Source: Clostridia bacterium (lineage in GTDB: Bacteria > Bacillota > Clostridia > Lachnospirales > CAG-274). From it: 64,000 bases of DNA. The DNA is taken from positions 62,001 to 126,000 of the forward strand of contig JAUNGN010000003.1 of assembly GCA_030524425.1 (NCBI GenBank), given 5' to 3'. Numbering within the stretch: position 1 is the first letter of the stretch; every line of letters starts with the position of its first letter. The notes below the pieces were generated by a model. The model had not been told where the DNA came from and ran no database searches. It saw only the letters and a program-made list of their open reading frames with translations. Both the position numbers and the translations under genes were made by a program. Shown here one piece after another: positions 1-64,000 of this stretch.

Positions 1-192
1 TAAATTTATGAATTATAAATAAAATCCAGCTTGTGTTTGCTTTTTACAATTATATTATATAGCAATTTTAGAAAAAATGCAAGAAAATTTGAAATATATT
101 TTGAACATATTTTACAAAAAAATATTATTTATATATAATAAAAATTATAATTTTTGTTTTATGTGCTGATTTGAATAAAATTTAATTTGTAC
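1..192. other. AT-rich non-coding stretch upstream of the urease promoter
   Basis: No convincing ORF on either strand. The stretch is very AT-rich with only weak dyads, such as a GCAATTTT/AAAAATGC-like stem near 62-80. It may be the intergenic tail of a gene outside the window or upstream regulatory DNA for urease. I see no specific binding motif. Confidence 0.5.
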
Positions 193-221
193 TTGCGTTT
201 AAAACAAAATTAGTATATACT
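193..221 (+). promoter_or_regulatory. Probable sigmaA promoter of the urease operon
   Basis: TTGCGT (193-198), a 17-bp spacer and TATACT (216-221). The predicted start near 228 lies only about 15 nt before a terminator-like hairpin. Confidence 0.55.
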
Positions 222-242
222 ATCTATATATAAAATAGGTGA

Positions 243-273
243 GGATGCCGTAATGGCATCCTTTTGTCTTTTT
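243..273 (+). terminator. Terminator-like hairpin in the ureA leader (candidate attenuator)
   Basis: A perfect 7-bp stem, GGATGCC (243-249) and GGCATCC (255-261), with loop GTAAT, is followed by TTTTGTCTTTTT. It ends just before the ureA SD and lies downstream of the promoter at 193-221, so polymerases starting there must pass it. It could also terminate an upstream transcript. Confidence 0.6.
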
Positions 274-287
274 ATGGAGGTAATGAT

Positions 288-590
288 ATGAGATTAAATC
301 CAAAGGAACAGGAAAAACTTATGCTTCATCTTGCGGGCAATCTTGCTAAAGAGAGAAGAGGAAGAGGCTTAAAATTAAATTATGTTGAATCGGTTGCATA
401 TATAAGCTCTGAACTTTTAGAGCTGGCAAGGGATGGCAGAACTGTAGCGGAACTAATGCAGTTAGGCGCTAAAATGCTTACTAAGGAAGATGTTATGGAG
501 GGGGTAGCAGACCTTGTACATGAAGTACAGGTAGAGGCAACCTTTCCTGATGGCACAAAGCTTGTAACTGTACATAATCCAATAAAGTAG
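288..590 (+). CDS. ureA: Urease subunit gamma
   Basis: This is the 100-residue gamma subunit of the nickel urease that hydrolyses urea to ammonia and carbamate in the cytoplasm. It begins [17 protein letters not shown] and ends VTVHNPIK, as is typical of UreA over its whole length. The ATG at 288 is preferred because GGAGG (276-280) lies 7 nt upstream; an in-frame start at 264 would sit inside the leader hairpin U-tract. It is the first gene of ureABCEFGD and is followed 11 bp later by ureB. Gamma and beta are separate here, the usual bacterial arrangement rather than the fused Helicobacter type. Confidence 0.97.
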
Positions 591-601
591 GGAGGAATAT
601 T

Positions 602-967
602 ATGAAAATAGGTGAAGTAATTGCTTTAGACAGGGAAATTGAACTAAATAAAGGCAGAAAAAGTGTTGAAATAACGGTTGCCAATATTGGTGACAGACCT
701 GTACAGGTTGGCTCACATTATCATTTTTTTGAAGTAAATAAGCTGTTAAGCTTTGATAGAGATAAGACCTATGGTATGAGGCTTGATATTCCTTCGGGTA
801 CTGCCGTAAGATTTGAGCCTGGTGAAGAAAAGACTGTAGTGTTGGTAGAAATTGCAGGTAAAAAGAGAGTATTTGGTCTTAATAATTTAACCGTAGGCTT
901 CTGTTCTGAGGATACTATAAAAGTGAGTCTTGATAGAGCAATAAAAAAGAGCTTTATAGTTGAATAG
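602..967 (+). CDS. ureB: Urease subunit beta
   Basis: A 121-residue urease beta subunit. It shows the family pattern of [31 protein letters not shown], here split at residues 17-47, then [15 protein letters not shown]. It is a structural subunit of the (UreABC)3 complex and carries no catalytic residues. A GGAGG SD lies 7 nt upstream, and 11-bp spacings on both sides indicate translation from one mRNA with ureA and ureC. Confidence 0.97.
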
Positions 968-978
968 GGGGTTATGAA

Positions 979-2694
979 ATGGCTAAAATCAGTGGTGAAA
1001 AGTATGCAATGATGTATGGTCCTACTATAGGAGATAAGGTAAGGCTTGCAGATACTAATCTTATTATTGAAGTGGAAAGGGATTATACAGTTTATGGTGA
1101 TGAGGCTAAATTTGGCGGAGGAAAGACATTGAGAGACGGTATGGGACAAAGTGTAAATTCAACATCTGCTGACGGTGATCTTGATCTTGTTATAACAAAT
1201 GCCTTAATTGTAGATTATACCGGTATTTATAAGGCTGATATAGGTATTAAGGGCGGTAAAATTTCGGGTATTGGTCATGCCGGTAATCCTGATATTATGG
1301 AGGGGGTTACGGCAGGAATGACAGTAGGTGCCTCAACTGAGGCGCTGGCCGGAGAAGGGATGATTGTAACAGCAGGCGGTATAGACTCTCATATTCACTT
1401 TATATGTCCTCAGCAGGTAGATTGTGCCTTGTATTCAGGTATAACTACAATGATAGGAGGAGGTACAGGTCCTGCTGACGGTACTAATGCAACTACCTGT
1501 ACACCTGGACCATGGAATATACATCAAATGCTTTTGGCTGCAGAAGAATATCCAATGAATATAGGATTTATGGGCAAGGGTAACTGCGGAAGCAGAGAAC
1601 CTTTGGAAGAGCAGATTGAATCAGGTGCTATGGGACTTAAAATACATGAGGACTGGGGTGCAACACCTGCAGTTATTGACTCTGCTTTAACCGTTGCCGA
1701 TAAATATGATGTACAGGTTGCAATTCATACTGATACGTTAAATGAAGGGGGATGTGTTGAAGATACTATTGAAGCTGTGGGAGGAAGAACTATACATACA
1801 TTCCATACAGAAGGTGCGGGGGGCGGTCATGCTCCTGATATTATTAAAGCTGCAGGTTTTCCTAATATTTTGCCGTCATCCACAAATCCCACCATGCCAT
1901 TTACCGTAAATACAATTGACGAACATCTTGATATGCTTATGGTTTGTCATCACCTTGACAATAAAATACCTGAGGATGTTGCCTTTGCCGATTCAAGAAT
2001 AAGACCCGAAACTATTGCGGCAGAGGATGTACTTCATGATATGGGCATATTTTCAATGATGAGCTCTGATTCACAGGCAATGGGCAGAATTGGTGAAGTA
2101 ATAACAAGGACATGGCAGACGGCTCATAAAATGAAAGAGGAAAGAGGAGCTTTACCGGAGGACAATAATGGCAATGATAATTTCAGAGTAAAGAGATATA
2201 TTGCAAAATATACTATAAATCCGGCAATAACAAATGGAATTGCTGATTATGTAGGTTCAGTTGAAGAAGGAAAATTTGCGGATCTTGTAATTTGGAATCC
2301 TGCCTTCTTTGGTGTAAAGCCTGATATTATTATTAAAGGCGGTATGATTATTGCATCAAAAATGGGTGATGCAAATGCTTCAATACCGACTACTCAGCCG
2401 GTATTATATCAGCCAATGTTTGCTGCTCACGGCAAGGCAAAATATAATACAAGTTTAACTTTTGTTTCAAAGGCAGCTATGGAAAATGGTATAAAAGAAA
2501 AGCTTGGACTTGAAAAGACAGTTGTACCTGTCAGAAATTGCAGAAATATAACTAAAAATAATATGAAGCTAAACAGCTGTGCACCTAAAATAACAGTTGA
2601 CCCTGAAACATATAGGGTAACTGCTGATGGTATGGAAATAACATCAAAGCCCGCTGAAAAGCTTCCGTTGACTCAGATGTACAGCTTATTTTAA
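979..2694 (+). CDS. ureC: Urease subunit alpha (catalytic)
   Basis: A 571-residue amidohydrolase-fold catalytic subunit of normal length. All expected active-site residues can be placed: nickel ligands H138 and H140 (DSHIHF), the carbamylated bridging K221 (GLKIHEDWG), H250, H276 and D364 ([10 protein letters not shown]), and the mobile-flap C323-H324 (MVCHHLD). It should therefore be active once nickel is loaded by UreE/F/G/D. It is third in the operon, and the accessory genes begin 16 bp after its stop. Confidence 0.98.
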
Positions 2695-2709
2695 AGGAGA
2701 AATACAAAT

Positions 2710-3207
2710 ATGTTATGTGAAAAAGTGTTGGGTAATTTAAGGGAAGATAAATATAAGGATATTATTGTAGATTATGTGGATGTTGAATGGTATGAGGCAT
2801 TTAAAAAACTTCATAGGAAAATTACTCACTCAGGCGAAGAAATCGGAATAAGGCTTGATAACGATATTCTTGTAAAAGGTCTTAATCAGGGAGATGTGCT
2901 GTATGCAGATGAAAAAAAGGCTGTAGCAGTAAATATTCCTGAATGTGAAGTAATTACAGTAAATGTTGAGGACTGCTGTCTTATACCTAAGGTTTGCTAT
3001 GAAATAGGCAACAGACATGCTGCGTTGTTTTATGGAGATAATGAAATGGAATTTATTACACCCTATAATCAGCCTATGTTTGAAATGCTTAACAAAATAC
3101 ACATGCATAAGGAAGGAATATGTTTCAGAGTTACAGCAGAAAAGAAAATATTAAAGCTGAATTTTGATAAGGCTGTTTCATCTGCAATAAATAATCATAC
3201 ACATTGA
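2710..3207 (+). CDS. ureE: Urease accessory protein UreE (nickel metallochaperone)
   Basis: A 165-residue UreE delivering nickel to the UreG/UreF/UreD complex. The N-terminal substrate-binding-like half and the C-terminal metal-binding half with a GNRHAALFYGDNEMEF-type core are recognisable. The C-terminal tail is short, ending NNHTH rather than the long poly-His tail of some enterobacterial UreE, so nickel storage capacity is probably low. It sits between ureC and ureF. Confidence 0.92.
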   Translation: MLCEKVLGNLREDKYKDIIVDYVDVEWYEAFKKLHRKITHSGEEIGIRLDNDILVKGLNQGDVLYADEKKAVAVNIPECEVITVNVEDCCLIPKVCYEIGNRHAALFYGDNEMEFITPYNQPMFEMLNKIHMHKEGICFRVTAEKKILKLNFDKAVSSAINNHTH

Positions 3208-3216
3208 GGATGTATT

Positions 3217-3894
3217 ATGAATAATAATTTTTTACTTCTGCAAATTAATGATGCTTTATTTCCAATAGGGGGATATTCCCATTCCTATGGACTTGAAACT
3301 TATATACAAAAGGATGTTTTTAAAGATGAAAAGGATATAAGGGAATATATAAGCAACAGACTTAAATACGGAATAGCAAATACAGAGCTTTTAGGATCTA
3401 AGCTTTCTTATGAAAGAGCTGATAATATGTCAGCTCTTGCTGAACTTGATAATATTCTGACTGCATCAAAAATGCCAAAGGAAACAAGATTTGCCTCTGT
3501 TAAATTAGGTTCAAGATTTATAAAAACCCTGGAAAAGTGCAGGCTTAAACTAAATAAAAATTATTTTGATGAGTATGCTGCCCTTAAATATACAAATAAG
3601 CATCATTGTATTGCCTATGGAGTAGTTTGCAGAGCTGCTGATATTGATATTAAACAGGCACTAAGCACATATTTGTATTCTCAATGCTCAGCTATGATTA
3701 CAAATTGTGTTAAGACTGTTCCGTTAAGTCAAAGTGCGGGGCAAAAAATGTTGTATGACAGCTTTGAACTAATGAAAAATATAATTGATGATGTATTAAT
3801 TATGGATGAGGGGGAGCTGTGTTCATCGGCACCTGCATTTGATATAAGATGTATGGAACATGAAAAACTTTATTCAAGACTTTATATGTCATAA
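3217..3894 (+). CDS. ureF: Urease accessory protein UreF
   Basis: A 225-residue all-helical UreF, the factor that bridges UreG and UreD during urease maturation. The N-terminus (LLQINDALFPIGGYSHSYGLE) is the characteristic family signature and the C-terminal CSSAPAFDIRCMEHEKL stretch is conserved. It starts 9 bp after ureE and is followed 12 bp later by ureG. Confidence 0.95.
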   Translation: MNNNFLLLQINDALFPIGGYSHSYGLETYIQKDVFKDEKDIREYISNRLKYGIANTELLGSKLSYERADNMSALAELDNILTASKMPKETRFASVKLGSRFIKTLEKCRLKLNKNYFDEYAALKYTNKHHCIAYGVVCRAADIDIKQALSTYLYSQCSAMITNCVKTVPLSQSAGQKMLYDSFELMKNIIDDVLIMDEGELCSSAPAFDIRCMEHEKLYSRLYMS

Positions 3895-3906
3895 AAGGAG
3901 TATTAT

Positions 3907-4518
3907 ATGAGTTATGTTAAAATAGGTGTTGCAGGACCTGTAGGTTCAGGTAAAACTGCATTAATTGAAATACTTACAAGAAAGCTTTCATCCGTGTACA
4001 GTATCGGAGTAATTACGAATGATATTTATACTAAGGAGGATGCGGAATTTTTATGCAAAAACAGCGTATTGCCAAAGGAGAGAATAATTGGTGTTGAAAC
4101 AGGCGGATGTCCTCATACGGCAATAAGAGAGGACGCTTCAATGAATTTAGAGGCTGTTGATGAATTAACAGGCAGGTTTCCTGATATTGAGCTTATGTTT
4201 ATTGAAAGCGGAGGAGACAATCTTTCTGCAACTTTTTCACCTGAACTGGTTGAGGCAACTATATTTGTTATTGATGTGGCCGAAGGTGATAAAATACCGA
4301 GAAAAGGAGGACCGGGTATAACAAGAAGTGATTTGCTTGTAATAAACAAAATAGACCTTGCTCCTTATGTAGGTGCTGACCTTTCAATAATGGAAAGAGA
4401 CAGCAAAAAAATGAGAGGTGACAGACCTTTTGTATTTACTGATATAAGGAATGATAAGGGCGTTGATTTTATTGTAAAATGGATAAAAGAGAATGTATTG
4501 CTTGAAGGTATGAAATAA
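3907..4518 (+). CDS. ureG: Urease accessory GTPase UreG
   Basis: A 203-residue SIMIBI-class GTPase coupling GTP hydrolysis to nickel insertion. Visible motifs are the P-loop [11 protein letters not shown] (residues 10-20), the nickel-binding CPH motif in [28 protein letters not shown], and the [13 protein letters not shown] specificity loop. Length is normal. ureD starts 1 nt after its stop. Confidence 0.97.
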
Positions 4519-4519
4519 T

Positions 4520-5314
4520 ATGGAAAACAGATACGGAAGAACTTCCGAACTTAATGTTGAAATAAGTAAGAAGGATAACAAAACTATTTTAAGCGACGCA
4601 TATTTTACACCGCCATTTAAAATTATGAAGCCTTTTTATGAAAATGATTTAATGCGTATACTGCAAATGTCAGCTTCTCCCGGTGTTATGGAGGGTGATT
4701 GTCAGACAATTAATATTAATGTTAAGGAAAATTCCAAAGCTGAAATTTATTCACAATCTTATGAAAAAATACATAAAATGGATAAAGGGGATGCGAAGAG
4801 AAACATTAATATAAATGTAGCGGATAATTGTTTTTTTGTATACAATCCTTTGCCTGCAATACCATATGCAGGATCTGCCTTTAATAATGAAATAAATGTT
4901 AACTTATCAGATTCTACATCTGTCTTTGTATATAGTGATATACTTACAGGGGGCAGAATAGCTTGCGGAGAATGCTTTAAATACAGATATTACAATTCAC
5001 TGGTTTGTATTTATGAAAACAATAATATGGAGTACAGAGATAATACACGTTATGCCCCTCATAAAATGAATATGCAGGGTATTGGTCTATATGAGGGATT
5101 TACTCATTTGCTTAGTATGGTTATTTGTAATGTTAATATGGATAAAAACATATATGATATTTTTAAAAAATATATTTATCCTTTTGGAATAACAAAGACC
5201 GATAGAGAATATACAGTCATAAGGGTTTTAGGAAAATCCTCTCAGGAGCTGGAAATGCTTTCTGATGAGGTAAAGAAAAAGGCGTATAATAACTATATAT
5301 ATAAAAATGAATAA
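4520..5314 (+). CDS. ureD: Urease accessory protein UreD
   Basis: A 264-residue UreD (UreH) scaffold that docks on apo-urease. Recognisable elements are MSASPGVMEGD, the YSQSYEKIHKM region and NPLPAIPYAGSAF. It is the last gene of the ure operon. No terminator separates it from the following consensus promoter, so ure transcripts may end only at the urt leader hairpin (5441-5489). Confidence 0.92.
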   Translation: MENRYGRTSELNVEISKKDNKTILSDAYFTPPFKIMKPFYENDLMRILQMSASPGVMEGDCQTININVKENSKAEIYSQSYEKIHKMDKGDAKRNININVADNCFFVYNPLPAIPYAGSAFNNEINVNLSDSTSVFVYSDILTGGRIACGECFKYRYYNSLVCIYENNNMEYRDNTRYAPHKMNMQGIGLYEGFTHLLSMVICNVNMDKNIYDIFKKYIYPFGITKTDREYTVIRVLGKSSQELEMLSDEVKKKAYNNYIYKNE

Positions 5315-5341
5315 TTTAATTAAAAAACTTGCAAAAAATGG

Positions 5342-5370
5342 TTGACAAACAATTGAAAACTTGCTATAAT
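5342..5370 (+). promoter_or_regulatory. Consensus sigmaA promoter of the urt operon
   Basis: A perfect TTGACA (5342-5347), 17-bp spacer, and TATAAT (5365-5370). The predicted start is near 5377. The resulting leader of about 130 nt contains AAATATTT/AAATATTT and TATTGA/TTAATA dyads and then a strong terminator before urtA. Confidence 0.85.
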
Positions 5371-5440
5371 CTCACCATAGTCTTAAATATTTGAAGGAAA
5401 AATGAAATATTTATGCACTATTGATAATTGTTAATAAACA

Positions 5441-5494
5441 AAGGTGTTTAGAATGTATCTTTTAAAGATATACTCTAAACACCTTTTTTATTTT
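5441..5494 (+). terminator. Strong intrinsic terminator in the urtA leader (candidate attenuator)
   Basis: AAGGTGTTTAGA (5441-5452) pairs with TCTAAACACCTT (5474-5485), and the stem continues inward to about 20 bp with one A-C mismatch. A U-tract follows. It lies between a perfect promoter and urtA, so the operon needs read-through or antitermination. It may also end the ure transcript. Confidence 0.85.
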
Positions 5495-5510
5495 AAAGGA
5501 GGAATAAAAA

Positions 5511-6764
5511 ATGAAGAGTAAATTATTAAAAAAATTAGCTTTATTGGCAGCAGGAACTATAATGGCAGGTTCAATGACAGCATGCGGCGGTAATTCCGCA
5601 ACAAATGAGGGCGGCGAAGCTTCGGCTGATGGTGAAACGGTTAAGGTTGGTTTATTGCATTCCTTATCAGGAACTATGGCTATTTCCGAAACATCTGTAA
5701 GAGATGCGGAACTTTTGGCTATTGATGAAATTAATGCAGCAGGTGGCGTATTAGGCAAGAAAATTGAGCCTATTGAGGAGGATGGAGCATCAGAGCCTTC
5801 TAAGTTTGCTGAAAAGGCACAAAAGCTTATTCAGGATGATGAGGTTGCCGCAATATTTGGCTGTTGGACATCAGCATCCAGAAAAGCAGTTAAACCTGTT
5901 GTTGAAGGCAATAATGCTTTATTATGGTATCCTGTTCAGTATGAAGGTATGGAATCTTCACCTAATATTATGTACATGGGTGCTGCACCAAACCAGCAGG
6001 CTGTACCGGCAATTGAGTACTGTGCCAATGATATGGGATATAAAACATTCTATTTATTAGGTTCTGACTATGTATTCCCGCAAACGGCAAATATGATTGC
6101 AAAGGCACAGATTGGTGCATTAGGTCTTGAAACAGTTGCTGAACAGTATGTTCCTATGGGTCATACAGATTTCCAGACAATAATTGCAGATATTAAATCC
6201 AAGCAGCCTGATGTTGTAATAAATACATTAAACGGTGACTCAAATGTAGCTTTCTTCAAGCAGTTAGCCGATGCCGGTGTTACATCAAATGATGTAATGA
6301 CAATGTCATTTTCTATTGCAGAGGAAGAGGTAAATTCAATAGGTGCCGACCTATTGGATGGTCATTTAGTTGCATGGAACTATTATATGACTACTGATAC
6401 TCCTGAAAATGAAAAGTTTACAGCAGCTTATAAGGCTAAGTTTGGTGATGACAGAGTTACATCTGACCCTGTTGAAGCTGCATATATTGGTGTTTACTTA
6501 TGGAAGGCTGCTTGTGAAAAGGCAGGAAGCTTTGATGTGGATGCAGTTAAGGCAGCTGCAGGAGGTACTGAATTTCAGGCACCTGAGGGCAAGGTTGCTG
6601 TAAATGCTGAAAATCAGCATATTTCTAAGACAGTAAGAATTGGTAAGATTTCTGCTGATGGTACTATTAACGAGGTTAAGGCAACAGATTCTCCTGTTGA
6701 GCCTGATCCATATTTAACTACTTATGACTGGGCTGTTGATGCAGGCTTAAAGCCATTAGAGTAA
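5511..6764 (+). CDS. urtA: Urea ABC transporter substrate-binding lipoprotein
   Basis: A 417-residue periplasmic-binding-protein type I (Leu/Ile/Val-type) protein. It has a lipoprotein signal peptide ending GSMTAC, with the lipobox Cys near residue 25. The mature part ([45 protein letters not shown]) is typical of UrtA. It should capture extracellular urea and deliver it to UrtBC. It has a strong AAAGGAGG SD. Position immediately after urease supports urea rather than a branched-chain amino acid as ligand. Confidence 0.93.
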
Positions 6765-6795
6765 TTTATAACTAATTGTTAATTAAGTATATTTC

Positions 6796-6829
6796 TACAG
6801 GCGGAAATAATCCTCCGCCTGTATATTTT
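6796..6829 (+). terminator. Intercistronic stem-loop between urtA and urtB
   Basis: A 10-bp perfect stem, TACAGGCGGA (6796-6805) and TCCGCCTGTA (6814-6823), is followed by TATTTTTG. This is typical after a binding-protein gene: it either stabilises the urtA mRNA 3' end or partly terminates, giving more binding protein than permease. Confidence 0.7.
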
Positions 6830-6862
6830 TGTACAATTATATTTACAGGGAGGGAAATAGAT

Positions 6863-7762
6863 ATGGATATAGCTACAATGATATTTAATGGCATAAGCAC
6901 ATCATCTATTTTATTGCTTACTGCATTGGGACTTGCAATTACATTTGGTCTTATGCGTGTAATCAATATGGCGCATGGTGAGTTTATAATGATTGGTGCA
7001 TATACAACATATTTAGTTCAGGAGGTTTTCAGTAAAAATCTTCCTGAATCTGTATTTGACTTATATTATATAATTTCATTATTTATGTCTTTTATAGTTG
7101 CATTTTTTATTGGTGTAGTTTTGGAGAGGCTTGTAATATCAAGATTATATGGCAGAGAAATTGACAGTCTTCTTGCAACATGGGGAGTTTCTCTTGTTCT
7201 GCAGCAGGCAGCACGTTCAATATTCGGTGCTCAGCCTGTTAATGTAAAAGCTCCGGGTTTCCTCCAGGGAAGCATAGGAGGTACATCAAGCTTTTCATAT
7301 GTAAGATTGTTTATTATTATTGTTATGGTCATTTGTCTTACGGGAATATGGGTGCTTATGTACAGAACTGATTTCGGAGCAAAAATGCGTGCGACAATGC
7401 AGAACAGGAGTATGGCACAATGTCTTGGTATAAATACAAAGATAATGGATTGCATTACATTTGGAATAGGTTCCGGACTTGCGGGTATTGCGGGCTGTTC
7501 AATTTCATTATTATTCTCCATTGATTCCACATTGGGAACTAAATACATTGTTGATACATTTATGGTAGTTGTACTTGGCGGTGTAGGCAAGTTAATAGGC
7601 ACGTTTACAGGTGCAGGTATTATAGGTTTGTCAAATGTGACACTTGAAACATTAACATCTGCGTCTATAGCTAAGTTCCTTGTACTTATTTTGGTTATTA
7701 TATTCTTGCAGTGGAAACCTCAGGGACTTTTTGCTATTAAGAGCAGGTCACTTGATGAATAA
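6863..7762 (+). CDS. urtB: Urea ABC transporter permease UrtB
   Basis: A 299-residue multi-spanning inner-membrane permease of the LivH type. It contains GLAITFGLMRVINMAHGEFIMIGAY near the N-terminus and the VLGGVGKLIGTFTGAGIIG loop near residue 235. The start at 6863 is chosen because CAGGGAGGG lies directly upstream; the longer in-frame reading from 6776 would overlap the intercistronic hairpin. It lacks the long N-terminal extracytoplasmic domain found in some UrtB proteins. Confidence 0.93.
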   Translation: MDIATMIFNGISTSSILLLTALGLAITFGLMRVINMAHGEFIMIGAYTTYLVQEVFSKNLPESVFDLYYIISLFMSFIVAFFIGVVLERLVISRLYGREIDSLLATWGVSLVLQQAARSIFGAQPVNVKAPGFLQGSIGGTSSFSYVRLFIIIVMVICLTGIWVLMYRTDFGAKMRATMQNRSMAQCLGINTKIMDCITFGIGSGLAGIAGCSISLLFSIDSTLGTKYIVDTFMVVVLGGVGKLIGTFTGAGIIGLSNVTLETLTSASIAKFLVLILVIIFLQWKPQGLFAIKSRSLDE

Positions 7763-7774
7763 GGAGGTGCTGTT

Positions 7775-8845
7775 ATGAGCTTTATTAAAAAAAATTCTAA
7801 GAATATAGTTTTTACTATTATAGTTATTTTATTAGCTTTAGTTCCTCTCTTTACTGACATTGGTTTGCTTAAGTCCTCAAGTATTGTAAGATACGGCAGA
7901 TATATAACCTTTGCCATTGTGGCAATAGGTCTTGATATGATATGGGGTTATACAGGTATACTAAGCTTAGGTCATGGAATATATTTTTGTCTTGGCGGAT
8001 ACGGTATGGCAATGTACCTGCTTATGCAGAAAACAGGGGGAAAAATTACCGACTTTATGCAAAGGGGAGGATTTACTGATTTGCCTTGGTTTTGGAAACC
8101 GTTTTTAAATCTGCCTCTATCCCTTATATTAATTGTAATCGTTCCAAGCCTTCTTGCAATGATTATTGGTTACTTTACATTTAAAAACAGAGTAAGAGGC
8201 GTATATTTTTCTATAATTTCTCAGGCTTTGACATGGGCTATGTATACTTTATTTAACGGCTTGCAGCCTTATACAAATGGCACAAATGGTATTACAGGCA
8301 TAGATACAATTATCGGCTCATATTATGATCAGACAAATATTAGGATTTTATTTTATGCAGCCCTGACAGCTTTGGTTCTGGTTTATGCTTTATCAACATT
8401 TTTATTGGGAACAAAGTTTGGTAAAATACTTATTGCCATAAGAGATGGTGAAAACAGAACATATTTTTCGGGTTATTGTGTAAGTAAATTTAAAACTGTT
8501 GTTTACGTATTATCAGCATTATTTGCAGCAGTGGCAGGTGCAATTTATGTAAACTTAAATAACTCAATTTCTACTTCGGAAATGACAATTACTTTTTCGG
8601 TTTCTATGGTAATATGGGTAGCTGTTGGAGGAAGAGGTTCTCTTATTGGTGCTGTAATAGGAGCTTTATTGGTTTCTGCTTGTGAGTTTAGTGTAAGCTC
8701 TGCATTTCCGGATATATGGCAGTATATAATCGGAATATTCTTTACTGTAGTTATTTTATTCTTCAGGAGGGGTATTGTAGGCTTTGTAAGTGATATATTT
8801 GAAAAGGTCACTGTTAAGAAAAATAAGGAAGGAAGTGTTGCATAA
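7775..8845 (+). CDS. urtC: Urea ABC transporter permease UrtC
   Basis: A 356-residue LivM-type permease, the partner of UrtB. It shows GRYITFAIVAIGLDMIWGYTGILSLGHGIYFCLGGYGMA (residues 41-79, given here in family terms as the GxLSLGH motif) and the C-terminal VAVGGRGSLIGAVIGA loop. It follows urtB by 12 bp. Its stop overlaps the urtD start by 1 nt, indicating translational coupling. Confidence 0.93.
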   Translation: MSFIKKNSKNIVFTIIVILLALVPLFTDIGLLKSSSIVRYGRYITFAIVAIGLDMIWGYTGILSLGHGIYFCLGGYGMAMYLLMQKTGGKITDFMQRGGFTDLPWFWKPFLNLPLSLILIVIVPSLLAMIIGYFTFKNRVRGVYFSIISQALTWAMYTLFNGLQPYTNGTNGITGIDTIIGSYYDQTNIRILFYAALTALVLVYALSTFLLGTKFGKILIAIRDGENRTYFSGYCVSKFKTVVYVLSALFAAVAGAIYVNLNNSISTSEMTITFSVSMVIWVAVGGRGSLIGAVIGALLVSACEFSVSSAFPDIWQYIIGIFFTVVILFFRRGIVGFVSDIFEKVTVKKNKEGSVA

Positions 8846-9618
8846 TGTCTGACAGAACTATTATACAGCTTGATAAAATTTCTGTTTCCTTTGATGGTTT
8901 TAAGGCATTGACTGATGTTGATATAAATGTTAATGAAAATACAATACATTTCTTTATTGGTCCTAATGGTGCAGGTAAAACAACATTATTGGATATTATT
9001 TGCGGCAAGACTAAGCCGACTGCGGGAAAGGTTATGTATTATCCGCCAAGTGGCAGCGACATACAGCTTACAGGTATGAAGGAATATAAAATTGTTGGAC
9101 TTGGCATAGGAAGAAAATTTCAAGTGCCTTCAGTGTTTACTAATCTTACGGTACAGGATAATATGGAGCTTTCGCTTAAAAACGGCAGAAAGGTTTTAGA
9201 GTCTGTTTTTTCAAAAGCAAGAAGAGAAGAACTTGAAAGAATTGATGAAATTCTTGATATGATAGATTTAAAGGATAAAAAGAATATTTTGGCTAAAAAT
9301 CTTGCCCATGGTCAAAAGCAATGGCTTGAGATTGGTATGCTTTTGGTTCAGAATCCACAGGTTATTATGCTTGATGAGCCTGTAGCAGGCATGGGTAAGC
9401 CAGAAACATTTAAAACAGGAGAAATACTTAAGAAAATAAAAAAAGACTGTACGGTTATTGTTGTAGAGCATGATATGGAATTTGTTAAACTTTATGCAGA
9501 TATGGTTACTGTAATGCATGAGGGTAAGGTGCTTATGGAGGGAGATATTGATACAATATTAAATGATGAAACTGTACAAAAGGTATATCTTGGAAGAGGC
9601 GGTGAAAGAAATGCTTAA
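8845..9618 (+). CDS. urtD: Urea ABC transporter ATP-binding protein UrtD
   Basis: A 257-residue LivG-type ATPase. Walker A is GPNGAGKTTLLD. The signature region is degenerate (NLAHGQKQWLEIGMLL in place of LSGGQ), as is normal for UrtD. Walker B is VIMLDEPVAGMGKPE. It pairs with UrtE to drive urea import. Its last 8 nt overlap the start of urtE. Confidence 0.94.
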   Translation: MSDRTIIQLDKISVSFDGFKALTDVDINVNENTIHFFIGPNGAGKTTLLDIICGKTKPTAGKVMYYPPSGSDIQLTGMKEYKIVGLGIGRKFQVPSVFTNLTVQDNMELSLKNGRKVLESVFSKARREELERIDEILDMIDLKDKKNILAKNLAHGQKQWLEIGMLLVQNPQVIMLDEPVAGMGKPETFKTGEILKKIKKDCTVIVVEHDMEFVKLYADMVTVMHEGKVLMEGDIDTILNDETVQKVYLGRGGERNA

Positions 9619-10303
9619 AATTAGTGGTCTTGATGCATATTACGGTGACAGTAAGATTATAGATAATTTAACTCTTGATGTACCAAAAGGTAAAATTGTA
9701 GCATTAATCGGAAGAAATGGTGTTGGAAAATCAACAACATTAAAATCAGTTATGGGTTTGACAAAAACTCCAAGAGGTTCCGTTAAGCTTGATGGTACTG
9801 AAATGCTTAAATTAAAGCCTTATGAAAGAGCAAAATTAGGCATTGGTTATGTTCCTCAGGGAAGGGATATTTTTCCTCAAATGACAGTTGAGGAAAATTT
9901 ACATTTGGGACTTACAATTAAGGGTAAAAAGGCAAAGGTGCCCGATAATGTAATTTCACTCTTTCCTGTCATATCTAAGTTTGCCCTCAGAAAGGGCGGT
10001 GACCTTTCCGGAGGTCAGCAGCAGCAGCTGGCAATAGCAAGAGCACTTGCTTCTGAACCAAAGCTTCTTATTCTTGATGAGCCTACAGAGGGTATACAGC
10101 CTTCTGTAATTGAAGACATAGGGTATGCCATTAAGAAAATAAATGAGTGGACAGGTATTTCAATATTAATTGTTGAGCAGTATCTTGATTTTGTTCTTGA
10201 TGTGGCAGATGAATATTATGTTATGGATAAAGGTCAGGTTGTTATGCATGGTGATGTTGCTTACGCAAATAAGGAAGAAATACAGACAAGAATGACTATT
10301 TAG
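9611..10303 (+). CDS. urtE: Urea ABC transporter ATP-binding protein UrtE
   Basis: A 230-residue LivF-type ATPase with Walker A GRNGVGKSTTLK, signature LSGGQQQQLAIARAL and Walker B LLILDEPTEGIQPSV. The ATG at 9611 (MLKISGLDAYYGDSK) matches the family N-terminus; an upstream in-frame start at 9563 would overlap urtD by 56 nt without reason. It ends the urt operon, before an intrinsic terminator. In cyanobacteria, PII proteins are reported to contact UrtE; whether that applies here is unknown. Confidence 0.94.
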   Translation: MLKISGLDAYYGDSKIIDNLTLDVPKGKIVALIGRNGVGKSTTLKSVMGLTKTPRGSVKLDGTEMLKLKPYERAKLGIGYVPQGRDIFPQMTVEENLHLGLTIKGKKAKVPDNVISLFPVISKFALRKGGDLSGGQQQQLAIARALASEPKLLILDEPTEGIQPSVIEDIGYAIKKINEWTGISILIVEQYLDFVLDVADEYYVMDKGQVVMHGDVAYANKEEIQTRMTI

Positions 10304-10313
10304 TGTAAATTGG

Positions 10314-10353
10314 CGGTTATTGTACTGTTTTTGGTACAATAATCGTTTTTTAT
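10314..10353 (+). terminator. Intrinsic terminator of the urt operon
   Basis: CGGTTATTGTAC (10314-10325) pairs with GTACAATAATCG (10334-10345) over 12 bp with one G-U, followed by TTTTTTATT. Confidence 0.88.
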
Positions 10354-10396
10354 TGTGTAAATATTAACAAATAATTAAAATTTTTTGAATTTTTTG

Positions 10397-10425
10397 TTGA
10401 CCGAAGGTGAAAATAAATATATAAT
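10397..10425 (+). promoter_or_regulatory. Promoter of the NCS2 permease gene
   Basis: TTGACC (10397-10402), a 17-bp spacer, and TATAAT (10420-10425), about 36 nt upstream of the start codon. Confidence 0.75.
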
Positions 10426-10461
10426 TAATAAGTAAGTAAATATTTTTAAGGAGGTACGCTT

Positions 10462-11841
10462 ATGCTGGAAAAGTTATTCAAGCTAAAGGAACACAACACC
10501 GACGTTAAAACAGAGGTGCTTGCAGGTATTACCATATTTATGACAATGGCTTACATACTGGCCGTAAACCCAAGTATTTTGGCTGATGCAGGTATGGACA
10601 GAGGAGCTGTATTTACAGCTACAGCTATTGCATCTTTTATAGGCACATTATTAATGGCTTTATTTGCAAATTATCCTTTTGCTTTGGCTCCTGGTATGGG
10701 TCTTAATGCATACTTTGCATATACTGTTGTTATTGGTATGGGTTATTCATGGGAAATAGCCTTAACTGCAGTATTTGTTGAAGGTATTATTTTCATTCTT
10801 TTGTCTTTAACTAATATCAGAACCGCAATATTTAATGCAATACCTATGACGCTTAAAACTGCTGTTTCGGTAGGTATAGGTTTATATATTGCTATTATTG
10901 GTTTAAAAAATGCAAATATTGTTACAGGCAGCTTGTCTTTATTTACAATTGACGGCTATATTGCTGCTAAGGGATTAGAGGCCGGCGCAGTTGGTATGCA
11001 TGATGTTGGTATTACTGTATTACTTGCGATTATCGGTACGATTATTACAGCTGTTTTAGTAGCAAGAAATGTAAAAGGCAATATACTTTTAGGTATTCTT
11101 ATTACTTGGATTTTAGGTATTATTTGCCAGTTTGCCGGATTATATGTTCCAAATGCTTCAGCCGGTTTTTATTCTTTGCTTCCTGATTTCAGTGCAGGTA
11201 TTTCAATACCTAGTATTGCTCCTGTATTCTGCAAGCTGGATTTCAGTAATGTATTATCAGTTGATTTTGTTGTTGTTGTATTTGCTTTCCTGTTTGTTGA
11301 TTTGTTTGATACCATTGGTACTCTTATTGGTGTATCTTCAAAGGCAGGTCTTCTTGACAAGGATGGCAAGCTGCCAAGAATAAAGGGTGCTTTATTGGCT
11401 GATGCGGTTGCAACAACTGCAGGTGCAGTTCTCGGTACATCTACAACAACCACATATATTGAGAGTGCGTCAGGTGTTACTGAAGGCGGCAGAACAGGTT
11501 TAACAGCTTTAGTTACTGCAATTTTATTTGCCGTTGCATTATTATTGTCACCTATTTTCCTTGCTATTCCATCATTTGCAACTGCTCCTGCACTTATTAT
11601 TGTAGGTTTTTATATGGTAACAAATATTGCTAATATTGATTTTAATAATGCTTTTGAGGCAATTCCTGCGTATATATGTATGATTGCAATGCCATTCTTC
11701 TCAAGTATTTCTGAGGGTATTTCAATGGGTATTATTTCTTATACTGTTCTGTATATTATAAATCCTGACAAGAAGAGTAAGTTAGGTATATTGATGTATA
11801 TTTTATCAATATTATTTATTATTAAATATTTTGTATTATAA
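10462..11841 (+). CDS. NCS2-family nucleobase permease (AzgA/PbuG-like, guanine/hypoxanthine type)
   Basis: A 459-residue hydrophobic transporter with about a dozen membrane segments. The N-terminus EVLAGITIFMTMAYILAVNP, the ANYPFALAPGMGLNAYFAY motif, DLFDTIGTLIGVSSKAG and GTSTTTTYIESASGV are hallmarks of the AzgA subgroup. Expected role is proton-coupled uptake of adenine, guanine or hypoxanthine. It has its own promoter and terminator, so it is a separate unit from urt, but it fits a nitrogen-acquisition neighbourhood. Exact substrate cannot be read from sequence. Confidence 0.88.
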   Translation: MLEKLFKLKEHNTDVKTEVLAGITIFMTMAYILAVNPSILADAGMDRGAVFTATAIASFIGTLLMALFANYPFALAPGMGLNAYFAYTVVIGMGYSWEIALTAVFVEGIIFILLSLTNIRTAIFNAIPMTLKTAVSVGIGLYIAIIGLKNANIVTGSLSLFTIDGYIAAKGLEAGAVGMHDVGITVLLAIIGTIITAVLVARNVKGNILLGILITWILGIICQFAGLYVPNASAGFYSLLPDFSAGISIPSIAPVFCKLDFSNVLSVDFVVVVFAFLFVDLFDTIGTLIGVSSKAGLLDKDGKLPRIKGALLADAVATTAGAVLGTSTTTTYIESASGVTEGGRTGLTALVTAILFAVALLLSPIFLAIPSFATAPALIIVGFYMVTNIANIDFNNAFEAIPAYICMIAMPFFSSISEGISMGIISYTVLYIINPDKKSKLGILMYILSILFIIKYFVL

Positions 11842-11846
11842 GAATT

Positions 11847-11880
11847 AGGATGAGGTTTTTTGGCCTCATCCTTTTGTATT
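11847..11880. terminator. Bidirectional terminator between the NCS2 permease and spo0A
   Basis: AGGATGAGG (11847-11855) and CCTCATCCT (11864-11872) enclose a T-rich loop; TTTTGTATTTT follows on plus. It lies between two convergent genes, with the spo0A stop at 11886. Confidence 0.85.
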
Positions 11881-11885
11881 TTAAA

Positions 11886-12674
11886 TTATGATGCCTTAAT
11901 TTCAAGTCTTAATCTGTCGGCAATTAAAGCTATAAATTCACTGTTTGTAGGCTTACCCTTATTATTTGATACAGTATATCCAAAAAGAGAATCAATGGCA
12001 TCCACCTTACCTCTGCTCCATGCTACCTCAATTGCATGTCTTATGGCTCTTTCAACTCTGCTTGGAGTAGTATTGCATTTTTTTGCTATGGCAGGATATA
12101 GTTCCTTTGTAATATAATTAAGTACATCTATATCATTTATAGCCATGATTATAGCTTCTCTCATATAATGATAACCTCTTATGTGTGCAGGAACGCCAAC
12201 TTCGTGTAAAATATTTGTTACTCTTGTTTCAAGGTCAATATCGCTATGGTTGCTATAGCAAAGTCCCGTATTTAAAACGCCCTTTTTGGTTACAGGTTCT
12301 CTCAGCTGTCTTATTCTTGAAACCAGCAGTTCCATATCAAAAGGCTTTGCAATGTAATATTTGGCTCCCAAGGTAAATGCTTTTTGAGTTATCTGTTCAC
12401 CTGTAATTGCAGTAAGCATAATACACATGGTATTCTTTGCTTTATTTGCGTTGTGGAGTTTCTCAAGAACTCCTATACCGTCAAGTTTAGGCATAATACC
12501 GTCAATGAGAGCAATATCAGGTGTTTCATTGATAATTTTTTCATATGCTTCCTGTCCGTCGTGAGCAATGCTGACGATTTCCATGTCTTCTTGTTTTTCA
12601 ATGTAATTACTAAGGCAATCACAAAAGTCCTTATTATCATCTGCTATTAATACGGTTAACTTTTCCTTGTTCAT
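11886..12674 (-). CDS. spo0A: Sporulation master response regulator Spo0A
   Basis: A 262-residue protein with an N-terminal receiver domain and the C-terminal sporulation-initiation DNA-binding domain. The acidic pocket is ADDN (residues 11-14), the phosphorylation site is D58 ([13 protein letters not shown]), and the recognition region reads [21 protein letters not shown] followed by [15 protein letters not shown]. It marks the host as a likely spore former. An AGGAGG SD is present. The usual clostridial neighbour spoIVB is not next to it; the upstream gene is a CYTH protein. Confidence 0.98.
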
Positions 12675-12726
12675 TTTTTAATCCTCCTGTTTATGAAAAA
12701 ATATAAAATATTGTTGTTGGTAAAAA

Positions 12727-12741
12727 TGGTAATATTTACCA
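12727..12741. repeat. Short inverted repeat in the spo0A 5' UTR
   Basis: TGGTAA-TAT-TTACCA lies immediately downstream of the predicted spo0A transcription start. It is a possible repressor site or small RNA hairpin; no known 0A box is recognised in it. Confidence 0.4.
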
Positions 12742-12750
12742 GATATGGAT

Positions 12751-12779
12751 ATTATAATACATACTTTCATAAAATGCAA
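12751..12779 (-). promoter_or_regulatory. Promoter of spo0A
   Basis: On the minus strand TTGCAT, 17 bp, TATAAT. The predicted start near 12744 gives a leader of about 70 nt. Confidence 0.7.
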
Positions 12780-12789
12780 GAGAAATTTA

Positions 12790-13266
12790 TTAATTTTTTG
12801 CAGGTTTACCAAATTTTGCCAGTGATGAATTACTATATCTGGCATCTTGTGTAACTTCTTGTCCAAACCAGTCGGGAGAATTAAACATTATGGCGGATTT
12901 TGTGGAAGGAAATTCAACCTCAACATTCATAAAACCTGATAGAACCCCCTTATAAATGTCAAGTTCTGCTTTTAAATTATTATCAAGAGGTATTATGTAC
13001 CTTGTTTTTTCAATAGTATTTCCTTCTACCTTTAACCATAATCCGTCAAATTGTTCCCGTGTAAGCTCAATTTCATACTCAAGCTTTTTCATCAGACCGG
13101 CACTTTTAACAGTTAGAATATATTTGTCATCCCATTGTCTTAATCTTATAGTGGGATTTGTGGAAATATATCCCTGTTTTATTTTGTGGTGTGTAAAGTT
13201 TTCCAGATTATTTGGTAAAGTTTTGATTAAAAATTTTCGTTCAATTTCATAATTTTCATTTTTCAT
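12790..13266 (-). CDS. CYTH-domain triphosphate tunnel metalloenzyme-like protein
   Basis: A 158-residue single-domain CYTH protein. It shows the defining N-terminal EIERKFLI (ExExK) motif at residues 7-14, RLRQW, and paired charged strands (ILTVKSAG, YEIELTREQFDGLW, KAELDIYKG, VEVEFPS) that line the tunnel. Family members hydrolyse inorganic triphosphate or related substrates with divalent metal; some are annotated as class IV adenylate cyclases. The physiological substrate is unknown. It is upstream of spo0A on the same strand, but spo0A has its own promoter. Confidence 0.85.
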   Translation of the reverse strand: MKNENYEIERKFLIKTLPNNLENFTHHKIKQGYISTNPTIRLRQWDDKYILTVKSAGLMKKLEYEIELTREQFDGLWLKVEGNTIEKTRYIIPLDNNLKAELDIYKGVLSGFMNVEVEFPSTKSAIMFNSPDWFGQEVTQDARYSNSSLAKFGKPAKN

Positions 13267-13347
13267 TTTATCACCCTTGAATTAATATTTGTAATATGGT
13301 ATAACTAATTATAACATATTAAATTTAAAAATGGGAGGTTTTTGTAT

Positions 13348-13893
13348 ATGGTAGTTGTTTTTTTGGCAAATGGCTGTGAAGAAATTGAAGCGTTAACACA
13401 AATTGATGTACTGAGAAGGGCAGGAATTGATGCAAAAGGTGTATCAATAACAACGGAAAAGGTTATAAAAGGTGCACATGGAATTGATTTTATGGCTGAC
13501 TGTACAATATATGATGTTGACTTTGACAAGGTTAATATGGTAGTTTTGCCGGGAGGACTTGAAGGAAGAAATAATTTAATGAACAGCAAGGAAACGGTTA
13601 CTGTGTGTAAAAAGTTTAATGAATTGGGTAAAATTGTAGCAGCTATATGTGCTTCACCAAGCGTTCTTGGGGAAAATGGTATGTTAGAAGGTAAAAAGGC
13701 TGTATGTTATCCCGGATTTGAAAAGCAGTGCCATGGTGCCTGTATTGTGAATAATGAAAATGTTGTAAGAGATGATAATATAATTACATCAAGAGGACCT
13801 GCTACTGCTATGGAATTTGCCGTGGAATTGGTCAGAGCAATAGCAGGAGATGAGACAGCTGATAAAACTGCGGAAGGCTTGCTTCTTAAATAA
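13348..13893 (+). CDS. DJ-1/PfpI family protein
   Basis: A 181-residue class I glutamine amidotransferase-like protein of the DJ-1 subgroup. Visible elements are the N-terminal FLANGCEEIEALTQIDVLRRAG with the conserved Glu, the GGLEGRNNL loop, and the nucleophile elbow AAICASPSVLG holding the reactive Cys near residue 103. Members include glyoxalase-like and redox-stress proteins, with variable activity. The ATG at 13348 (GGGAGG 9 nt upstream) is chosen over an in-frame TTG at 13342. The 3' end overlaps the convergent gene at 13886 by 8 bp. Confidence 0.85.
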   Translation: MVVVFLANGCEEIEALTQIDVLRRAGIDAKGVSITTEKVIKGAHGIDFMADCTIYDVDFDKVNMVVLPGGLEGRNNLMNSKETVTVCKKFNELGKIVAAICASPSVLGENGMLEGKKAVCYPGFEKQCHGACIVNNENVVRDDNIITSRGPATAMEFAVELVRAIAGDETADKTAEGLLLK

Positions 13894-14278
13894 GCTTAAA
13901 CAGCTGTGGGAAATTAGCCTCCGATATTTCTGTTATATGTAATGTACTGCAGGCTTTTTCTACTTTGGACTTGTCTATGTTATATATGTATGCAATATCT
14001 TTCGGAGAATAGGTTTTGCTGTTATAATAGCTTAGGGACTTCTTAAATATTTTACATATATAACTGCTTCCGTTGAGCATAATAGTTGGTATAATGTCAG
14101 AGGTTAAATTGTTTATATGCTTTGAATCAAGTATAGTATTTATTTCTGTTGGTGTAATATGTAAGAGATTGCTTAGTTCATTAATATCTACATTGCTGTA
14201 GTTTGCCTTTATTATTAAATCAAGAGCCTGTAATGTGGGGCATATTTCATTATAATAAACATTAAAAAAATTATTCAT
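13886..14278 (-). CDS. Hypothetical protein with possible helix-turn-helix segments
   Basis: A 130-residue protein that I do not recognise. Two stretches look HTH-like: VDINELSNLLHITPTEINTIL (about residues 31-51) and YSPKDIAYIYNIDKSKVEKAC (about 90-110). The ATG at 14278 is preferred to a GTG at 14287 because AAGGAG overlaps the GTG and is 8 nt from the ATG. It is convergent with the DJ-1 gene and divergent from the gene at 14410. It may be a small regulator; no function assigned. Confidence 0.6.
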   Translation of the reverse strand: MNNFFNVYYNEICPTLQALDLIIKANYSNVDINELSNLLHITPTEINTILDSKHINNLTSDIIPTIMLNGSSYICKIFKKSLSYYNSKTYSPKDIAYIYNIDKSKVEKACSTLHITEISEANFPQLFKLI

Positions 14279-14409
14279 GGTGTTCACTCCTTATATTTAT
14301 AATTATAAAGAGTGAAATTTTAAATGTCCAGTTGTAAATACTGGAAGCTGTACAAGAGCAAAGACAGTATGTAGTATTGTTTGATAAATTGGAATTGGAG
14401 TTGTTGATT

Positions 14410-14931
14410 ATGAATGCGTTGCAAAAATATTTTAGTTACAGACAAGCATTGATTGATCAGTATATGAAAGGAGATTTGACTAAGAAAGAGTATCTTAACA
14501 GAAATTTGGATGCGGTTTTGGCATTAAAGGATGAACCGTTTAAAAGGGTTGATACTGTGGAAAAGGGATTATTTAATTATCAGTTTTTTAATGCTATGGC
14601 TAAAGACGCATGTATGGAAGCGAGAAAGTATGCAGGGAAGGAATTCTGTTATATTTACAATGAGCAGATTGACTATTATTATGACAGAAAAGACGGTGCA
14701 ACAATGAGAATACTTGAACTGCTGGATTTCAGAGGAGTACAGTCATATTTTATAAAAGTAAAGAGCAGAGATTTAAAGAATAAGTTGTTTGAAATCATAC
14801 TTGGGGATGAAAATAATATGATTTTACACTCGACTTCTGAAGCAGTTTTAAATCGCCTAAGAGAAGAAAACTGCTTCAGTGAAGGCGTAAGAAAGTCTGT
14901 TATTGACGGTTATATTAATCACAAATATTAA
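14410..14931 (+). CDS. Conserved hypothetical protein (DUF6648-like)
   Basis: A 173-residue soluble protein. It begins with a helical segment (ALQKYFSYRQALIDQYMKGDLTK) and then KKEYLNRNLDAVL, resembling a family of short clostridial proteins I tentatively equate with DUF6648. No catalytic motif or membrane segment is seen. The ATG at 14410 is chosen because TTGGAG lies 9 nt upstream; a TTG at 14377 would add 11 residues. It overlaps the convergent exporter gene by 4 nt. Confidence 0.6.
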   Translation: MNALQKYFSYRQALIDQYMKGDLTKKEYLNRNLDAVLALKDEPFKRVDTVEKGLFNYQFFNAMAKDACMEARKYAGKEFCYIYNEQIDYYYDRKDGATMRILELLDFRGVQSYFIKVKSRDLKNKLFEIILGDENNMILHSTSEAVLNRLREENCFSEGVRKSVIDGYINHKY

Positions 14932-15362
14932 TTTGTCTTTACTTTATATATTATTTTTATTATTGAAGAAACTATCATAATGCCTGCGGCTATTGAGCTG
15001 GCTAAAAAGATGGTTTCTTTTCCATATAAAACAAAATTAAACCATTCGCCTTTTATGGCACTGCTCATTGTAAAATATAATGAACCGCCCGGAATCAATA
15101 TAATAATATTTGGTACAAGAAAGGTGGTAGTTGGTGTTTTTATAATTCTTGCGGCAATTTCCGTATACAGAGCCAGGAATATTGTTACCGTAAAAGCCTG
15201 GAGATCTTCATTATTTATAAATGTTAAGGATAAATAAAGTATCCACCCTATAATTCCCCCTGCAAAAGGAACAAGGAGTCTTTTGCCTTTAACATTGTAA
15301 AGAAGGGCAAACCCTAATGATGCAATACCCGCCGTAAATATTTGAACCAAGTAAGTTATCAT
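14928..15362 (-). CDS. Threonine/serine exporter-type membrane protein, small subunit (DUF3815 / ThrE C-terminal half)
   Basis: A 144-residue hydrophobic protein with about four to five membrane segments and the LVPNIIILIPGGSLYFTM motif found in the C-terminal half of ThrE-like exporters. Its ATG overlaps the TGA of the larger subunit gene (ATGA), so the two are translationally coupled and probably form a single transporter split in two. Confidence 0.82.
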   Translation of the reverse strand: MITYLVQIFTAGIASLGFALLYNVKGKRLLVPFAGGIIGWILYLSLTFINNEDLQAFTVTIFLALYTEIAARIIKTPTTTFLVPNIIILIPGGSLYFTMSSAIKGEWFNFVLYGKETIFLASSIAAGIMIVSSIIKIIYKVKTN

Positions 15363-16117
15363 AATATTAATCCTCCAAGATATACAGTAGCTATAACAAA
15401 TCCCGTTGCTACAGCTACAGCCTTTATAATACTTTCAACAAAACGCAAAAGACCTGACATGGTGTCACCGCTAATCATATCCCTTATTGAGTTTGTAATA
15501 GCAACACCAGGTATCATAAGCATTATATTCCCGATAACTATGCTATCCAAGTCATTTCCAAAGCCGGATTTTACTGAAATAACTGCTAATGTACCTGATA
15601 TAAAGGCTATAATTATTGTTACCAGTGTTATATTTGCTCCCATATAGTCGGATTTTTTTATAAGTAAGTACATTAGCATACCTAAAATACCTGATACTAT
15701 ACCATCTGTAATACCTCCGCCGAAATATACTGTAAGCGATAGAGCAATGATGCCATATATACCGCACATAGCCATGGAGGAATAACCGTTGTCTTTAATA
15801 ATGTTTTCATATCTGTTTAAAATATAGTCAAGACCGGGTTTTTTTGTACAAATTTCTCTTGAAAGACTGTTAAGCTTGTCCAGTCTGTCAAGATTTGTTT
15901 TATAGTCAAATATTCTTTTTGTTTGTGTATATATTTCATCGTGTGTCTTAATTGTTGTTATAATACTTGATGTAATGGTAAATACATTTACCTCGATTAC
16001 ATTGTATGCCCTGCATATTCTTGATATCGTGTCTTCAACACGGCTTACTTCAGCACCGCATATAAGCATTTCTTTGCCTATATTCATAGCTAAATCCAAA
16101 AGTTTTTTATAATCCAT
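15359..16117 (-). CDS. Threonine/serine exporter-type protein, large subunit (DUF1212 / ThrE N-terminal half)
   Basis: A 252-residue protein with a cytoplasmic N-terminal domain (LDLAMNIGKEMLICGAEVSRVEDTI, residues 5-29, the conserved GAExxRVE motif) followed by about five membrane spans and the VIGNIMLMIPGVAITNSIRD motif. Together with the downstream small subunit it matches the ThrE family exporting threonine or serine; paralogues in other bacteria export other small acids. The ATG at 16117 has a GGGGTG SD; an in-frame start at 16165 would add 16 residues with no SD. Confidence 0.85.
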   Translation of the reverse strand: MDYKKLLDLAMNIGKEMLICGAEVSRVEDTISRICRAYNVIEVNVFTITSSIITTIKTHDEIYTQTKRIFDYKTNLDRLDKLNSLSREICTKKPGLDYILNRYENIIKDNGYSSMAMCGIYGIIALSLTVYFGGGITDGIVSGILGMLMYLLIKKSDYMGANITLVTIIIAFISGTLAVISVKSGFGNDLDSIVIGNIMLMIPGVAITNSIRDMISGDTMSGLLRFVESIIKAVAVATGFVIATVYLGGLIL

Positions 16118-16243
16118 TTTTTTCACCCCAGCTTTATATATTTCAGTTAAGTTAGAGTATAACACTTAAAACGATATAAAACAAGCAGGTATAAATATTA
16201 AATTTGTGTAAATACTATTGAAATGTATTTTACATTTATATAG

Positions 16244-16272
16244 TTGCGGGACTTGCTGTAATAGTATACAAT
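16244..16272 (+). promoter_or_regulatory. Possible promoter of the DUF503 gene
   Basis: TTGCGG, 17 bp, TACAAT, about 33 nt before the start codon. A plausible but imperfect match. Confidence 0.4.
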
Positions 16273-16304
16273 AATAAAAAGGCAAAATCTTAGGAGGTGA
16301 CTTT

Positions 16305-16586
16305 ATGATTATAGGAAGCTGTGTTATATATATGACAGCAGAATGGTGCAATTCTCTTAAAGAAAAACGTATGGTAGTTAAAAGTATTGTAGAAAAGACA
16401 AAGCATAAATTTAATATTTCAATAGCCGAGGTAGACCGGCAGGATATTCATAAATCTATTGTAATAGGCTTTGCATGTGTTACAAATGAGGTAAGGCATG
16501 CCGATGAAATTATAGAAAATGTGCTTAATTACATAGAGAGAAATACCGATGCGGTTATTGACGATGTAGAAAGGGAAATTTTTTGA
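16305..16586 (+). CDS. DUF503 (YlxP-like) family protein
   Basis: A 93-residue protein with the family signature SLKEKRMVVKSIVEKTKHKFN and ISIAEVDRQDIHKS, then a C-terminal helix NVLNYIERN. YlxP in other Firmicutes lies in the nusA-infB region and has been linked to ribosome maturation; here it sits upstream of the trigger factor gene instead. It has an AGGAGGTG SD. Confidence 0.88.
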   Translation: MIIGSCVIYMTAEWCNSLKEKRMVVKSIVEKTKHKFNISIAEVDRQDIHKSIVIGFACVTNEVRHADEIIENVLNYIERNTDAVIDDVEREIF

Positions 16587-16615
16587 AAATAATACTGGAT
16601 TTTTGTGTAATGTTG

Positions 16616-16624
16616 TGTTATAAT
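16616..16624 (+). promoter_or_regulatory. Extended -10 promoter element upstream of tig
   Basis: TGTTATAAT is a TGnTATAAT extended -10 with no clear -35. It would start transcription near 16631, about 30 nt before tig. Confidence 0.45.
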
Positions 16625-16661
16625 GCTAAGAAGTGCAATTACGTTTAAGGAGGATATATTA

Positions 16662-17936
16662 ATGAGCACAGTTGAAAATATGGAAAAGAATAAAGTTAAA
16701 ATTTCTTTTTCTGCAGATGCGGAAACTTTTGAAAAGGGTATGGAATACTCTTATAATAAGAATAAGGGAGCAATAAGCATTCAGGGATTCAGAAAAGGCA
16801 AGGCTCCAAGAAAGTTAATTGAAGCTCAGTACGGAAAAGCAATCTTTTATGATGATGCCGTTAATTATATATTACCGGAAGCTTATGATGCTGCAGTAGC
16901 TGAAAATAATCTTGAAGTTGTTTCAAAGCCTGAAATTGATGTTACGGCTATAGATGAAAACGGTGTTTCATTTACTGCTGAAGTATGGATAAAGCCTGAA
17001 GTTAATCTTGGTGAATATAAGGGCTTAACTTATACTAAAAAGGATCCGAACCCTACCGATGAGGATATTGATGCAGAGCTTAAAAAGGAACAGGAAAAGG
17101 CAGCAAGAATAGTTGATGTAACAGACAGAGCTGTTCAAAACGGAGATATTGCTAATATTGACTTTAAAGGTTATATTGATGATGTTGCTTTTGAAGGCGG
17201 AGAAGGCGAAGGGTTTGATTTGGAGATTGGCTCTCATTCATTTATAGATAACTTTGAGGAGCAGTTAATCGGTGCTGAAATTGGTCAGGATGTAGTTGTA
17301 AATGTTACTTTCCCTGAAAATTACGGCAAGGAAGATTTAGCAAATAAGCCTGCTAAGTTTGAAGTTAAGATTAATTCTATTAAGGTTAAGGAGCTTCCTG
17401 AGTTAACTGATGAGTTTATTCAGGATACAACCGAGTGTGAAAACCTTAAGGATTACAGAAATGAAATCTGCGGTAATTTGTTAGCAGAAAATATTAAGAG
17501 AATTGATGCTGAAAAGGAAGAAGAACTTATTAATAAATTAGTTGACGTTTGTGAGATGGACGTTCCTCAGGCAATGATTGATTCTGATGTTGAAATGAAG
17601 ATTCAGGAATATGCTTATCAGCTTCAGCAGCAGGGCATAGGCTTAGATATGTACTTACAGTATATGGGTCAGACTATGGACTCAATGAAGGAGGCTTATA
17701 AGCCGTTATCAGAAAAGCATGTTAAGGCAAGATTAGCTCTTGAGGCTGTTGCCAAGGCTGAAAATATTGAAGTTACAGACGATGATGTTAAGGCTGAGGC
17801 TGAAAAGGTTGCAAAGGCTTATAATATGGAGGCTGAACAGATTATGCAGAGTGCAGACTTTGTGAATACTGTTAAGGCTGATTTACTTAGACAGAAGGCT
17901 TTAAAGGTTGTTGAGGAAGCAGCTAAGGAAGCATAA
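16662..17936 (+). CDS. tig: Trigger factor (ribosome-associated chaperone, FKBP-type PPIase)
   Basis: A 424-residue trigger factor with three domains. The N-terminal ribosome-binding domain carries GFRKGKAPRK (residues 40-49). A central FKBP-like domain covers about residues 145-245 (GDIANIDFKGYIDD, PENYGKEDLANKPAKFEVKI). The rest is the C-terminal helical chaperone cradle. The ATG at 16662 has an AAGGAGG SD; upstream in-frame codons from 16623 are not expected to be translated. It precedes clpP-clpX in the standard tig-clpP-clpX order. Confidence 0.97.
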   Translation: MSTVENMEKNKVKISFSADAETFEKGMEYSYNKNKGAISIQGFRKGKAPRKLIEAQYGKAIFYDDAVNYILPEAYDAAVAENNLEVVSKPEIDVTAIDENGVSFTAEVWIKPEVNLGEYKGLTYTKKDPNPTDEDIDAELKKEQEKAARIVDVTDRAVQNGDIANIDFKGYIDDVAFEGGEGEGFDLEIGSHSFIDNFEEQLIGAEIGQDVVVNVTFPENYGKEDLANKPAKFEVKINSIKVKELPELTDEFIQDTTECENLKDYRNEICGNLLAENIKRIDAEKEEELINKLVDVCEMDVPQAMIDSDVEMKIQEYAYQLQQQGIGLDMYLQYMGQTMDSMKEAYKPLSEKHVKARLALEAVAKAENIEVTDDDVKAEAEKVAKAYNMEAEQIMQSADFVNTVKADLLRQKALKVVEEAAKEA

Positions 17937-17988
17937 ACTGCCGGTAATTTATACGGCGGCAGATACTTAACTATTAGGAGGTATATGG

Positions 17989-18573
17989 ATGAGTTTGGTA
18001 CCTATTGTTGTTGAAAAAACTGCAGGCGGAGAAAGATCATATGATATTTACTCAAGGCTTTTACAGGATAGAATAATATTTTTAGGTGAAGAAGTTAATG
18101 ATACTACTGCAAGTCTGGTAGTGGCACAGCTCCTTTTCCTTGCGGCTGATGATCCTGATAAGGATATTAATTTGTATATTAATAGTCCAGGAGGTTCTGT
18201 TACTGCAGGTCTTGCAATTTATGATACAATGCAGTATATTAAACCTGATGTATCAACTATTTGTGTTGGTATGGCTGCAAGTATGGGTGCCTTTCTTTTG
18301 GCAGGTGGTGCAAAAGGCAAGAGATTTGCTCTTCCTAATTCTGAAATTATGATTCATCAGCCCTTGGGTGGTGCAAAGGGTCAGGCTACAGATATTAAAA
18401 TTCATGCTGAATATATACTTAAAATAAGAGATAAGCTTAATAAAATGCTTTCAGAGAATACGGGAAAACCGCTTGATGTGATTGAAGCTGATACAGAAAG
18501 GGATAACTTTATGTCAGCTGATGAAGCTGTGAATTATGGCCTTATAGATTCAGTTATAACAAGTCCTCAATAA
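17989..18573 (+). CDS. clpP: ATP-dependent Clp protease proteolytic subunit
   Basis: A 194-residue serine protease subunit that forms the tetradecameric Clp barrel. The catalytic triad is placed at S98 ([14 protein letters not shown]), H123 (MIHQPLGG) and D172 (ERDNFM). The N-terminal [22 protein letters not shown] is typical. It lies 52 bp after tig and 12 bp before clpX, so ClpXP is coexpressed. Confidence 0.98.
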
Positions 18574-18585
18574 AGGAGAGAGAAG

Positions 18586-19890
18586 ATGGCATCAAAAATG
18601 GATGATAAAAAATTAAAGTGTTCTTTTTGCGGTAAAACACAGGATATGGTCAGGCGTCTTATCGCCGGTCCTCATGTGTATATTTGTAATGAGTGTATAG
18701 AATTGTGTCATGAATTAATTCAGGAGGAACTTGAGGCAGAAACAGAGGATTTTAATATCAATAATGATTTGCCTACGCCTGTTGAAATAAAAGACGTTCT
18801 TGATGAATATGTAATTGGTCAGAATGAAGCAAAAAAGGCTTTAGCTGTTGCTGTTTATAATCATTATAAAAGAATTTCGGCAATAGACACTAAATCTGAT
18901 GTAGAGCTGCAAAAAAGTAATATACTTATGGTAGGACCTACAGGTGTTGGCAAGACACTTTTAGCACAGACTATGGCAAAACTTTTAAATGTGCCCTTTG
19001 CTATAGCTGATGCAACAAGTCTTACAGAAGCAGGATATGTAGGTGAGGATGTTGAGAACATTCTTTTAAAGATTATTCAGGCTGCTGATTTTGATATTGA
19101 AAAGGCACAAAGAGGTATTATTTATATAGACGAAATTGATAAGATTGCAAAAAAATCCGATAATCCGTCAATTACGAGAGATGTTAGCGGTGAGGGTGTT
19201 CAGCAGGCACTTTTAAAAATTTTAGAAGGCACAGTTGCAAATGTTCCGCCTCAGGGAGGCAGAAAACATCCACATCAGGAGTTTATACAGATTGATACTA
19301 CTAACATATTATTTATATTAGGCGGTGCCTTTGCCGGAATTGAAAAAATAATTGACAAGAGAATGACTAAAAAGGTTATTGGATTTGGAGCCGAGGTTAA
19401 GTCTAAGACAGATATGAAGCAAAGCAATATTATTAAAAATATTCTTCCTCAAGATTTGGTTAAATATGGACTTATACCTGAGATTATTGGAAGAATGCCG
19501 GTTGTAGCCACATTGGAAAATCTTGACGAGGATGCTTTAATTACAATATTGACTGAGCCAAAGAATGCTCTTACAAAGCAGTACAAATATATGCTTGAGC
19601 TTGACGGAGTTGAACTTGAGTTTGATTCTGAGGCGCTAAGAGCTATTGCTAAGAAAGCTATTGAGCAGGAAACAGGAGCAAGAGGCTTAAGAGCGATAGT
19701 TGAAGGTTTTATGAAGGATATAATGTATGAAATTCCTTCTGATATTACAATAGAAAAGTGTATAATAACAGAGAATACTGTTATTAAGGGTGAAAAGCCT
19801 GAATATATCCGTAATGCCGAAAGGTCCGGAAGCAGGGTAAGAAAAACCAGAAAGGCAGCTGTACCTAAAGCAAATATGAATGCAGGCTGA
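18586..19890 (+). CDS. clpX: Clp protease ATPase subunit ClpX
   Basis: A 434-residue AAA+ unfoldase with an N-terminal C4 zinc-binding domain (CSFCGKTQ, then CNECIELC), Walker [13 protein letters not shown] and Walker [12 protein letters not shown]. Arginine-finger and sensor regions are present in the [16 protein letters not shown] and ARGLRAIVE parts. It recognises tagged substrates and feeds ClpP. A terminator follows. Confidence 0.98.
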
Positions 19891-19914
19891 TGTTAATTAA
19901 TATAATTAATGTTT

Positions 19915-19950
19915 AAAGACGAGTAGAATATTCTTCTCGTCTTTTTTTAT
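19915..19950 (+). terminator. Terminator after clpX
   Basis: AAAGACGAG (19915-19923) pairs with CTCGTCTTT (19936-19944), followed by a T-run. Confidence 0.85.
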
Positions 19951-20105
19951 AAAAGCAGGAACGGAAAAGCAGTGTTAATAGTATTGCCGTATAATATATG
20001 TGTTGAAACTTAGGGTTATGTTGTAAACTTTTAGGATTTGTATTGTTTAATGCAGTAAATTATATTATAATATAATTTCTGAATAAGAAATGGAGGTGAA
20101 ATGTT

Positions 20106-21818
20106 TTGAAAAATAATTTTTTAGGGCTGTTACTTAAAAATATATTTGTATTTTTGGGGGCGCTTGTTTCAGCATTATTACTTACTAAGGTTACAATTAA
20201 CGGACTTGATATTATTTCTAAATCAATTGATAATTTGCTGTCAGGAAATAAAATTATATTCGTTGAATTTATTATTCCGTTAGTTATTTATACAATAATT
20301 GCCGTGATATGTGCTTTTGTTAAGGTATATTTTAGCAGGCTGTATGCTGTAAAAATTATGAGAGATTTGAGAAACTTAGTAGTTAAAAAGCTTATCAGTC
20401 TGGAATATTCTTATTATGATGACAATGGTTCAGGAAAACTGTCAACAGGACTCTTAAATGATGTTAATATAATACAGCACTTTTTGTCCGAAATGCTGCC
20501 TGAAATATTTATTACAATAATAAATGTTATGATAATGCTGATTTATATTTTTAACATTAATAAATGGCTTCTTGCCGCAATAGCTTTAAGCTATCCCTTT
20601 GTATTTTTGGCGGTGAAAATAATAAGCAGACGTGTATTGGAGCTTGCCAAGAAGAGACGTCATTATATTGATATAGAAAGTTCTGAAGTTTATGATATAT
20701 TTGGCGGTATGGACATTGTAAAAAGTTACAATCTTTATGATATTATGCTTGACAGAATAAAGAAAGCTATGCTTAATATATTTGGTGTAGAGGTTAAAAG
20801 AGCTAAGATTACATCTGTTATGGAAGCGGCCAGAATGCTTTTGAAATGGATTCCCTCCATAATTTGTCTGTCCTTTGGCGCTGTATTGGTAATAAGAAAT
20901 GATATTACCACAGGTCAGCTTATGGCATTTGTGCTTGTAACGGAGAGAGCATTTGAGCAGTTTAGCTCCTTGCCTTACTACATAAATGAGGCTGTTGATT
21001 CCTTAGTTTCAATTGAAAGGATTGAAGAGCTTCTTAGAGCTCCTGATGAGAAAGCCGGAGGAATTAAAGAATTAAATACAGGGGAAAATGCTGTTGAGCT
21101 TAACGATATTGTATTTAAATATGGAGATAATACTTTGTTTAACGGACTGAGTTTGAAAATAAAAAGGGGAGAAAAAGTCGGAATAGTCGGAAGTTCGGGA
21201 AGCGGTAAAAGTACTTTGTTTAAGCTTCTATGCGGTTTATATACTCCATTAAGCGGCAGTTATAAGCTGTTTGATACGGATTTTCATAAAATTGATATTA
21301 AATATGCCAGAGAAAAAATAGCTTTGATATCTCAGGACGTGTTTTTGTTTCCTGCTTCTATAAGAGAAAATGTTTCCTATGGAAATGATAATGCTGAGTT
21401 TGAAGAAATAGAAAAAGCCTGCAAGCTTGCCAATATTCATGACTTTATTATAAATCTTCCTAAAGGTTATGAAACAGAGGCAGGTGAGAGAGGTGTAAAG
21501 CTGTCAGGCGGTGAAAGGCAAAGATTGTCTCTTGCAAGAGCTTATTTAAAGAATGCGGAACTTTTACTTATGGATGAACCAACATCAGCCCTTGATACAA
21601 ACAATGAAAAGCTGATGAATGAAGTACTTAAAAATATGTCCCAAAACACAACGGTAGTTATTATTGCACACAGATTAAGTACTGTTGTTAATTGTGATAA
21701 TATTTTTGTAATTGAAAACGGTTCAGTTTGTGAGGAGGGAACTCATAATGTATTAATCAATAAAAAGGGCAGATACTGTGAGTTGTATAATTCTACAGAG
21801 GGAGGGAATGTAAAATGA
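20106..21818 (+). CDS. ABC exporter half-transporter, ATP-binding/permease (subunit 1)
   Basis: A 570-residue type IV ABC exporter half: six membrane helices in about residues 1-300, then an ATPase domain with Walker A GSSGSGKST, signature LSGGERQRLSLARA and Walker B LLLMDEPTSALD. The start is TTG at 20106 with GGAGGTG 7 nt upstream; the nearby ATG at 20101 runs into a stop after two codons. Its end overlaps the next ABC gene by 4 nt, so the two probably form a heterodimer. The substrate (drug, lipid or peptide) is not evident. Confidence 0.88.
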   Translation: MKNNFLGLLLKNIFVFLGALVSALLLTKVTINGLDIISKSIDNLLSGNKIIFVEFIIPLVIYTIIAVICAFVKVYFSRLYAVKIMRDLRNLVVKKLISLEYSYYDDNGSGKLSTGLLNDVNIIQHFLSEMLPEIFITIINVMIMLIYIFNINKWLLAAIALSYPFVFLAVKIISRRVLELAKKRRHYIDIESSEVYDIFGGMDIVKSYNLYDIMLDRIKKAMLNIFGVEVKRAKITSVMEAARMLLKWIPSIICLSFGAVLVIRNDITTGQLMAFVLVTERAFEQFSSLPYYINEAVDSLVSIERIEELLRAPDEKAGGIKELNTGENAVELNDIVFKYGDNTLFNGLSLKIKRGEKVGIVGSSGSGKSTLFKLLCGLYTPLSGSYKLFDTDFHKIDIKYAREKIALISQDVFLFPASIRENVSYGNDNAEFEEIEKACKLANIHDFIINLPKGYETEAGERGVKLSGGERQRLSLARAYLKNAELLLMDEPTSALDTNNEKLMNEVLKNMSQNTTVVIIAHRLSTVVNCDNIFVIENGSVCEEGTHNVLINKKGRYCELYNSTEGGNVK

Positions 21819-23428
21819 AACTTATCAGGCTATTAAAACTTATGGGTAAGGCTGTTGTTCCCTACCTTTTTGGCATAGTGTTTATGACTGTTTCTGCAAG
21901 AATGTTTAGTGTGATAAAATCCTTTCTGGTAAAGGATGTATTTGATATGATTACATACAGAAACATAACACTGGGAAATATAATTGTTAAAAATATGATA
22001 TTTGGAAGTATTTGTCTAATAATTTATATATTTACTTCCTATATGTATAAGGTAGAGTCTAAAAGAGGTCATATGAACTTAAGGGAGAATGTATTTAAAA
22101 AAATACTCAAGCTGCCTATGAGTTATTTTGAAAATAATCACAGCGGTGATTTAATGTCAAGATATTTTTATGATACAAGTCAGGCAACAGATGTTTATAC
22201 AGCTAAATTAAGGAGATTTTCTGCTCCTCTTATATCCCTTATTGTTTATATAATACCAATGCTTTGGCTGAATGTTCCTCTTACATTTTGCCTTATAGCT
22301 GCAAATGCAGTATCAATGCTTTTTAATATATATTTTACAAGAGAAACTAAGAAAGTAAGAAGCGAATTGTCTGAAAAAAACAGCAAAATGACAGAGCAGC
22401 TAAACAATATATTATCAGGTATTAGTATAATAAAAATTTTTGGTATAGGAAATAAAATATGCGACAAATATGTAAGTATTAACAGGGAATTCAGTAATAT
22501 TGATAAAAGAAATTGTAAAATAAGCGGTGAACTTGAGTCTGTAAATACATTTTTTGATTTTTTATGTTCTGTTGTGTTTCTATGTGTAGGAGTTTTATTT
22601 ACGGCAAAGGGTATTGCCGGTATTAGTGCTTTGGCTGCCATATATACAATGTACAGTGATTTCAGTACTCAATTTTTACTTGTGTGCAAATATTTCCCTG
22701 ATCTTATGGGTTGTCTTGTAAGTGCCGGGAGAATATTTGAACTTTTAGAGGAAGATGAGGAACAAGAACCGCCGAGAGCAGAAAAAACAGACACAAATGC
22801 AATGATTGAGTTTAAAAATATCAGTTTCAGCTATGATGATAGAATAATACTTGATAACTTTAATTTGGCAATAAATAAAGGAGAAGTAACGGCTATAGCT
22901 GGACCATCAGGAAAGGGCAAATCAACTATATGCAAGCTTTTGCTTGGCTTCTGCTTGCCTCAGAAAGGTAAAATTTATATAGAAGGAAAAAGTGTACATG
23001 ATATTGGACTCAAAATGATAAGAGATATCGTCGCATATGTACCACAAGAACCTTATATATTTAATGTTTCAATAGAAGAAAATATTGGTTATGGTGCTAA
23101 AAACTCATCAAAGCAGGAAATTATAAAAGCGGCAAAGGCTGCTAATGCCCATGAGTTTATTATGTCTAAACCACAGGGGTATGATACTTTAGCAGGAGAA
23201 AGGGGAAATAAGCTTTCGGGTGGCGAAAAACAGAGAATAGCCATAGCAAGAGCAATACTTAAAAATTCACCTATACTTCTGCTCGATGAAGCTACTTCGG
23301 CACTTGATACAGATAATGAAAAAGTAATTCAGGAAAGCATAAAGACCATGATGAATGGTAAAACCACACTTATGATTGCACATAGACCTGCTGCAATTAA
23401 GTCTGCTGACAGAGTAATAAGAATTTAA
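21815..23428 (+). CDS. ABC exporter half-transporter, ATP-binding/permease (subunit 2)
   Basis: A 537-residue partner of the preceding exporter. Membrane domain in about residues 1-300. The ATPase has Walker A GPSGKGKST, signature LSGGEKQRIAIARAI and Walker B ILLLDEATSALD, followed by the H-loop MIAHRPAA. Both halves retain the catalytic Glu, so neither site is plainly degenerate. It ends shortly after the H-loop, about 30 residues earlier than subunit 1. An AraC-type gene follows. Confidence 0.88.
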   Translation: MKLIRLLKLMGKAVVPYLFGIVFMTVSARMFSVIKSFLVKDVFDMITYRNITLGNIIVKNMIFGSICLIIYIFTSYMYKVESKRGHMNLRENVFKKILKLPMSYFENNHSGDLMSRYFYDTSQATDVYTAKLRRFSAPLISLIVYIIPMLWLNVPLTFCLIAANAVSMLFNIYFTRETKKVRSELSEKNSKMTEQLNNILSGISIIKIFGIGNKICDKYVSINREFSNIDKRNCKISGELESVNTFFDFLCSVVFLCVGVLFTAKGIAGISALAAIYTMYSDFSTQFLLVCKYFPDLMGCLVSAGRIFELLEEDEEQEPPRAEKTDTNAMIEFKNISFSYDDRIILDNFNLAINKGEVTAIAGPSGKGKSTICKLLLGFCLPQKGKIYIEGKSVHDIGLKMIRDIVAYVPQEPYIFNVSIEENIGYGAKNSSKQEIIKAAKAANAHEFIMSKPQGYDTLAGERGNKLSGGEKQRIAIARAILKNSPILLLDEATSALDTDNEKVIQESIKTMMNGKTTLMIAHRPAAIKSADRVIRI

Positions 23429-23529
23429 CTCTCTCAATAGTGCTTATAATTTTTAAGCAAGATTGGAAAAGACAGTATTATAAACAGGTATTATAATAAA
23501 ATAGTCAATTAATGAAGTGAGGTGTTTTT

Positions 23530-23910
23530 ATGGAGGATAATAAGATAATTGAGGACAGTATAGCTTATATTGAGGCTAATATTCATAATCAGTTAATGTT
23601 AAAGGATATAGCGGATTATGCGGGATATTCCGAGTACCACTTTTCAAGAATGTTTAAAAGATATATGGGTATTTCAATAATGAGGTTTGTTAGAAGACGC
23701 AGGCTTGTAAAAGCTGCAGAGGATATATTAAATGGTGATAGGATTATAGATGTTGCTATGAAATACGGATACCAATCTCACAGCGGTTTTACAAAGGCTT
23801 TTAAAAGTGAATTTGGATTTTCTCCAGTATTTATACGGGTAAAGGTTTTCATGAGAGGAGGTAGTGTTATGAATTATATACATAGGAATCAATATAGTGC
23901 CTGTGCTTAA
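23530..23910 (+). CDS. Short AraC-family regulator (DNA-binding domain only)
   Basis: A 126-residue protein made almost only of the AraC/XylS double HTH: LMLKDIADYAGYSEYHFSRMFKRYMG (first HTH) and IIDVAMKYGYQSHSGFTKAFKSEFGFSP (second). The effector domain (for example GyrI-like) usual in this N-terminal-HTH subgroup is absent, and no frameshifted continuation is seen before the terminator. It may act as a MarA/SoxS-like stand-alone activator, possibly of the upstream ABC exporter. Confidence 0.82.
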   Translation: MEDNKIIEDSIAYIEANIHNQLMLKDIADYAGYSEYHFSRMFKRYMGISIMRFVRRRRLVKAAEDILNGDRIIDVAMKYGYQSHSGFTKAFKSEFGFSPVFIRVKVFMRGGSVMNYIHRNQYSACA

Positions 23911-23986
23911 TAAGCGGATATTATTGAAGGGTTAAGATTTATTTTAGTTTTGGTACAATATATTTGGAATTTCGGAAAATAGGATA

Positions 23987-24026
23987 TAAAAACTAAAGCT
24001 CCCAAATTTGGGAGCCTTAGTTTTTA
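23987..24026. terminator. Bidirectional terminator between the AraC gene and the P-loop gene
   Basis: AAAAACTAA plus GCTCCCAAA pair with TTTGGGAGC plus TTAGTTTTT. The A/T flanks give a U-tract on both strands between convergent genes. Confidence 0.88.
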
Positions 24027-24037
24027 TATGTAGTTAA

Positions 24038-24451
24038 TTAAATTAATACATTAGCAATTTCCTTTGGTAAATCTGTAGGAAGAGTATTTGCCGCAGCAAT
24101 AAAATCTATACCATACTTATCACCAATAGCCTTAAGTTTTGCTACTAATTTAATAATATCTTCACTGTCAAGTTTTTCAACAATTTTAAAAATACCGTCT
24201 ATAAATATCTTTTCAATGTCGCTGTTCTGAGAAAGAATACCATAAATAAAACCTATTAACTCTCTATAGTTAGCTAATGGAAATTCAGCAACCTCTACAA
24301 ATCTAACTGAGTGATCTAAATCGTAAATATGTCTGCTATCATCATCAATATATACAACACAACCATTGCCTGTCTTTGCTGCGTTATTAGCCATTTCTAA
24401 TAACTTCTTTGTCTTACCTTCACCTTTTTCACCTGCTAAAATCTGTACCAT
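24038..24451 (-). CDS. Small P-loop ATP-binding protein (often annotated PilT-like)
   Basis: A 137-residue protein with an N-terminal Walker A (LAGEKGEGKTKKLLEMAN, residues 5-22), a Walker B-like IEKIFIDGIFKIVE (about 79-92) and the sensor-like FIAAANTLPTDLP. Such stand-alone proteins are common in Clostridia and often named twitching motility protein PilT, but the PilT hexamer domains are missing. Function unknown. It has a good AGGAGG SD and about 300 bp of non-coding DNA upstream. Confidence 0.7.
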   Translation of the reverse strand: MVQILAGEKGEGKTKKLLEMANNAAKTGNGCVVYIDDDSRHIYDLDHSVRFVEVAEFPLANYRELIGFIYGILSQNSDIEKIFIDGIFKIVEKLDSEDIIKLVAKLKAIGDKYGIDFIAAANTLPTDLPKEIANVLI

Positions 24452-24694
24452 AGTGATTTCCTCCTTAAAATGAAATTGAAGAATTGTTCTTCATTCTATT
24501 ATTCCCATATCAGTTATAAATAGAATTTGAAATATGGTAATAATAAACAATGACATAATTCATTGTAAGTTTATATAATATATATTCAACAAATATTCTA
24601 ATTTTCCTTTTATTTTTTGAAAAAAATTAATAAATTTATATAAAATATTTTTTGTTAAAATATCTTAAAATTATTGTTGTTGTCAATTTATTAC
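24452..24694. other. AT-rich divergent intergenic region
   Basis: Non-coding, very AT-rich, between divergent genes. A CAATG-acataatt-CATTG dyad lies near 24549-24566. The parE promoter is at its right end. Nothing else is supported. Confidence 0.4.
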
Positions 24695-24724
24695 TTGACA
24701 AATATTTGTTTTATAGGTTAATAT
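24695..24724 (+). promoter_or_regulatory. Promoter of the topoisomerase operon
   Basis: TTGACA (24695-24700), 18 bp, TAATAT (24719-24724), with the SD of the first gene about 15 nt after the expected start. Confidence 0.65.
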
Positions 24725-24753
24725 TATAAGGATGTAGAAAGGATAGGAGTCTT

Positions 24754-26751
24754 ATGAAAAAGGGTACAACAAAAAATGAATACACAAATGAGAGCATAAG
24801 TTCACTTAAGGGTGCTGACAGAGTAAGATTGCGTCCAAGTGTAATATTTGGCTCAGATGGTCTTGAAGGCTGTGAGCATTCAGTCTTTGAAATTCTTTCT
24901 AATGCTATTGATGAAGCAAGAGAGGGCTTTGGAAATAAGATTGAAATTATTTTGGGTATAGATAATGATATAACCGTTTGTGACCATGGAAGAGGTATAC
25001 CTGTTGATTATAACTCAAATGAGGAGAGATATAATTGGGAACTGCTTTTCTGTGAAATGTATGCAGGCGGTAAATATAATAATAACAGCGGTGATAACTA
25101 TGAATTCAGTCTTGGTTTAAATGGTCTTGGCTTGTGTGCAACTCAGTACAGTTCCGAATTTATGGAGGTAACTATTTTCAGAGACGGGTACAGATACGAG
25201 CTTAACTTTCAAAAAGGCGAAAATGTAGGCGGACTGAAAAAGGAAGAAACAAATATTAAGAAAACCGGTTCTGCAATACATTGGAAACCTGACAGGGAAG
25301 TATTTACTGATATTAATATTCCTGTGGATTATTTTAAGGATATTTTAAAGAAACAGTGTATTGTAAATGCCGGACTTACATTTGAATTAATTGATGACAG
25401 AACTAAGGAAAAGTTTGTTTATTGTTATCCTGAAGGAATAAAAGATTATATTGCTGAGCTGTCAGGTGAAAAGGGATTTACTGAAATTCAGTATTATACA
25501 GGTGAAGGCAAGGGTAAGGACAGAGAAGACAAAGAGGAATATAAACTGAAGTTTGAGCTTGCCTTTTGTTTTAATAATGAAGTAAATGCCCTTGAATACT
25601 ATCACAACTCCAGTTATCTTGAATATGGAGGCTCTCCTGATAAAGCGGTAAAGTCTGCCTTTGTATATGCTATTGATAATTATTTAAAAAATAATAATCT
25701 TTATAATAAAAATGAGAAGAAAATAGTATTTTCTGATGTTGAGGACAGTCTTGTCATTATTATAAACAGCTTTTCAACTGTTACAAGCTATGAAAATCAG
25801 ACCAAAAAATCCATAACAAATAAGTTTATACAGGAGTTTTTGACTGATTATTTAAAGAAACAGCTCGAATTTTATTTTATTGAAAATAAGGCTGATGCAG
25901 ATAAAATTGCAAAGCAAATTCTTGTAAACAAAAGAAGCAGGGAAACTGCCGAAAAAACAAGAGTAAATATTAAAAAGAAGCTTACAGGGACAATTGATAT
26001 GAACAACAGAGTTGAAAAATTTGTCAATTGCCGTTCTAAAGATGTCAGTAAGCGTGAGCTCTATATAGTTGAGGGTGATTCTGCCCTGGGTTCAGTTATG
26101 CTGGGAAGAGATGCGGAATTTCAGGGTATTATGCCCATAAGGGGTAAAATTCTTAATTGCTTAAAGGCCAATTATGACAGAATTTTCAAGTCTGATATTA
26201 TAACAGACCTTTTAAAGGTTATCGGCTGTGGTGTTGAAATAAAGGCTAAGCACAATACAAGTAAGGATTTAAACAGCTTTGATATAAAAAATTTAAGATG
26301 GGATAAGATTATTATATGTACGGATGCCGATGTGGATGGTTTTCAGATAAGAACTCTTGTGCTTACAATGATATACAGGCTTGTTCCAACACTTATTGAT
26401 GAACACAAGGTATTTATTGCCGAATCACCTTTATATGAAATAACTGCAGGAAGCGGTAAAAATGAAAAAACTTATTTTGCCTATACCGAAAAGGAAAAGG
26501 CTGAAATTACTGCTAAAATTAAAGGTAATTACAAAATTCAGCGTTCAAAGGGTCTTGGTGAAAATGAGCCTGAAATGATGTGGCAGACTACCATGAATCC
26601 GGAAACGAGAAGATTAATAATGGTCATGCCTGAGGATGCAAAAATGACTTCTGATGTTTTCGATTTGCTTCTTGGAGATAATTTACAGGGAAGAAAAGAA
26701 CACATTGAAACAGAGGGTTATAAATACATTGATTTAACGGAATTGAGCTAA
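24754..26751 (+). CDS. parE: Type IIA DNA topoisomerase subunit B (ParE/GyrB family)
   Basis: A 665-residue ATPase subunit. The GHKL ATP-binding domain shows EILSNAIDEAREG, VCDHGRGIPVDY and LGLNGLG-type motifs in the first 150 residues. A transducer domain follows, then TOPRIM with EGDSALGSVMLGRD and TDADVDGFQIRTL (metal-binding Asp cluster), and the C-terminal KGLGENEPEMMW. The usual EGDSAGGSA reads EGDSALGSV. Pairing with the A subunit at 26765 suggests topoisomerase IV rather than the main gyrase, which is normally near dnaA. gyrB-like naming remains possible. Confidence 0.85.
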   Translation: MKKGTTKNEYTNESISSLKGADRVRLRPSVIFGSDGLEGCEHSVFEILSNAIDEAREGFGNKIEIILGIDNDITVCDHGRGIPVDYNSNEERYNWELLFCEMYAGGKYNNNSGDNYEFSLGLNGLGLCATQYSSEFMEVTIFRDGYRYELNFQKGENVGGLKKEETNIKKTGSAIHWKPDREVFTDINIPVDYFKDILKKQCIVNAGLTFELIDDRTKEKFVYCYPEGIKDYIAELSGEKGFTEIQYYTGEGKGKDREDKEEYKLKFELAFCFNNEVNALEYYHNSSYLEYGGSPDKAVKSAFVYAIDNYLKNNNLYNKNEKKIVFSDVEDSLVIIINSFSTVTSYENQTKKSITNKFIQEFLTDYLKKQLEFYFIENKADADKIAKQILVNKRSRETAEKTRVNIKKKLTGTIDMNNRVEKFVNCRSKDVSKRELYIVEGDSALGSVMLGRDAEFQGIMPIRGKILNCLKANYDRIFKSDIITDLLKVIGCGVEIKAKHNTSKDLNSFDIKNLRWDKIIICTDADVDGFQIRTLVLTMIYRLVPTLIDEHKVFIAESPLYEITAGSGKNEKTYFAYTEKEKAEITAKIKGNYKIQRSKGLGENEPEMMWQTTMNPETRRLIMVMPEDAKMTSDVFDLLLGDNLQGRKEHIETEGYKYIDLTELS

Positions 26752-26764
26752 GGAGGAAAGTATA

Positions 26765-28972
26765 ATGGCTAAAAGTAAATATACGGAGCAGCATATTACA
26801 GATACCCTTGAGCTTAATTATATGCCTTATGCAATGAGTGTAATTGTTTCAAGAGCAATACCGGAGATTGATGGTTTTAAGCCTGCTCACCGAAAACTGC
26901 TTTATACTATGTATAAAATGGGTTTATTGAACGGTCAAAGAACTAAATCAACTAATGTTGTAGGTCAGACAATGAAGCTTAACCCTCACGGAGATCAGAC
27001 CATATATGAAACTATGGTAAGACTTACAAGAGGAAATGATGCTCTTTTGCATCCTTTTATAGATAGTAAGGGTAACTTCGGTAAAGTGTTTTCAAGTGCT
27101 ATGGCCTATGCTGCTTCAAGGTATACTGAGGTTAAACTAGACAGTGTATGCAGTGAAATTTTTAAGGATATTGATAAAAATACTGTAGATTTTGTAGATA
27201 ATTATGACGGTACTTTAAAGGAGCCTGTATTGTTTCCGACAACATTTCCAAATGTATTGGTAACGCCTAACAAGGGTATAGCTGTTGGTATGGCAAGCAC
27301 AATTTGCAGTTTTAATCTGAGAGAGGTTTGCGAAGCTGCCATACAGTATATTAAAAATTCTGATATAGACCTGAGAGAATATTTAAAGGGTCCTGATTTT
27401 ACTACAGGCGGCGAGCTTATATACAATGCCGGAGATATGGCTAAAATATATGAAACGGGTAAAGGCAGTTTTAAGATAAGGGCTAAATATAATTATGACA
27501 AAAAGAATGGAATAATAGAAATATATGAAATACCATATACAACCAGTATTGAGGCTATTATTGACAAAATTATTGACCTTGTTAAACAAAACAAAATAAA
27601 GGAAATAAATGATGTCAGAAATGAAACGGATTTAAATGGTCTGAAAATAGCTATTGATATTAAGAGAAGTGCCGATCCAGAAAAACTTATGACTAAGCTT
27701 TATCAAATGACACCTCTTACAGACAGCTTCAGCTGTAATTTTAATATTCTTGTCAATGGCTCTCCGAAAACTATGGGAATAAAGGAAATTCTCAATGAAT
27801 GGATAGATTTCAGAATGTCCTGTATTAAGCGGCAAACTGCTTATGACCTTGAAAAAAAGGGGGAAAGACTTCATCTGTTGGAGGGCCTTGAGAAAATATT
27901 GCTGGATATTGACAAGGCTATTAAAATAATAAGAGAAACAGAAGAAGACAGTCTGGTTATACCTAATCTTATGGAAGGTTTTGGAATTGATCGGGTACAG
28001 GCTGAGTTTGTGGCAGAAATTAAGCTTAGAAATCTTAATAAAGAGTATATTTTAAGACAAACTAGGGCTATAGAGGACTTAAAAAAGGAAATTGCAGAAC
28101 TTGATGATATTTTACATCATGAAAGTAAGGTTCTGAAAATAATTATTGCTGACTTAAAGAGAGTTTCTAAAAAATATGGCAGGGACAGAAAAACAGACAT
28201 TATATATGAGCATGAAATTAAGCAGGTAGATGTTGATGACTTTATTGAAGATTATGCCGTAACGTTATTCCTGACAAAAGAGAACTATTTGAAAAAAATT
28301 ACTCAGGTTTCTCTTCAGGCATCAATGAGGGTTTCTGCCGAACATAAGCTTAAGGAAAATGATGAAATTATACAGACTATAGAAACAAATAATAAGTCTG
28401 AGCTTCTTATGTTCTCAAGCAGGCAAAATGTCTATAAGATTAAATGCCATGATTTACCTGAATGTAAAACCAGTAATATAGGTGAATATTTAAATAACCT
28501 TTTATCCATGGATAATGATGAAAGAATTGTTTATATAACAATAAGCAATGACTATAAGGGGTATATGCTTTTTGCTTTTGAAAACGGCAAGATTGCAAAA
28601 GTTGATATGTCAAGCTATGCAACAAAGACAATGAGGAAGAAATTAATAAATGCATATAGTGATAAATTTCCTCTTGTTGCAGCCTTATATATTGAAGGGG
28701 ATACAGATATTGTATTAGTTAGAGATACGGATAAGGCCATGCTGTTGAATACAGGTCTGATTCCTGAAAAGCAAACAAAGTCAACAGGCGGTGTAAGTGT
28801 ATACACATTGAAGAAAAACAGTAAGCTGACCGGAATGATGAATAAGGACGAATTTGTTTCTGCTGATATTGAATACTATCGTTCAAACAAAATACCTGCA
28901 ACAGGTCATTTTATAAATGACGGAGATAAAGAGTCCAATAATTTTCCTAAGCAGCTGGACTTATTTAATTAA
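26765..28972 (+). CDS. parC: Type IIA DNA topoisomerase subunit A (ParC/GyrA family)
   Basis: A 735-residue breakage-reunion subunit. The winged-helix domain contains SVIVSRAIPEIDGFKPAHRKLL-type motifs and the catalytic Tyr at residue 120 (AASRYTEVKL). A coiled-coil tower (about 350-450) follows, then a C-terminal domain with weak beta-propeller blades and no clear GyrA box, favouring decatenating topoisomerase IV over gyrase. It lies 13 bp after parE. Confidence 0.85.
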   Translation: MAKSKYTEQHITDTLELNYMPYAMSVIVSRAIPEIDGFKPAHRKLLYTMYKMGLLNGQRTKSTNVVGQTMKLNPHGDQTIYETMVRLTRGNDALLHPFIDSKGNFGKVFSSAMAYAASRYTEVKLDSVCSEIFKDIDKNTVDFVDNYDGTLKEPVLFPTTFPNVLVTPNKGIAVGMASTICSFNLREVCEAAIQYIKNSDIDLREYLKGPDFTTGGELIYNAGDMAKIYETGKGSFKIRAKYNYDKKNGIIEIYEIPYTTSIEAIIDKIIDLVKQNKIKEINDVRNETDLNGLKIAIDIKRSADPEKLMTKLYQMTPLTDSFSCNFNILVNGSPKTMGIKEILNEWIDFRMSCIKRQTAYDLEKKGERLHLLEGLEKILLDIDKAIKIIRETEEDSLVIPNLMEGFGIDRVQAEFVAEIKLRNLNKEYILRQTRAIEDLKKEIAELDDILHHESKVLKIIIADLKRVSKKYGRDRKTDIIYEHEIKQVDVDDFIEDYAVTLFLTKENYLKKITQVSLQASMRVSAEHKLKENDEIIQTIETNNKSELLMFSSRQNVYKIKCHDLPECKTSNIGEYLNNLLSMDNDERIVYITISNDYKGYMLFAFENGKIAKVDMSSYATKTMRKKLINAYSDKFPLVAALYIEGDTDIVLVRDTDKAMLLNTGLIPEKQTKSTGGVSVYTLKKNSKLTGMMNKDEFVSADIEYYRSNKIPATGHFINDGDKESNNFPKQLDLFN

Positions 28973-28977
28973 GTAAT

Positions 28978-29010
28978 GAGCATTCCGAAAGGAGTGCTCA
29001 AATTTTTTAT
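28978..29010 (+). terminator. Terminator after parC
   Basis: GAGCATTCC (28978-28986), GAAA loop, GGAGTGCTC (28991-28999), then AAATTTTTTAT. Confidence 0.85.
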
Positions 29011-29061
29011 ATTTTTTAAAAAATTTTTAACAAGAGCTAAGTAAGAAATAGAGGTTTATGG

Positions 29062-29090
29062 TTGACAAATTTCGTTAAATATGTTATGAT
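29062..29090 (+). promoter_or_regulatory. Promoter of the convergent small RNA (candidate antitoxin)
   Basis: TTGACA (29062-29067), 17 bp, TATGAT (29085-29090). It matches the opposite-strand toxin promoter (29335-29363) at 21 of 29 positions without gaps. Confidence 0.75.
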
Positions 29091-29096
29091 TAAACC

Positions 29097-29187
29097 ACAA
29101 AAGGGAATAACTTAACAGTTGTTGCCCCACAATGTTGGTTAAAAAGATAACCGCCTAAGTTTGTGAGACAGGGCGGTTATTTTTTTA
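29097..29187 (+). ncRNA. Candidate type I antitoxin-like small RNA
   Basis: A predicted transcript of about 90 nt from the promoter at 29062-29090 to the hairpin ATAACCGCC (29147-29155) / GGCGGTTAT (29172-29180) followed by T6. It has no ORF of note. It is convergent with the 22-codon hydrophobic ORF at 29177-29245 (minus) and overlaps the 3' end of that mRNA at the shared terminator. Its leader contains CAGTTGTTGCCCCAC (29116-29130), which recurs with one change in the toxin leader. The type I antitoxin role is inferred from layout. Confidence 0.6.
29147..29186. terminator. Shared bidirectional terminator of the toxin-antitoxin-like locus
   Basis: ATAACCGCC (29147-29155) pairs with GGCGGTTAT (29172-29180). 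On plus it is followed by TTTTTT; on minus by CTTTTTAACC. The right arm overlaps the stop codon of the minus-strand ORF. Confidence 0.8.
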
Positions 29188-29245
29188 TTGCTATAATGAG
29201 AATTATAACTAACAATAATAAATATGTATATTCATAATATCCCAT
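29177..29245 (-). CDS. Candidate type I toxin-like hydrophobic peptide (22 aa)
   Basis: The minus-strand ORF of 22 codons starts MGYYEYTYLLLLVIIL and ends IIAIKK: one transmembrane-length stretch of Leu, Ile and Val with a C-terminal Lys pair, as in small membrane toxins of type I systems. The SD is very strong (AAAGGAGGT) and sits in a 7-bp hairpin CCACCTC/GAGGTGG (fwd 29251-29270), so it would be occluded. It has its own promoter (29335-29363), a leader of about 83 nt with a second stable hairpin, and a convergent small RNA. Toxicity is inferred, not shown. Confidence 0.65.
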   Translation of the reverse strand: MGYYEYTYLLLLVIILIIAIKK

Positions 29246-29250
29246 AACAA

Positions 29251-29270
29251 CCACCTCCTTTCAGAGGTGG
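29251..29270 (-). promoter_or_regulatory. SD-sequestering hairpin of the peptide ORF
   Basis: On the mRNA, CCACCTC pairs with GAGGTGG (loop TGAAAG), burying the AGGAGGT ribosome-binding site just upstream of the ATG at 29245. A typical translational lock in type I toxin mRNAs. Confidence 0.7.
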
Positions 29271-29281
29271 AGCAACAACTG

Positions 29282-29310
29282 CATTGTAAAACACACTGTA
29301 TTTTACAATG
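29282..29310 (-). promoter_or_regulatory. Perfect 10-bp leader hairpin in the peptide mRNA
   Basis: CATTGTAAAA (fwd 29282-29291) and TTTTACAATG (fwd 29301-29310) with a 9-nt loop. It is present in the toxin-like leader and absent from the related small-RNA leader. It may stabilise the mRNA 5' end. Confidence 0.65.
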
Positions 29311-29334
29311 TCATTCTCTCTTGCTTAAAAAAAT

Positions 29335-29363
29335 ATTACACTATATTTGTCGAATTTTGTAAA
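29335..29363 (-). promoter_or_regulatory. Promoter of the hydrophobic peptide gene
   Basis: On minus: TTTACA, 17 bp, TGTAAT; predicted start near 29328. It is related in sequence to the small-RNA promoter at 29062-29090. Confidence 0.65.
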
Positions 29364-29404
29364 TATGTTTTGCAGCTGAATTTTAAATTTAATTGACTAT
29401 GCAA

Positions 29405-29439
29405 ATAACAGCATAGGGGACTGTCCCCTATGCTGTTAT
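29405..29439. terminator. Terminator of the riboflavin operon
   Basis: A perfect 16-bp stem, ATAACAGCATAGGGGA (29405-29420) and TCCCCTATGCTGTTAT (29424-29439), overlapping the ribH stop codon. The following U-tract is weak on both strands, but the stem is very strong. Confidence 0.7.
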
Positions 29440-29900
29440 TTTATATTATCAAATAAATTAACCATTTCAATAGCAGAAACGGCAGCATCAAAGCCCTTAT
29501 TGCCTGCCTTTGTACCTGCTCTTTCTATTGCCTGTTCAATGTTTTCGGTTGTTACTATACCGAAAATGACAGGTACACCTGTATTTAAGCCGACATTTGC
29601 AATACCTTTTGATACCTCATTGCAAACATAGTCATAATGGCTTGTTGCACCTCTTATAACAGTACCTACACATACAACGGCATCATACTCACCGCTTTTG
29701 GCAAGTTTTTGTGCGGCAAGGGGAATTTCAAATGCACCCGGTACCCATACGAGTGAAATGTCGTCACTATTTACTCCGTGTCTTAAAAACGCATCTTCTG
29801 CACCGCTTACAAGTTTATTTACTATAAATTCATTAAATCTTGATGCAACGATTGCAAATTTTTTGCCGTTAGCTACTAAATTACCTTCAATTTTTCTCAT
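29436..29900 (-). CDS. ribH: 6,7-dimethyl-8-ribityllumazine synthase
   Basis: A 154-residue lumazine synthase that condenses 5-amino-6-ribitylaminouracil with dihydroxybutanone phosphate, the penultimate riboflavin step. Motifs: [56 protein letters not shown], and [30 protein letters not shown], each typical of RibH. It is last in the ribD-ribE-ribBA-ribH order. Confidence 0.97.
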
Positions 29901-29918
29901 TTTAATTACCTCCGTATA

Positions 29919-31115
29919 TTATAAATTTAATAAATGACCCATTTTTTCCTGCTTTGTGTGCATATAGAAATCAGCACTGTGGCTATGGCTTACAATTAAG
30001 GGAACTCTTTCGGTTATTTCAATACCGCATTCCGTAAGTTTGTGTATTTTATCTGGATTGTTAGTCATAAGTTTTATTTTGCTTACTCCCAAATCACTTA
30101 AAATTTCTGCTGCTTTATCATATTTTCTCATATCATCGGGAAAGCCTAATGCTATATTTGCTTCAACAGTGTCCATTCCCTGTCTTTGAAGTTCATAGGC
30201 TTTAAGTTTGTTAATTAAGCCTATTCCTCTGCCTTCCTGACGCATATATAAAAGGACTCCGCTGCCGTTTTCGGCTATTCTTTTCATTGCTTCATCATAT
30301 TGCTGACCGCAGTCGCATTTTGCTGAGCCTAAGGCGTCTCCCGTTAAACATTCGGAGTGAACTCTGCAAAGTACTGCATCACCACTTGAAATGTCACCCA
30401 TATAAAGAGCCAAATGTTCTTTGCCATTTTCGTCGGTGTAACCGTTAATATTAAATTCACCGTATTTTGTCATAATTTTAGTTGAAATTTCTTTTTTTAA
30501 GCTCTGACTATGTGATTTGATATATTTAATTAAATCGGCTATTGATATAAATGTTAAACTATGCTTTTTGCTAAATTCAATTAAATCGGGAAGTCTTGCC
30601 ATGGTACCGTCATCTTTCATAATTTCACAGCAAATTCCCGCAGGTTTAAGTCCTGCCAATTTCATAAGGTCAACTGTAGCTTCTGTATGTCCCTTTCTTT
30701 CAAGCACACCATTTGGTTTTGCAAGAAGGGGGAACATATGTCCCGGTCGTCTGAAATCTTCAGGCTTTGCATTGTCTTCAGTAAATTTTCTGACCGTGTA
30801 AGCTCTTTCTTCTGCTGAAATACCTGTTGTGGTATCTATGTGGTCTATTGATACAGTAAAGGCTGTACAGTGATTATCAGTGTTGTCAGCTACCATTTGA
30901 GGTAAATTAAGCTTTTTCATATAGCTTTCATCAGCAGGAAGGCAAATAAGTCCTTTTGCATATGTTGCTATAAAATTCATTGTTTCAGTTGTAGCTTTTT
31001 CGGCTGCCATTATAAGGTCGCCTTCATTTTCTCTGTCCTCATCATCAATGACCATTACTATTTTGCCGTTTTTAATATCTTCAACAGCTTCTTCTATTGT
31101 GTTAAATTTAAACAT
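29919..31115 (-). CDS. ribBA: Bifunctional 3,4-dihydroxy-2-butanone-4-phosphate synthase / GTP cyclohydrolase II
   Basis: A 398-residue fusion. The RibB domain (1-200) has [20 protein letters not shown] and the [23 protein letters not shown] loop. The RibA domain (about 205-398) has the zinc-binding Cys cluster [32 protein letters not shown] and the C-terminal LMTNNPDKI. It supplies both RibH substrates' precursors. It lies between ribE and ribH with short spacers. Confidence 0.97.
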
Positions 31116-31128
31116 TAAAATTACCTCC

Positions 31129-31749
31129 TTAAAAACCGTTTTCTCTTAAAAAATCCAATGTGATTTTACTTTCATTATTCGGGTGCATAAATTTTTCAAT
31201 ATATTTACCGATAATGTCATTTTCTATGTTTATTGTTGAACCTATTGGTTTTGAAAGTAATGTTGTTTCACTTTGGGTATGAGGTATAATTGATACCTTA
31301 AAGCACTTACTGTCAATATATGCAACAGTAAGACTTACACCGTCAAGAGCAACGGAGCCTTTTAAAACAATATAATTTAAAATATCATTTTCTGCTGTAA
31401 TTGTAAGCCATTTTGCTATGCCGTCACTTGATATTTCAGTAAGTGTACCTGTACCGTCAATGTGTCCGCTTACAATATGACCGCCAAAGCGTCCATTTGC
31501 CGCCATTGCACGTTCTATATTGACAGTACTGCCTGTTTTAAGGCTGCCTAAATTGGTTTTGCTGTAGGTTTCATTCATTACATCAAGGGTAATACTGCTG
31601 TTGTCATAGCGTGTTACTGTGAGGCAAACACCGTTTACGGCAATACTGTCGCCAATATGAATATCTTCAAGAATTTTTGATACACCTATTACAAGAGGAT
31701 TTTTTGCATTTATAACCCTGCCTGTTTCTTCGATAATGCCTGTAAACAT
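31129..31749 (-). CDS. ribE: Riboflavin synthase, alpha subunit
   Basis: A 206-residue protein with the internal duplication typical of this enzyme: the two half-barrels each contain a [13 protein letters not shown]- or [12 protein letters not shown]-type motif (about residues 32-44 and 129-141). The N-terminus [10 protein letters not shown] is diagnostic. It dismutates two lumazines to riboflavin. It is second in the rib operon, 4 bp after ribD. Confidence 0.97.
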
Positions 31750-31753
31750 TTAA

Positions 31754-32833
31754 TCACCTCACATCTCCGTAAATCAATATATCATTTTCAATATTTTTTA
31801 CTTCTATATTGTGCAGTTTTATTGCGTCATCCATAAAGGCTATTCCTTTACCCTCGACAGGGGTTTTGGATTGGTCGCCTCCTATAATTTTAGGGGCAAT
31901 AAAGAACAATGCCTTGTCAACTAAATTATTTTGGAGCATTGAAAAATTAAGTGTACCTCCGCCTTCTAGGAGAATACTGTCAATTTTCATTTCTCCAAGC
32001 TTAGTCATAAGGTATTTAAGGTCAACTCTGTTATTAATAGACGGTGTTTCAATTATTTCTGCACCCATTGATTGCAGTTCTGATTTTTTACAGATGTCGC
32101 AGCCTTTTGCCGCGGCAATAATACATCTGTCCTTATTTTTTAGCTTTAATACTTTGGCATCCAAGGGAATTTGCAGCTTTGAATCTACAATTATTCTTAT
32201 TGGATTTATTCCGTTTTCAATACGGCAGGTTAGCTTTGGATTGTCTGTTATAACCGTATTTATGCCTACCATAATTGCTTTTAGCTTATGTCTTAGCTCC
32301 TGAACCATATATCGTGATTTTTCATTTGTTACCCATTTTGAATCACCTGTATAGGCTGAAATTTTACCGTCAAGAGTCATAGCCGACTTCATAACCACAT
32401 AGGGAATACCTGTTTCAATGTATTTGAAAAATATGGGATTTATTGCTTTGCATTCCTTTTCCATAATGCCTACTTCAACTTCTACACCGCCGTTTTTTAG
32501 TATTTCAACACCTTTTCCCGCAACCTTTGGATTAGTGTCAAGGGAGCCAATATAAACCTTTTTTATTTTGTGCTCAACTATGGCTTTGGCACATGGGGGA
32601 GTGTTGCCGTAGTGACTGCAGGGCTCTAATGTAACATACATTTCCGCACCTTCAACGTCTTCCGAAGCATTTAAAAAGGCATTGACTTCTGCGTGATTTG
32701 AACCGTATTTTTCGTGAAAACCTTCGCCGATAATTCTGCCGTCCTTAACAATGACAGCCCCTACCATTGGATTTGGTGAAACAAAGCCTGCTCCTTTTTT
32801 TGCCAGCTCAATAGCTCTTTCCATATAATTCAT
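31754..32833 (-). CDS. ribD: Bifunctional diaminohydroxyphosphoribosylaminopyrimidine deaminase / 5-amino-6-(5-phosphoribosylamino)uracil reductase
   Basis: A 359-residue fusion. The N-terminal zinc deaminase shows HAEVNAFLNA and PCSHYGNTPPC (zinc ligands, about residues 48-85). The C-terminal reductase begins near residue 145 with VVMKSAMTLDGKISAYTGDSKW and contains ILLEGGGTLNFSML. It is the first gene of the operon and lies directly under the FMN riboswitch and two terminators; SD AAGGGGA. Confidence 0.96.
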   Translation of the reverse strand: MNYMERAIELAKKGAGFVSPNPMVGAVIVKDGRIIGEGFHEKYGSNHAEVNAFLNASEDVEGAEMYVTLEPCSHYGNTPPCAKAIVEHKIKKVYIGSLDTNPKVAGKGVEILKNGGVEVEVGIMEKECKAINPIFFKYIETGIPYVVMKSAMTLDGKISAYTGDSKWVTNEKSRYMVQELRHKLKAIMVGINTVITDNPKLTCRIENGINPIRIIVDSKLQIPLDAKVLKLKNKDRCIIAAAKGCDICKKSELQSMGAEIIETPSINNRVDLKYLMTKLGEMKIDSILLEGGGTLNFSMLQNNLVDKALFFIAPKIIGGDQSKTPVEGKGIAFMDDAIKLHNIEVKNIENDILIYGDVR

Positions 32834-32848
32834 AGTTTACATCCCCTT

Positions 32849-32881
32849 AAAAAATAAAAGTCCCTGTATCTTACAGGGACT
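32849..32881 (-). terminator. Second terminator-like hairpin in the ribD leader
   Basis: On minus, AGTCCCTGTA / TACAGGGACT with a 3-nt loop, followed by TTTATTTTTT, ending about 15 nt before ribD. It lies downstream of the terminator at 32893-32926. Its TCCCT could also compete for the AAGGGGA SD. Confidence 0.75.
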
Positions 32882-32892
32882 AAAAACAGATT

Positions 32893-32926
32893 AAATAAAA
32901 AATCCTGAGTTTAAAATAAACTCAGG
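32893..32926 (-). terminator. First terminator of the FMN riboswitch expression platform
   Basis: On minus, CCTGAGTTTA / TAAACTCAGG (perfect 10-bp stem, 3-nt loop), followed by ATTTTTTATTT, a short distance after the aptamer. Confidence 0.85.
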
Positions 32927-32943
32927 GAATACATCATATTAAA

Positions 32944-33050
32944 ATCTTCTCACATCCAGACTTTACTGTCGGCTTAGGAGTTACACCTAATCATGCCATA
33001 AGGCTCGCGGGCTTTACCGCCGGTATTGAATTTCACAAATCCCTGAAGAT
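32944..33050 (-). promoter_or_regulatory. FMN riboswitch (RFN element)
   Basis: Read on minus, the aptamer starts ATCTTCAGGGA and contains ACCGGCGGTAAAGCCCGCGA, then GCCGACAGTAAAGTCTGGATG, and closes with GAGAAGAT pairing back to the 5' ATCTTC. These are the invariant RFN blocks. FMN binding should favour the downstream terminators and shut off ribDE(BA)H. The P1 stem and all conserved loops are present. Confidence 0.97.
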
Positions 33051-33068
33051 AATTATTTACTTAATTAA

Positions 33069-33096
33069 AGTATAGCACTATATTTTAATTTGTCAA
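33069..33096 (-). promoter_or_regulatory. Promoter of the riboflavin operon
   Basis: On minus: TTGACA (fwd 33091-33096), 16 bp, TATACT (fwd 33069-33074). The -35 lies inside the 3' end of recO. Confidence 0.75.
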
Positions 33097-33747
33097 TACT
33101 AAATTCTTAATTAATTTATAGCTGTTAAGTTTTATGTCAATATGATATTCAATATATTTTTCAATAAAGGCTTCAAGTTCTTTTATATATTCAATATCCA
33201 AACTAACTGAAAATGCAGTATTTAAGTCAGCATTTAATATATATTCCGTAGCATATAGGCTTGTCCGGCTTAATGAGTAGGGCTTTATTCCCTTAATATC
33301 GGGTTTGTAGCCCAATATATCCAAAAATCTTAACTGAAATATTAAGCCTGTCAGCCTTGTATTGTTATTTTTTTTTGAAAGTTTTTGCAGTGACTTTAAA
33401 AGCAAAAGCATAGCGTTGTTGTCTGCTACATTGTCTATAACGGCTTTGTCAATAAATTCTGCAAAATATGATGCGTATGTTGCTGCAGATAAATCTGTTC
33501 TTATATTATAAAAGCTTTCAATAACATCGGCAGATAAAAGAGCAGGGGTTTTTGTGGAGGTCCTTACAATAAAGTCCCCGTATGTAAATAATGAGGAGGC
33601 GGCAAGGAATTTGCTTTTTGTATTCCTTGCACCCTTTGCAAATATTGAAATTTTGCCCTTATCCTTTGCAAATAAAGTTAAAAATTTGTCAGCCTCACCT
33701 GAAAAATTTTCACGAATTATTATTCCTCTTATCTTCTCTGAACTCAT
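33085..33747 (-). CDS. recO: DNA repair protein RecO
   Basis: A 220-residue RecO that loads RecA on SSB-coated DNA with RecR. The OB-fold N-terminus (RGIIIRENFSGEADKFLTLFAKDKGKI) and the helical C-terminal region (LTGLIFQLRFLDILGYKPDI) are recognisable. The zinc-binding Cys motif that usually follows LGY is missing, and the whole protein has no cysteine. Its start overlaps the yqzL-like ORF; era lies upstream, the conserved era-recO arrangement. Confidence 0.92.
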   Translation of the reverse strand: MSSEKIRGIIIRENFSGEADKFLTLFAKDKGKISIFAKGARNTKSKFLAASSLFTYGDFIVRTSTKTPALLSADVIESFYNIRTDLSAATYASYFAEFIDKAVIDNVADNNAMLLLLKSLQKLSKKNNNTRLTGLIFQLRFLDILGYKPDIKGIKPYSLSRTSLYATEYILNADLNTAFSVSLDIEYIKELEAFIEKYIEYHIDIKLNSYKLIKNLVLTN

Positions 33748-33835
33748 CTGTTTCTGCTCCCATGCCTTTTTTATAGGCTAAGTAATAGTTAATGTTGCCG
33801 CTTTTCTCAAATAAATACCAAAAGAAATCATTCAT
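33710..33835 (-). CDS. yqzL: YqzL-like small protein
   Basis: A 41-residue ORF between era and recO, starting MNDFFWYLFEKSGNINYYL. The FWxLFExxGxxxxYLxY pattern and the position between era and recO match the YqzL family of Firmicutes. SD AAGGAGG is 9-10 nt upstream. Its 3' end overlaps recO by 38 bp in another frame, suggesting coupling. The C-terminus beyond residue 24 is longer and more charged than I expect for the family. Function unknown. Confidence 0.75.
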   Translation of the reverse strand: MNDFFWYLFEKSGNINYYLAYKKGMGAETDEFREDKRNNNS

Positions 33836-33904
33836 ATTAAGAATTCCTCCTTATGATATTAGGTTGTGTAGTTGTTTTGATTGTATGCTATATAAAAATT
33901 GCCA

Positions 33905-34810
33905 TTAAATATTTTTTGAGTCATAACCAAAATTTTTTAACAGAAAATCACTGTCTCTCCAGTCCTTTTTAACCTTAATCCAAATTTGAAGGTTTATTTG
34001 ACCGCCTAAAAATCTTTGAATATCACGGCGTGCATTTGAGCCGATTTTTTTAAGCATTGAACCCTGTTTGCCTATTATAATACCCTTGTGGCTGTCTCTT
34101 TCGCAGTATATTGTTGCGTCAATGTCCATAATATCCTTATCTTTTCTATGCTTCATTGATGTAATTTCAACTGCTATGCCGTGAGGAATTTCGTCCTGCA
34201 AAAGATATAATGCCTTTTCTCTTATTATTTCTGAGACAATTTGTTTTTCGGGCTGATCTGTTATCATATCTTCGGGGAAGTATTTTGGACCTTCGGGAAG
34301 ATATTTTTCAATATTTTCAAGTAAGGTTTCCTGATTTTTACCCTTTAAGGCTGATAAGGGTATAATTTCAGCAAAGTTATATTCCTGACTATAATTTTCT
34401 ATTACCTTTAAGAGCTGGGGCTTTTCAACTGTATCAATTTTGTTGATTACAAGAAAGACAGGTGTATTGACCTTTTCAAGTCTTTCAAGTATTGCCTTAT
34501 CACTGTCCTTAATTTTTTCATAAGGCTCAATGAGGTAGAGAACAATGTCAACATCATTTAGTGATGTTTCAGCACTTTTAACCATATAGTCACCAAGCTT
34601 TGACTTGGCTTTGTGAATGCCCGGAGTATCTACAAATATTACCTGCATTGTGTCTGTTGTAAGTATAGTTTGTATTTTATTTCTTGTAGTTTGAGGCTTA
34701 CTTGAAATAATGGAAATTTTTTCGCCTATTAACAAATTCATTAGTGTAGACTTGCCTACATTAGGTCTGCCAATTAATGATACAAAGCCTGAATGAAAAT
34801 TTTTACTCAT
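33905..34810 (-). CDS. era: GTPase Era
   Basis: A 301-residue ribosome-assembly GTPase. Motifs: G1 GRPNVGKSTLMN, G3 DTPGIHKAK, G4 NKIDT, and a C-terminal KH domain (GIIIGKQGSMLKKIGSNARRDI) binding the 16S rRNA 3' end. Length and order are normal. It starts 4 bp downstream of the udg stop and is followed by yqzL-recO. Confidence 0.98.
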   Translation of the reverse strand: MSKNFHSGFVSLIGRPNVGKSTLMNLLIGEKISIISSKPQTTRNKIQTILTTDTMQVIFVDTPGIHKAKSKLGDYMVKSAETSLNDVDIVLYLIEPYEKIKDSDKAILERLEKVNTPVFLVINKIDTVEKPQLLKVIENYSQEYNFAEIIPLSALKGKNQETLLENIEKYLPEGPKYFPEDMITDQPEKQIVSEIIREKALYLLQDEIPHGIAVEITSMKHRKDKDIMDIDATIYCERDSHKGIIIGKQGSMLKKIGSNARRDIQRFLGGQINLQIWIKVKKDWRDSDFLLKNFGYDSKNI

Positions 34811-34814
34811 ATTT

Positions 34815-35372
34815 TTACCTTTCGTTTACTTCCTTTAATTTATCTCTTATTTGTTTAAAATCTTCCCACGCTGCCGGTTTTTTGCTTTCGTCACGCAAAA
34901 GTGCAGAGGGGTGATATGTAGCTATTATGTCAATGCCTTTTTTGTTATACCATTTGCCTCTGTCACGGGTAATTCTGAACTCAGGCTCTATTATTGCCTT
35001 TGCTGCAATTCTGCCAAGACAGACAATAATTTGAGGTCTTATTAGCTTAAATTGCTGTCTTAAATATTTTATGCAGGCTGCCTGTTCTTCGGGAAGAGGG
35101 TCTCTGTTCTGTGGAGGTCTGCATTTTACAATATTGGCTATATATACCTGACTTCTGTCAAGATTAATTGCACCAAGCATTTTGTCAAGGAGCTTTCCTG
35201 CATTTCCGACAAAAGGCTCTCCCTGCATATCCTCGTAATATCCCGGACCTTCGCCGACAAAAAGTATTTTGCTGTGTTTGTTGCCTACACCTATAACTAC
35301 GTTATGCCTTGTCTGGCATAGTCCGCAGTCAGTACAGTTGTTACATAAATAATTGAGCTCGTCCCAAGTCAT
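34815..35372 (-). CDS. Family 4 uracil-DNA glycosylase (iron-sulfur type)
   Basis: A 185-residue family 4 UDG. Motif A is GEGPGYYEDMQGEPFVGNAG (residues 40-59) and motif B is TYHPSALLR near residue 153. Cysteines for the 4Fe-4S cluster are in CTDCGLC (about 14-20), VKCRPPQNRD and VCLGR. It removes uracil from DNA in base excision repair. Between cdd and era, as in many Clostridia. Confidence 0.92.
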   Translation of the reverse strand: MTWDELNYLCNNCTDCGLCQTRHNVVIGVGNKHSKILFVGEGPGYYEDMQGEPFVGNAGKLLDKMLGAINLDRSQVYIANIVKCRPPQNRDPLPEEQAACIKYLRQQFKLIRPQIIVCLGRIAAKAIIEPEFRITRDRGKWYNKKGIDIIATYHPSALLRDESKKPAAWEDFKQIRDKLKEVNER

Positions 35373-35382
35373 AAAATCACCT

Positions 35383-35766
35383 TTACTTTAGCTTGAAGGC
35401 ATAAGGTAAAAGCTCTGTTACCTTGTATACCTTAATTTCATTTTCATTACCCAATATAATTTCACCCTCAGGCATAAATTCGCTGATAACCTGTCGGCAA
35501 ATACCGCAGGGCATGGTAAAATCATTGGTATCTGACGCTATTGCAATTTTTACTATATTTTTTTTAGCCTCTGATACGGCTTTAAAAATAGCAACTCTTT
35601 CAGCACATACAGCTGCACCATAGGAAGCATTTTCAATATTGTTGCCTAAAAATACCATACCATCACTTGTCAGGACGGCAGCACCTACTTTAAAATTGGA
35701 ATAGGGGGCATAGGCATATTCCTTTGCCTTAACTGCCATTTCATATAACTGTCTGTTTTCGTCCAT
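35383..35766 (-). CDS. cdd: Cytidine deaminase
   Basis: A 127-residue homotetrameric-type cytidine deaminase of the pyrimidine salvage pathway. Catalytic and zinc-binding motifs CAERVAIF (Cys and Glu) and PCGICRQV (two Cys) are present, with NIENASYGAAV for substrate binding. It lies 4 nt from ybeY. The dgkA gene often found between ybeY and cdd is absent. Confidence 0.96.
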   Translation of the reverse strand: MDENRQLYEMAVKAKEYAYAPYSNFKVGAAVLTSDGMVFLGNNIENASYGAAVCAERVAIFKAVSEAKKNIVKIAIASDTNDFTMPCGICRQVISEFMPEGEIILGNENEIKVYKVTELLPYAFKLK

Positions 35767-35769
35767 ATT

Positions 35770-36222
35770 TTATCTCCTTAAATTCAGGTTGTTTAGGATT
35801 TCCTCCTGTTTTTTAAACATAACCTTTTCTTCTTCTTCAATCATATGATCATAGCCAAGTAAATGAAGCATACTGTGTGCTGTTAAAAAGCCTATTTCTC
35901 TCTCTATTGAGTGACCGTATTCCTTAGCCTGTTCAATGGCCCTTTCTATGCTGATAATAATATCGCCTAAATATATTTTTGAACCGTCTTCGGGAAGGCT
36001 TTCCTTTTCAAAATCTATAAGAGGGAAGGAGAGAACGTCAGTTGGTCTGTCAATTCCTCTGTGTTTCAGATTAATGGAGTGAATTTCTGCATTGTCAACT
36101 ATTGTTACACTTACTTCGCAGTTATCCGAAACATTTTCATACCTGAGGCTTTCCCTGATTACATCATTTATAAGCTTTTCATTTACATCTGTATCTGTAT
36201 TGTTTTCAAATAAAACGTTCAT
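35770..36222 (-). CDS. ybeY: Endoribonuclease YbeY (rRNA maturation)
   Basis: A 150-residue zinc-dependent RNase acting in 16S rRNA 3' maturation and ribosome quality control. The metal motif appears as TAHSMLHLLGYDH near residues 114-126, and the RPTDVLSFPL element is conserved. Its start overlaps the phoH stop by 1 nt. Confidence 0.96.
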   Translation of the reverse strand: MNVLFENNTDTDVNEKLINDVIRESLRYENVSDNCEVSVTIVDNAEIHSINLKHRGIDRPTDVLSFPLIDFEKESLPEDGSKIYLGDIIISIERAIEQAKEYGHSIEREIGFLTAHSMLHLLGYDHMIEEEEKVMFKKQEEILNNLNLRR

Positions 36223-37190
36223 TATTTAACCTCTTTTTTGCTTTTCTTTTCAAATGCTTCATAGGCTGATATTATCTTTTGAACAAGAGGATGACGTACA
36301 ACGTCCTTGTTGGTAAGGTTACATATTCTTATGCCTTCGATGTTTTCAAGTATTTTAACAGCCTCTATAAGTCCTGATTTTTTGCCGCGGGGCAAGTCAA
36401 TCTGTGTAATATCTCCCGTAATAACTGCCTTTGAGCTGTAGCCAAGTCTTGTTAAAAACATTTTCATCTGCTCGGGAGTTGTATTTTGAGCCTCATCAAG
36501 TACTATAAATGAATTATCAAGTGTTCTTCCTCTCATATAGGCAAGGGGAGCAACTTCAATAGCGCCTTTTTCCATATTTTTAAGGAAAGTGTCGGCACCC
36601 ATTATTTCGTATAAGGCATCATACAAGGGTCTTAAATAGGGGTCAACCTTATCCTGTAAGTCACCGGGTAAAAAGCCTAAATTTTCTCCTGCTTCTATGG
36701 CAGGTCTTGTTAATATAATTCTGTTAACATCACCGTTTTTAAATGCTGTAATAGCCATTGCCATTGCAAGATAGGTTTTACCTGTACCGGCAGGACCTAC
36801 GCCGAAAACAACGGTATTGTTCCTTATTGAGTCGATATAGTACTTTTGACCCAATGTTTTTGGCTTTAAGGCTCTGCCGTTTATTGTCATACAAATTATA
36901 TCGTCTTTCAGCTTATCAACCTCATCGGTGTTATTTTCATTTACCTCGGTAATTATATAGTTAATGCGCTGAGTATCAATGGATTCTCCTGATTCAATAA
37001 GCTTGATTAATGAATTAATTACATTAACGGCTTTTTCAATATCCTTGCTTTCGCCAATAATATCAATATCGTCACCTCTGTTTATAATAGTGACATTATA
37101 CTCTGTTTCAATTTTTTTTATATTTGAATCAAAGCTTCCAAATAGGGCTGATATAATATTAGCTGATATTTGAATTTTCTTCTGTTCCAT
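36222..37190 (-). CDS. phoH: PhoH family ATPase
   Basis: A 322-residue PhoH/PhoL protein. An N-terminal KH-like region is followed by the P-loop GPAGTGKTYLAMAMA (about residue 133), LTRPAIEAGENLGFLPGDLQDK, and Walker B FIVLDEAQNTTPEQMKMFLTRLG. The role is RNA-linked phosphate-metabolism or ribosome-related, not fully defined. Its 5' end overlaps yqfD by 32 bp, an unusually long overlap suggesting coupling. Confidence 0.92.
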   Translation of the reverse strand: MEQKKIQISANIISALFGSFDSNIKKIETEYNVTIINRGDDIDIIGESKDIEKAVNVINSLIKLIESGESIDTQRINYIITEVNENNTDEVDKLKDDIICMTINGRALKPKTLGQKYYIDSIRNNTVVFGVGPAGTGKTYLAMAMAITAFKNGDVNRIILTRPAIEAGENLGFLPGDLQDKVDPYLRPLYDALYEIMGADTFLKNMEKGAIEVAPLAYMRGRTLDNSFIVLDEAQNTTPEQMKMFLTRLGYSSKAVITGDITQIDLPRGKKSGLIEAVKILENIEGIRICNLTNKDVVRHPLVQKIISAYEAFEKKSKKEVK

Positions 37191-38400
37191 TTAACGGGTT
37201 TCCTCCTAAATCTTCATAAGGCATTTCTGTGCCTATATTTTCTTCAGATGTAATTTCTGCACTTACCTGAAGGCTGTCAGTGCTTTCATTGAGTTTTGTA
37301 TTAACAGAAATTATATCTGAGTCAATACTGTAATTTTGTATAATGTGTTCAATTATTTCTTTATCAGCAAGTTTTTTTGCTGTTTCCAAATCTCTTTTAA
37401 CAGATTTTAAAATATATTCCTTATTGATTTCCTTACATATTAAAATTGGGAGAGGGCAGTCCTCGCCGAGCTTTAGTTGTATTATTTCCTCTGTTTTGTC
37501 GTTTTGTGTAAAGGGAGTTACATTATTGATTGTAATAGCCTTATTAAAAAATTTAATGGTATATTGTGTTTTGGCTTTGTTTGTATATTGCTTTTCTTTT
37601 GCATTGTAAGGAATTGTAAAAGAATAGGTTCTTTTTACTATTCCCCGTATATTGCCCTTAGCCGAAACAATATCTGTTACGGGATTTTCTTCAATTCCGC
37701 TGGGTTGCAGACGGGCAGAAATAAGGACATCTCCTTTTTTTACTATGTCATTCTTTTTTACCTGCGGAGTCCCTTTATTTGTAATTATTGAAGCAATTTG
37801 GCAGTCGACTGCCGCAACAATATTATAAGGTTCATTTGTAATAGCGGTGATGGTGTTAAGCTTATCCTCAGAAAGTTTAATATGTACAGATGCCCCTTTT
37901 AAGCTAATGTTTATCCATGAAATATTTTTATATTTCAGTTTTAAGTTTTCAGCCACCTTTTTACAGTCAAGAGTGTTTTTGTTGCAACCGACATATAATC
38001 CATCATCACTGCAGCTTGTCAATATAGAATGCTTATCCAACTGTGAATTGCCCGAAATATCTATTATCCATATCCTTTGTGTAAGAATATATACTAATAA
38101 TATTGATAACATAAGTCCTATGAAATATAATAAATTGAATCTAAAAAATAGCAATAAGCGGAAAATACCGTTTTTATTTACTATTTTAGTCCTGCATTTA
38201 TATTTCCTTGTAAGCTTTGTAAAGGACTTAAAGTGCTTTGGCGAAATAGTTATTTTTGCGGTATTACCGTTTTTTTCTATACTATAAATAGAGATTTCAG
38301 ACTGAACAGCTTTATTAATCAGCTTTTCTATATTATACCCTTTAATTGAGATTATAACATAACCTTGAATAAATTTCCATAGTTTGCTTATATAAATCAC
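37159..38400 (-). CDS. yqfD: Sporulation protein YqfD
   Basis: A 413-residue membrane protein of the YqfD family. It has an N-terminal domain (about 1-85), one membrane helix (LLYFIGLMLSILLVYILT), and a long extracytoplasmic part with GNSQLDKHSILTSCSDDGLYVGC and IVTNKGTPQVKKNDIVKKGDVLIS-type hinge sequences. In other Firmicutes it is expressed in the mother cell and needed for efficient sporulation. It follows yqfC with a 4-nt overlap. Confidence 0.93.
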   Translation of the reverse strand: MIYISKLWKFIQGYVIISIKGYNIEKLINKAVQSEISIYSIEKNGNTAKITISPKHFKSFTKLTRKYKCRTKIVNKNGIFRLLLFFRFNLLYFIGLMLSILLVYILTQRIWIIDISGNSQLDKHSILTSCSDDGLYVGCNKNTLDCKKVAENLKLKYKNISWINISLKGASVHIKLSEDKLNTITAITNEPYNIVAAVDCQIASIITNKGTPQVKKNDIVKKGDVLISARLQPSGIEENPVTDIVSAKGNIRGIVKRTYSFTIPYNAKEKQYTNKAKTQYTIKFFNKAITINNVTPFTQNDKTEEIIQLKLGEDCPLPILICKEINKEYILKSVKRDLETAKKLADKEIIEHIIQNYSIDSDIISVNTKLNESTDSLQVSAEITSEENIGTEMPYEDLGGNPLNGTEENSNIS

Positions 38401-38672
38401 TCCAAAATTTTGTCAAATTTGAAAGAATTAAAAATTCCTGTTAAAAATATATGTTCTTTATCAATTTCGTGTATAGCAATTTTTTCTCCTTCTATAACAA
38501 GTAATCCTGTTGTGAGTTTAACTGTGACATTTTCGGGTGTTAATATTTTAACTCCTTTGTGATTTTCAATGTATATCATTTTATTTCCGGTGACTTCTAT
38601 TTTAGGTGTGGAGGATATTATTTCTATAGGAAATTGAGTTTTGTTTGAAATTTTTTCTGCAATTTTTTTCAT
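38397..38672 (-). CDS. yqfC: Sporulation protein YqfC
   Basis: A 91-residue YqfC (YabP/YqfC family) protein, made mostly of short beta strands (IEVTGNKMIYIENHKGVKILTPENVTVKL). Mother-cell sporulation role by family. The ATG at 38672 (MKKIAEKIS) is preferred; an in-frame GTG at 38681 would add three residues. It is the first gene of the yqfC-to-recO cluster. Confidence 0.88.
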   Translation of the reverse strand: MKKIAEKISNKTQFPIEIISSTPKIEVTGNKMIYIENHKGVKILTPENVTVKLTTGLLVIEGEKIAIHEIDKEHIFLTGIFNSFKFDKILE

Positions 38673-38748
38673 ATTATCCACACACCTATCCTTTATAAAT
38701 TTATATGTATTTAATTTATAAATATGTTATTTATTATGTTGTAATTTT

Positions 38749-38778
38749 TATAGTTTTGATTTATAATCAAACTATAAT
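38749..38778. promoter_or_regulatory. Inverted repeat overlapping the cupin-kinase -10 region
   Basis: TATAGTTTTGAT (38749-38760) and ATCAAACTATA (38766-38776) form a dyad with one extra T in the left arm. The right arm overlaps TATAAT (38773-38778). It is a likely repressor operator for the cupin/kinase operon. Confidence 0.55.
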
Positions 38779-38805
38779 GGATAATAAATTTTTGGAGGAA
38801 CTGAT

Positions 38806-39141
38806 ATGTCAAATTTTTACTATAATGAAGAAAGTGAATTGGAAGTTTTGGTGCCGGGTAAAAACTACAGAAAGGTTTTGGCACATGATGGTAATATGAT
38901 GATAGTTGAAGTTTATTTTGAAAATTATTTTGACGCTCCTGAACACAGTCATATTCATGAGCAGGCAACATATTGTGCTGAAGGCGAATTTGAATTTAGA
39001 ATTGGCGGTGAGGTTAAGACAATTAAAGCGGGAGATACGGTTTATATGCCGCCAAATGTATTACACAGCTGCAAGGTTATTACACCTAAGGGTAAACTTG
39101 TAGATATATTTACACCACAAAGGGAAGATTTTCTTAAATAA
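38806..39141 (+). CDS. Single-domain cupin protein
   Basis: A 111-residue beta-barrel protein. Cupin motif 1 is visible as APEHSHIHEQATYCAEGEFEF (residues 45-65, split by metal ligands His-x-His-x-His) and motif 2 as GDTVYMPPNVLHSCKV (80-95). It probably binds a divalent metal and a small ligand. Its stop codon overlaps the kinase start by 1 nt, so it is co-translated with a sensor kinase and may modulate or report the signal. Substrate unknown. Confidence 0.85.
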   Translation: MSNFYYNEESELEVLVPGKNYRKVLAHDGNMMIVEVYFENYFDAPEHSHIHEQATYCAEGEFEFRIGGEVKTIKAGDTVYMPPNVLHSCKVITPKGKLVDIFTPQREDFLK

Positions 39142-40556
39142 TGAGGACAACTTTTAGTAAAACATTTACTTATTATATTGTTATACTGTTAATATCCTCT
39201 TTTTTGTTGAGCTTAGGATTTACGGAAATATTCAGAGGATATTTTTATGATGACCAGAAAAGTGATTTATTAAATCAGGCTATTAAAATATCTGATATAT
39301 ATACACAAGGCTATAGTGAAAATCAGTTTAATGATGAGTATTTTTCAAATGAAATTAAAATACTTGATAAATATATGGATTACAGCTTTTTTATAACAGA
39401 TGTAAATTTAAATGTTATAGCAGAATCAAAGGATATATTAAATTTACCTGTTGGGACTGCAATTAACAGCTTTTACGGTTATAAGGATGTTATGGAAGGA
39501 AACATTGAATGGATTCAGGGGAATATCAGCGAAATATATTCTCAGAACAGATATATTTTGTGTTACCCTGCTTTACATAATGATGAAGTTGTTGCAATAG
39601 TATTTGTCAGTGTTCCTTTAAGTGAATTAATTAATAATATAAATAGGGTATATATGATAATTGTGTTCTTTTTGATTTTGGCTGCCATATTAGGTTTTGT
39701 AACGATACGCTGGGCATCAAAAGAGTTTGTAATGCCCTTGAGGGAGTTAAGTACTGTTGCAAGACACATATCAAAGGGTAATTTTGATGAAAGAATAAAT
39801 ATAAAAGAAAACAGAAATGCTGAAATGACAGAACTTTGTAACAGTTTTAATGTTATGGCAGAAAGCCTGGCAAGTCTTGAAAAACGAAGAAGAGAAATAA
39901 TTTCAAATATTTCTCATGATTTACGCTCTCCTGTCACATCAATAAGGGGTTTTTTACAGGCAATGCTTGACGGAACCATAAGTGAGGACAGATATAAGCA
40001 TTATATGGAAATTATATATAAAGAAACAGGAAGGCTTAATAAGCTTTTAAACAGCATACTGGATCTCAATAAATTAGATGATTCTGCTAATGCGGTTAAT
40101 ATGAAAAATTTTGATATAAACATTGTGATTAATGAAACAATAAGACTTATGAAGGTCAAGGCTGATGTCAAGAATATTGAGTTGAAATATAACCTTGAGT
40201 ATGAAAAAATTATTGTAAATGCTGATATAGATAAAATAAGAAGAGTAATGAATAATTTGGTGGATAATGCCATTAAGTTTACGGAAAAAGGAAGTATAAT
40301 TATAGCTGCAGAAATAAAGAATAATAAGGTTTTTGTGTCAGTTGAGGATACAGGTGTGGGCTTATCTGAAAAAGAACAAAACAGAGTGTTTGAGCGCTTG
40401 TATAAAGCTGATTCATCCAGAGGTATGGACAATACGGGGAGCGGACTGGGACTGGCTATAGTAAAGGAATTTATTAAAGCCCATAATCAATCTATAGATG
40501 TTGAAAGTATAAAAGGGAAGGGCAGTAAATTTACTTTTACACTGGACTTAGCATAA
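39141..40556 (+). CDS. HAMP-domain sensor histidine kinase
   Basis: A 471-residue kinase. TM1 is about residues 10-28, an extracytoplasmic sensor domain of about 140 residues follows, TM2 is about 171-190, then HAMP (190-245). The HisKA box has phospho-acceptor H259 in SNISHDLRSP. The HATPase domain has NLVDNAIKFTEKG (N box), DTGVGLS (G1) and GSGLGLAIV (G2). All catalytic boxes look intact. No response regulator is adjacent; its only operon partner is a cupin, so it is an orphan kinase in this window. Confidence 0.92.
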   Translation: MRTTFSKTFTYYIVILLISSFLLSLGFTEIFRGYFYDDQKSDLLNQAIKISDIYTQGYSENQFNDEYFSNEIKILDKYMDYSFFITDVNLNVIAESKDILNLPVGTAINSFYGYKDVMEGNIEWIQGNISEIYSQNRYILCYPALHNDEVVAIVFVSVPLSELINNINRVYMIIVFFLILAAILGFVTIRWASKEFVMPLRELSTVARHISKGNFDERINIKENRNAEMTELCNSFNVMAESLASLEKRRREIISNISHDLRSPVTSIRGFLQAMLDGTISEDRYKHYMEIIYKETGRLNKLLNSILDLNKLDDSANAVNMKNFDINIVINETIRLMKVKADVKNIELKYNLEYEKIIVNADIDKIRRVMNNLVDNAIKFTEKGSIIIAAEIKNNKVFVSVEDTGVGLSEKEQNRVFERLYKADSSRGMDNTGSGLGLAIVKEFIKAHNQSIDVESIKGKGSKFTFTLDLA

Positions 40557-40589
40557 TATAAATAGAATTTTTGCTTTTTTTGCAAGTTT

Positions 40590-40622
40590 AAGAGGGTGTT
40601 GTGTTTTCAACATCCTCTTTAT
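40590..40622. terminator. Bidirectional terminator between the kinase and the DUF1294 gene
   Basis: AAGAGGGTGTTG (40590-40601) pairs with CAACATCCTCTT (40608-40619) over 12 bp with one G-U, with T/A flanks, between convergent genes. Confidence 0.85.
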
Positions 40623-40876
40623 TTTATAATTGAATAAAGTATTGTATGGGTAATAATTGATATTGCAAAAACTATTATAAAATAAGGTTTTCGTATTTTA
40701 TGGTGAAAAATAAACATAGATAAAAAGCCACCCATACCTCCTCCAATTAAAGAAAGTGTTAAAAGTGTGGCTTCTTTAATTCGCCGTTTATGAAACCTTG
40801 CGTTTATTTTGTCTATTCCCATAAAAATAAACAATAATAAATTTATAAGTATGTAATATATAGTTAAATATTGCAT
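40619..40876 (-). CDS. DUF1294 membrane protein
   Basis: An 85-residue protein with about three membrane helices. The GIDKINARFHKRRIKEATLL and IGGGMGGFLSMFIFHHKIRKPYF blocks are diagnostic of DUF1294. Function unknown. Its start overlaps the mgsA-like stop by 1 nt, so it is the last gene of the shape/division cluster. Confidence 0.85.
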   Translation of the reverse strand: MQYLTIYYILINLLLFIFMGIDKINARFHKRRIKEATLLTLSLIGGGMGGFLSMFIFHHKIRKPYFIIVFAISIITHTILYSIIK

Positions 40877-41292
40877 TAGTTGATGTTCCTTACTAAATTA
40901 CGCCAATCAAGGTCGCCTCTGTCTAAAGCGAGCAGTAAGGCTTCTGCTGTTGCTAAATTAGTTGCTAAAGGAATATTATGCATATCGCACAATTTTAGTG
41001 CAGAGTTAAAATCTGCTGTACCTATAGTTGCAGGCTTTGAGGGATAGGTAGTATCTCTTAAAAATATTACAAGGTCAATTTCATTATTACTGATTTGTGA
41101 AGCAAGCTGCTGTTCACCGCCTAAATCACCTGCTAAATATTTGTGTATAGGCAAGCCGGAAGTATCCTCAATAAGCTGACCTGTTGTACCTGTTGCATAT
41201 AAATCATGTTTAATAAGAATATGCCTGTAAGCTACACATAAATTTTCCATTAAAGTTTTTTTGCTGTCATTTGCAACCAATGCTATGTTCAT
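40876..41292 (-). CDS. mgsA: Methylglyoxal synthase family protein (active-site residues altered)
   Basis: A 138-residue MGS-fold protein. The phosphate-binding YATGTTGQLI and the NIPLATNLATAEALL end are well kept. Compared with the E. coli enzyme, the catalytic Asp of GGDQQ reads Glu (GGEQQ, E60), the AHD motif reads AND (N8), and the PHxPD histidine is absent (PSKPATIGTAD). DHAP-to-methylglyoxal activity is therefore uncertain. I believe related Lachnospiraceae proteins share the GGEQQ form, so this may be a subfamily trait. Cluster position after rodA is conserved. Confidence 0.8.
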   Translation of the reverse strand: MNIALVANDSKKTLMENLCVAYRHILIKHDLYATGTTGQLIEDTSGLPIHKYLAGDLGGEQQLASQISNNEIDLVIFLRDTTYPSKPATIGTADFNSALKLCDMHNIPLATNLATAEALLLALDRGDLDWRNLVRNIN

Positions 41293-41302
41293 TTAATCAC
41301 CC

Positions 41303-42427
41303 CTAAAATATAGTTTTCTGTTTTCTTATACCCACATTTAATACTAAACCGATAGCAATCATATTTGCCCACATTGAACTGCCGCCATAGCTCAAAAAGG
41401 GGAATGGCATACCTGTATTTGGCAGTAAACCTGTTGCAACACCAATGTTTACAAAGGTTTGAAATGCTAACATACCTGCAACACCGCCTGCTATAAGTGT
41501 ACCTAAATAATCATCTGAATTTATTGCAATATTTATACATCTGCTTATTATTATAAACATAAATGCTAAAACAGTCAAGCACCCAATGAATCCAAATTCT
41601 TCTCCTATAACAGAAAAAATAAAGTCATTATGAGATTCGGGTAAGTAGCTTAACTGATTAATTGTACCTTTAAACAATCCTTTACCTGTTAATTGACCTG
41701 AGCCAATTGCCCAAATTGAATTTTTTGTCTGATAAAAATCAGGACTGGAAAAGTCGGAATTAATATAATCCACAATTCTTTTAATCTGATACTCTGTCAT
41801 AAAAGTACTGAGTATTTTGTGTTCCTGACTTATTGCGTCAAGGTATACAACAATAACTATAGGAATAATTATCATAAGTGCAATTTTAATGTAATTGCCT
41901 GCGATATTGCCAATAAACATTTCTGTTATAAATATTGCCAGTAATACAAGACTTGCAGATAATGAAGGCTGTATCTTAATAAGCACCAAAGGTATTGCTG
42001 CTGATACTGCGGCAATTAACAGTATATTTATATTATTAATCTTTTCTTTAAATTTGTCAATAAATTTTGCTAAATAAATAATAATAAATATTTTTGCAAA
42101 TTCTGAGGGCTGAATACCAAAAATCCATCGGCGTACTCCCTGATCATCACTGCCTGTAAATAGAACTAAAATTAACAATATTAAATTAAATATATACATT
42201 GGAATATATAACTTAGAAAGTTTTTTATAATCCCAAAATGTAAATAAGAGCATTAAGAATATACCTGTGATTAGCCATAAAATCTGATTTAAAAATTTAC
42301 CCTGAACACCATTAATGTTTATTTTTGTTGCACTTCCAATTGTAATTATTCCGAATATTGATATTGCAAAAACGCAAAATATTAATAGAAAATCTAAGCT
42401 GTAAGCTCTTTTATTCATTTTATTCAT
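41303..42427 (-). CDS. rodA: Rod-shape SEDS glycosyltransferase RodA
   Basis: A 374-residue SEDS-family polytopic protein (about ten membrane helices) that polymerises glycan strands with PBP2. Motifs: GVRRWIFGIQPSEFAKI (about residues 98-114), LPESHNDFIFSVIGEEFGF and NTGMPFPFLSYGGSSM near the C-terminus. Context with mreBCD, mrdA and minDE favours RodA over FtsW or SpoVE. Confidence 0.92.
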   Translation of the reverse strand: MNKMNKRAYSLDFLLIFCVFAISIFGIITIGSATKININGVQGKFLNQILWLITGIFLMLLFTFWDYKKLSKLYIPMYIFNLILLILVLFTGSDDQGVRRWIFGIQPSEFAKIFIIIYLAKFIDKFKEKINNINILLIAAVSAAIPLVLIKIQPSLSASLVLLAIFITEMFIGNIAGNYIKIALMIIIPIVIVVYLDAISQEHKILSTFMTEYQIKRIVDYINSDFSSPDFYQTKNSIWAIGSGQLTGKGLFKGTINQLSYLPESHNDFIFSVIGEEFGFIGCLTVLAFMFIIISRCINIAINSDDYLGTLIAGGVAGMLAFQTFVNIGVATGLLPNTGMPFPFLSYGGSSMWANMIAIGLVLNVGIRKQKTIF

Positions 42428-42432
42428 CCTGC

Positions 42433-42666
42433 CTATTTAATTGGTATTTTAATATTAATGTATGAAATACTTTTATTATTTTTAATATCCTGCTCTAATG
42501 TCAATTTAGTATTGTATTTATCAATATCTATGTAATTTGATATTACCTTCACAATATCCTGCTTTATCATATCCAATGTTTCGTTAGTGCAGGATACTCT
42601 GTCCTTTAAAATTAAATATTTTAATCTGTCTTTTGCTATTGCTCCTGAGGAGTTATTATTATACAT
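42433..42666 (-). CDS. minE: Cell division topological specificity factor MinE
   Basis: A 77-residue MinE. The C-terminal dimerisation half (LEQDIKNNKSISYINIKIPIK) and the central AKDRLKYLILKDRVSCTNETLDMIKQDIVKVISNYIDID are typical, split here in family terms. The ATG at 42666 has an AAGGAG SD at good distance; a longer reading from 42711 would run into minD. It stimulates MinD ATPase and drives oscillation. Confidence 0.88.
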   Translation of the reverse strand: MYNNNSSGAIAKDRLKYLILKDRVSCTNETLDMIKQDIVKVISNYIDIDKYNTKLTLEQDIKNNKSISYINIKIPIK

Positions 42667-42670
42667 ATCA

Positions 42671-43480
42671 TCACTCCTTATCTTTATGAAGCCAGCTGAA
42701 AATTTTATCAAAAAGAGTAGTTCTTGTTGGAGGCATAAGTTCCATTAAAGGTATATCTTCACCTAATATTCTTTTAACAATATTACGGTATGCCTGTCCG
42801 GCTAAAGAGTTTTCATTTGCAACTGCAGGTTCACCCTTGTTAGTTGATATTACTATGCTTTCATCATCGGGGATAATGCCTAAGGTATCAATAGCAAGTA
42901 TTTCCTCTACGTCTTCTAAGGACATCATTTCATTTCTTGATACCATATCTACTCTTATTCGATTTAAAATAAGTTTAGAGTTTAAAAGCTCGTTAGATTC
43001 AAGCATTCCTATTATTCTGTCTGCATCTCTTACTGCAGATATTTCCGGTGTTGTTACAACAATTGCTTTGTCTGCTGCGGCAATTGCATTTTTAAACCCT
43101 TGTTCGATACCGGCAGGGCAGTCAATAATTATATAATCAAAGCCTTCTTCTTTAATGCTGTTACAAAGTTTTTGCATTTGTTCGGGTGTAACTGCACTTT
43201 TATCTTTTGTTTGGGCGGCAGGCAAGAGATACAGACCATCATATCTTTTATCTCTTACCAATGCCTGTTTTAATCTGCAGGTACCTTCAATAACATGAAC
43301 AAGATCGTATATTATTCTGTTCTCCAATCCCATTACCACATCTAAATTACGTAAACCTATATCAGCATCTAACATAACTACTTTTTTACCCTCTATGGCA
43401 AGGCCTGTACCAATGTTGGCTGAGGTGGTAGTTTTTCCGACACCGCCTTTGCCTGATGTTACAACAATCACTTCACTCAT
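42671..43480 (-). CDS. minD: Septum site-determining ATPase MinD
   Basis: A 269-residue deviant-Walker ATPase: GKGGVGKTTTSANIG (residues 10-24), switch regions DADIGLRNLDVVMG and DCPAGIEQGF, and a C-terminal amphipathic membrane-targeting helix (TLFDKIFSWLHKDKE). It is directly followed by minE. No minC is found upstream: 98 non-coding bp separate minD from the PBP2 gene. Confidence 0.96.
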   Translation of the reverse strand: MSEVIVVTSGKGGVGKTTTSANIGTGLAIEGKKVVMLDADIGLRNLDVVMGLENRIIYDLVHVIEGTCRLKQALVRDKRYDGLYLLPAAQTKDKSAVTPEQMQKLCNSIKEEGFDYIIIDCPAGIEQGFKNAIAAADKAIVVTTPEISAVRDADRIIGMLESNELLNSKLILNRIRVDMVSRNEMMSLEDVEEILAIDTLGIIPDDESIVISTNKGEPAVANENSLAGQAYRNIVKRILGEDIPLMELMPPTRTTLFDKIFSWLHKDKE

Positions 43481-43578
43481 TGTTATCCTCCTAAGTATAT
43501 GGTTTTATATAATAATGATAGCATAATACAGAGAAATATGATAAAAAATAAATCAAAAAATTAGTACATTATTTTACT

Positions 43579-46074
43579 TTATTTAACAAGTGTATTATAG
43601 CTTCTGTTTTCAATGGTTGTGTCCAGCTGCATATACTCGGATATTACTGCCTTAGCTACTGTTGGAGCAGGAGCTGTTGAACTGTTGTTGCCATAGGGTA
43701 TAAGTACTGATACAGAAATTTGAGGAACTTCGTAGGGTGCAAAAGCAACAAAAATTGTATGCTCACTTCTTTTGTTCGATTCCTGTGCAGTACCTGATTT
43801 TGCTGCAACCTTTATTGGGTAGTCAGCAAAAGAATTTCTTAATGTACCTTTAGGACCTGACGTAACAAGATACATACCCTTGAATATTGCATCAAGTGTG
43901 CTTTGCTTAAGTGTTATCTGTTCTTCTATTACATCTTTATATTCGCTTATTACAGCGCCGTCAGCATCCACTATTTTACTCATAAAATGGTTTTTATACC
44001 TTGTGCCGCCGTTTGCAAGGGTTGCAATATATTTAGATAAAAGGGCTGAGGTATAATTATTATAGGACTGTCCGATAGCTGTTCTTATTGTATCACCTGC
44101 AGTCCATTTTAAATCTGATGATGAAGGATTTTCATATCTTTGTTTTGTTACATACTCTTTATATTCAGGTGATGATATATGTGCAGGATAATCTGTCATT
44201 GAGTTATATAATTCATATATTTCAACACCTGTTGGAGTATCCAGTCCAAAGGCTCTCATATAATTATTAAGCTTTGTAATACTTTCGGATCCCATATTAT
44301 AGGCTGCAGTATAGAAGTAATAATTACAGGAAACTTCTAAAGCTTCCGAAATGTTTACCGCACTGTGAGAACCGCTGCCTGAGCCTATCCAGCAGCGGGC
44401 ATAGGGCTTTCCGGCGTCTTTGAATGTACCTTTGTCATATATTGTGGAATTGGGTGTGACAATACCTTCTTCAAGCGCTGTAGCTGCGGTAATCATTTTA
44501 AACGTAGAGCCGGGAGCTCTGGGCTCCTGATAAGGTCTGTTAACCATAGGAGTAGTAGGATCATTCTGTAATCTTAAATAATATTCATTATTAAAGTTGT
44601 TTACAAGCTCATTGTTATCATAAGACGGATAAGACACTGCCGCAAGGACATCACCTGAGTGTACATCATTTACTACAACAGAGCCTGTGCAGGGATCCAT
44701 TGCTGTCATTTGAGGTGTAATTTCCTGTGACTTCATCTTCATAATAAGAGCTGATGATGAACTTAAAATTCCGGTTTTCAGCTTTGTAATTACATTGTCA
44801 TTATCTGTTATTGATCCCTGCTCATACATTGCTATTAAAAGCTGAGAACCTGAAATGGCATTGTTTTCAAAGCCTTTTATTAAAATTTCTCTTGCAGAAT
44901 CAATATTATTTATGGCTGATTTATCTTGTGAAAGTATATAGTTTTTAATGGTACCCTGTGTAGTTCCTTCCTTTGAATTGAGTATGTTTTTTATTCTGAT
45001 ATTATCACTTTCAATCATTGATTTAAAGACATCACTTACACTATAGCTATAATCTCCGCCGGATAATCTGCTGATTTGTGCATCCGTTAATGCGTCTTCT
45101 AATGCATCATAAGCTGCTTTTTGTAAATCGGCATCCACAGTAAGATATACATTATTTCCGGAAATAGGATTAACCCCTTCGTTCTCGACTATTGTTATTC
45201 TGCGTCCCGAACTGTCAACTTCCACATACTGACTTCCGTTTGTGCCTCTTAAATCTGTCTCATAGGCCTTTTCAATACCGTCCTTACCTATAACATCATT
45301 TAAGGAATAATCTCTGTTTGAATTTTTATTAAGCTCTTCGTCTGTTATACTGCCTATATATCCCAAAATATGGGAAAAGTATTTGCCGTAAGGGTATTCT
45401 CTGTTGCTTTGGTTGTCAATAAAAGCACAGGGAAAAGAAGACCCTTGTTCTCTTAAAGTTGTTAACGTTTTTTCGGAAATGTTATATGCAATGGGTACAG
45501 GAATATATTTTGAATACCTCTTTTCATAGAGAGCACACCTTAATCCTAAAATTTTGCCCGCCATAGCATTATCTATTGTTTGGTCAATATCAAATCTTTT
45601 CTTTAAATCCTCAAAGCATTCCTCTGCTGTAAGGTTTTCATCAAGATTCATATTCTTTTTCCATCTTTTCTCCTGACTTATACTTCCGTCAAATAAAAAT
45701 TTGTGAGGAAGGGAAGAAGTTATGGGTAAGGTTTCTGCTATTTTTTCATTATTTTTTTCAAGCAGATTTATTAAGTCAAACAAAACCTTGTTTAAATTGT
45801 CGACACCAATACTTGGGTCAAGGCTGACAGCATAGGCTGTGTTATTGACTGCTAAAGCTCTGCCGTATCTGTCATATATAGTTCCCCGGGCAGCTTCAAC
45901 CTCAACCTCCCGAAGGGCTGTGCCGTTAACTTCCCGGCTAAAATATTCACCCTTTGCAATCTGCAAAGAAAAAAGTTTTATAACTAATATAAAAAATAGA
46001 AGGAGAATTATTCCATGCATAATGTATAATCGGTAATTATCCATTTTTGTTATATTGCGCAATAATTCTTTCAT
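43579..46074 (-). CDS. mrdA: Penicillin-binding protein 2 (peptidoglycan transpeptidase)
   Basis: An 831-residue class B PBP with an N-terminal membrane anchor (about 15-35), a dimerisation domain beginning ARGTIYDRYGRALAVN, and a transpeptidase domain with SxxK GSTFKM, SxN SCNYYF and KSGTAQ. It is longer than E. coli PBP2 because of an inserted segment of about 150 residues near 325-475 (DALTDAQISRLSGGDYSYS onward). It pairs with RodA in lateral wall synthesis. In the mreBCD-mrdA-minDE-rodA cluster. Confidence 0.92.
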   Translation of the reverse strand: MKELLRNITKMDNYRLYIMHGIILLLFFILVIKLFSLQIAKGEYFSREVNGTALREVEVEAARGTIYDRYGRALAVNNTAYAVSLDPSIGVDNLNKVLFDLINLLEKNNEKIAETLPITSSLPHKFLFDGSISQEKRWKKNMNLDENLTAEECFEDLKKRFDIDQTIDNAMAGKILGLRCALYEKRYSKYIPVPIAYNISEKTLTTLREQGSSFPCAFIDNQSNREYPYGKYFSHILGYIGSITDEELNKNSNRDYSLNDVIGKDGIEKAYETDLRGTNGSQYVEVDSSGRRITIVENEGVNPISGNNVYLTVDADLQKAAYDALEDALTDAQISRLSGGDYSYSVSDVFKSMIESDNIRIKNILNSKEGTTQGTIKNYILSQDKSAINNIDSAREILIKGFENNAISGSQLLIAMYEQGSITDNDNVITKLKTGILSSSSALIMKMKSQEITPQMTAMDPCTGSVVVNDVHSGDVLAAVSYPSYDNNELVNNFNNEYYLRLQNDPTTPMVNRPYQEPRAPGSTFKMITAATALEEGIVTPNSTIYDKGTFKDAGKPYARCWIGSGSGSHSAVNISEALEVSCNYYFYTAAYNMGSESITKLNNYMRAFGLDTPTGVEIYELYNSMTDYPAHISSPEYKEYVTKQRYENPSSSDLKWTAGDTIRTAIGQSYNNYTSALLSKYIATLANGGTRYKNHFMSKIVDADGAVISEYKDVIEEQITLKQSTLDAIFKGMYLVTSGPKGTLRNSFADYPIKVAAKSGTAQESNKRSEHTIFVAFAPYEVPQISVSVLIPYGNNSSTAPAPTVAKAVISEYMQLDTTIENRSYNTLVK

Positions 46075-46091
46075 ACATACATTCCATTCTG

Positions 46092-46601
46092 TTAAAATTT
46101 GTATTTGTGACCTGTTTTGCCAAAAGAGCTGTTGTTTATTGTATAAACTATAAAATATATAATAAACGCAAAAATTATATTGTAAATAAGCTCCGGCAAA
46201 ATATTTAAAACTATATATATGCTTAATGTTGTATAGCCTTTTAATATGATATTAAGCATATAAAAGCCTGAGTTGTAAAAAAGTGTTGCCATAAAAGTAA
46301 GGAACACCGGTGCTACAACATTATCCTTGTTAAAATGCTCTGAAATACAGCCGACGGCATAGCCTGTAATTGCATATAAAAACAGGTTACTACCTATAGA
46401 TTGACCAAAATAGCAATCCTGCAATAACCCCATTATTATTCCCGTAAACAAGCCTTCAGAATTACCTCTTAAAAAAGCAAGAGAAACAACAAGTATCAGC
46501 ATTAAATTAGGCTTAATACCTGCTATTGCTATGTATTGACAGAGTGTGGACTGAAATATAAAAATTAATGTTGAAACAATTAAATAAATAATATATCTCA
46601 T
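46092..46601 (-). CDS. mreD: Rod shape-determining protein MreD
   Basis: A 169-residue protein with five to six membrane helices. GIKPNLMLILVVSLAFLRG and GLLQDCYFGQSIGSNLFLY are family hallmarks. The ATG at 46601 has a GAGGAG SD within the end of mreC; a longer in-frame reading from 46676 lies inside mreC and is rejected. Confidence 0.9.
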   Translation of the reverse strand: MRYIIYLIVSTLIFIFQSTLCQYIAIAGIKPNLMLILVVSLAFLRGNSEGLFTGIIMGLLQDCYFGQSIGSNLFLYAITGYAVGCISEHFNKDNVVAPVFLTFMATLFYNSGFYMLNIILKGYTTLSIYIVLNILPELIYNIIFAFIIYFIVYTINNSSFGKTGHKYKF

Positions 46602-46602
46602 T

Positions 46603-47457
46603 TTATTGCTCCTCACTCTCGGTTGTTGTGTTTTCTGTAAAAATTTTTTCAAAAGAGGTATCAAGGACAAGTACATATTTTAATTTGGAAAAATCAACGG
46701 AAGGTTCTATAATTGCATATTGCATTGATGTCTGTGAGTCTACTGTCAGCTTGCTGACGTGACCGATATTTATTCCTTCCGGAAAAATTTCACTAAGATG
46801 AGAAGTTACAATTTCATCACCAACTAAAATATCTGCATTCTTATCGGAATATTGCATTTTACATTTTGCTTCTCCGGTAAAATCGGCAACTACATAGCCG
46901 ATATCGTTTGTTCTGAGACTTTCTGCACTTACTGCATCAGTATCATTAATTATTGAAACTACCTTTGAGTAGTTGTATCCGCATTCACTTATTTTACCAA
47001 CAAGACCGTCTTCATTCATAACAACCATGTTTTTTTCCAAACCGTAATTTGTACCTTTGTTAATAATAAAGGTATCAAACCAATTTCCCGGATCTTTTGC
47101 TATGACTTTAGCCCCTATTGTAGAGTACTGGCTGTAGTCCTGCTGGAGCTTTACAATAGCTTCAAGCTGAAGATTTTCGCTTTCAACCAGTTTAAGCCGG
47201 TTAAGTTCTGCTCTGGCTTCAAGCAAATTTTCCTTAAGCTCTTTGTTTTCGGCATCCAAAGCTGCAATGCCTTTAAAATATTTAGAAATACCGCTAAACC
47301 AGTCAATAATACTAAAGTTAAAAGACTGCAGCGGAGTAATTACATATCCATATGAGTTCTCTATAAATGTCGGGGCTTTTCTGTTATATGAAAAGCCGGC
47401 ACAGCCAAGAGAAACTACTGCTAGTGTGATTAAAACAATTTTAAATTTCTTGTTCAC
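46603..47457 (-). CDS. mreC: Rod shape-determining protein MreC
   Basis: A 284-residue MreC. It has an N-terminal membrane anchor (VLITLAVVSLGCAGF), a coiled coil (about residues 65-100, AENKELKENLLEARAELNRLKLVESEN), and the beta-rich periplasmic domain with VIAKDPGNWFDTFIINKGTNYGLEKNMVV. The start is GTG. It forms filaments linking MreB to PBP2 and RodA. A 185-bp gap separates it from mreB, with its own possible promoter. Confidence 0.92.
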   Translation of the reverse strand: MNKKFKIVLITLAVVSLGCAGFSYNRKAPTFIENSYGYVITPLQSFNFSIIDWFSGISKYFKGIAALDAENKELKENLLEARAELNRLKLVESENLQLEAIVKLQQDYSQYSTIGAKVIAKDPGNWFDTFIINKGTNYGLEKNMVVMNEDGLVGKISECGYNYSKVVSIINDTDAVSAESLRTNDIGYVVADFTGEAKCKMQYSDKNADILVGDEIVTSHLSEIFPEGINIGHVSKLTVDSQTSMQYAIIEPSVDFSKLKYVLVLDTSFEKIFTENTTTESEEQ

Positions 47458-47479
47458 AACATCATACCTTTTTCAGTAT

Positions 47480-47508
47480 ATTTTAGGAAATTACTGATTA
47501 ATTGACAA
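47480..47508 (-). promoter_or_regulatory. Possible separate promoter for mreC
   Basis: On minus: TTGTCA, 17 bp, TAAAAT, about 20 nt before the GTG start. It would let mreC and downstream genes be expressed apart from mreB. Confidence 0.45.
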
Positions 47509-47642
47509 AACTAATTAAAAAAATAGTCAAAGGAAGCAGTGATAAAGACTCGGTTAGTGTTAAAGTCAAAATTATGCTGCCCAAAAAGAACAAAGATCAT
47601 GTTCAAATTCATGAAGTATTTTGTTTATCAGTGATTCCCGGA

Positions 47643-48677
47643 TTAAGCTAGAGTTTTTTTATCGCTGGAGGCAAGCTTGTTGACAATATCTACATCATCT
47701 ATTATTTTTCCAGCACCGTTAACTACACATTCCAGCGGGTCGTTTGCTACATGTACGGGCATACCTGTTCTCTTTGATATGAGTTTATCTAAATCTGTGA
47801 GAAGGGCACCGCCGCCTGTAAGGTAAATACCTATTTCCATAATATCAGCAGCAAGCTCAGGAGGGGTATCCTCAAGAGTTCTTTTAATTGCATCAATTAT
47901 AATGTCAATAGAGTCCTCTAAAGCACTTTGTACCTGGCGTGAATTAATAGTTAATGGCTTTGGCAGACCTGTTATTAAATCTCTGCCTTTTACAGTTATT
48001 TCCCTTAAATCTGAGTTAATGTCTAAATATGCACAGCCAACGGTTTTCTTTATGGTTTCGGCTGTAATTTCCCCAATATCAATTTTATATTCGGTACGGA
48101 CATAGTTAATGATGTTGCTATCAAATTGGTCACCGGCTATTCTGACAGAACGGCTTGCTACTATGCCGCCAAGAGATATAACCGCAACCTCACTTGTACC
48201 TCCACCAATATCTACAACCATATTACCGGCAGGTTCTTCAATTTTTAAATTGGCACCCAAGGCTGCTGCCATAGGTTCCTCTACAATATAAATATGTCTT
48301 TCCTTAGCACCTGCACCTGTTGCCGCTTCAATAACTGCACGCTTTTCAACTGGAGTGATGCCTGAAGGTACACATATAACTATTCTCGGTTTTGAAGAAA
48401 ATGGATTTTTAGGATAAGCTTTACTAATAAAATATCTGAGCATAGCTTCAGTTACAGCATAATCGGCAATAGCACCATCCTTCATGGGTCTTATAGCTAT
48501 AATATTTCCGGGTGTTCTGCCGATCATTTCCTTAGCATCATTGCCAACAGCCAATACTTCTCTGGTAATAGTATCAATTGCTACAACTGATGGTTCGTTT
48601 ATTACAATACCCTTGTTTCTGACATATACAAGGGTATTGGCTGTACCTAAATCTATACCAATGTCTTTATTAAACAT
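47643..48677 (-). CDS. mreB: Rod shape-determining protein MreB
   Basis: A 344-residue actin homologue. Phosphate 1 motif GIDLGTANTLVY, connect and phosphate 2 motifs VVDIGGGTSEVAVISLGG, and adenosine motif GIYLTGGGALL are intact. The ATG at 48677 has a GGAGG SD; the reading from 48689 would add four residues over the SD. It organises lateral wall synthesis and is first in the cluster. Confidence 0.96.
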   Translation of the reverse strand: MFNKDIGIDLGTANTLVYVRNKGIVINEPSVVAIDTITREVLAVGNDAKEMIGRTPGNIIAIRPMKDGAIADYAVTEAMLRYFISKAYPKNPFSSKPRIVICVPSGITPVEKRAVIEAATGAGAKERHIYIVEEPMAAALGANLKIEEPAGNMVVDIGGGTSEVAVISLGGIVASRSVRIAGDQFDSNIINYVRTEYKIDIGEITAETIKKTVGCAYLDINSDLREITVKGRDLITGLPKPLTINSRQVQSALEDSIDIIIDAIKRTLEDTPPELAADIMEIGIYLTGGGALLTDLDKLISKRTGMPVHVANDPLECVVNGAGKIIDDVDIVNKLASSDKKTLA

Positions 48678-48715
48678 AATAACCTCCAAAAATTTACAAA
48701 AATAACCATATTATT

Positions 48716-48744
48716 ATAATACACTATTTTTATTACGTTTTCAA
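48716..48744 (-). promoter_or_regulatory. Promoter of the mreB cluster
   Basis: On minus: TTGAAA, 17 bp, TATTAT, about 39 nt before mreB. Confidence 0.6.
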
Positions 48745-48859
48745 TTACATTTATATTAAAATTTGAAATAAAGTCTTTTAAGTTGTTACAACATTATTAA
48801 GGAAAAATATATAGTGAAAATGCTTTATAGTAAGATTATTTACCATTTCATAAAAATTA

Positions 48860-48888
48860 TTTACAAAGTTAATTTAATTTAGTATAAT
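48860..48888 (+). promoter_or_regulatory. Promoter of miaA
   Basis: TTTACA (48860-48865), 17 bp, TATAAT (48883-48888), 36 nt before the start codon. Confidence 0.75.
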
Positions 48889-48924
48889 CTATGAGAGTCA
48901 AACGATTTTTTGTGAGGTGTTAGT

Positions 48925-49857
48925 ATGAAATCAACCCTGATTACCATTTCGGGTCCGACAGCCTGCGGTAAAACTGCGGTATCTGTTGAACTTGCTAAAA
49001 TCATAAATGGTGAAATTATATCTGCAGATTCTATGCAGGTGTATAAATATATGAATATAGGTACTGCAAAAGTAACGGAAGAAGAAAAACAGGGTATTAA
49101 GCATTATTTAATAGATGACTTATATCCCGATGAAGAATTTTCTGTTGCTGTTTTCCAGAGAATGGCAAAAAAGGCTTTAAGTGAAATTTATGCTAAAGGT
49201 AAAGTTCCTATACTGGTAGGCGGTACAGGCTTTTATGTAAACGGATTAATATATGACAATGATTTTACACCGGGGGAAAAGGATAACAAAATGCGTCTGG
49301 AACTTGAAAAAGATGCAGAAGAAAAGGGTAATGAATATGTACACAATATTTTAAAGGAGCTTGACCCGGAATATGCAGAGACTGTCCATCCGAATAATGT
49401 TAAAAGAGTAATAAGAGCCATAGAATACTGCAGGGACACAGGTGAAAAGTTCTCAGAATACAATGCAAGAGAAAGACTGAGGGAGCCTGCTTACAATGTA
49501 AAGAGTTTCATATTAAATATGGACAGAGATTTGTTATATGAAAGAATTGAAAAAAGAATAGATATAATGGTTGAAAATGGACTTGCAGAGGAAGTAAAGG
49601 GATTAATGGAAAAATATCCTGAAAACCTTGTATCTATGAAGGGGCTGGGCTATAAAGAAATTATAGGTTATTTAAAAGGAGAATATTCTTTTGAAGAGGC
49701 AATTTATATATTAAAGAGAGATACAAGACATTTTGCCAGACGTCAGCTGACATGGTTTAAGCATCAGAGTAATGGTATGTGGATTAATATGCTTGACTAT
49801 GAAAGCCCGAAGGCTGCAGCTGAATTTATAGCTAAAGAAATAACTAAGGAGAATTAA
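48925..49857 (+). CDS. miaA: tRNA dimethylallyltransferase
   Basis: A 310-residue enzyme adding a dimethylallyl group to A37 of tRNAs reading UNN codons. P-loop GPTACGKTAVSVELA (residues 10-24), SADSMQVYKYMNIGTAK and VGGTGFYVNGLIYDNDF are diagnostic; the ArARRQLTWFKHQ-like RDTRHFARRQLTWF lies near the C-terminus. hfq, often next, is not here. Confidence 0.97.
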   Translation: MKSTLITISGPTACGKTAVSVELAKIINGEIISADSMQVYKYMNIGTAKVTEEEKQGIKHYLIDDLYPDEEFSVAVFQRMAKKALSEIYAKGKVPILVGGTGFYVNGLIYDNDFTPGEKDNKMRLELEKDAEEKGNEYVHNILKELDPEYAETVHPNNVKRVIRAIEYCRDTGEKFSEYNARERLREPAYNVKSFILNMDRDLLYERIEKRIDIMVENGLAEEVKGLMEKYPENLVSMKGLGYKEIIGYLKGEYSFEEAIYILKRDTRHFARRQLTWFKHQSNGMWINMLDYESPKAAAEFIAKEITKEN

Positions 49858-49864
49858 ATTTAAT

Positions 49865-51148
49865 ATGTTAAGAAATTATATTTTAAAAGAGTTTGGAATA
49901 GACGAAAAGGTAATTGACTTTTGTCTGGAGTCTGAAAAAGAGGTTAAAGACAGGTTTGCTGAAATTGATAACATAACAGAGCTTAATCAGTACAAAGTAT
50001 TAAGAGCCATGCAGAAAAATAATTTGAGTGATACAGCCTTTAATGGTACAACAGGCTATGGATACAATGATATTGGCAGGGATAAACTTGAAGATATTTA
50101 TGCAGATGTATTTAATGCGGAGGATGCTCTTGTGAGAGCTCAGATAATTTCAGGGACTCACGCTCTTACAGTTGCCTTATCGGGTAATTTAAAGTTTGGA
50201 GATGAGCTTTTATGTGTTGCAGGTGCACCATATGATACCCTTGAGGGAGTTATTGGTGCAAAGAGAGAACAAAGGGGTTCCCTTGTAGATAATGGCATTA
50301 TTTATAAGGAGCTTCCTTTATTGGAGAACGGTACAGTTGATTTTGAAAATCTGCCTAAAATGATTACTTCTAAAACTAAGATTGTGGAAATTCAGCGTTC
50401 AAAGGGATATGAGTACAGACCAAGCTTAACCATTGAAGCCGTAAAAAAAATAATTGATATTGTTAAGGCTGTTAAACCTGATACAATTTGTATGGTTGAT
50501 AATTGCTACTGTGAATTTGTAAGTGAGCTTGAGCCTACTGATGTAGGAGCAGATATGATAGTGGGTTCTCTTATTAAAAATCCCGGAGGCGGGCTTGCTC
50601 CGGTAGGCGGTTATATTGCAGGAACTAAAGAGTGTGTTGAAAATGCAGCATTCAGACTTACTGCTCCCGGAATGGGCAAGGAGGTAGGGCCAAGTCTTGG
50701 TGTAACAACAAGCCTTATTCAAGGGTTATTTCTTGCTCCTAATGTTGTAAATGCAAGTTTAAAGGGGGCTATATTTGCAGCAGGAATATTTGAAAAGCTG
50801 GGCTTTGAATGTATGCCTAAAGTAAATGATGAAAGACCTGATATAGTTGAGGCAATACAAATGAAAACCCCTGAAAATGTTATTGCTTTTTGTCAGGGAA
50901 TACAGGCAGGTGCGGCTGTTGACAGCTATGTTAAGCCTGAGCCTTGGGATATGCCCGGCTATGATTCACAGGTAATAATGGCGGCAGGTGCCTTTGTGCA
51001 GGGGTCTTCTATTGAACTTAGTGCAGATGCACCTATGAAGGAACCTTACACTGTTTATATGCAGGGAGGTTTAACATGGTTTCATGCTAAGATTGGTATA
51101 ATTATTGCTGTTGATAAAATGTATAAGAGCGGTTTAATTAAGTTTTAG
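49865..51148 (+). CDS. Methionine gamma-lyase family (YnbB / aluminum-resistance-like) PLP protein
   Basis: A 427-residue PLP-dependent fold type I protein. GTTGYGYNDIGRDKLEDIYADVF, ISGTHALTVALSGNL and the Lys-bearing GSLIKNPGGGLAPVGGYIAGT motif are typical of the family often named aluminum resistance or cystathionine beta-lyase-like. It conventionally follows miaA and hfq in Firmicutes, and here follows miaA by 7 bp. The true substrate is not established. Confidence 0.88.
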   Translation: MLRNYILKEFGIDEKVIDFCLESEKEVKDRFAEIDNITELNQYKVLRAMQKNNLSDTAFNGTTGYGYNDIGRDKLEDIYADVFNAEDALVRAQIISGTHALTVALSGNLKFGDELLCVAGAPYDTLEGVIGAKREQRGSLVDNGIIYKELPLLENGTVDFENLPKMITSKTKIVEIQRSKGYEYRPSLTIEAVKKIIDIVKAVKPDTICMVDNCYCEFVSELEPTDVGADMIVGSLIKNPGGGLAPVGGYIAGTKECVENAAFRLTAPGMGKEVGPSLGVTTSLIQGLFLAPNVVNASLKGAIFAAGIFEKLGFECMPKVNDERPDIVEAIQMKTPENVIAFCQGIQAGAAVDSYVKPEPWDMPGYDSQVIMAAGAFVQGSSIELSADAPMKEPYTVYMQGGLTWFHAKIGIIIAVDKMYKSGLIKF

Positions 51149-51165
51149 TATAGCAGGTGATTTTT

Positions 51166-52341
51166 ATGGCTGTTTCGTTAATAAATCTTTACAATAAAAT
51201 AAAAAGCATAGATGGACAGCAGATAGATTTGGTTGCAGGTGAAAAAGGACTGAACAATGTTGTAAGATGGGTGCATATAGTTGAAATAAATGAACTTACC
51301 TCTTTTCTTGAGGGCAATGAGCTAATATTTACAACAGGTATGACTATTAAAAATAATGAAGATTTGCTGGAGCTTGTAAAAGAAATATTTGAAAGTAAGG
51401 CAAGCGGACTTGTAATTAATACAGGTCCCTATATTGAAAGAATACCTGAGGAAATAATTGATTTTTGTAATGAAAGAGGTTTTCCTCTTTTTCGGGTTCC
51501 GTGGCAGGTTTATTTAGGTAAAACAATGAAAATCTGTGCTGAAGAAATAAACAAGGCAGACCAGAGGAGTATGGAAATTTCAGCAGCTATACAAAATTCG
51601 TTTTTTAATCCTGACAATCACAATTTGTACATACCAATTCTTGAAAAATACGGGTTTCAGCAGGAATGGTCCTATTGTGTGGCGCTGGTTGAATATGTAA
51701 GTGATAATGATGATAATATAAATGATTTTATAGAAAAAATATGTAAGAATATAGAAAACAGTCTTACGTTTTATTCTGTTCATGTAAAGGTATTTTCAAT
51801 GGGCAATCAGATAGCGGTACTTTTTGTTAATCAGTCTGACAGCAGTTCATATGAAATTATGGAGCATATAAAACAAAGATGTGCTGTCTGTGACAGAGAT
51901 GACATTAAAGCATATATAGGCATAGGAAGAAATACAAACAGTGTCAGATGTATATATAAATCCTATAGAATTGCACATAAGGTTGTTGAACTGCAAAAGA
52001 AAAAACAGAAGTATAATGAGGTTATGTCTTACAGAAGTATGGGATTTTCAAAAATATTCCTTGCAATGGAGGATACTGAAATTATGCATGAATACTACAG
52101 TGATGTGCTGGAACCTCTTGTAAGATATGATATACTTAACAATACCGACTTTACCGACTTTCTTAATATTTATTTTGAATGCGGTTCTTCGGTTAAAACA
52201 ACATCAGAGAAACTTTTTTTACACAGGAATACCGTTAACTATAAACTAAGCAAAATACAGGATATTCTGGGTTGTGATTTATCGGATTTTAATACAAAAA
52301 CAGAGTTGTTAATAGCGCTTAAATTAAAGGAAATATTGTAA
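51166..52341 (+). CDS. PucR-family transcriptional regulator
   Basis: A 391-residue regulator with an N-terminal PucR sensor domain (VRWVHIVEINELTSFLEGNELIFTTGM, residues 36-62) and a C-terminal HTH_30 domain (SSVKTTSEKLFLHRNTVNYKLSKIQDILG). The ATG at 51166 is chosen (CAGGTG SD); a GTG at 51157 would overlap the SD. PucR proteins usually control purine, amine or other nitrogen-compound catabolism. It lies immediately upstream of the aminotransferase operon and is the best candidate for its regulator. Confidence 0.9.
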   Translation: MAVSLINLYNKIKSIDGQQIDLVAGEKGLNNVVRWVHIVEINELTSFLEGNELIFTTGMTIKNNEDLLELVKEIFESKASGLVINTGPYIERIPEEIIDFCNERGFPLFRVPWQVYLGKTMKICAEEINKADQRSMEISAAIQNSFFNPDNHNLYIPILEKYGFQQEWSYCVALVEYVSDNDDNINDFIEKICKNIENSLTFYSVHVKVFSMGNQIAVLFVNQSDSSSYEIMEHIKQRCAVCDRDDIKAYIGIGRNTNSVRCIYKSYRIAHKVVELQKKKQKYNEVMSYRSMGFSKIFLAMEDTEIMHEYYSDVLEPLVRYDILNNTDFTDFLNIYFECGSSVKTTSEKLFLHRNTVNYKLSKIQDILGCDLSDFNTKTELLIALKLKEIL

Positions 52342-52348
52342 TACACTT

Positions 52349-52430
52349 AAAGCATCAGTTTTGAAGTGCTCATAAATGTTGGGATTTTAAACAACATTTG
52401 GAGCGACATAACAGAAAGGGTGCTTTTTTT
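52349..52430 (+). terminator. Nested-stem terminator after the pucR gene
   Basis: An outer stem AAAGCATC (52349-52356) / GGTGCTTT (52419-52426) with U-tract encloses an inner hairpin GCTC plus AAATGTTG (52368-52381) / CAACATTT plus GAGC (52392-52404). More elaborate than a simple terminator. Confidence 0.6.
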
Positions 52431-52441
52431 GTGATATGCGT

Positions 52442-52457
52442 TTGTGCACATGCACAA
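52442..52457. promoter_or_regulatory. Dyad TTGTGCACATGCACAA upstream of the aminotransferase promoter
   Basis: Perfect except for the 4-nt centre: TTGTGC-ACAT-GCACAA, 21 bp upstream of the -35. A good candidate activator site, perhaps for the PucR regulator encoded just upstream. Confidence 0.5.
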
Positions 52458-52478
52458 TAAACTTTAGTTATTGGCATA

Positions 52479-52507
52479 TTGTTACAATGGGGCGGGATGA
52501 GTATAAT
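52479..52507 (+). promoter_or_regulatory. Promoter of the aminotransferase/PII/ABC operon
   Basis: TTGTTA (52479-52484), 17 bp, TATAAT (52502-52507). The weak -35 fits an activated promoter. Confidence 0.6.
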
Positions 52508-52562
52508 AGGATTCAAGTTAAATAAATAATCAATTTGTTAATTTGAATTGGAGGTTTTATAT

Positions 52563-53903
52563 ATGGCAAAATTAAGCGGTAAAGAAGTTAAGACACTGCA
52601 TCAGCAGTATGTTATGCAGTCATGGGCTAAGTCAGGCTCATCTGCAATCCCTGTTGAAAGGGCAGAGGGCATTTATTTTTGGGATTATGACGGCAAGAAA
52701 TATGCGGATATGTCTTCTCTTTTAGTTTGTTCAAATTTAGGACATCAGAACAGGGAAATTGTAAATGCTATCAAGGAGCAGGCAGATAAAATGTGCTTTA
52801 TGGCGCCTGCCTATGCAACTGAGGCTAAGTCACTTCTTGCTAAAAAGCTTTGTGAGACAGCAGGTGCAGATACATATAAAAGAGTATTCTTTACAAATGG
52901 CGGTGCCGAATCAAATGAAAATGCTATTAAAATGGCAAGGATGGTAACAGGCAGAAGCAAGATTTTCAGCTGCTACAGAAGCTATCATGGTGCTACACTT
53001 GGTGCATCAAATGCTTCAGGTGACTGGAGAAGATTTGCAGCTGAAATTGGAGGTGCAAACGGTTTTGTAAAATTCATGAACCCTCATATGTATCAGGATG
53101 GATATACAAGAGGCGTTGATGATAAGGAATGCACTCAAAAGTACTTAAAAGCTCTTGAAACTCAGCTTCATTATGAGGGTACAGAAAATGTTGCAGCGAT
53201 TCTTATGGAAAGTATTGTAGGTGCAAATGGTGTTATTATTCCTCCTGACGGATATATGGAGGGGGTAAGAGCCCTATGTGACAAGTATGGAATTTTAATG
53301 ATCTGTGATGAAGTTATGGCAGGCTTTGCAAGAACAGGAAAGATGTTTTGCTGGCAGAATTTTGATATTAAGCCTGATATGATTACGTTTGCAAAGGGTG
53401 TTACCTGCGGCTATGTTCAGCTTGGCGGTGTAATTGTTAATGAAAAGGTTGCCAAGTATTTTGAAGAAAATATTTTACAGTGCGGTCTGACATACAGTGG
53501 TCACACCTTAGCCTGTGCGGCAGGTGTTGCTGCAGTTGATTATTATACAGAGCATAATGTTTGCGGACATGTAGTTAAAATGGGTAAAATATTATCAGAT
53601 TTTCTTGATAAAATGGCTGAAAAGCACAAGTGCATCGGTGAAGCAAGATGTATCGGTTTATTTGCTGCTTTGGAAGTTGTTAAGGATAAGGAAAAGAGAA
53701 TACCAATGGTTGAGTATGGTGAGCATTCTCCTGTTATGCCAAGTATTATGGCAGAACTTAAAAAGAGGGGTTTCTCAACCTTTGGCAGAGAAAATAATAT
53801 TAATATTTGTCCTCCACTCATAATTACGGAGGAGGAATTAAATGAGTATCTTCCAATACTTGATGAGGTATTGACATGGGTAGACGAAACTTATTGTGAT
53901 TAA
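52563..53903 (+). CDS. Class III aminotransferase, probable taurine (or omega-amino acid) aminotransferase
   Basis: A 446-residue PLP enzyme. The PLP Asp is in LMICDEVMAGFARTG (about residue 243), the Schiff-base Lys in TFAKGVTCGYVQLGG (about 275), and the cofactor-binding region is FTNGGAESNENAIKMAR. Length and motifs fit omega-aminotransferases such as taurine:pyruvate aminotransferase (Tpa). The specific call rests on context: an Fe-ADH, a sulfonate-type ABC importer and a TauE/SafE exporter follow. Beta-alanine or another omega-amine remains possible. ATG at 52563 with GGAGG SD. Confidence 0.8.
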   Translation: MAKLSGKEVKTLHQQYVMQSWAKSGSSAIPVERAEGIYFWDYDGKKYADMSSLLVCSNLGHQNREIVNAIKEQADKMCFMAPAYATEAKSLLAKKLCETAGADTYKRVFFTNGGAESNENAIKMARMVTGRSKIFSCYRSYHGATLGASNASGDWRRFAAEIGGANGFVKFMNPHMYQDGYTRGVDDKECTQKYLKALETQLHYEGTENVAAILMESIVGANGVIIPPDGYMEGVRALCDKYGILMICDEVMAGFARTGKMFCWQNFDIKPDMITFAKGVTCGYVQLGGVIVNEKVAKYFEENILQCGLTYSGHTLACAAGVAAVDYYTEHNVCGHVVKMGKILSDFLDKMAEKHKCIGEARCIGLFAALEVVKDKEKRIPMVEYGEHSPVMPSIMAELKKRGFSTFGRENNINICPPLIITEEELNEYLPILDEVLTWVDETYCD

Positions 53904-53913
53904 GGGTGATTAT

Positions 53914-55032
53914 ATGAATTGGAATTATGAACAGCCTGTTTCAATTATTTTTGGAAATGGCAGAATAAAAGAATTAAATGATATTATCAAAAAAGCAGGA
54001 GGAAGTAATGGACTTCTTGTAATACCTGAGCATTTTGCTGAAAGGGGTACAGCTAATAATATTATGGAATTATCTGAAGGTACTATTACAACAATGTTTA
54101 CTGATGTATCACCAAATCCTGATGTTACAGAAGTAGATAAGTGTGCCGAAGTAATAAAAGAAAATAAATGTGATTTTATTGTGGCGGCAGGCGGCGGCTC
54201 AGTAATGGATTGTGCAAAAGCGGCAGCAACAATTTGTACCGTTGAAGATACCATTCGTTCTTATCACGGTACAGGAAAGGCTTTGCCTGAAACTCATCTT
54301 CCTCTTATTGCTGTACCAACTACATCAGGTACAGGGAGTGAGGTAACATGTGTGGCAGTACTGACAGACAGAGAAAACGGAAAAAAATCACCTATTGTAT
54401 GTGATAATTTTTTCCCTTCATATGCCGTTATTGACCCTGAACTTACTTATTCGGTTCCTCCGTCTGTTACGGCTAATACAGGTATGGATGTATTGTGCCA
54501 TGCAATAGAGGGCTTTTGGAGCAGGGGACATCAGCCTGTATGTGATGCTTGTGCATTACATGCAGCAGAGCTTGTTTTTAAATATTTGTTAAAGGCTTAT
54601 TATAATCCTGTGGATACTGAAGCAAGAGAAAAAATGGCAGAAGCATCGGTTATAGCAGGCTTAGCATTTACATTGCCAAAGACAACTTCGTCTCATGCAT
54701 GCAGTTTTCCTTTGACTAATATTTATCATATTCCTCATGGAGAGGCCTGCGCATTAACTCTTGATTATTTTGCAAGAATAAATAAGGATGCTGAGGAGGG
54801 CAGAATTCAGAAATTTGCTGAAAAGCTTGGTTTTGAAAACGTTGATAAAATGGCGGACAAAATTTATGAACTTAAAAAGGAAATGGGTATGAAATGTGAC
54901 CTTAAGGAATATAACCTCAGTGATGAGCAGATTGATGAGCTTGTTAAAATAAGCATGCATCCAAATTTATTAAATAATCCCGTTGATATAACAGACGATA
55001 TGCTTTATGAAATGTATAACTCAATGAGATAG
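53914..55032 (+). CDS. Iron-containing alcohol dehydrogenase, probable sulfoacetaldehyde reductase
   Basis: A 372-residue group III alcohol dehydrogenase. The NAD-binding AAGGGSVMDCAKAAA (about residues 89-103), PTTSGTGSEVT, and the metal-ligand segments DVLCHAIEGFW and SSHACSFPLTNIYHIPHGEA are present. Next to a taurine-type aminotransferase it most likely reduces sulfoacetaldehyde to isethionate (SarD-like). If the amine is beta-alanine, it would instead make 3-hydroxypropionate. ATG at 53914. Confidence 0.78.
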   Translation: MNWNYEQPVSIIFGNGRIKELNDIIKKAGGSNGLLVIPEHFAERGTANNIMELSEGTITTMFTDVSPNPDVTEVDKCAEVIKENKCDFIVAAGGGSVMDCAKAAATICTVEDTIRSYHGTGKALPETHLPLIAVPTTSGTGSEVTCVAVLTDRENGKKSPIVCDNFFPSYAVIDPELTYSVPPSVTANTGMDVLCHAIEGFWSRGHQPVCDACALHAAELVFKYLLKAYYNPVDTEAREKMAEASVIAGLAFTLPKTTSSHACSFPLTNIYHIPHGEACALTLDYFARINKDAEEGRIQKFAEKLGFENVDKMADKIYELKKEMGMKCDLKEYNLSDEQIDELVKISMHPNLLNNPVDITDDMLYEMYNSMR

Positions 55033-55042
55033 GAGTGATATT

Positions 55043-55366
55043 ATGAAAATGATAAGGGCTATAATCAGACCTGAAAAAACCGATGATGTGCTTAAAGCTT
55101 TGGTTGAGGAGGGCTTTCCTTCAGTAACAAAGGCTGAAGTTTATGGGCGTGGTAAGCAGATGGGTATAAAAATCGGTGAAGTTTTTTATGACGAACTGCC
55201 AAAGGAAATGCTTATTATAGTTGCAGAAGATGAAAATGAAGAAACCATTGTGAATATTATTACCGAAAATGCAAAGACAGGCTCAGGTAATTTTGGTGAT
55301 GGCAGAATTTTCGTAACTACAATAGAAAAAGCTTATACAATAAGCTCAAAGTCAGAGGGTCTATAA
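55043..55366 (+). CDS. nifI1: PII-family regulator, NifI1 type
   Basis: A 107-residue PII protein. MKMIRAIIRPEKTDDVLKAL, TKAEVYGRGKQMGIKIGEVFYDELPKEML and KTGSGNFGDGRIFVTTIEKAYTI match NifI1 (GlnB-like, from between nifH and nifD) better than GlnB or GlnK: the T-loop is short and lacks the uridylylated Tyr context. NifI1/NifI2 sense 2-oxoglutarate and ATP and bind nitrogenase in diazotrophs. No nif genes are in this window. It is 10 bp after the ADH and paired with nifI2. Confidence 0.82.
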   Translation: MKMIRAIIRPEKTDDVLKALVEEGFPSVTKAEVYGRGKQMGIKIGEVFYDELPKEMLIIVAEDENEETIVNIITENAKTGSGNFGDGRIFVTTIEKAYTISSKSEGL

Positions 55367-55382
55367 TAGGAGGTGCTTTACT

Positions 55383-55712
55383 ATGGTTGAAATAATAGCA
55401 ATAGTACGTCCAAATAAAACACAGGCAACTAAAAAGGCCTTAATTGAAGCCGGCTGTCCCGGATATACATGTCAGAAGGTTATGGGCAGAGGCAAAAAAA
55501 CTGTTAAGATTCACTTGGAAGACGGCTCTCTTATTAAAACGCAGCTTATTTCAAAGAGATTTTTTATAATAATAGTTGAAGATGAAAAGGCCGATATGGT
55601 CATACAAAAAATTATGGATGTAAATCATACCGGTGAACCGGGGGATGGTAAGGTGTTTGTTTCACCTGTTACCAATACATACAGTGTAAGAACCGGTAAA
55701 ATTAATAATTAA
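55383..55712 (+). CDS. nifI2: PII-family regulator, NifI2 type
   Basis: A 109-residue PII protein. MVEIIAIVRPNKTQATKKALIEAG, MGRGKKTVKIHLEDGSLIKTQLISKRFFIIIVEDEK and NHTGEPGDGKVFVSPV match NifI2, with its longer hydrophilic T-loop and LISKR motif. It would form hetero-oligomers with NifI1. Separated from nifI1 by 16 bp with an AGGAGG SD. The likely target here is the transporter encoded just downstream, by analogy with PII control of cyanobacterial nitrate and urea ABC systems. Confidence 0.82.
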   Translation: MVEIIAIVRPNKTQATKKALIEAGCPGYTCQKVMGRGKKTVKIHLEDGSLIKTQLISKRFFIIIVEDEKADMVIQKIMDVNHTGEPGDGKVFVSPVTNTYSVRTGKINN

Positions 55713-55719
55713 TATAAGC

Positions 55720-55760
55720 AAAGGAGCTTAGGAAAAATGTTTTCTTATGCTCCTTTTTAT
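55720..55760 (+). terminator. Strong stem-loop between nifI2 and the ABC permease
   Basis: AAAGGAGC...TAGGAAAA (55720-55736) pairs with TTTTCTTATGCTCCTTT over about 16 bp with one mismatch and one G-U, followed by TT. It probably terminates part of the transcripts and lowers transporter gene expression relative to upstream genes. Confidence 0.7.
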
Positions 55761-55791
55761 ATTATAAATTTTATGAAAGGATGTAATTATT

Positions 55792-56577
55792 ATGGTAAAG
55801 AAAAAAGGCAAAATCTCTTCTGAGAAAATTATCTCAATAGCTGCCGTTATAATAATACTTGTTTTTTGGTGGGTAGCAACTCATATGGGCTGGACAAATG
55901 AAAAGCTTATCCCCACGCCTGAAAAAACTTTTGCGGCTTTTGCGGAGGTTTTAAGCAAAGGCTATAAGGGACATACATTGCTGCAGCATATAGGAGCAAG
56001 TATGGAAAGACTCTTTATAGCTTTCTTTTGGGCCTTTGTAATAGCTGTACCTCTTGGACTTATAAGCGGTTTCAGTTCAAAGGTAAGGGCAGCCCTTGAG
56101 CCAATTATTGAGTTTTACAGACCATTGCCTCCCCTTGCATATTATACACTTTTAACATTGGCGCTTGGTATTGAGAATGAATCAAAGATAGCGTTGCTGT
56201 TTTTAGCTTGTTTTGCTCCCATATATGTGTCTTGTGTATCAGCAGTTGCAAGAATTAAGCAGGATTACATATTATCTGCATATACAGTTGGTGCAAATAA
56301 GGTACAGGTGTTCTGGTATGTTATTTTCCCATCCTGTCTTGCAGATATGTTTGTAGGTTTGAGAACGGCTATAGGTGTGGCTTATACCACTCTTGTTGCG
56401 GCCGAAATGGTCGCAGCTACATCAGGTATAGGCTGGATGGTGCTTGACGCAGGTAATTGGTTCAGAAATGACATTATTTTTGTAGGCATTATTGTAATGG
56501 GTATTACAGGTTTGTTTATCGATTTTATATTAAAGTTTATAGAAAAAAGGATAGTGCCTTGGAGTGGTAAAGATTGA
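55792..56577 (+). CDS. ABC transporter permease (taurine/sulfonate/nitrate type)
   Basis: A 261-residue SsuC/TauC-type permease with six membrane helices. The EAA-like loop is YTVGANKVQVFWYVIFPSCLADMFVGLRTAIGVAYTTLVAAEM near residues 165-205 (key motif GA..vFW.V.FP..l...f.glR...g.a). Substrate of the family: taurine, alkanesulfonates, nitrate, or thiamine precursors; context favours taurine. Its SBP and ATPase follow directly. Confidence 0.85.
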   Translation: MVKKKGKISSEKIISIAAVIIILVFWWVATHMGWTNEKLIPTPEKTFAAFAEVLSKGYKGHTLLQHIGASMERLFIAFFWAFVIAVPLGLISGFSSKVRAALEPIIEFYRPLPPLAYYTLLTLALGIENESKIALLFLACFAPIYVSCVSAVARIKQDYILSAYTVGANKVQVFWYVIFPSCLADMFVGLRTAIGVAYTTLVAAEMVAATSGIGWMVLDAGNWFRNDIIFVGIIVMGITGLFIDFILKFIEKRIVPWSGKD

Positions 56578-56614
56578 TAATCATTAAGTATAAAAAGAAA
56601 AGGAGATAATTATT

Positions 56615-57661
56615 ATGAAGATGAAGAAATTTTTAGCAGGAATAACGGCGTTGGTTTTAAGTTTTTCGGCTTTTACAGGCTGCGGAAGTACATCACAAGG
56701 TGATGGTGCAGGAGAGGTTTCTAATGATGGCAGTGAAGTTACAAAGGTAATCATAGGTACTCAGGAGATGCCAAATGATGAGGGTATTTCAAAGGCGCTT
56801 GATTACTTTAAGGATGAAATGGGGGTAGATGTTGAGCTTAAGAAGTTTGATTCAGGCAAGGATGTTAATACGGCAATAGCTTCAGGAAGTATTGATTTTG
56901 GTCTTATGGGTACTTGTCCCGCATCTCTTGCTATAGCACAGGATTTAGGAGTTGAATTTATATGGATTCATGAGGTTTTAGGCAGTGTTGAATCTTTAGT
57001 TGCAAGAAATGAAACAGGCATTACTGCCGTTGCTGATTTAAAGGGCAAAAAGGTAGCGGTTCCTTTTGCGTCAACAGCTCATTTTTCCTTGCTTAAGGCT
57101 ATTGAGGACGCAGGAATGACAGCTGAAGATGTTGAGATTCTTGACCTTGCAACAGATAAAATTTATGCTTCATGGGAAAACGGTGATATTGATGCGGCTT
57201 ATATATGGCAGCCAACCCTTGCTGAATTAAAGGATCAGACTGTTATTTTAACAAGTGAGGATATGGCAGATAAGGGTTATATGACAGCTAATGTTGAGGT
57301 TGTCAGAAAAGAATTTGCCGATGCTAATCCTGAAATTGTAGCAGGCTACATTAGAGCTCTTGACAAGGCGGTTAAGCTATATAATTCAGATAAGTCTGCC
57401 GCAGTTTCAGCTATTTCCTCATCAATGCAGTTAGAGGAAAGTGATGCTGAATTCCAAATGGCAGGTTCAAAATGGCTTACGGCTGAGGAACAGACAGGTG
57501 CAGATTATTTGGGTACAAGCGAAGCAAAGGGTGCAGTTGTAAAGAATCTTATGGATACTGCCGAATTCTTAAAGAGTCAGGGCTCAATTCAGGAAGTGCC
57601 TGCCCGGGAGATATTTGAGGCTGCTGTAAATCCAAGCTATATTGAGGCAGCTTTAAAGTAA
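56615..57661 (+). CDS. ABC transporter substrate-binding lipoprotein (taurine/sulfonate type)
   Basis: A 348-residue NMT1/SsuA-like binding protein. The signal peptide ends AFTGC, with the lipid-modified Cys near residue 23. The mature chain has FGLMGTCPASLAIAQDLGVEFIWIHEV and VADLKGKKVAVPFASTAHFSL, characteristic of the TauA/SsuA family. It should present the aminosulfonate to the permease. Between permease and ATPase genes. Confidence 0.85.
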   Translation: MKMKKFLAGITALVLSFSAFTGCGSTSQGDGAGEVSNDGSEVTKVIIGTQEMPNDEGISKALDYFKDEMGVDVELKKFDSGKDVNTAIASGSIDFGLMGTCPASLAIAQDLGVEFIWIHEVLGSVESLVARNETGITAVADLKGKKVAVPFASTAHFSLLKAIEDAGMTAEDVEILDLATDKIYASWENGDIDAAYIWQPTLAELKDQTVILTSEDMADKGYMTANVEVVRKEFADANPEIVAGYIRALDKAVKLYNSDKSAAVSAISSSMQLEESDAEFQMAGSKWLTAEEQTGADYLGTSEAKGAVVKNLMDTAEFLKSQGSIQEVPAREIFEAAVNPSYIEAALK

Positions 57662-57683
57662 GACTATGAAATGAGGGGATTAT

Positions 57684-58505
57684 ATGGAAGAATTGTTAAA
57701 GACTAATGATACAGTTGTATCAATTAAGAATGCCTATTTGAAATATGCAGGTGAAAGGGGAAGTGTTACTGCTCTTGAAAATATAAATCTTGATATAAAA
57801 AAGGGTGAATTTATATGTGTATTAGGCCCCTCCGGCTGTGGTAAGTCAACATTATTAAAGATTATTGCGGGTTTTCATCAGCCTACTGAGGGCGAAGCCT
57901 TAATGGGAGGAATCACTCCCATTAAGGGACCTGATTGGGAAAGAGGCGTAGTTTTTCAGGCACCTACACTTTATCCATGGATGAATATTTATCAGAATGT
58001 GGAATTCGGACCTAAAATGAGAAAAATACCAAAGGAGAAAATAAAAGAAGATGTAACAAAGTATCTTGAACTGGTAGGTTTAAAAGATTTTGCAAAGCAG
58101 AAACCTTATGAGCTTTCAGGCGGTATGAGGCAAAGGGCATCTCTTGCAAGAGTTTTGGTAAATAATCCGAGTATGATACTTATGGATGAGCCTTTTGGTG
58201 CTCTTGATGCTTTGACAAGACAAAACATGCAGACTTTAGTAAGAGAAATATGGAATAAAACAGGGAATACAATATTCCTTATAACTCACGACGTTGATGA
58301 AGCACTTGCACTTGCAACAAGAGTAATAGTAATGTCATCAAGACCCGGCAGAATTGTAAAGGAATTTAACACGGAATTTACTTATGATTTGGGCGGTGCA
58401 AATGAAGAGGCTGCAAAGTACTCACCTGAATATATGCATATAAGAGAAGAAATACTTAATATTATTAATGCACAGAACAGTGCATTGAAAACAAGTGAAG
58501 TATAG
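57684..58505 (+). CDS. ABC transporter ATP-binding protein (taurine/sulfonate type)
   Basis: A 273-residue TauB/SsuB-type ATPase: Walker A GPSGCGKSTLLKI, Q-loop GVVFQAPTLYPWM, signature ELSGGMRQRASLARVL, Walker B MILMDEPFGALD, H-loop LITHDVDEAL. A C-terminal tail of about 40 residues follows. It energises the importer and is the most plausible contact for the PII proteins if they gate transport. Confidence 0.88.
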   Translation: MEELLKTNDTVVSIKNAYLKYAGERGSVTALENINLDIKKGEFICVLGPSGCGKSTLLKIIAGFHQPTEGEALMGGITPIKGPDWERGVVFQAPTLYPWMNIYQNVEFGPKMRKIPKEKIKEDVTKYLELVGLKDFAKQKPYELSGGMRQRASLARVLVNNPSMILMDEPFGALDALTRQNMQTLVREIWNKTGNTIFLITHDVDEALALATRVIVMSSRPGRIVKEFNTEFTYDLGGANEEAAKYSPEYMHIREEILNIINAQNSALKTSEV

Positions 58506-58517
58506 TAAATTGTTTAT

Positions 58518-58547
58518 GGATATTGCAGTTATGTAATATCCTTTTTT
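58518..58547 (+). terminator. Stem-loop before the TauE/SafE gene
   Basis: GGATATT (58518-58524) and AATATCC (58535-58541) followed by TTTTTT. It probably allows partial read-through into the exporter gene. Confidence 0.7.
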
Positions 58548-58559
58548 AGAGGTATTGTA

Positions 58560-59270
58560 ATGTTAAACAAAATTATTTTTATGATAGTGCTTTTTTTAGC
58601 CAATACAATTCAGATAATTACAGGATTTGCAGGTAATATGCTTGCCATGCCGCCTTCAATGATTTTAGTCGGATATGAGAGTTCAAAGACTGTATTGAAT
58701 ATTTTTACTTTAGCGGCTTGTGTATGGATTACATATAAGAATAGAAAAAATATACAGTGGAGAGTCCTGTTTAAAATGTGTTTTTTTATGCTTATAGGAA
58801 TGGCTGTGGGAATTAACATTATAAAGTGTTTTAATTTACAAATATTGTCATATATTTATGGTATAATGATTTTATGTATTGCTGTAAAAAAGCTGTTTAC
58901 TAAAAATCAAATAAAACTTCCTAAAGAATTAATGATAATTATTCTGTTTTTTGCGGGTGTTATTCATGGTATGTTTGTTTCCGGAGGGGCACTGCTTGTT
59001 ATATATGCTGTATGGGCATTGCCTGAAAAAGATAAATTCAGGGCAACTGTTGCGCCTGTGTGGGTTGTGCTTGGACTTATACTAATGTATTCACATTATA
59101 AATCAGGACTGTATACAAGTGAAAATTTAATACTCATATTTATAAGTATAGTACCTCTTGTTTTATCAATAAAGATTGGGAATATATTATATGATAAAAT
59201 AAATCAGCAGACTTTTTTGAGGATTACTTATATTTTGCTTATAATTGCAGCCATATTTGTTTTTATTTAG
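58560..59270 (+). CDS. TauE/SafE family membrane exporter
   Basis: A 236-residue protein with seven to eight membrane helices. IITGFAGNMLAMPPSMILVGYE near the N-terminus and the second half-repeat FAGVIHGMFVSGGALLVIYA (about residues 130-149) are the two GF/GxxG repeats of TauE/SafE. Family members export sulfite, sulfoacetate or related anions. As the last gene of this cluster it may export isethionate or another deaminated sulfonate. Confidence 0.82.
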   Translation: MLNKIIFMIVLFLANTIQIITGFAGNMLAMPPSMILVGYESSKTVLNIFTLAACVWITYKNRKNIQWRVLFKMCFFMLIGMAVGINIIKCFNLQILSYIYGIMILCIAVKKLFTKNQIKLPKELMIIILFFAGVIHGMFVSGGALLVIYAVWALPEKDKFRATVAPVWVVLGLILMYSHYKSGLYTSENLILIFISIVPLVLSIKIGNILYDKINQQTFLRITYILLIIAAIFVFI

Positions 59271-59298
59271 AATAATTTTATAACTTTATTAAATAAAG

Positions 59299-59327
59299 TT
59301 GACAAATAAAAGACTCCGTATTATTAT
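59299..59327 (+). promoter_or_regulatory. Promoter of the DUF815 gene
   Basis: TTGACA (59299-59304), 17 bp, TATTAT (59322-59327), 27 nt before the start codon. Confidence 0.75.
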
Positions 59328-59354
59328 TGTATTAATTGATTGGAGGAATAAATC

Positions 59355-60662
59355 ATGAATCATATTATTTCAAGGCTTTTAATATACGGAGGTATGCCAA
59401 AAGATTCCATATTAATGGAATTAGGTGATATTTTTAAGAATTATCAGATGAAAACACAGTCGGAAGATGAGCTTACAGTAAGAATATATACTCAGATAAA
59501 AAGAATTCTTGAAGTGGCTACTGACTATGGTTTTGATAAGAATTTATGGCACAATTATCTTACATTTTTACTTATTACAAATGAAAATCCTTTTAGTATT
59601 ACCTGTGAAAAAATCGGTGCCAATGAAGGTAGTGTAAATTATTTTGCCAAAAATGATTTCAGGGCTTTTTTTGAACTTTTTAATTATGATTTTTCTGAAA
59701 TTGAATACGCATTGGGTATTGACTGTTTCAGCAGAATTTCAGATTACATGGCTATTGGCAAAAAGGAACTTATGTACAACAAAAATGTAAGCGAAAAGGT
59801 ACAAATGCTTAGTGAAAAACTTGAAAAGGCAGAAGATGAAAATGATATTTTCGATGCTGTAACAGTTTTTTATAAGGATTATGGTGTAGGTATGTTTGGT
59901 CTTAACAAGGCATTCAGAATTGCGTCATCAAGTGAGAGTCAGGTGATACTTAATCCAATTAACAATATGGATAAGGTAATGCTTGATGATCTTATCGGTT
60001 ACGAAATACAGAAAAAGAAGCTTGTAGACAATACAAAGGCCTTTGTTGAGGGCAGAAAAGCTAACAATGTGTTGTTGTTCGGTGACAGCGGTACAGGAAA
60101 ATCTACAAGTATTAAAGCAATTGTAAATGAATTTTATGATAAGGGGCTTAGGATGATTGAAATATATAAGCACCAGTTTAAGGATTTGTCTAATATTATT
60201 GCACAGATTAAGAACAGAAATTATAAGTTTATTATTTACATGGATGACCTTTCATTTGAGGAATTTGAAATTGAATATAAGTTTTTAAAGGCTGTTATTG
60301 AAGGCGGTGTAGAAACTAAGCCTGACAATATTCTTATTTATGCTACATCTAACAGACGTCATTTAATTAAAGAAAACTGGAATGACAGAAATGATATGGA
60401 GCATGGCAATGGTATGCACCGTTCTGACACAATGGAGGAAAAGCTTTCGCTTGTTAAGAGATTTGGCGTAACAATTAACTATTCTAAGCCTAATCAAAAG
60501 GAATATTTTGAAATTGTCAAAGGATTAGCGCATAAAGCAAATATAAAGATGTCAGATGAAGACTTATGCAGAGAAGCAAATAAGTGGGAATTAAGTCACG
60601 GAGGCATTTCAGGAAGAACCGCACAGCAGTTTATTAATTACATATCAGGCCTGGAGGAATAA
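59355..60662 (+). CDS. DUF815-family AAA+ ATPase
   Basis: A 435-residue protein with a helical N-terminal half and a C-terminal AAA+ domain: Walker A LLFGDSGTGKSTSIKAI (about residue 240), Walker B FIIYMDDLSFEEFEIEYKFLKAVIEGG, sensor 1 LIYATSNRRHLIKENW. These last two blocks are specific to DUF815. Function is unknown. It is followed after 3 bp by mntP, with no evident functional link. Confidence 0.88.
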   Translation: MNHIISRLLIYGGMPKDSILMELGDIFKNYQMKTQSEDELTVRIYTQIKRILEVATDYGFDKNLWHNYLTFLLITNENPFSITCEKIGANEGSVNYFAKNDFRAFFELFNYDFSEIEYALGIDCFSRISDYMAIGKKELMYNKNVSEKVQMLSEKLEKAEDENDIFDAVTVFYKDYGVGMFGLNKAFRIASSSESQVILNPINNMDKVMLDDLIGYEIQKKKLVDNTKAFVEGRKANNVLLFGDSGTGKSTSIKAIVNEFYDKGLRMIEIYKHQFKDLSNIIAQIKNRNYKFIIYMDDLSFEEFEIEYKFLKAVIEGGVETKPDNILIYATSNRRHLIKENWNDRNDMEHGNGMHRSDTMEEKLSLVKRFGVTINYSKPNQKEYFEIVKGLAHKANIKMSDEDLCREANKWELSHGGISGRTAQQFINYISGLEE

Positions 60663-60665
60663 ATA

Positions 60666-61235
60666 ATGAGCTTTATAGAATTATTTGTAATTTCAGTTAG
60701 TCTTGCCATGGATGCCTTTGCTGTATCTGTATCGAATGGTCTTATGCTTCCTAAAATAAAAAAAAGACACGCTGTTACTTTTGGTGCTTTTTTTGGTGTG
60801 TTTCAGTTTGTCATGCCATTAATCGGATATATGCTGGCAAGCGGATTTAGTAAATATATTACAGCTTTTGACCACTGGATTGCCTTTATATTACTGGCAC
60901 TTATTGGCGGCAATATGATTAAGGAAAGCTTTTCGGAAGAAGAGGATGTTGAAACAACACAGTCTAATATTATGTCTTTTAAAAATCTTACTGTTCTTGC
61001 TGTTGCAACAAGTATTGATGCTTTGGCTGTTGGTGTAACATTTGCTCTTGTGGACAGCGGTAATATATGGTTTTCTTGCAGTATTATCGGTATTGTTGCC
61101 TTTGTATTGTCTTACATTGGTGTAATGCTTGGCAAGAAGATAAGCGGTGTTTTTCAGACTTATGCTGAAAGAGTCGGGGGTTGTGTACTTGTTATAATCG
61201 GCACTAAGATATTAATTGAACACCTGTTTTTTTAA
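60666..61235 (+). CDS. mntP: Manganese efflux pump MntP
   Basis: A 189-residue six-helix protein with the MntP duplicated motifs SLAMDAFAVSVSNG (residues 12-25) and ATSIDALAVGVTFAL (about 113-127), each with the essential Asp. It exports Mn2+ when manganese is high. No yybP-ykoY manganese riboswitch is seen upstream; it appears to be transcribed with the DUF815 gene. Confidence 0.93.
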   Translation: MSFIELFVISVSLAMDAFAVSVSNGLMLPKIKKRHAVTFGAFFGVFQFVMPLIGYMLASGFSKYITAFDHWIAFILLALIGGNMIKESFSEEEDVETTQSNIMSFKNLTVLAVATSIDALAVGVTFALVDSGNIWFSCSIIGIVAFVLSYIGVMLGKKISGVFQTYAERVGGCVLVIIGTKILIEHLFF

Positions 61236-61258
61236 CATAAATATAATGGAGGAATAAT

Positions 61259-61669
61259 ATGAAAACACGTATAGATGAAACGATAAAGAAACATGATAAG
61301 GGATACAACTGTGCACAGGCAGTTGCCTGTACATATTCTGATTTGGTTGGTTTAGATGAGGAAACCATATTTAAGCTTACAGAAGCATTAGGTGCAGGAA
61401 TGGGAAATATGGAAGGTACCTGCGGAGCAGTTTCAGGTGTCTGTATTTTGGCAGGACTGAAGAACAGCAGCGGAAATTTGGAATTACCTAACAGTAAAGG
61501 AAAAACATATAAACTTTCAAGGGAAATACTGGATAAATTTAAAGAACAAAATGGTTCTGTAATATGCAAGGAATTAAAGGGAACTGAAACAGGAAAGATT
61601 CTTCGCCCCTGTGAAGATTGCATTAAAGATGCGGCACGCATTGCAGAAAAAGTTCTTTTTGATAATTAA
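61259..61669 (+). CDS. C_GCAxxG_C_C family protein
   Basis: A 136-residue protein carrying the defining Cys pattern: GYNCAQAVACTYSDL (residues 16-30), GAGMGNMEGTCGAVSG (about 43-58), and C-terminal CKEL and CEDCI. These conserved Cys suggest metal or redox-cofactor binding; members are often membrane-linked to redox modules. No specific activity is known. SD GGAGG; followed by tandem terminators. Confidence 0.85.
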   Translation: MKTRIDETIKKHDKGYNCAQAVACTYSDLVGLDEETIFKLTEALGAGMGNMEGTCGAVSGVCILAGLKNSSGNLELPNSKGKTYKLSREILDKFKEQNGSVICKELKGTETGKILRPCEDCIKDAARIAEKVLFDN

Positions 61670-61721
61670 TATAATATTAGCTTGAATTTTTTTGATTTAA
61701 GAGTATAAAATTTAGGTTTAT

Positions 61722-61757
61722 TGTCAAAAAAGTCCGTATTACCGGGCTTTTTTGACA
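61722..61757 (+). terminator. Terminator 1 after the C_GCAxxG_C_C gene
   Basis: TGTCAAAAAAGTCCG (61722-61736) pairs with CGGGCTTTTTTGACA (61743-61757), 15 bp with one G-U. Confidence 0.8.
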
Positions 61758-61764
61758 GTCTGAG

Positions 61765-61794
61765 GGTAAACAGTAATCTGTTTGCCTTTTTTTT
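61765..61794 (+). terminator. Terminator 2 after the C_GCAxxG_C_C gene
   Basis: GGTAAACAG (61765-61773) and CTGTTTGCC (61778-61786), 4-nt loop, then T8. It directly follows terminator 1. Confidence 0.85.
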
Positions 61795-61949
61795 ATTTAT
61801 AAATTTGCATATGCTAAAAATATGTAAATTTATTATACTGGATTGTCAAAAAACTAATTTTTTATAATACTGTAAATTCAATAAAAACGTTGCAGACTTT
61901 AATCTGCAGGTATATTAGGGTTTTGTCGAAAAAAAGAATTCTTTATAAA
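61795..61949. other. AT-rich non-coding stretch before the secreted-protein promoter
   Basis: No ORF supported. GCAGACTTTAATCTGC (about 61892-61907) is a small stem-loop candidate. Nothing else is recognised. Confidence 0.4.
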
Positions 61950-61978
61950 TTGACAAATTGTTATATAAAATATATTAT
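61950..61978 (+). promoter_or_regulatory. Promoter of the large secreted protein
   Basis: TTGACA (61950-61955), 17 bp, TATTAT (61973-61978). The implied leader is about 135 nt, long for this genome. It contains a CCAC...GTGG stem near 62029-62054 followed by the SD-like run GGAGGGGAGG with no start codon at the right distance. Confidence 0.65.
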
Positions 61979-62120
61979 TAAATTATGAGGATAAATATAA
62001 TTTTAAAGCAAAATAGTATAAAAATAAACCACTATAAAAGATGTTTTACTGTGGAGGGGAGGAAGAAAAAATATAATTAACAGTAATTCATCAAAATAAT
62101 TAATGAAAGAAGGGTATTTT

Positions 62121-64000
62121 ATGAAAAAATTTTTAAGTCTGTTATTATCGGTTTCCATTGTATCAGGTTGTATGTCTATGGCTTACGGAAATGAAAATAT
62201 ATCAGAAAGTGAAAGTCAGATATCTGATATTGCAGAGGAAACAGATACATCTGCGGAGTTTTATAATCCTAAATATGGTGAATTTATTGAAGATATTAAG
62301 GATTTGCCTGAAGATGAAAGAAAAGCAAAACTGGCAAATGCTCCATCAAAGTATTCCTACAATGAAGAATATGTTTCTGATGATGAGGGAATAAGTGCAT
62401 ATAGCACTTCAGAAAGGGCAAGTCTGCCAAGTACTTATAATAATTCTTTGGCTCCTCAGCACGTATCATACTTTCAAAATAAAGGTTATATGGATACAGG
62501 CTGGACTTTTGCGGCTAATGCAGTATTGGAAGCTAATATTATGAATAGTAATGGTAATAATATTGTTGATTTATCGGAGGAACACTTAAGATACAGTACC
62601 TCTAATGATATTTCAGAAGAATTCGGATACCCGAGAAGTGCGAGTGAAACAGGAAATTTCAATATGGCTCTTAGCTATTGGACAAGAGGTACACTTAGCG
62701 GTCCTGTATTTGAAAATATTTTGCCATATAATATGTTTACATACACAGGTGCATATACAATGGCTGATTTAAATAGTATGAATAAAGCTGATTATTTGGT
62801 TAGTAATACTGTTACATTGTCATCATTATCAAGAAGTGCAGATACCGGTACCGGTACAAGAATAGCAAGTATAAAGAATATGATAATGGATTACGGCGGA
62901 GTTTATGTTTCCGTTCCTTTTACGGAGGATGCCTTTAACACCACCTATACAGCCTATTACAATAATGGCAGTATAGAGGAAGATGAGGATAATCAGGTAA
63001 CACTGGTTGGATGGGATAATACATATTCAACATCAAATTTCGGAAGTGTTAAGCCAAGCAGTTCAGGTGCTTTTGTTGCTGTTGACAGCAGAGAAATTGG
63101 CGACAGAGGCATTCGTTGTTTTTATCTGTCTTATGATATGGTAAGCAGGTTTGGTCCATGCAGTGCAGTATCAGGTGTGGAAAGCAGAGATAAATATGAC
63201 AATATTTACGAACATGAAACACGTTTAATTGAAGAAAGTGATTCCGGTACATTCTATAATCTGAGTAGTACAAAAAATGCCTTTGCGGAAAAATACACCT
63301 CACAAAATAATGCCGCCGGTGAAGTGATAAGCGCTGTTTCAACATATTGTACCGTGCCTAATTCATATTATAAATTATATATAAGTACCACAGGCGATCA
63401 GGCAGATATGCGTGAAGTATCTCTTAAAGGTGCAGGTTCAAACGGCGTTTGTGTAAGTAATATGGGTTATCATACATTTGAACTGGCTGAGCCCGTTAGC
63501 ATTACAGGCGATACATTTTGGGTTGGTATGGAGGTTTATAATGCTTCTGATAACAGAACTATTCCTGTTTGTCCTTCCTATATAAGAGGTAATGAAAATA
63601 CAGGAGTATATGCATCAAATATAGCTTCTATTAAAAGTAATACCAATGTAAGCAATACAGGAAGATTAATTTTAAAGATACATACACAAAATATTATACC
63701 TGACGAAATGTTTTGGAATTTTTCAGAAGATAAATTTGATTCTTTAAGTCATATAACAGGCAATACATCAATTAACGGATTAACCTTTAATGCTACATCT
63801 GAAAAAGATATGAATATAGTTAATTCAACATTAAGGATAAATGATACACGATATGACAGATATTTAAGTTTAAACGGAAAAGGAAATGAAAATTATAGAA
63901 ATCTTTCCTTTGATGTTAGCGGAAGTGTTGATATTTATGTTGTTGCAAAATCAGGTAATGTAAAAGAAACCAGAAATTTAATTCTTGCAAACAGTAATGG
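62121..64000 (+). CDS. Large secreted papain-fold (C1A-like) pseudoprotease with lectin-like region, partial at window end
   Basis: An open frame from ATG 62121 (SD AGAAGGG) to the window end, over 626 residues with no stop. The signal peptide is about residues 1-22 (MKKFLSLLLSVSIVSG-like). A C1A-type peptidase fold follows at about 110-350. Aligned with the clostridial C1A family, the catalytic Cys of the TCWAF motif is Gly127 (DTGWTFAA), the oxyanion Gln is Lys121, the His of NHAVTLVGWD is Gln292 (NQVTLVGWD), and the Asn of the NSWG motif is Asp322 (VDSREIGDRG). A lectin-like beta region (about 365-520) and a further beta domain (MFWNFSEDKFDSLSHITGN) follow. It is probably a binding or structural surface protein. 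Confidence 0.78.
   Translation, partial: MKKFLSLLLSVSIVSGCMSMAYGNENISESESQISDIAEETDTSAEFYNPKYGEFIEDIKDLPEDERKAKLANAPSKYSYNEEYVSDDEGISAYSTSERASLPSTYNNSLAPQHVSYFQNKGYMDTGWTFAANAVLEANIMNSNGNNIVDLSEEHLRYSTSNDISEEFGYPRSASETGNFNMALSYWTRGTLSGPVFENILPYNMFTYTGAYTMADLNSMNKADYLVSNTVTLSSLSRSADTGTGTRIASIKNMIMDYGGVYVSVPFTEDAFNTTYTAYYNNGSIEEDEDNQVTLVGWDNTYSTSNFGSVKPSSSGAFVAVDSREIGDRGIRCFYLSYDMVSRFGPCSAVSGVESRDKYDNIYEHETRLIEESDSGTFYNLSSTKNAFAEKYTSQNNAAGEVISAVSTYCTVPNSYYKLYISTTGDQADMREVSLKGAGSNGVCVSNMGYHTFELAEPVSITGDTFWVGMEVYNASDNRTIPVCPSYIRGNENTGVYASNIASIKSNTNVSNTGRLILKIHTQNIIPDEMFWNFSEDKFDSLSHITGNTSINGLTFNATSEKDMNIVNSTLRINDTRYDRYLSLNGKGNENYRNLSFDVSGSVDIYVVAKSGNVKETRNLILANSN

Follow-up and report, generated by a model that had tools for sequence, protein, structure and literature searches.

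In methanogens, the genes for the paired PII proteins NifI1 and NifI2 have been described as always located in the nitrogenase operon (PMC8395244). Both subunits are needed on nitrogenase, where the block is lifted by 2-oxoglutarate together with Mg-ATP (PMC9765008). Transporters are controlled by PII proteins in other systems. GlnK is encoded beside the transporter it closes, AmtB, and is released by 2-oxoglutarate and Mg-ATP, which are bound by Arg9, Gln39 and Lys58 (PMC8395244). Cyanobacterial PII binds the ATPases NrtC/NrtD and UrtE of ABC importers for nitrogen compounds (PMC6603209), and in Lentilactobacillus, a member of the Firmicutes, the PII-like protein PotN is tied to the ABC importer PotABCD (PDB 7o4x). 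PotN is reported to be an energy-state sensor, according to the title of FEBS J 2022 289:5305 (cited in PMC9692440).

Here we describe a NifI1/NifI2 pair in a taurine-type operon. With a probability of roughly 0.7 we read it as a NifI switch no longer tied to nitrogenase and now directed at a TauABC importer; the hetero-oligomer, the binding partner and the direction of control are inferred. The pair resembles the NifI1/NifI2 of nif operons (Methanococcus maripaludis; PDB 9p1x complex) in its two clades, tandem order, short NifI1 T-loop and the PII ligand residues of NifI1. It differs in that the genome lacks nitrogenase, the operon is one of taurine import and catabolism, and the NifI2 T-loop is shortened. 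Whereas cyanobacterial PII is a single protein encoded elsewhere and acting on many targets, this is a dedicated pair inside the operon of the importer. GlnK-AmtB differs in involving a channel instead of an ABC importer, the GlnK clade and a single subunit. PotN is likewise a single protein and belongs to another PII subfamily: 7o4x was near the bottom of the PDB matches, with 30 and 39 bits versus 103 and 85 for NifI chains, and there were no pot genes in the window operon.

The window, the whole stretch of 64,000 nucleotides that was analysed, encoded for two intact tandem PII proteins on the + strand, both matching PF00543 P-II (E 1e-23 for the first, 1e-22 for the second), in the following setting:

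51157..52341, + strand: PucR-family regulator, probable regulator of the operon (PF07905 and PF13556; PucR genes are recurrent in taurine-type NifI operons)
52479..52507, + strand: sigma-70-like promoter 5' of the operon, weak evidence (10/12 match)
52563..53903, + strand: Toa, taurine:2-oxoglutarate aminotransferase (top PDB chain 6jix, so named, 764 bits, E 3e-229)
53914..55032, + strand: TauF-type sulfoacetaldehyde reductase, isethionate forming (top PDB chain 6jko, 574 bits)
55043..55366, + strand: NifI1-type PII protein (PF00543, PDB match, trees)
55383..55712, + strand: NifI2-type PII protein with shortened T-loop (PF00543, PDB match, trees)
55792..56577, + strand: TauC-like ABC importer permease (TauC model, 227 bits)
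56615..57661, + strand: TauA-like taurine-binding lipoprotein (TIGR01729, 218 bits, under the cut-off of 304)
57684..58505, + strand: TauB-like ABC importer ATPase, proposed target together with TauC (TauB model, 258 bits)
58518..58541, + strand: terminator-like hairpin 3' of tauB (10-pair stem, then a T run)
58560..59270, + strand: TauE/SafE-family exporter, probable isethionate exporter (PF01925)

The gene order on this strand is toa, tauF, NifI1, NifI2, tauC, tauA, tauB, the hairpin with its T run, and then tauE. Gaps are 10 bases between tauF and NifI1, 16 between NifI1 and NifI2, and 79 between NifI2 and tauC, and NifI1 precedes NifI2 as in nif-operon pairs. The promoter and the hairpin should be taken with caution: total promoter matches in the region were not above those in shuffled sequences, and the count of terminator-like sites was close to the shuffle mean. 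An Rfam search of the window operon found no riboswitch. NifI1 showed a dN/dS of about 0.02 against a copy from the same genus, and NifI2 was also under purifying selection, with silent changes saturated and only the direction informative. The PII reading frames differed mainly at silent sites and are therefore maintained genes. The structure predicted for NifI2 has a PII fold (pLDDT 91); the one predicted for NifI1 was of modest confidence with an uncertain T-loop and was left out of the argument.

The initial annotation had named the two proteins NifI1 and NifI2, and this held in trees and PDB matches. The top PDB match of NifI1 was 9p1x_H (103 bits; next a GlnK, 70 bits) and that of NifI2 was 9p1x_G (85 bits; next 72 bits). 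As entry 9p1x also contains nitrogenase alpha chains, its PII chains represent the NifI proteins of a nitrogenase complex. There are 12 chains of NifI1 type and 6 of NifI2 type in this entry. NifI1 was 55-57% identical to NifI1 proteins whose genes lie between nifH and nifD in same-order genomes. In trees built without one aberrant row and without L127 and L131, two AmtB fragments that had been mislabelled as PII, both proteins fell inside their NifI clades and separate from GlnK/GlnB, with support of 100/100 for NifI1 and 100/99 for NifI2. Gene identity and clade membership are thus shown. The alternative that these are ordinary GlnK/GlnB proteins resembling NifI by chance could point to the T-loop region of NifI2, which at 22 residues has the length found in GlnK. 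Against it stand the trees, the NifI-specific 18-residue T-loop of NifI1, the tandem order, the NifI chains as top PDB matches and the separate AmtB-fused GlnK of the same genome, so that it is all but excluded; a plain GlnK identity for both proteins was ruled out by the trees. Grouping with GlnK/AmtB-linked PII would have refuted the annotation, and neither protein did so.

That annotation had also placed the pair between an aminotransferase/Fe-ADH pair and an ABC importer with no nif gene in the window. This held, the aminotransferase belonging to class III, and could be extended to the whole genome (2.6 Mb, 97% complete), where family searches found neither nifH, for which there were only weak matches resembling ParA/MinD relatives, nor any NifD/K-family gene. 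A nif cluster elsewhere in the genome, which would likewise have counted against it, was not found in these searches. We treat the absence of nif genes as shown, with the caveat that metagenome-assembled genomes may miss genes. Five PII domains were found in this genome, namely the window pair, a second NifI pair and a GlnK-type domain fused to the C-terminus of AmtB in a single 576-residue protein (L007:5243-6973; C11 near 139281). The second pair lay in the gene order UAAP1, UAAP2, urea/guanidine carboxylase, allophanate hydrolase, NifI1, NifI2, permease, ATPase, binding protein. Just 3' of the binding-protein gene of this guanidine/urea carboxylase operon (L006:4858-6296) we observed transposase-like ORFs, with a second similar binding protein beyond them.

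The operon most likely takes nitrogen from taurine and discards isethionate, an assignment made from sequence alone that rests on the best PDB matches of Toa and TauF (6jix and 6jko). TauF is a sulfoacetaldehyde reductase in taurine-nitrogen assimilation (PMC6616044), and we take 6jko to be the TauF structure of that study. The content of the operon is shown and includes everything expected of Toa/TauF-type taurine-nitrogen use: aminotransferase, TauF reductase, TauABC and exporter, with no desulfonating enzyme nearby. A close taurine analogue remains possible as the real substrate, since TauA scored below the curated cut-off for taurine-binding proteins. The Bifidobacterium kashiwanohense cluster is similar in Toa, TauF, TauABC, the exporter and isethionate as waste, but no PII protein is mentioned for it in the text of PMC6616044, whose gene-cluster figures were outside our reading.

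To survey NifI loci outside nif clusters, we drew on a genome collection, of which the 80 best NifI1 relatives were taken, on two samples of 392 genomes and on a plasmid search. Such loci were rare: 70 of the 80 best relatives were in nif clusters and 10 were not, and most NifI1 matches in both genome samples were also in nif clusters. In all, 21 non-nif loci were found, 19 of them with a NifI1/NifI2 pair. Seven were of the taurine type, ten were linked to a guanidine/urea carboxylase (including Enterococcus raffinosus, Lactonifactor longoviformis and Murimonas intestini), and two were linked to UrtABCDE with urease or formamidase. One more contained amidohydrolases and a peptide-type ABC importer, and the last a glutamate-symporter-like protein. 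No described counterpart of NifI outside nif operons was found in the open-access literature searched, in keeping with the initial statement that no such system was known; subscription papers were outside the scope.

Whatever the pathway or enzyme order, an ABC importer gene directly adjoined the pair in 18 of the 19 pair-carrying loci, and this constant link is shown. The immediate neighbour was TauC in the taurine loci (6/6), a binding protein or permease in the carboxylase loci (10/10) and UrtE in the urea loci (2/2). The exception was L181 (5956-13232), in which the pair lay among amidohydrolases and an M20-type amidohydrolase, near but at a distance from the peptide-type ABC genes, and which represents a fourth kind of substrate. 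In L039, L040, L041 and Enterococcus raffinosus the pair headed the importer genes, away from the enzymes. In L172 it was co-stranded with permease and ATPase, with the UAAP, deiminase and carboxylase genes on the opposite strand behind a guanidine-I riboswitch, the only one found in a carboxylase locus. Because this riboswitch precedes the enzyme genes, guanidine is the likely substrate of the L172 pathway. L178 (284-2160) carried a lone NifI1-type PII directly 3' of genes for a sodium/glutamate-symporter-like protein and YtcJ-like amidohydrolases, another possible pairing of PII and transporter.

Two genomes in which the transporter has been exchanged indicated that the pair follows the ABC importer. 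In G101 the carboxylase operon is kept (64-88% identity), but an amino-acid permease takes the place of the ABC importer and one GlnK-type PII that of the NifI pair. G572 kept Toa-TauF, with an amino-acid permease in place of TauABC and one NifI1-like PII. A further comparison came from three operons (L223, L224, L225) whose Toa/TauF-like genes (53-56% identity) follow those for a glycyl-radical C-S lyase of the HpsG/IslA kind and its activase. The glycyl-radical enzyme (sulfopropanediol/isethionate lyase kind) was assigned by a model match in two of these operons, and in the other by its size and position. These are probably sulfonate-sulfur operons, in which the lyase would release sulfur, and no NifI or other PII was found in any of the three. 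This contrast between nitrogen and sulfur use thus rests on only three operons.

According to one rival explanation, the pair controls the catabolic enzymes (Toa and TauF here, carboxylase or allophanate hydrolase elsewhere), like cyanobacterial PII on acetylglutamate kinase. In its favor, tauF lies directly 5' of NifI1, the PII ligand 2-oxoglutarate is a substrate of Toa, and the lone NifI1 of G572 stays with Toa-TauF although TauABC is gone. Against it, the enzymes neighbouring the pair vary by pathway and are not adjacent in L039, L040, L041 and E. raffinosus, where importer genes adjoin; the G572 PII also has a transporter next to it; and G101 keeps the enzymes yet has neither ABC importer nor pair. 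We therefore regard enzyme control as unlikely. A second rival holds that the pair acts on transcription by capturing or releasing the PucR (taurine) or LuxR-type (guanidine) regulator. PII proteins do act on transcription factors or co-regulators elsewhere, as established for PipX and TnrA, and a regulator gene was near in most loci. However, the regulator families differ by pathway, the regulator gene has no fixed position, and neither E. raffinosus nor L172 showed one near the pair, which leaves this explanation with very little support.

The pair might also be a functionless relic of a lost nif cluster, for which it speaks that 9 of 12 genomes tested were without any NifD/K-type gene. This is contradicted by strong purifying selection, intact ligand residues and repeated linkage, and by genomes such as G457 and G361 that hold a carboxylase-linked pair besides a nif-linked one. 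The relic was rejected on selection and on this coexistence, and we consider it highly improbable.

All three ligand residues, Arg9, Gln39 and Lys58, are retained in the window NifI1, while in NifI2 Lys replaces the Mg-binding Gln39, as in many nif-linked NifI2; for NifI1 this retention is shown. The ruler for residue numbering was an E. coli GlnB sequence; group comparisons are independent of it, and GlnK rows gave the same 22. All 130 NifI1 proteins, of which 109 were nif-linked and 21 were not, had a T-loop region of 18 residues (GlnK 22). The window NifI1 T-loop was nearly identical to that of nif-linked NifI1, and nothing in NifI1 itself indicates a new target. In NifI2 the region had 22-28 residues in 19/19 non-nif proteins versus 26-42 in 113 nif-linked ones (rank test p 4e-13). 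This test was not corrected for relatedness, and as non-nif loci are related by descent it overstates independence. With 22 residues, versus 36-37 in its closest nif-linked relatives, the window NifI2 lacks the typical extended T-loop, which has not been shown to be essential. The remodelling as such is shown. Since PII contacts its targets through the T-loop (PMC8395244), the shortening of this loop is the expected trace of re-targeting via NifI2. Several carboxylase-linked NifI1 proteins (among those in L082, L085, L101 and L173) were without the ATP-loop glycine after Thr (TE, TD, TS or TP versus TG), and their nucleotide binding may differ.

Taurine- and urea-linked NifI2 proteins formed one clade (100/98) nested among nif-linked NifI2 proteins, most of which came from the same order (99/96 and 100/100), and the direction was therefore from nitrogenase to import operon. 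Carboxylase-linked pairs, together with L181, formed their own clade in both trees. A single origin of all importer-linked pairs was neither shown nor excluded (AU p 0.33 for NifI1, 0.21 for NifI2). Recruitment of the pair away from nitrogenase is well supported by the NifI2 nesting, the linkage to three or four organic-nitrogen pathways and the shortened NifI2 T-loop.

The initial proposal that a NifI switch was recruited to gate uptake or catabolism of an organic nitrogen source is thus supported. Uptake is likely the controlled step on comparative evidence, because the catabolic enzymes change from pathway to pathway and the ABC importer is the constant neighbour. That the two proteins form a hetero-oligomer, that they bind the transporter and that 2-oxoglutarate affects them is inferred. 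By analogy with NifI on nitrogenase and PII on NrtC/NrtD and UrtE, TauBC is expected to be shut by the pair under nitrogen sufficiency and opened as 2-oxoglutarate increases. With ample nitrogen (little 2-oxoglutarate, more ADP) the NifI1/NifI2 complex would bind the importer from the cytoplasm, at the TauB ATPase and/or at TauC, and taurine uptake would stop. In nitrogen shortage Mg-ATP and 2-oxoglutarate would bind, mainly via NifI1, and the importer would be released. Taurine would then enter, Toa would transfer its amino group to 2-oxoglutarate to form glutamate, TauF would reduce sulfoacetaldehyde to isethionate and TauE would export it, the sensed metabolite also being the amino acceptor of Toa. 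NifI2, with its remodelled T-loop, would probably determine which target is bound. This gating model has no data on interaction, uptake or ligands behind it. We considered whether TauB or TauC of NifI-linked operons carries an added segment for docking and dropped the idea, as comparison of lengths and ends with NifI-less TauB and TauC showed no clear extra domain.

A bolder reading, which taken as a whole may as well fail as hold, is that NifI1/NifI2 is a transferable gatekeeper of organic-nitrogen ABC importers in Firmicutes, where it would serve operons for taurine, guanidine, urea and amides. NifI1 would be the sensor that stays the same and NifI2 the exchangeable subunit that sets the target, redirected by T-loop shortening, with the pair serving ABC importers and a single PII serving one-protein permeases; recruitment from nitrogenase would have happened at least once, perhaps two or three times. 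With NifI pairs found in operons that import taurine, guanidine or urea, often in bacteria lacking nitrogenase, what was a nitrogenase-specific regulator becomes a general module, and the finding illustrates how such a regulator can acquire another target. It also offers a nitrogenase-free system for studying two-subunit PII function, and suggests that some anaerobic fermenting bacteria meter the uptake of taurine, a source of isethionate, by their nitrogen state.
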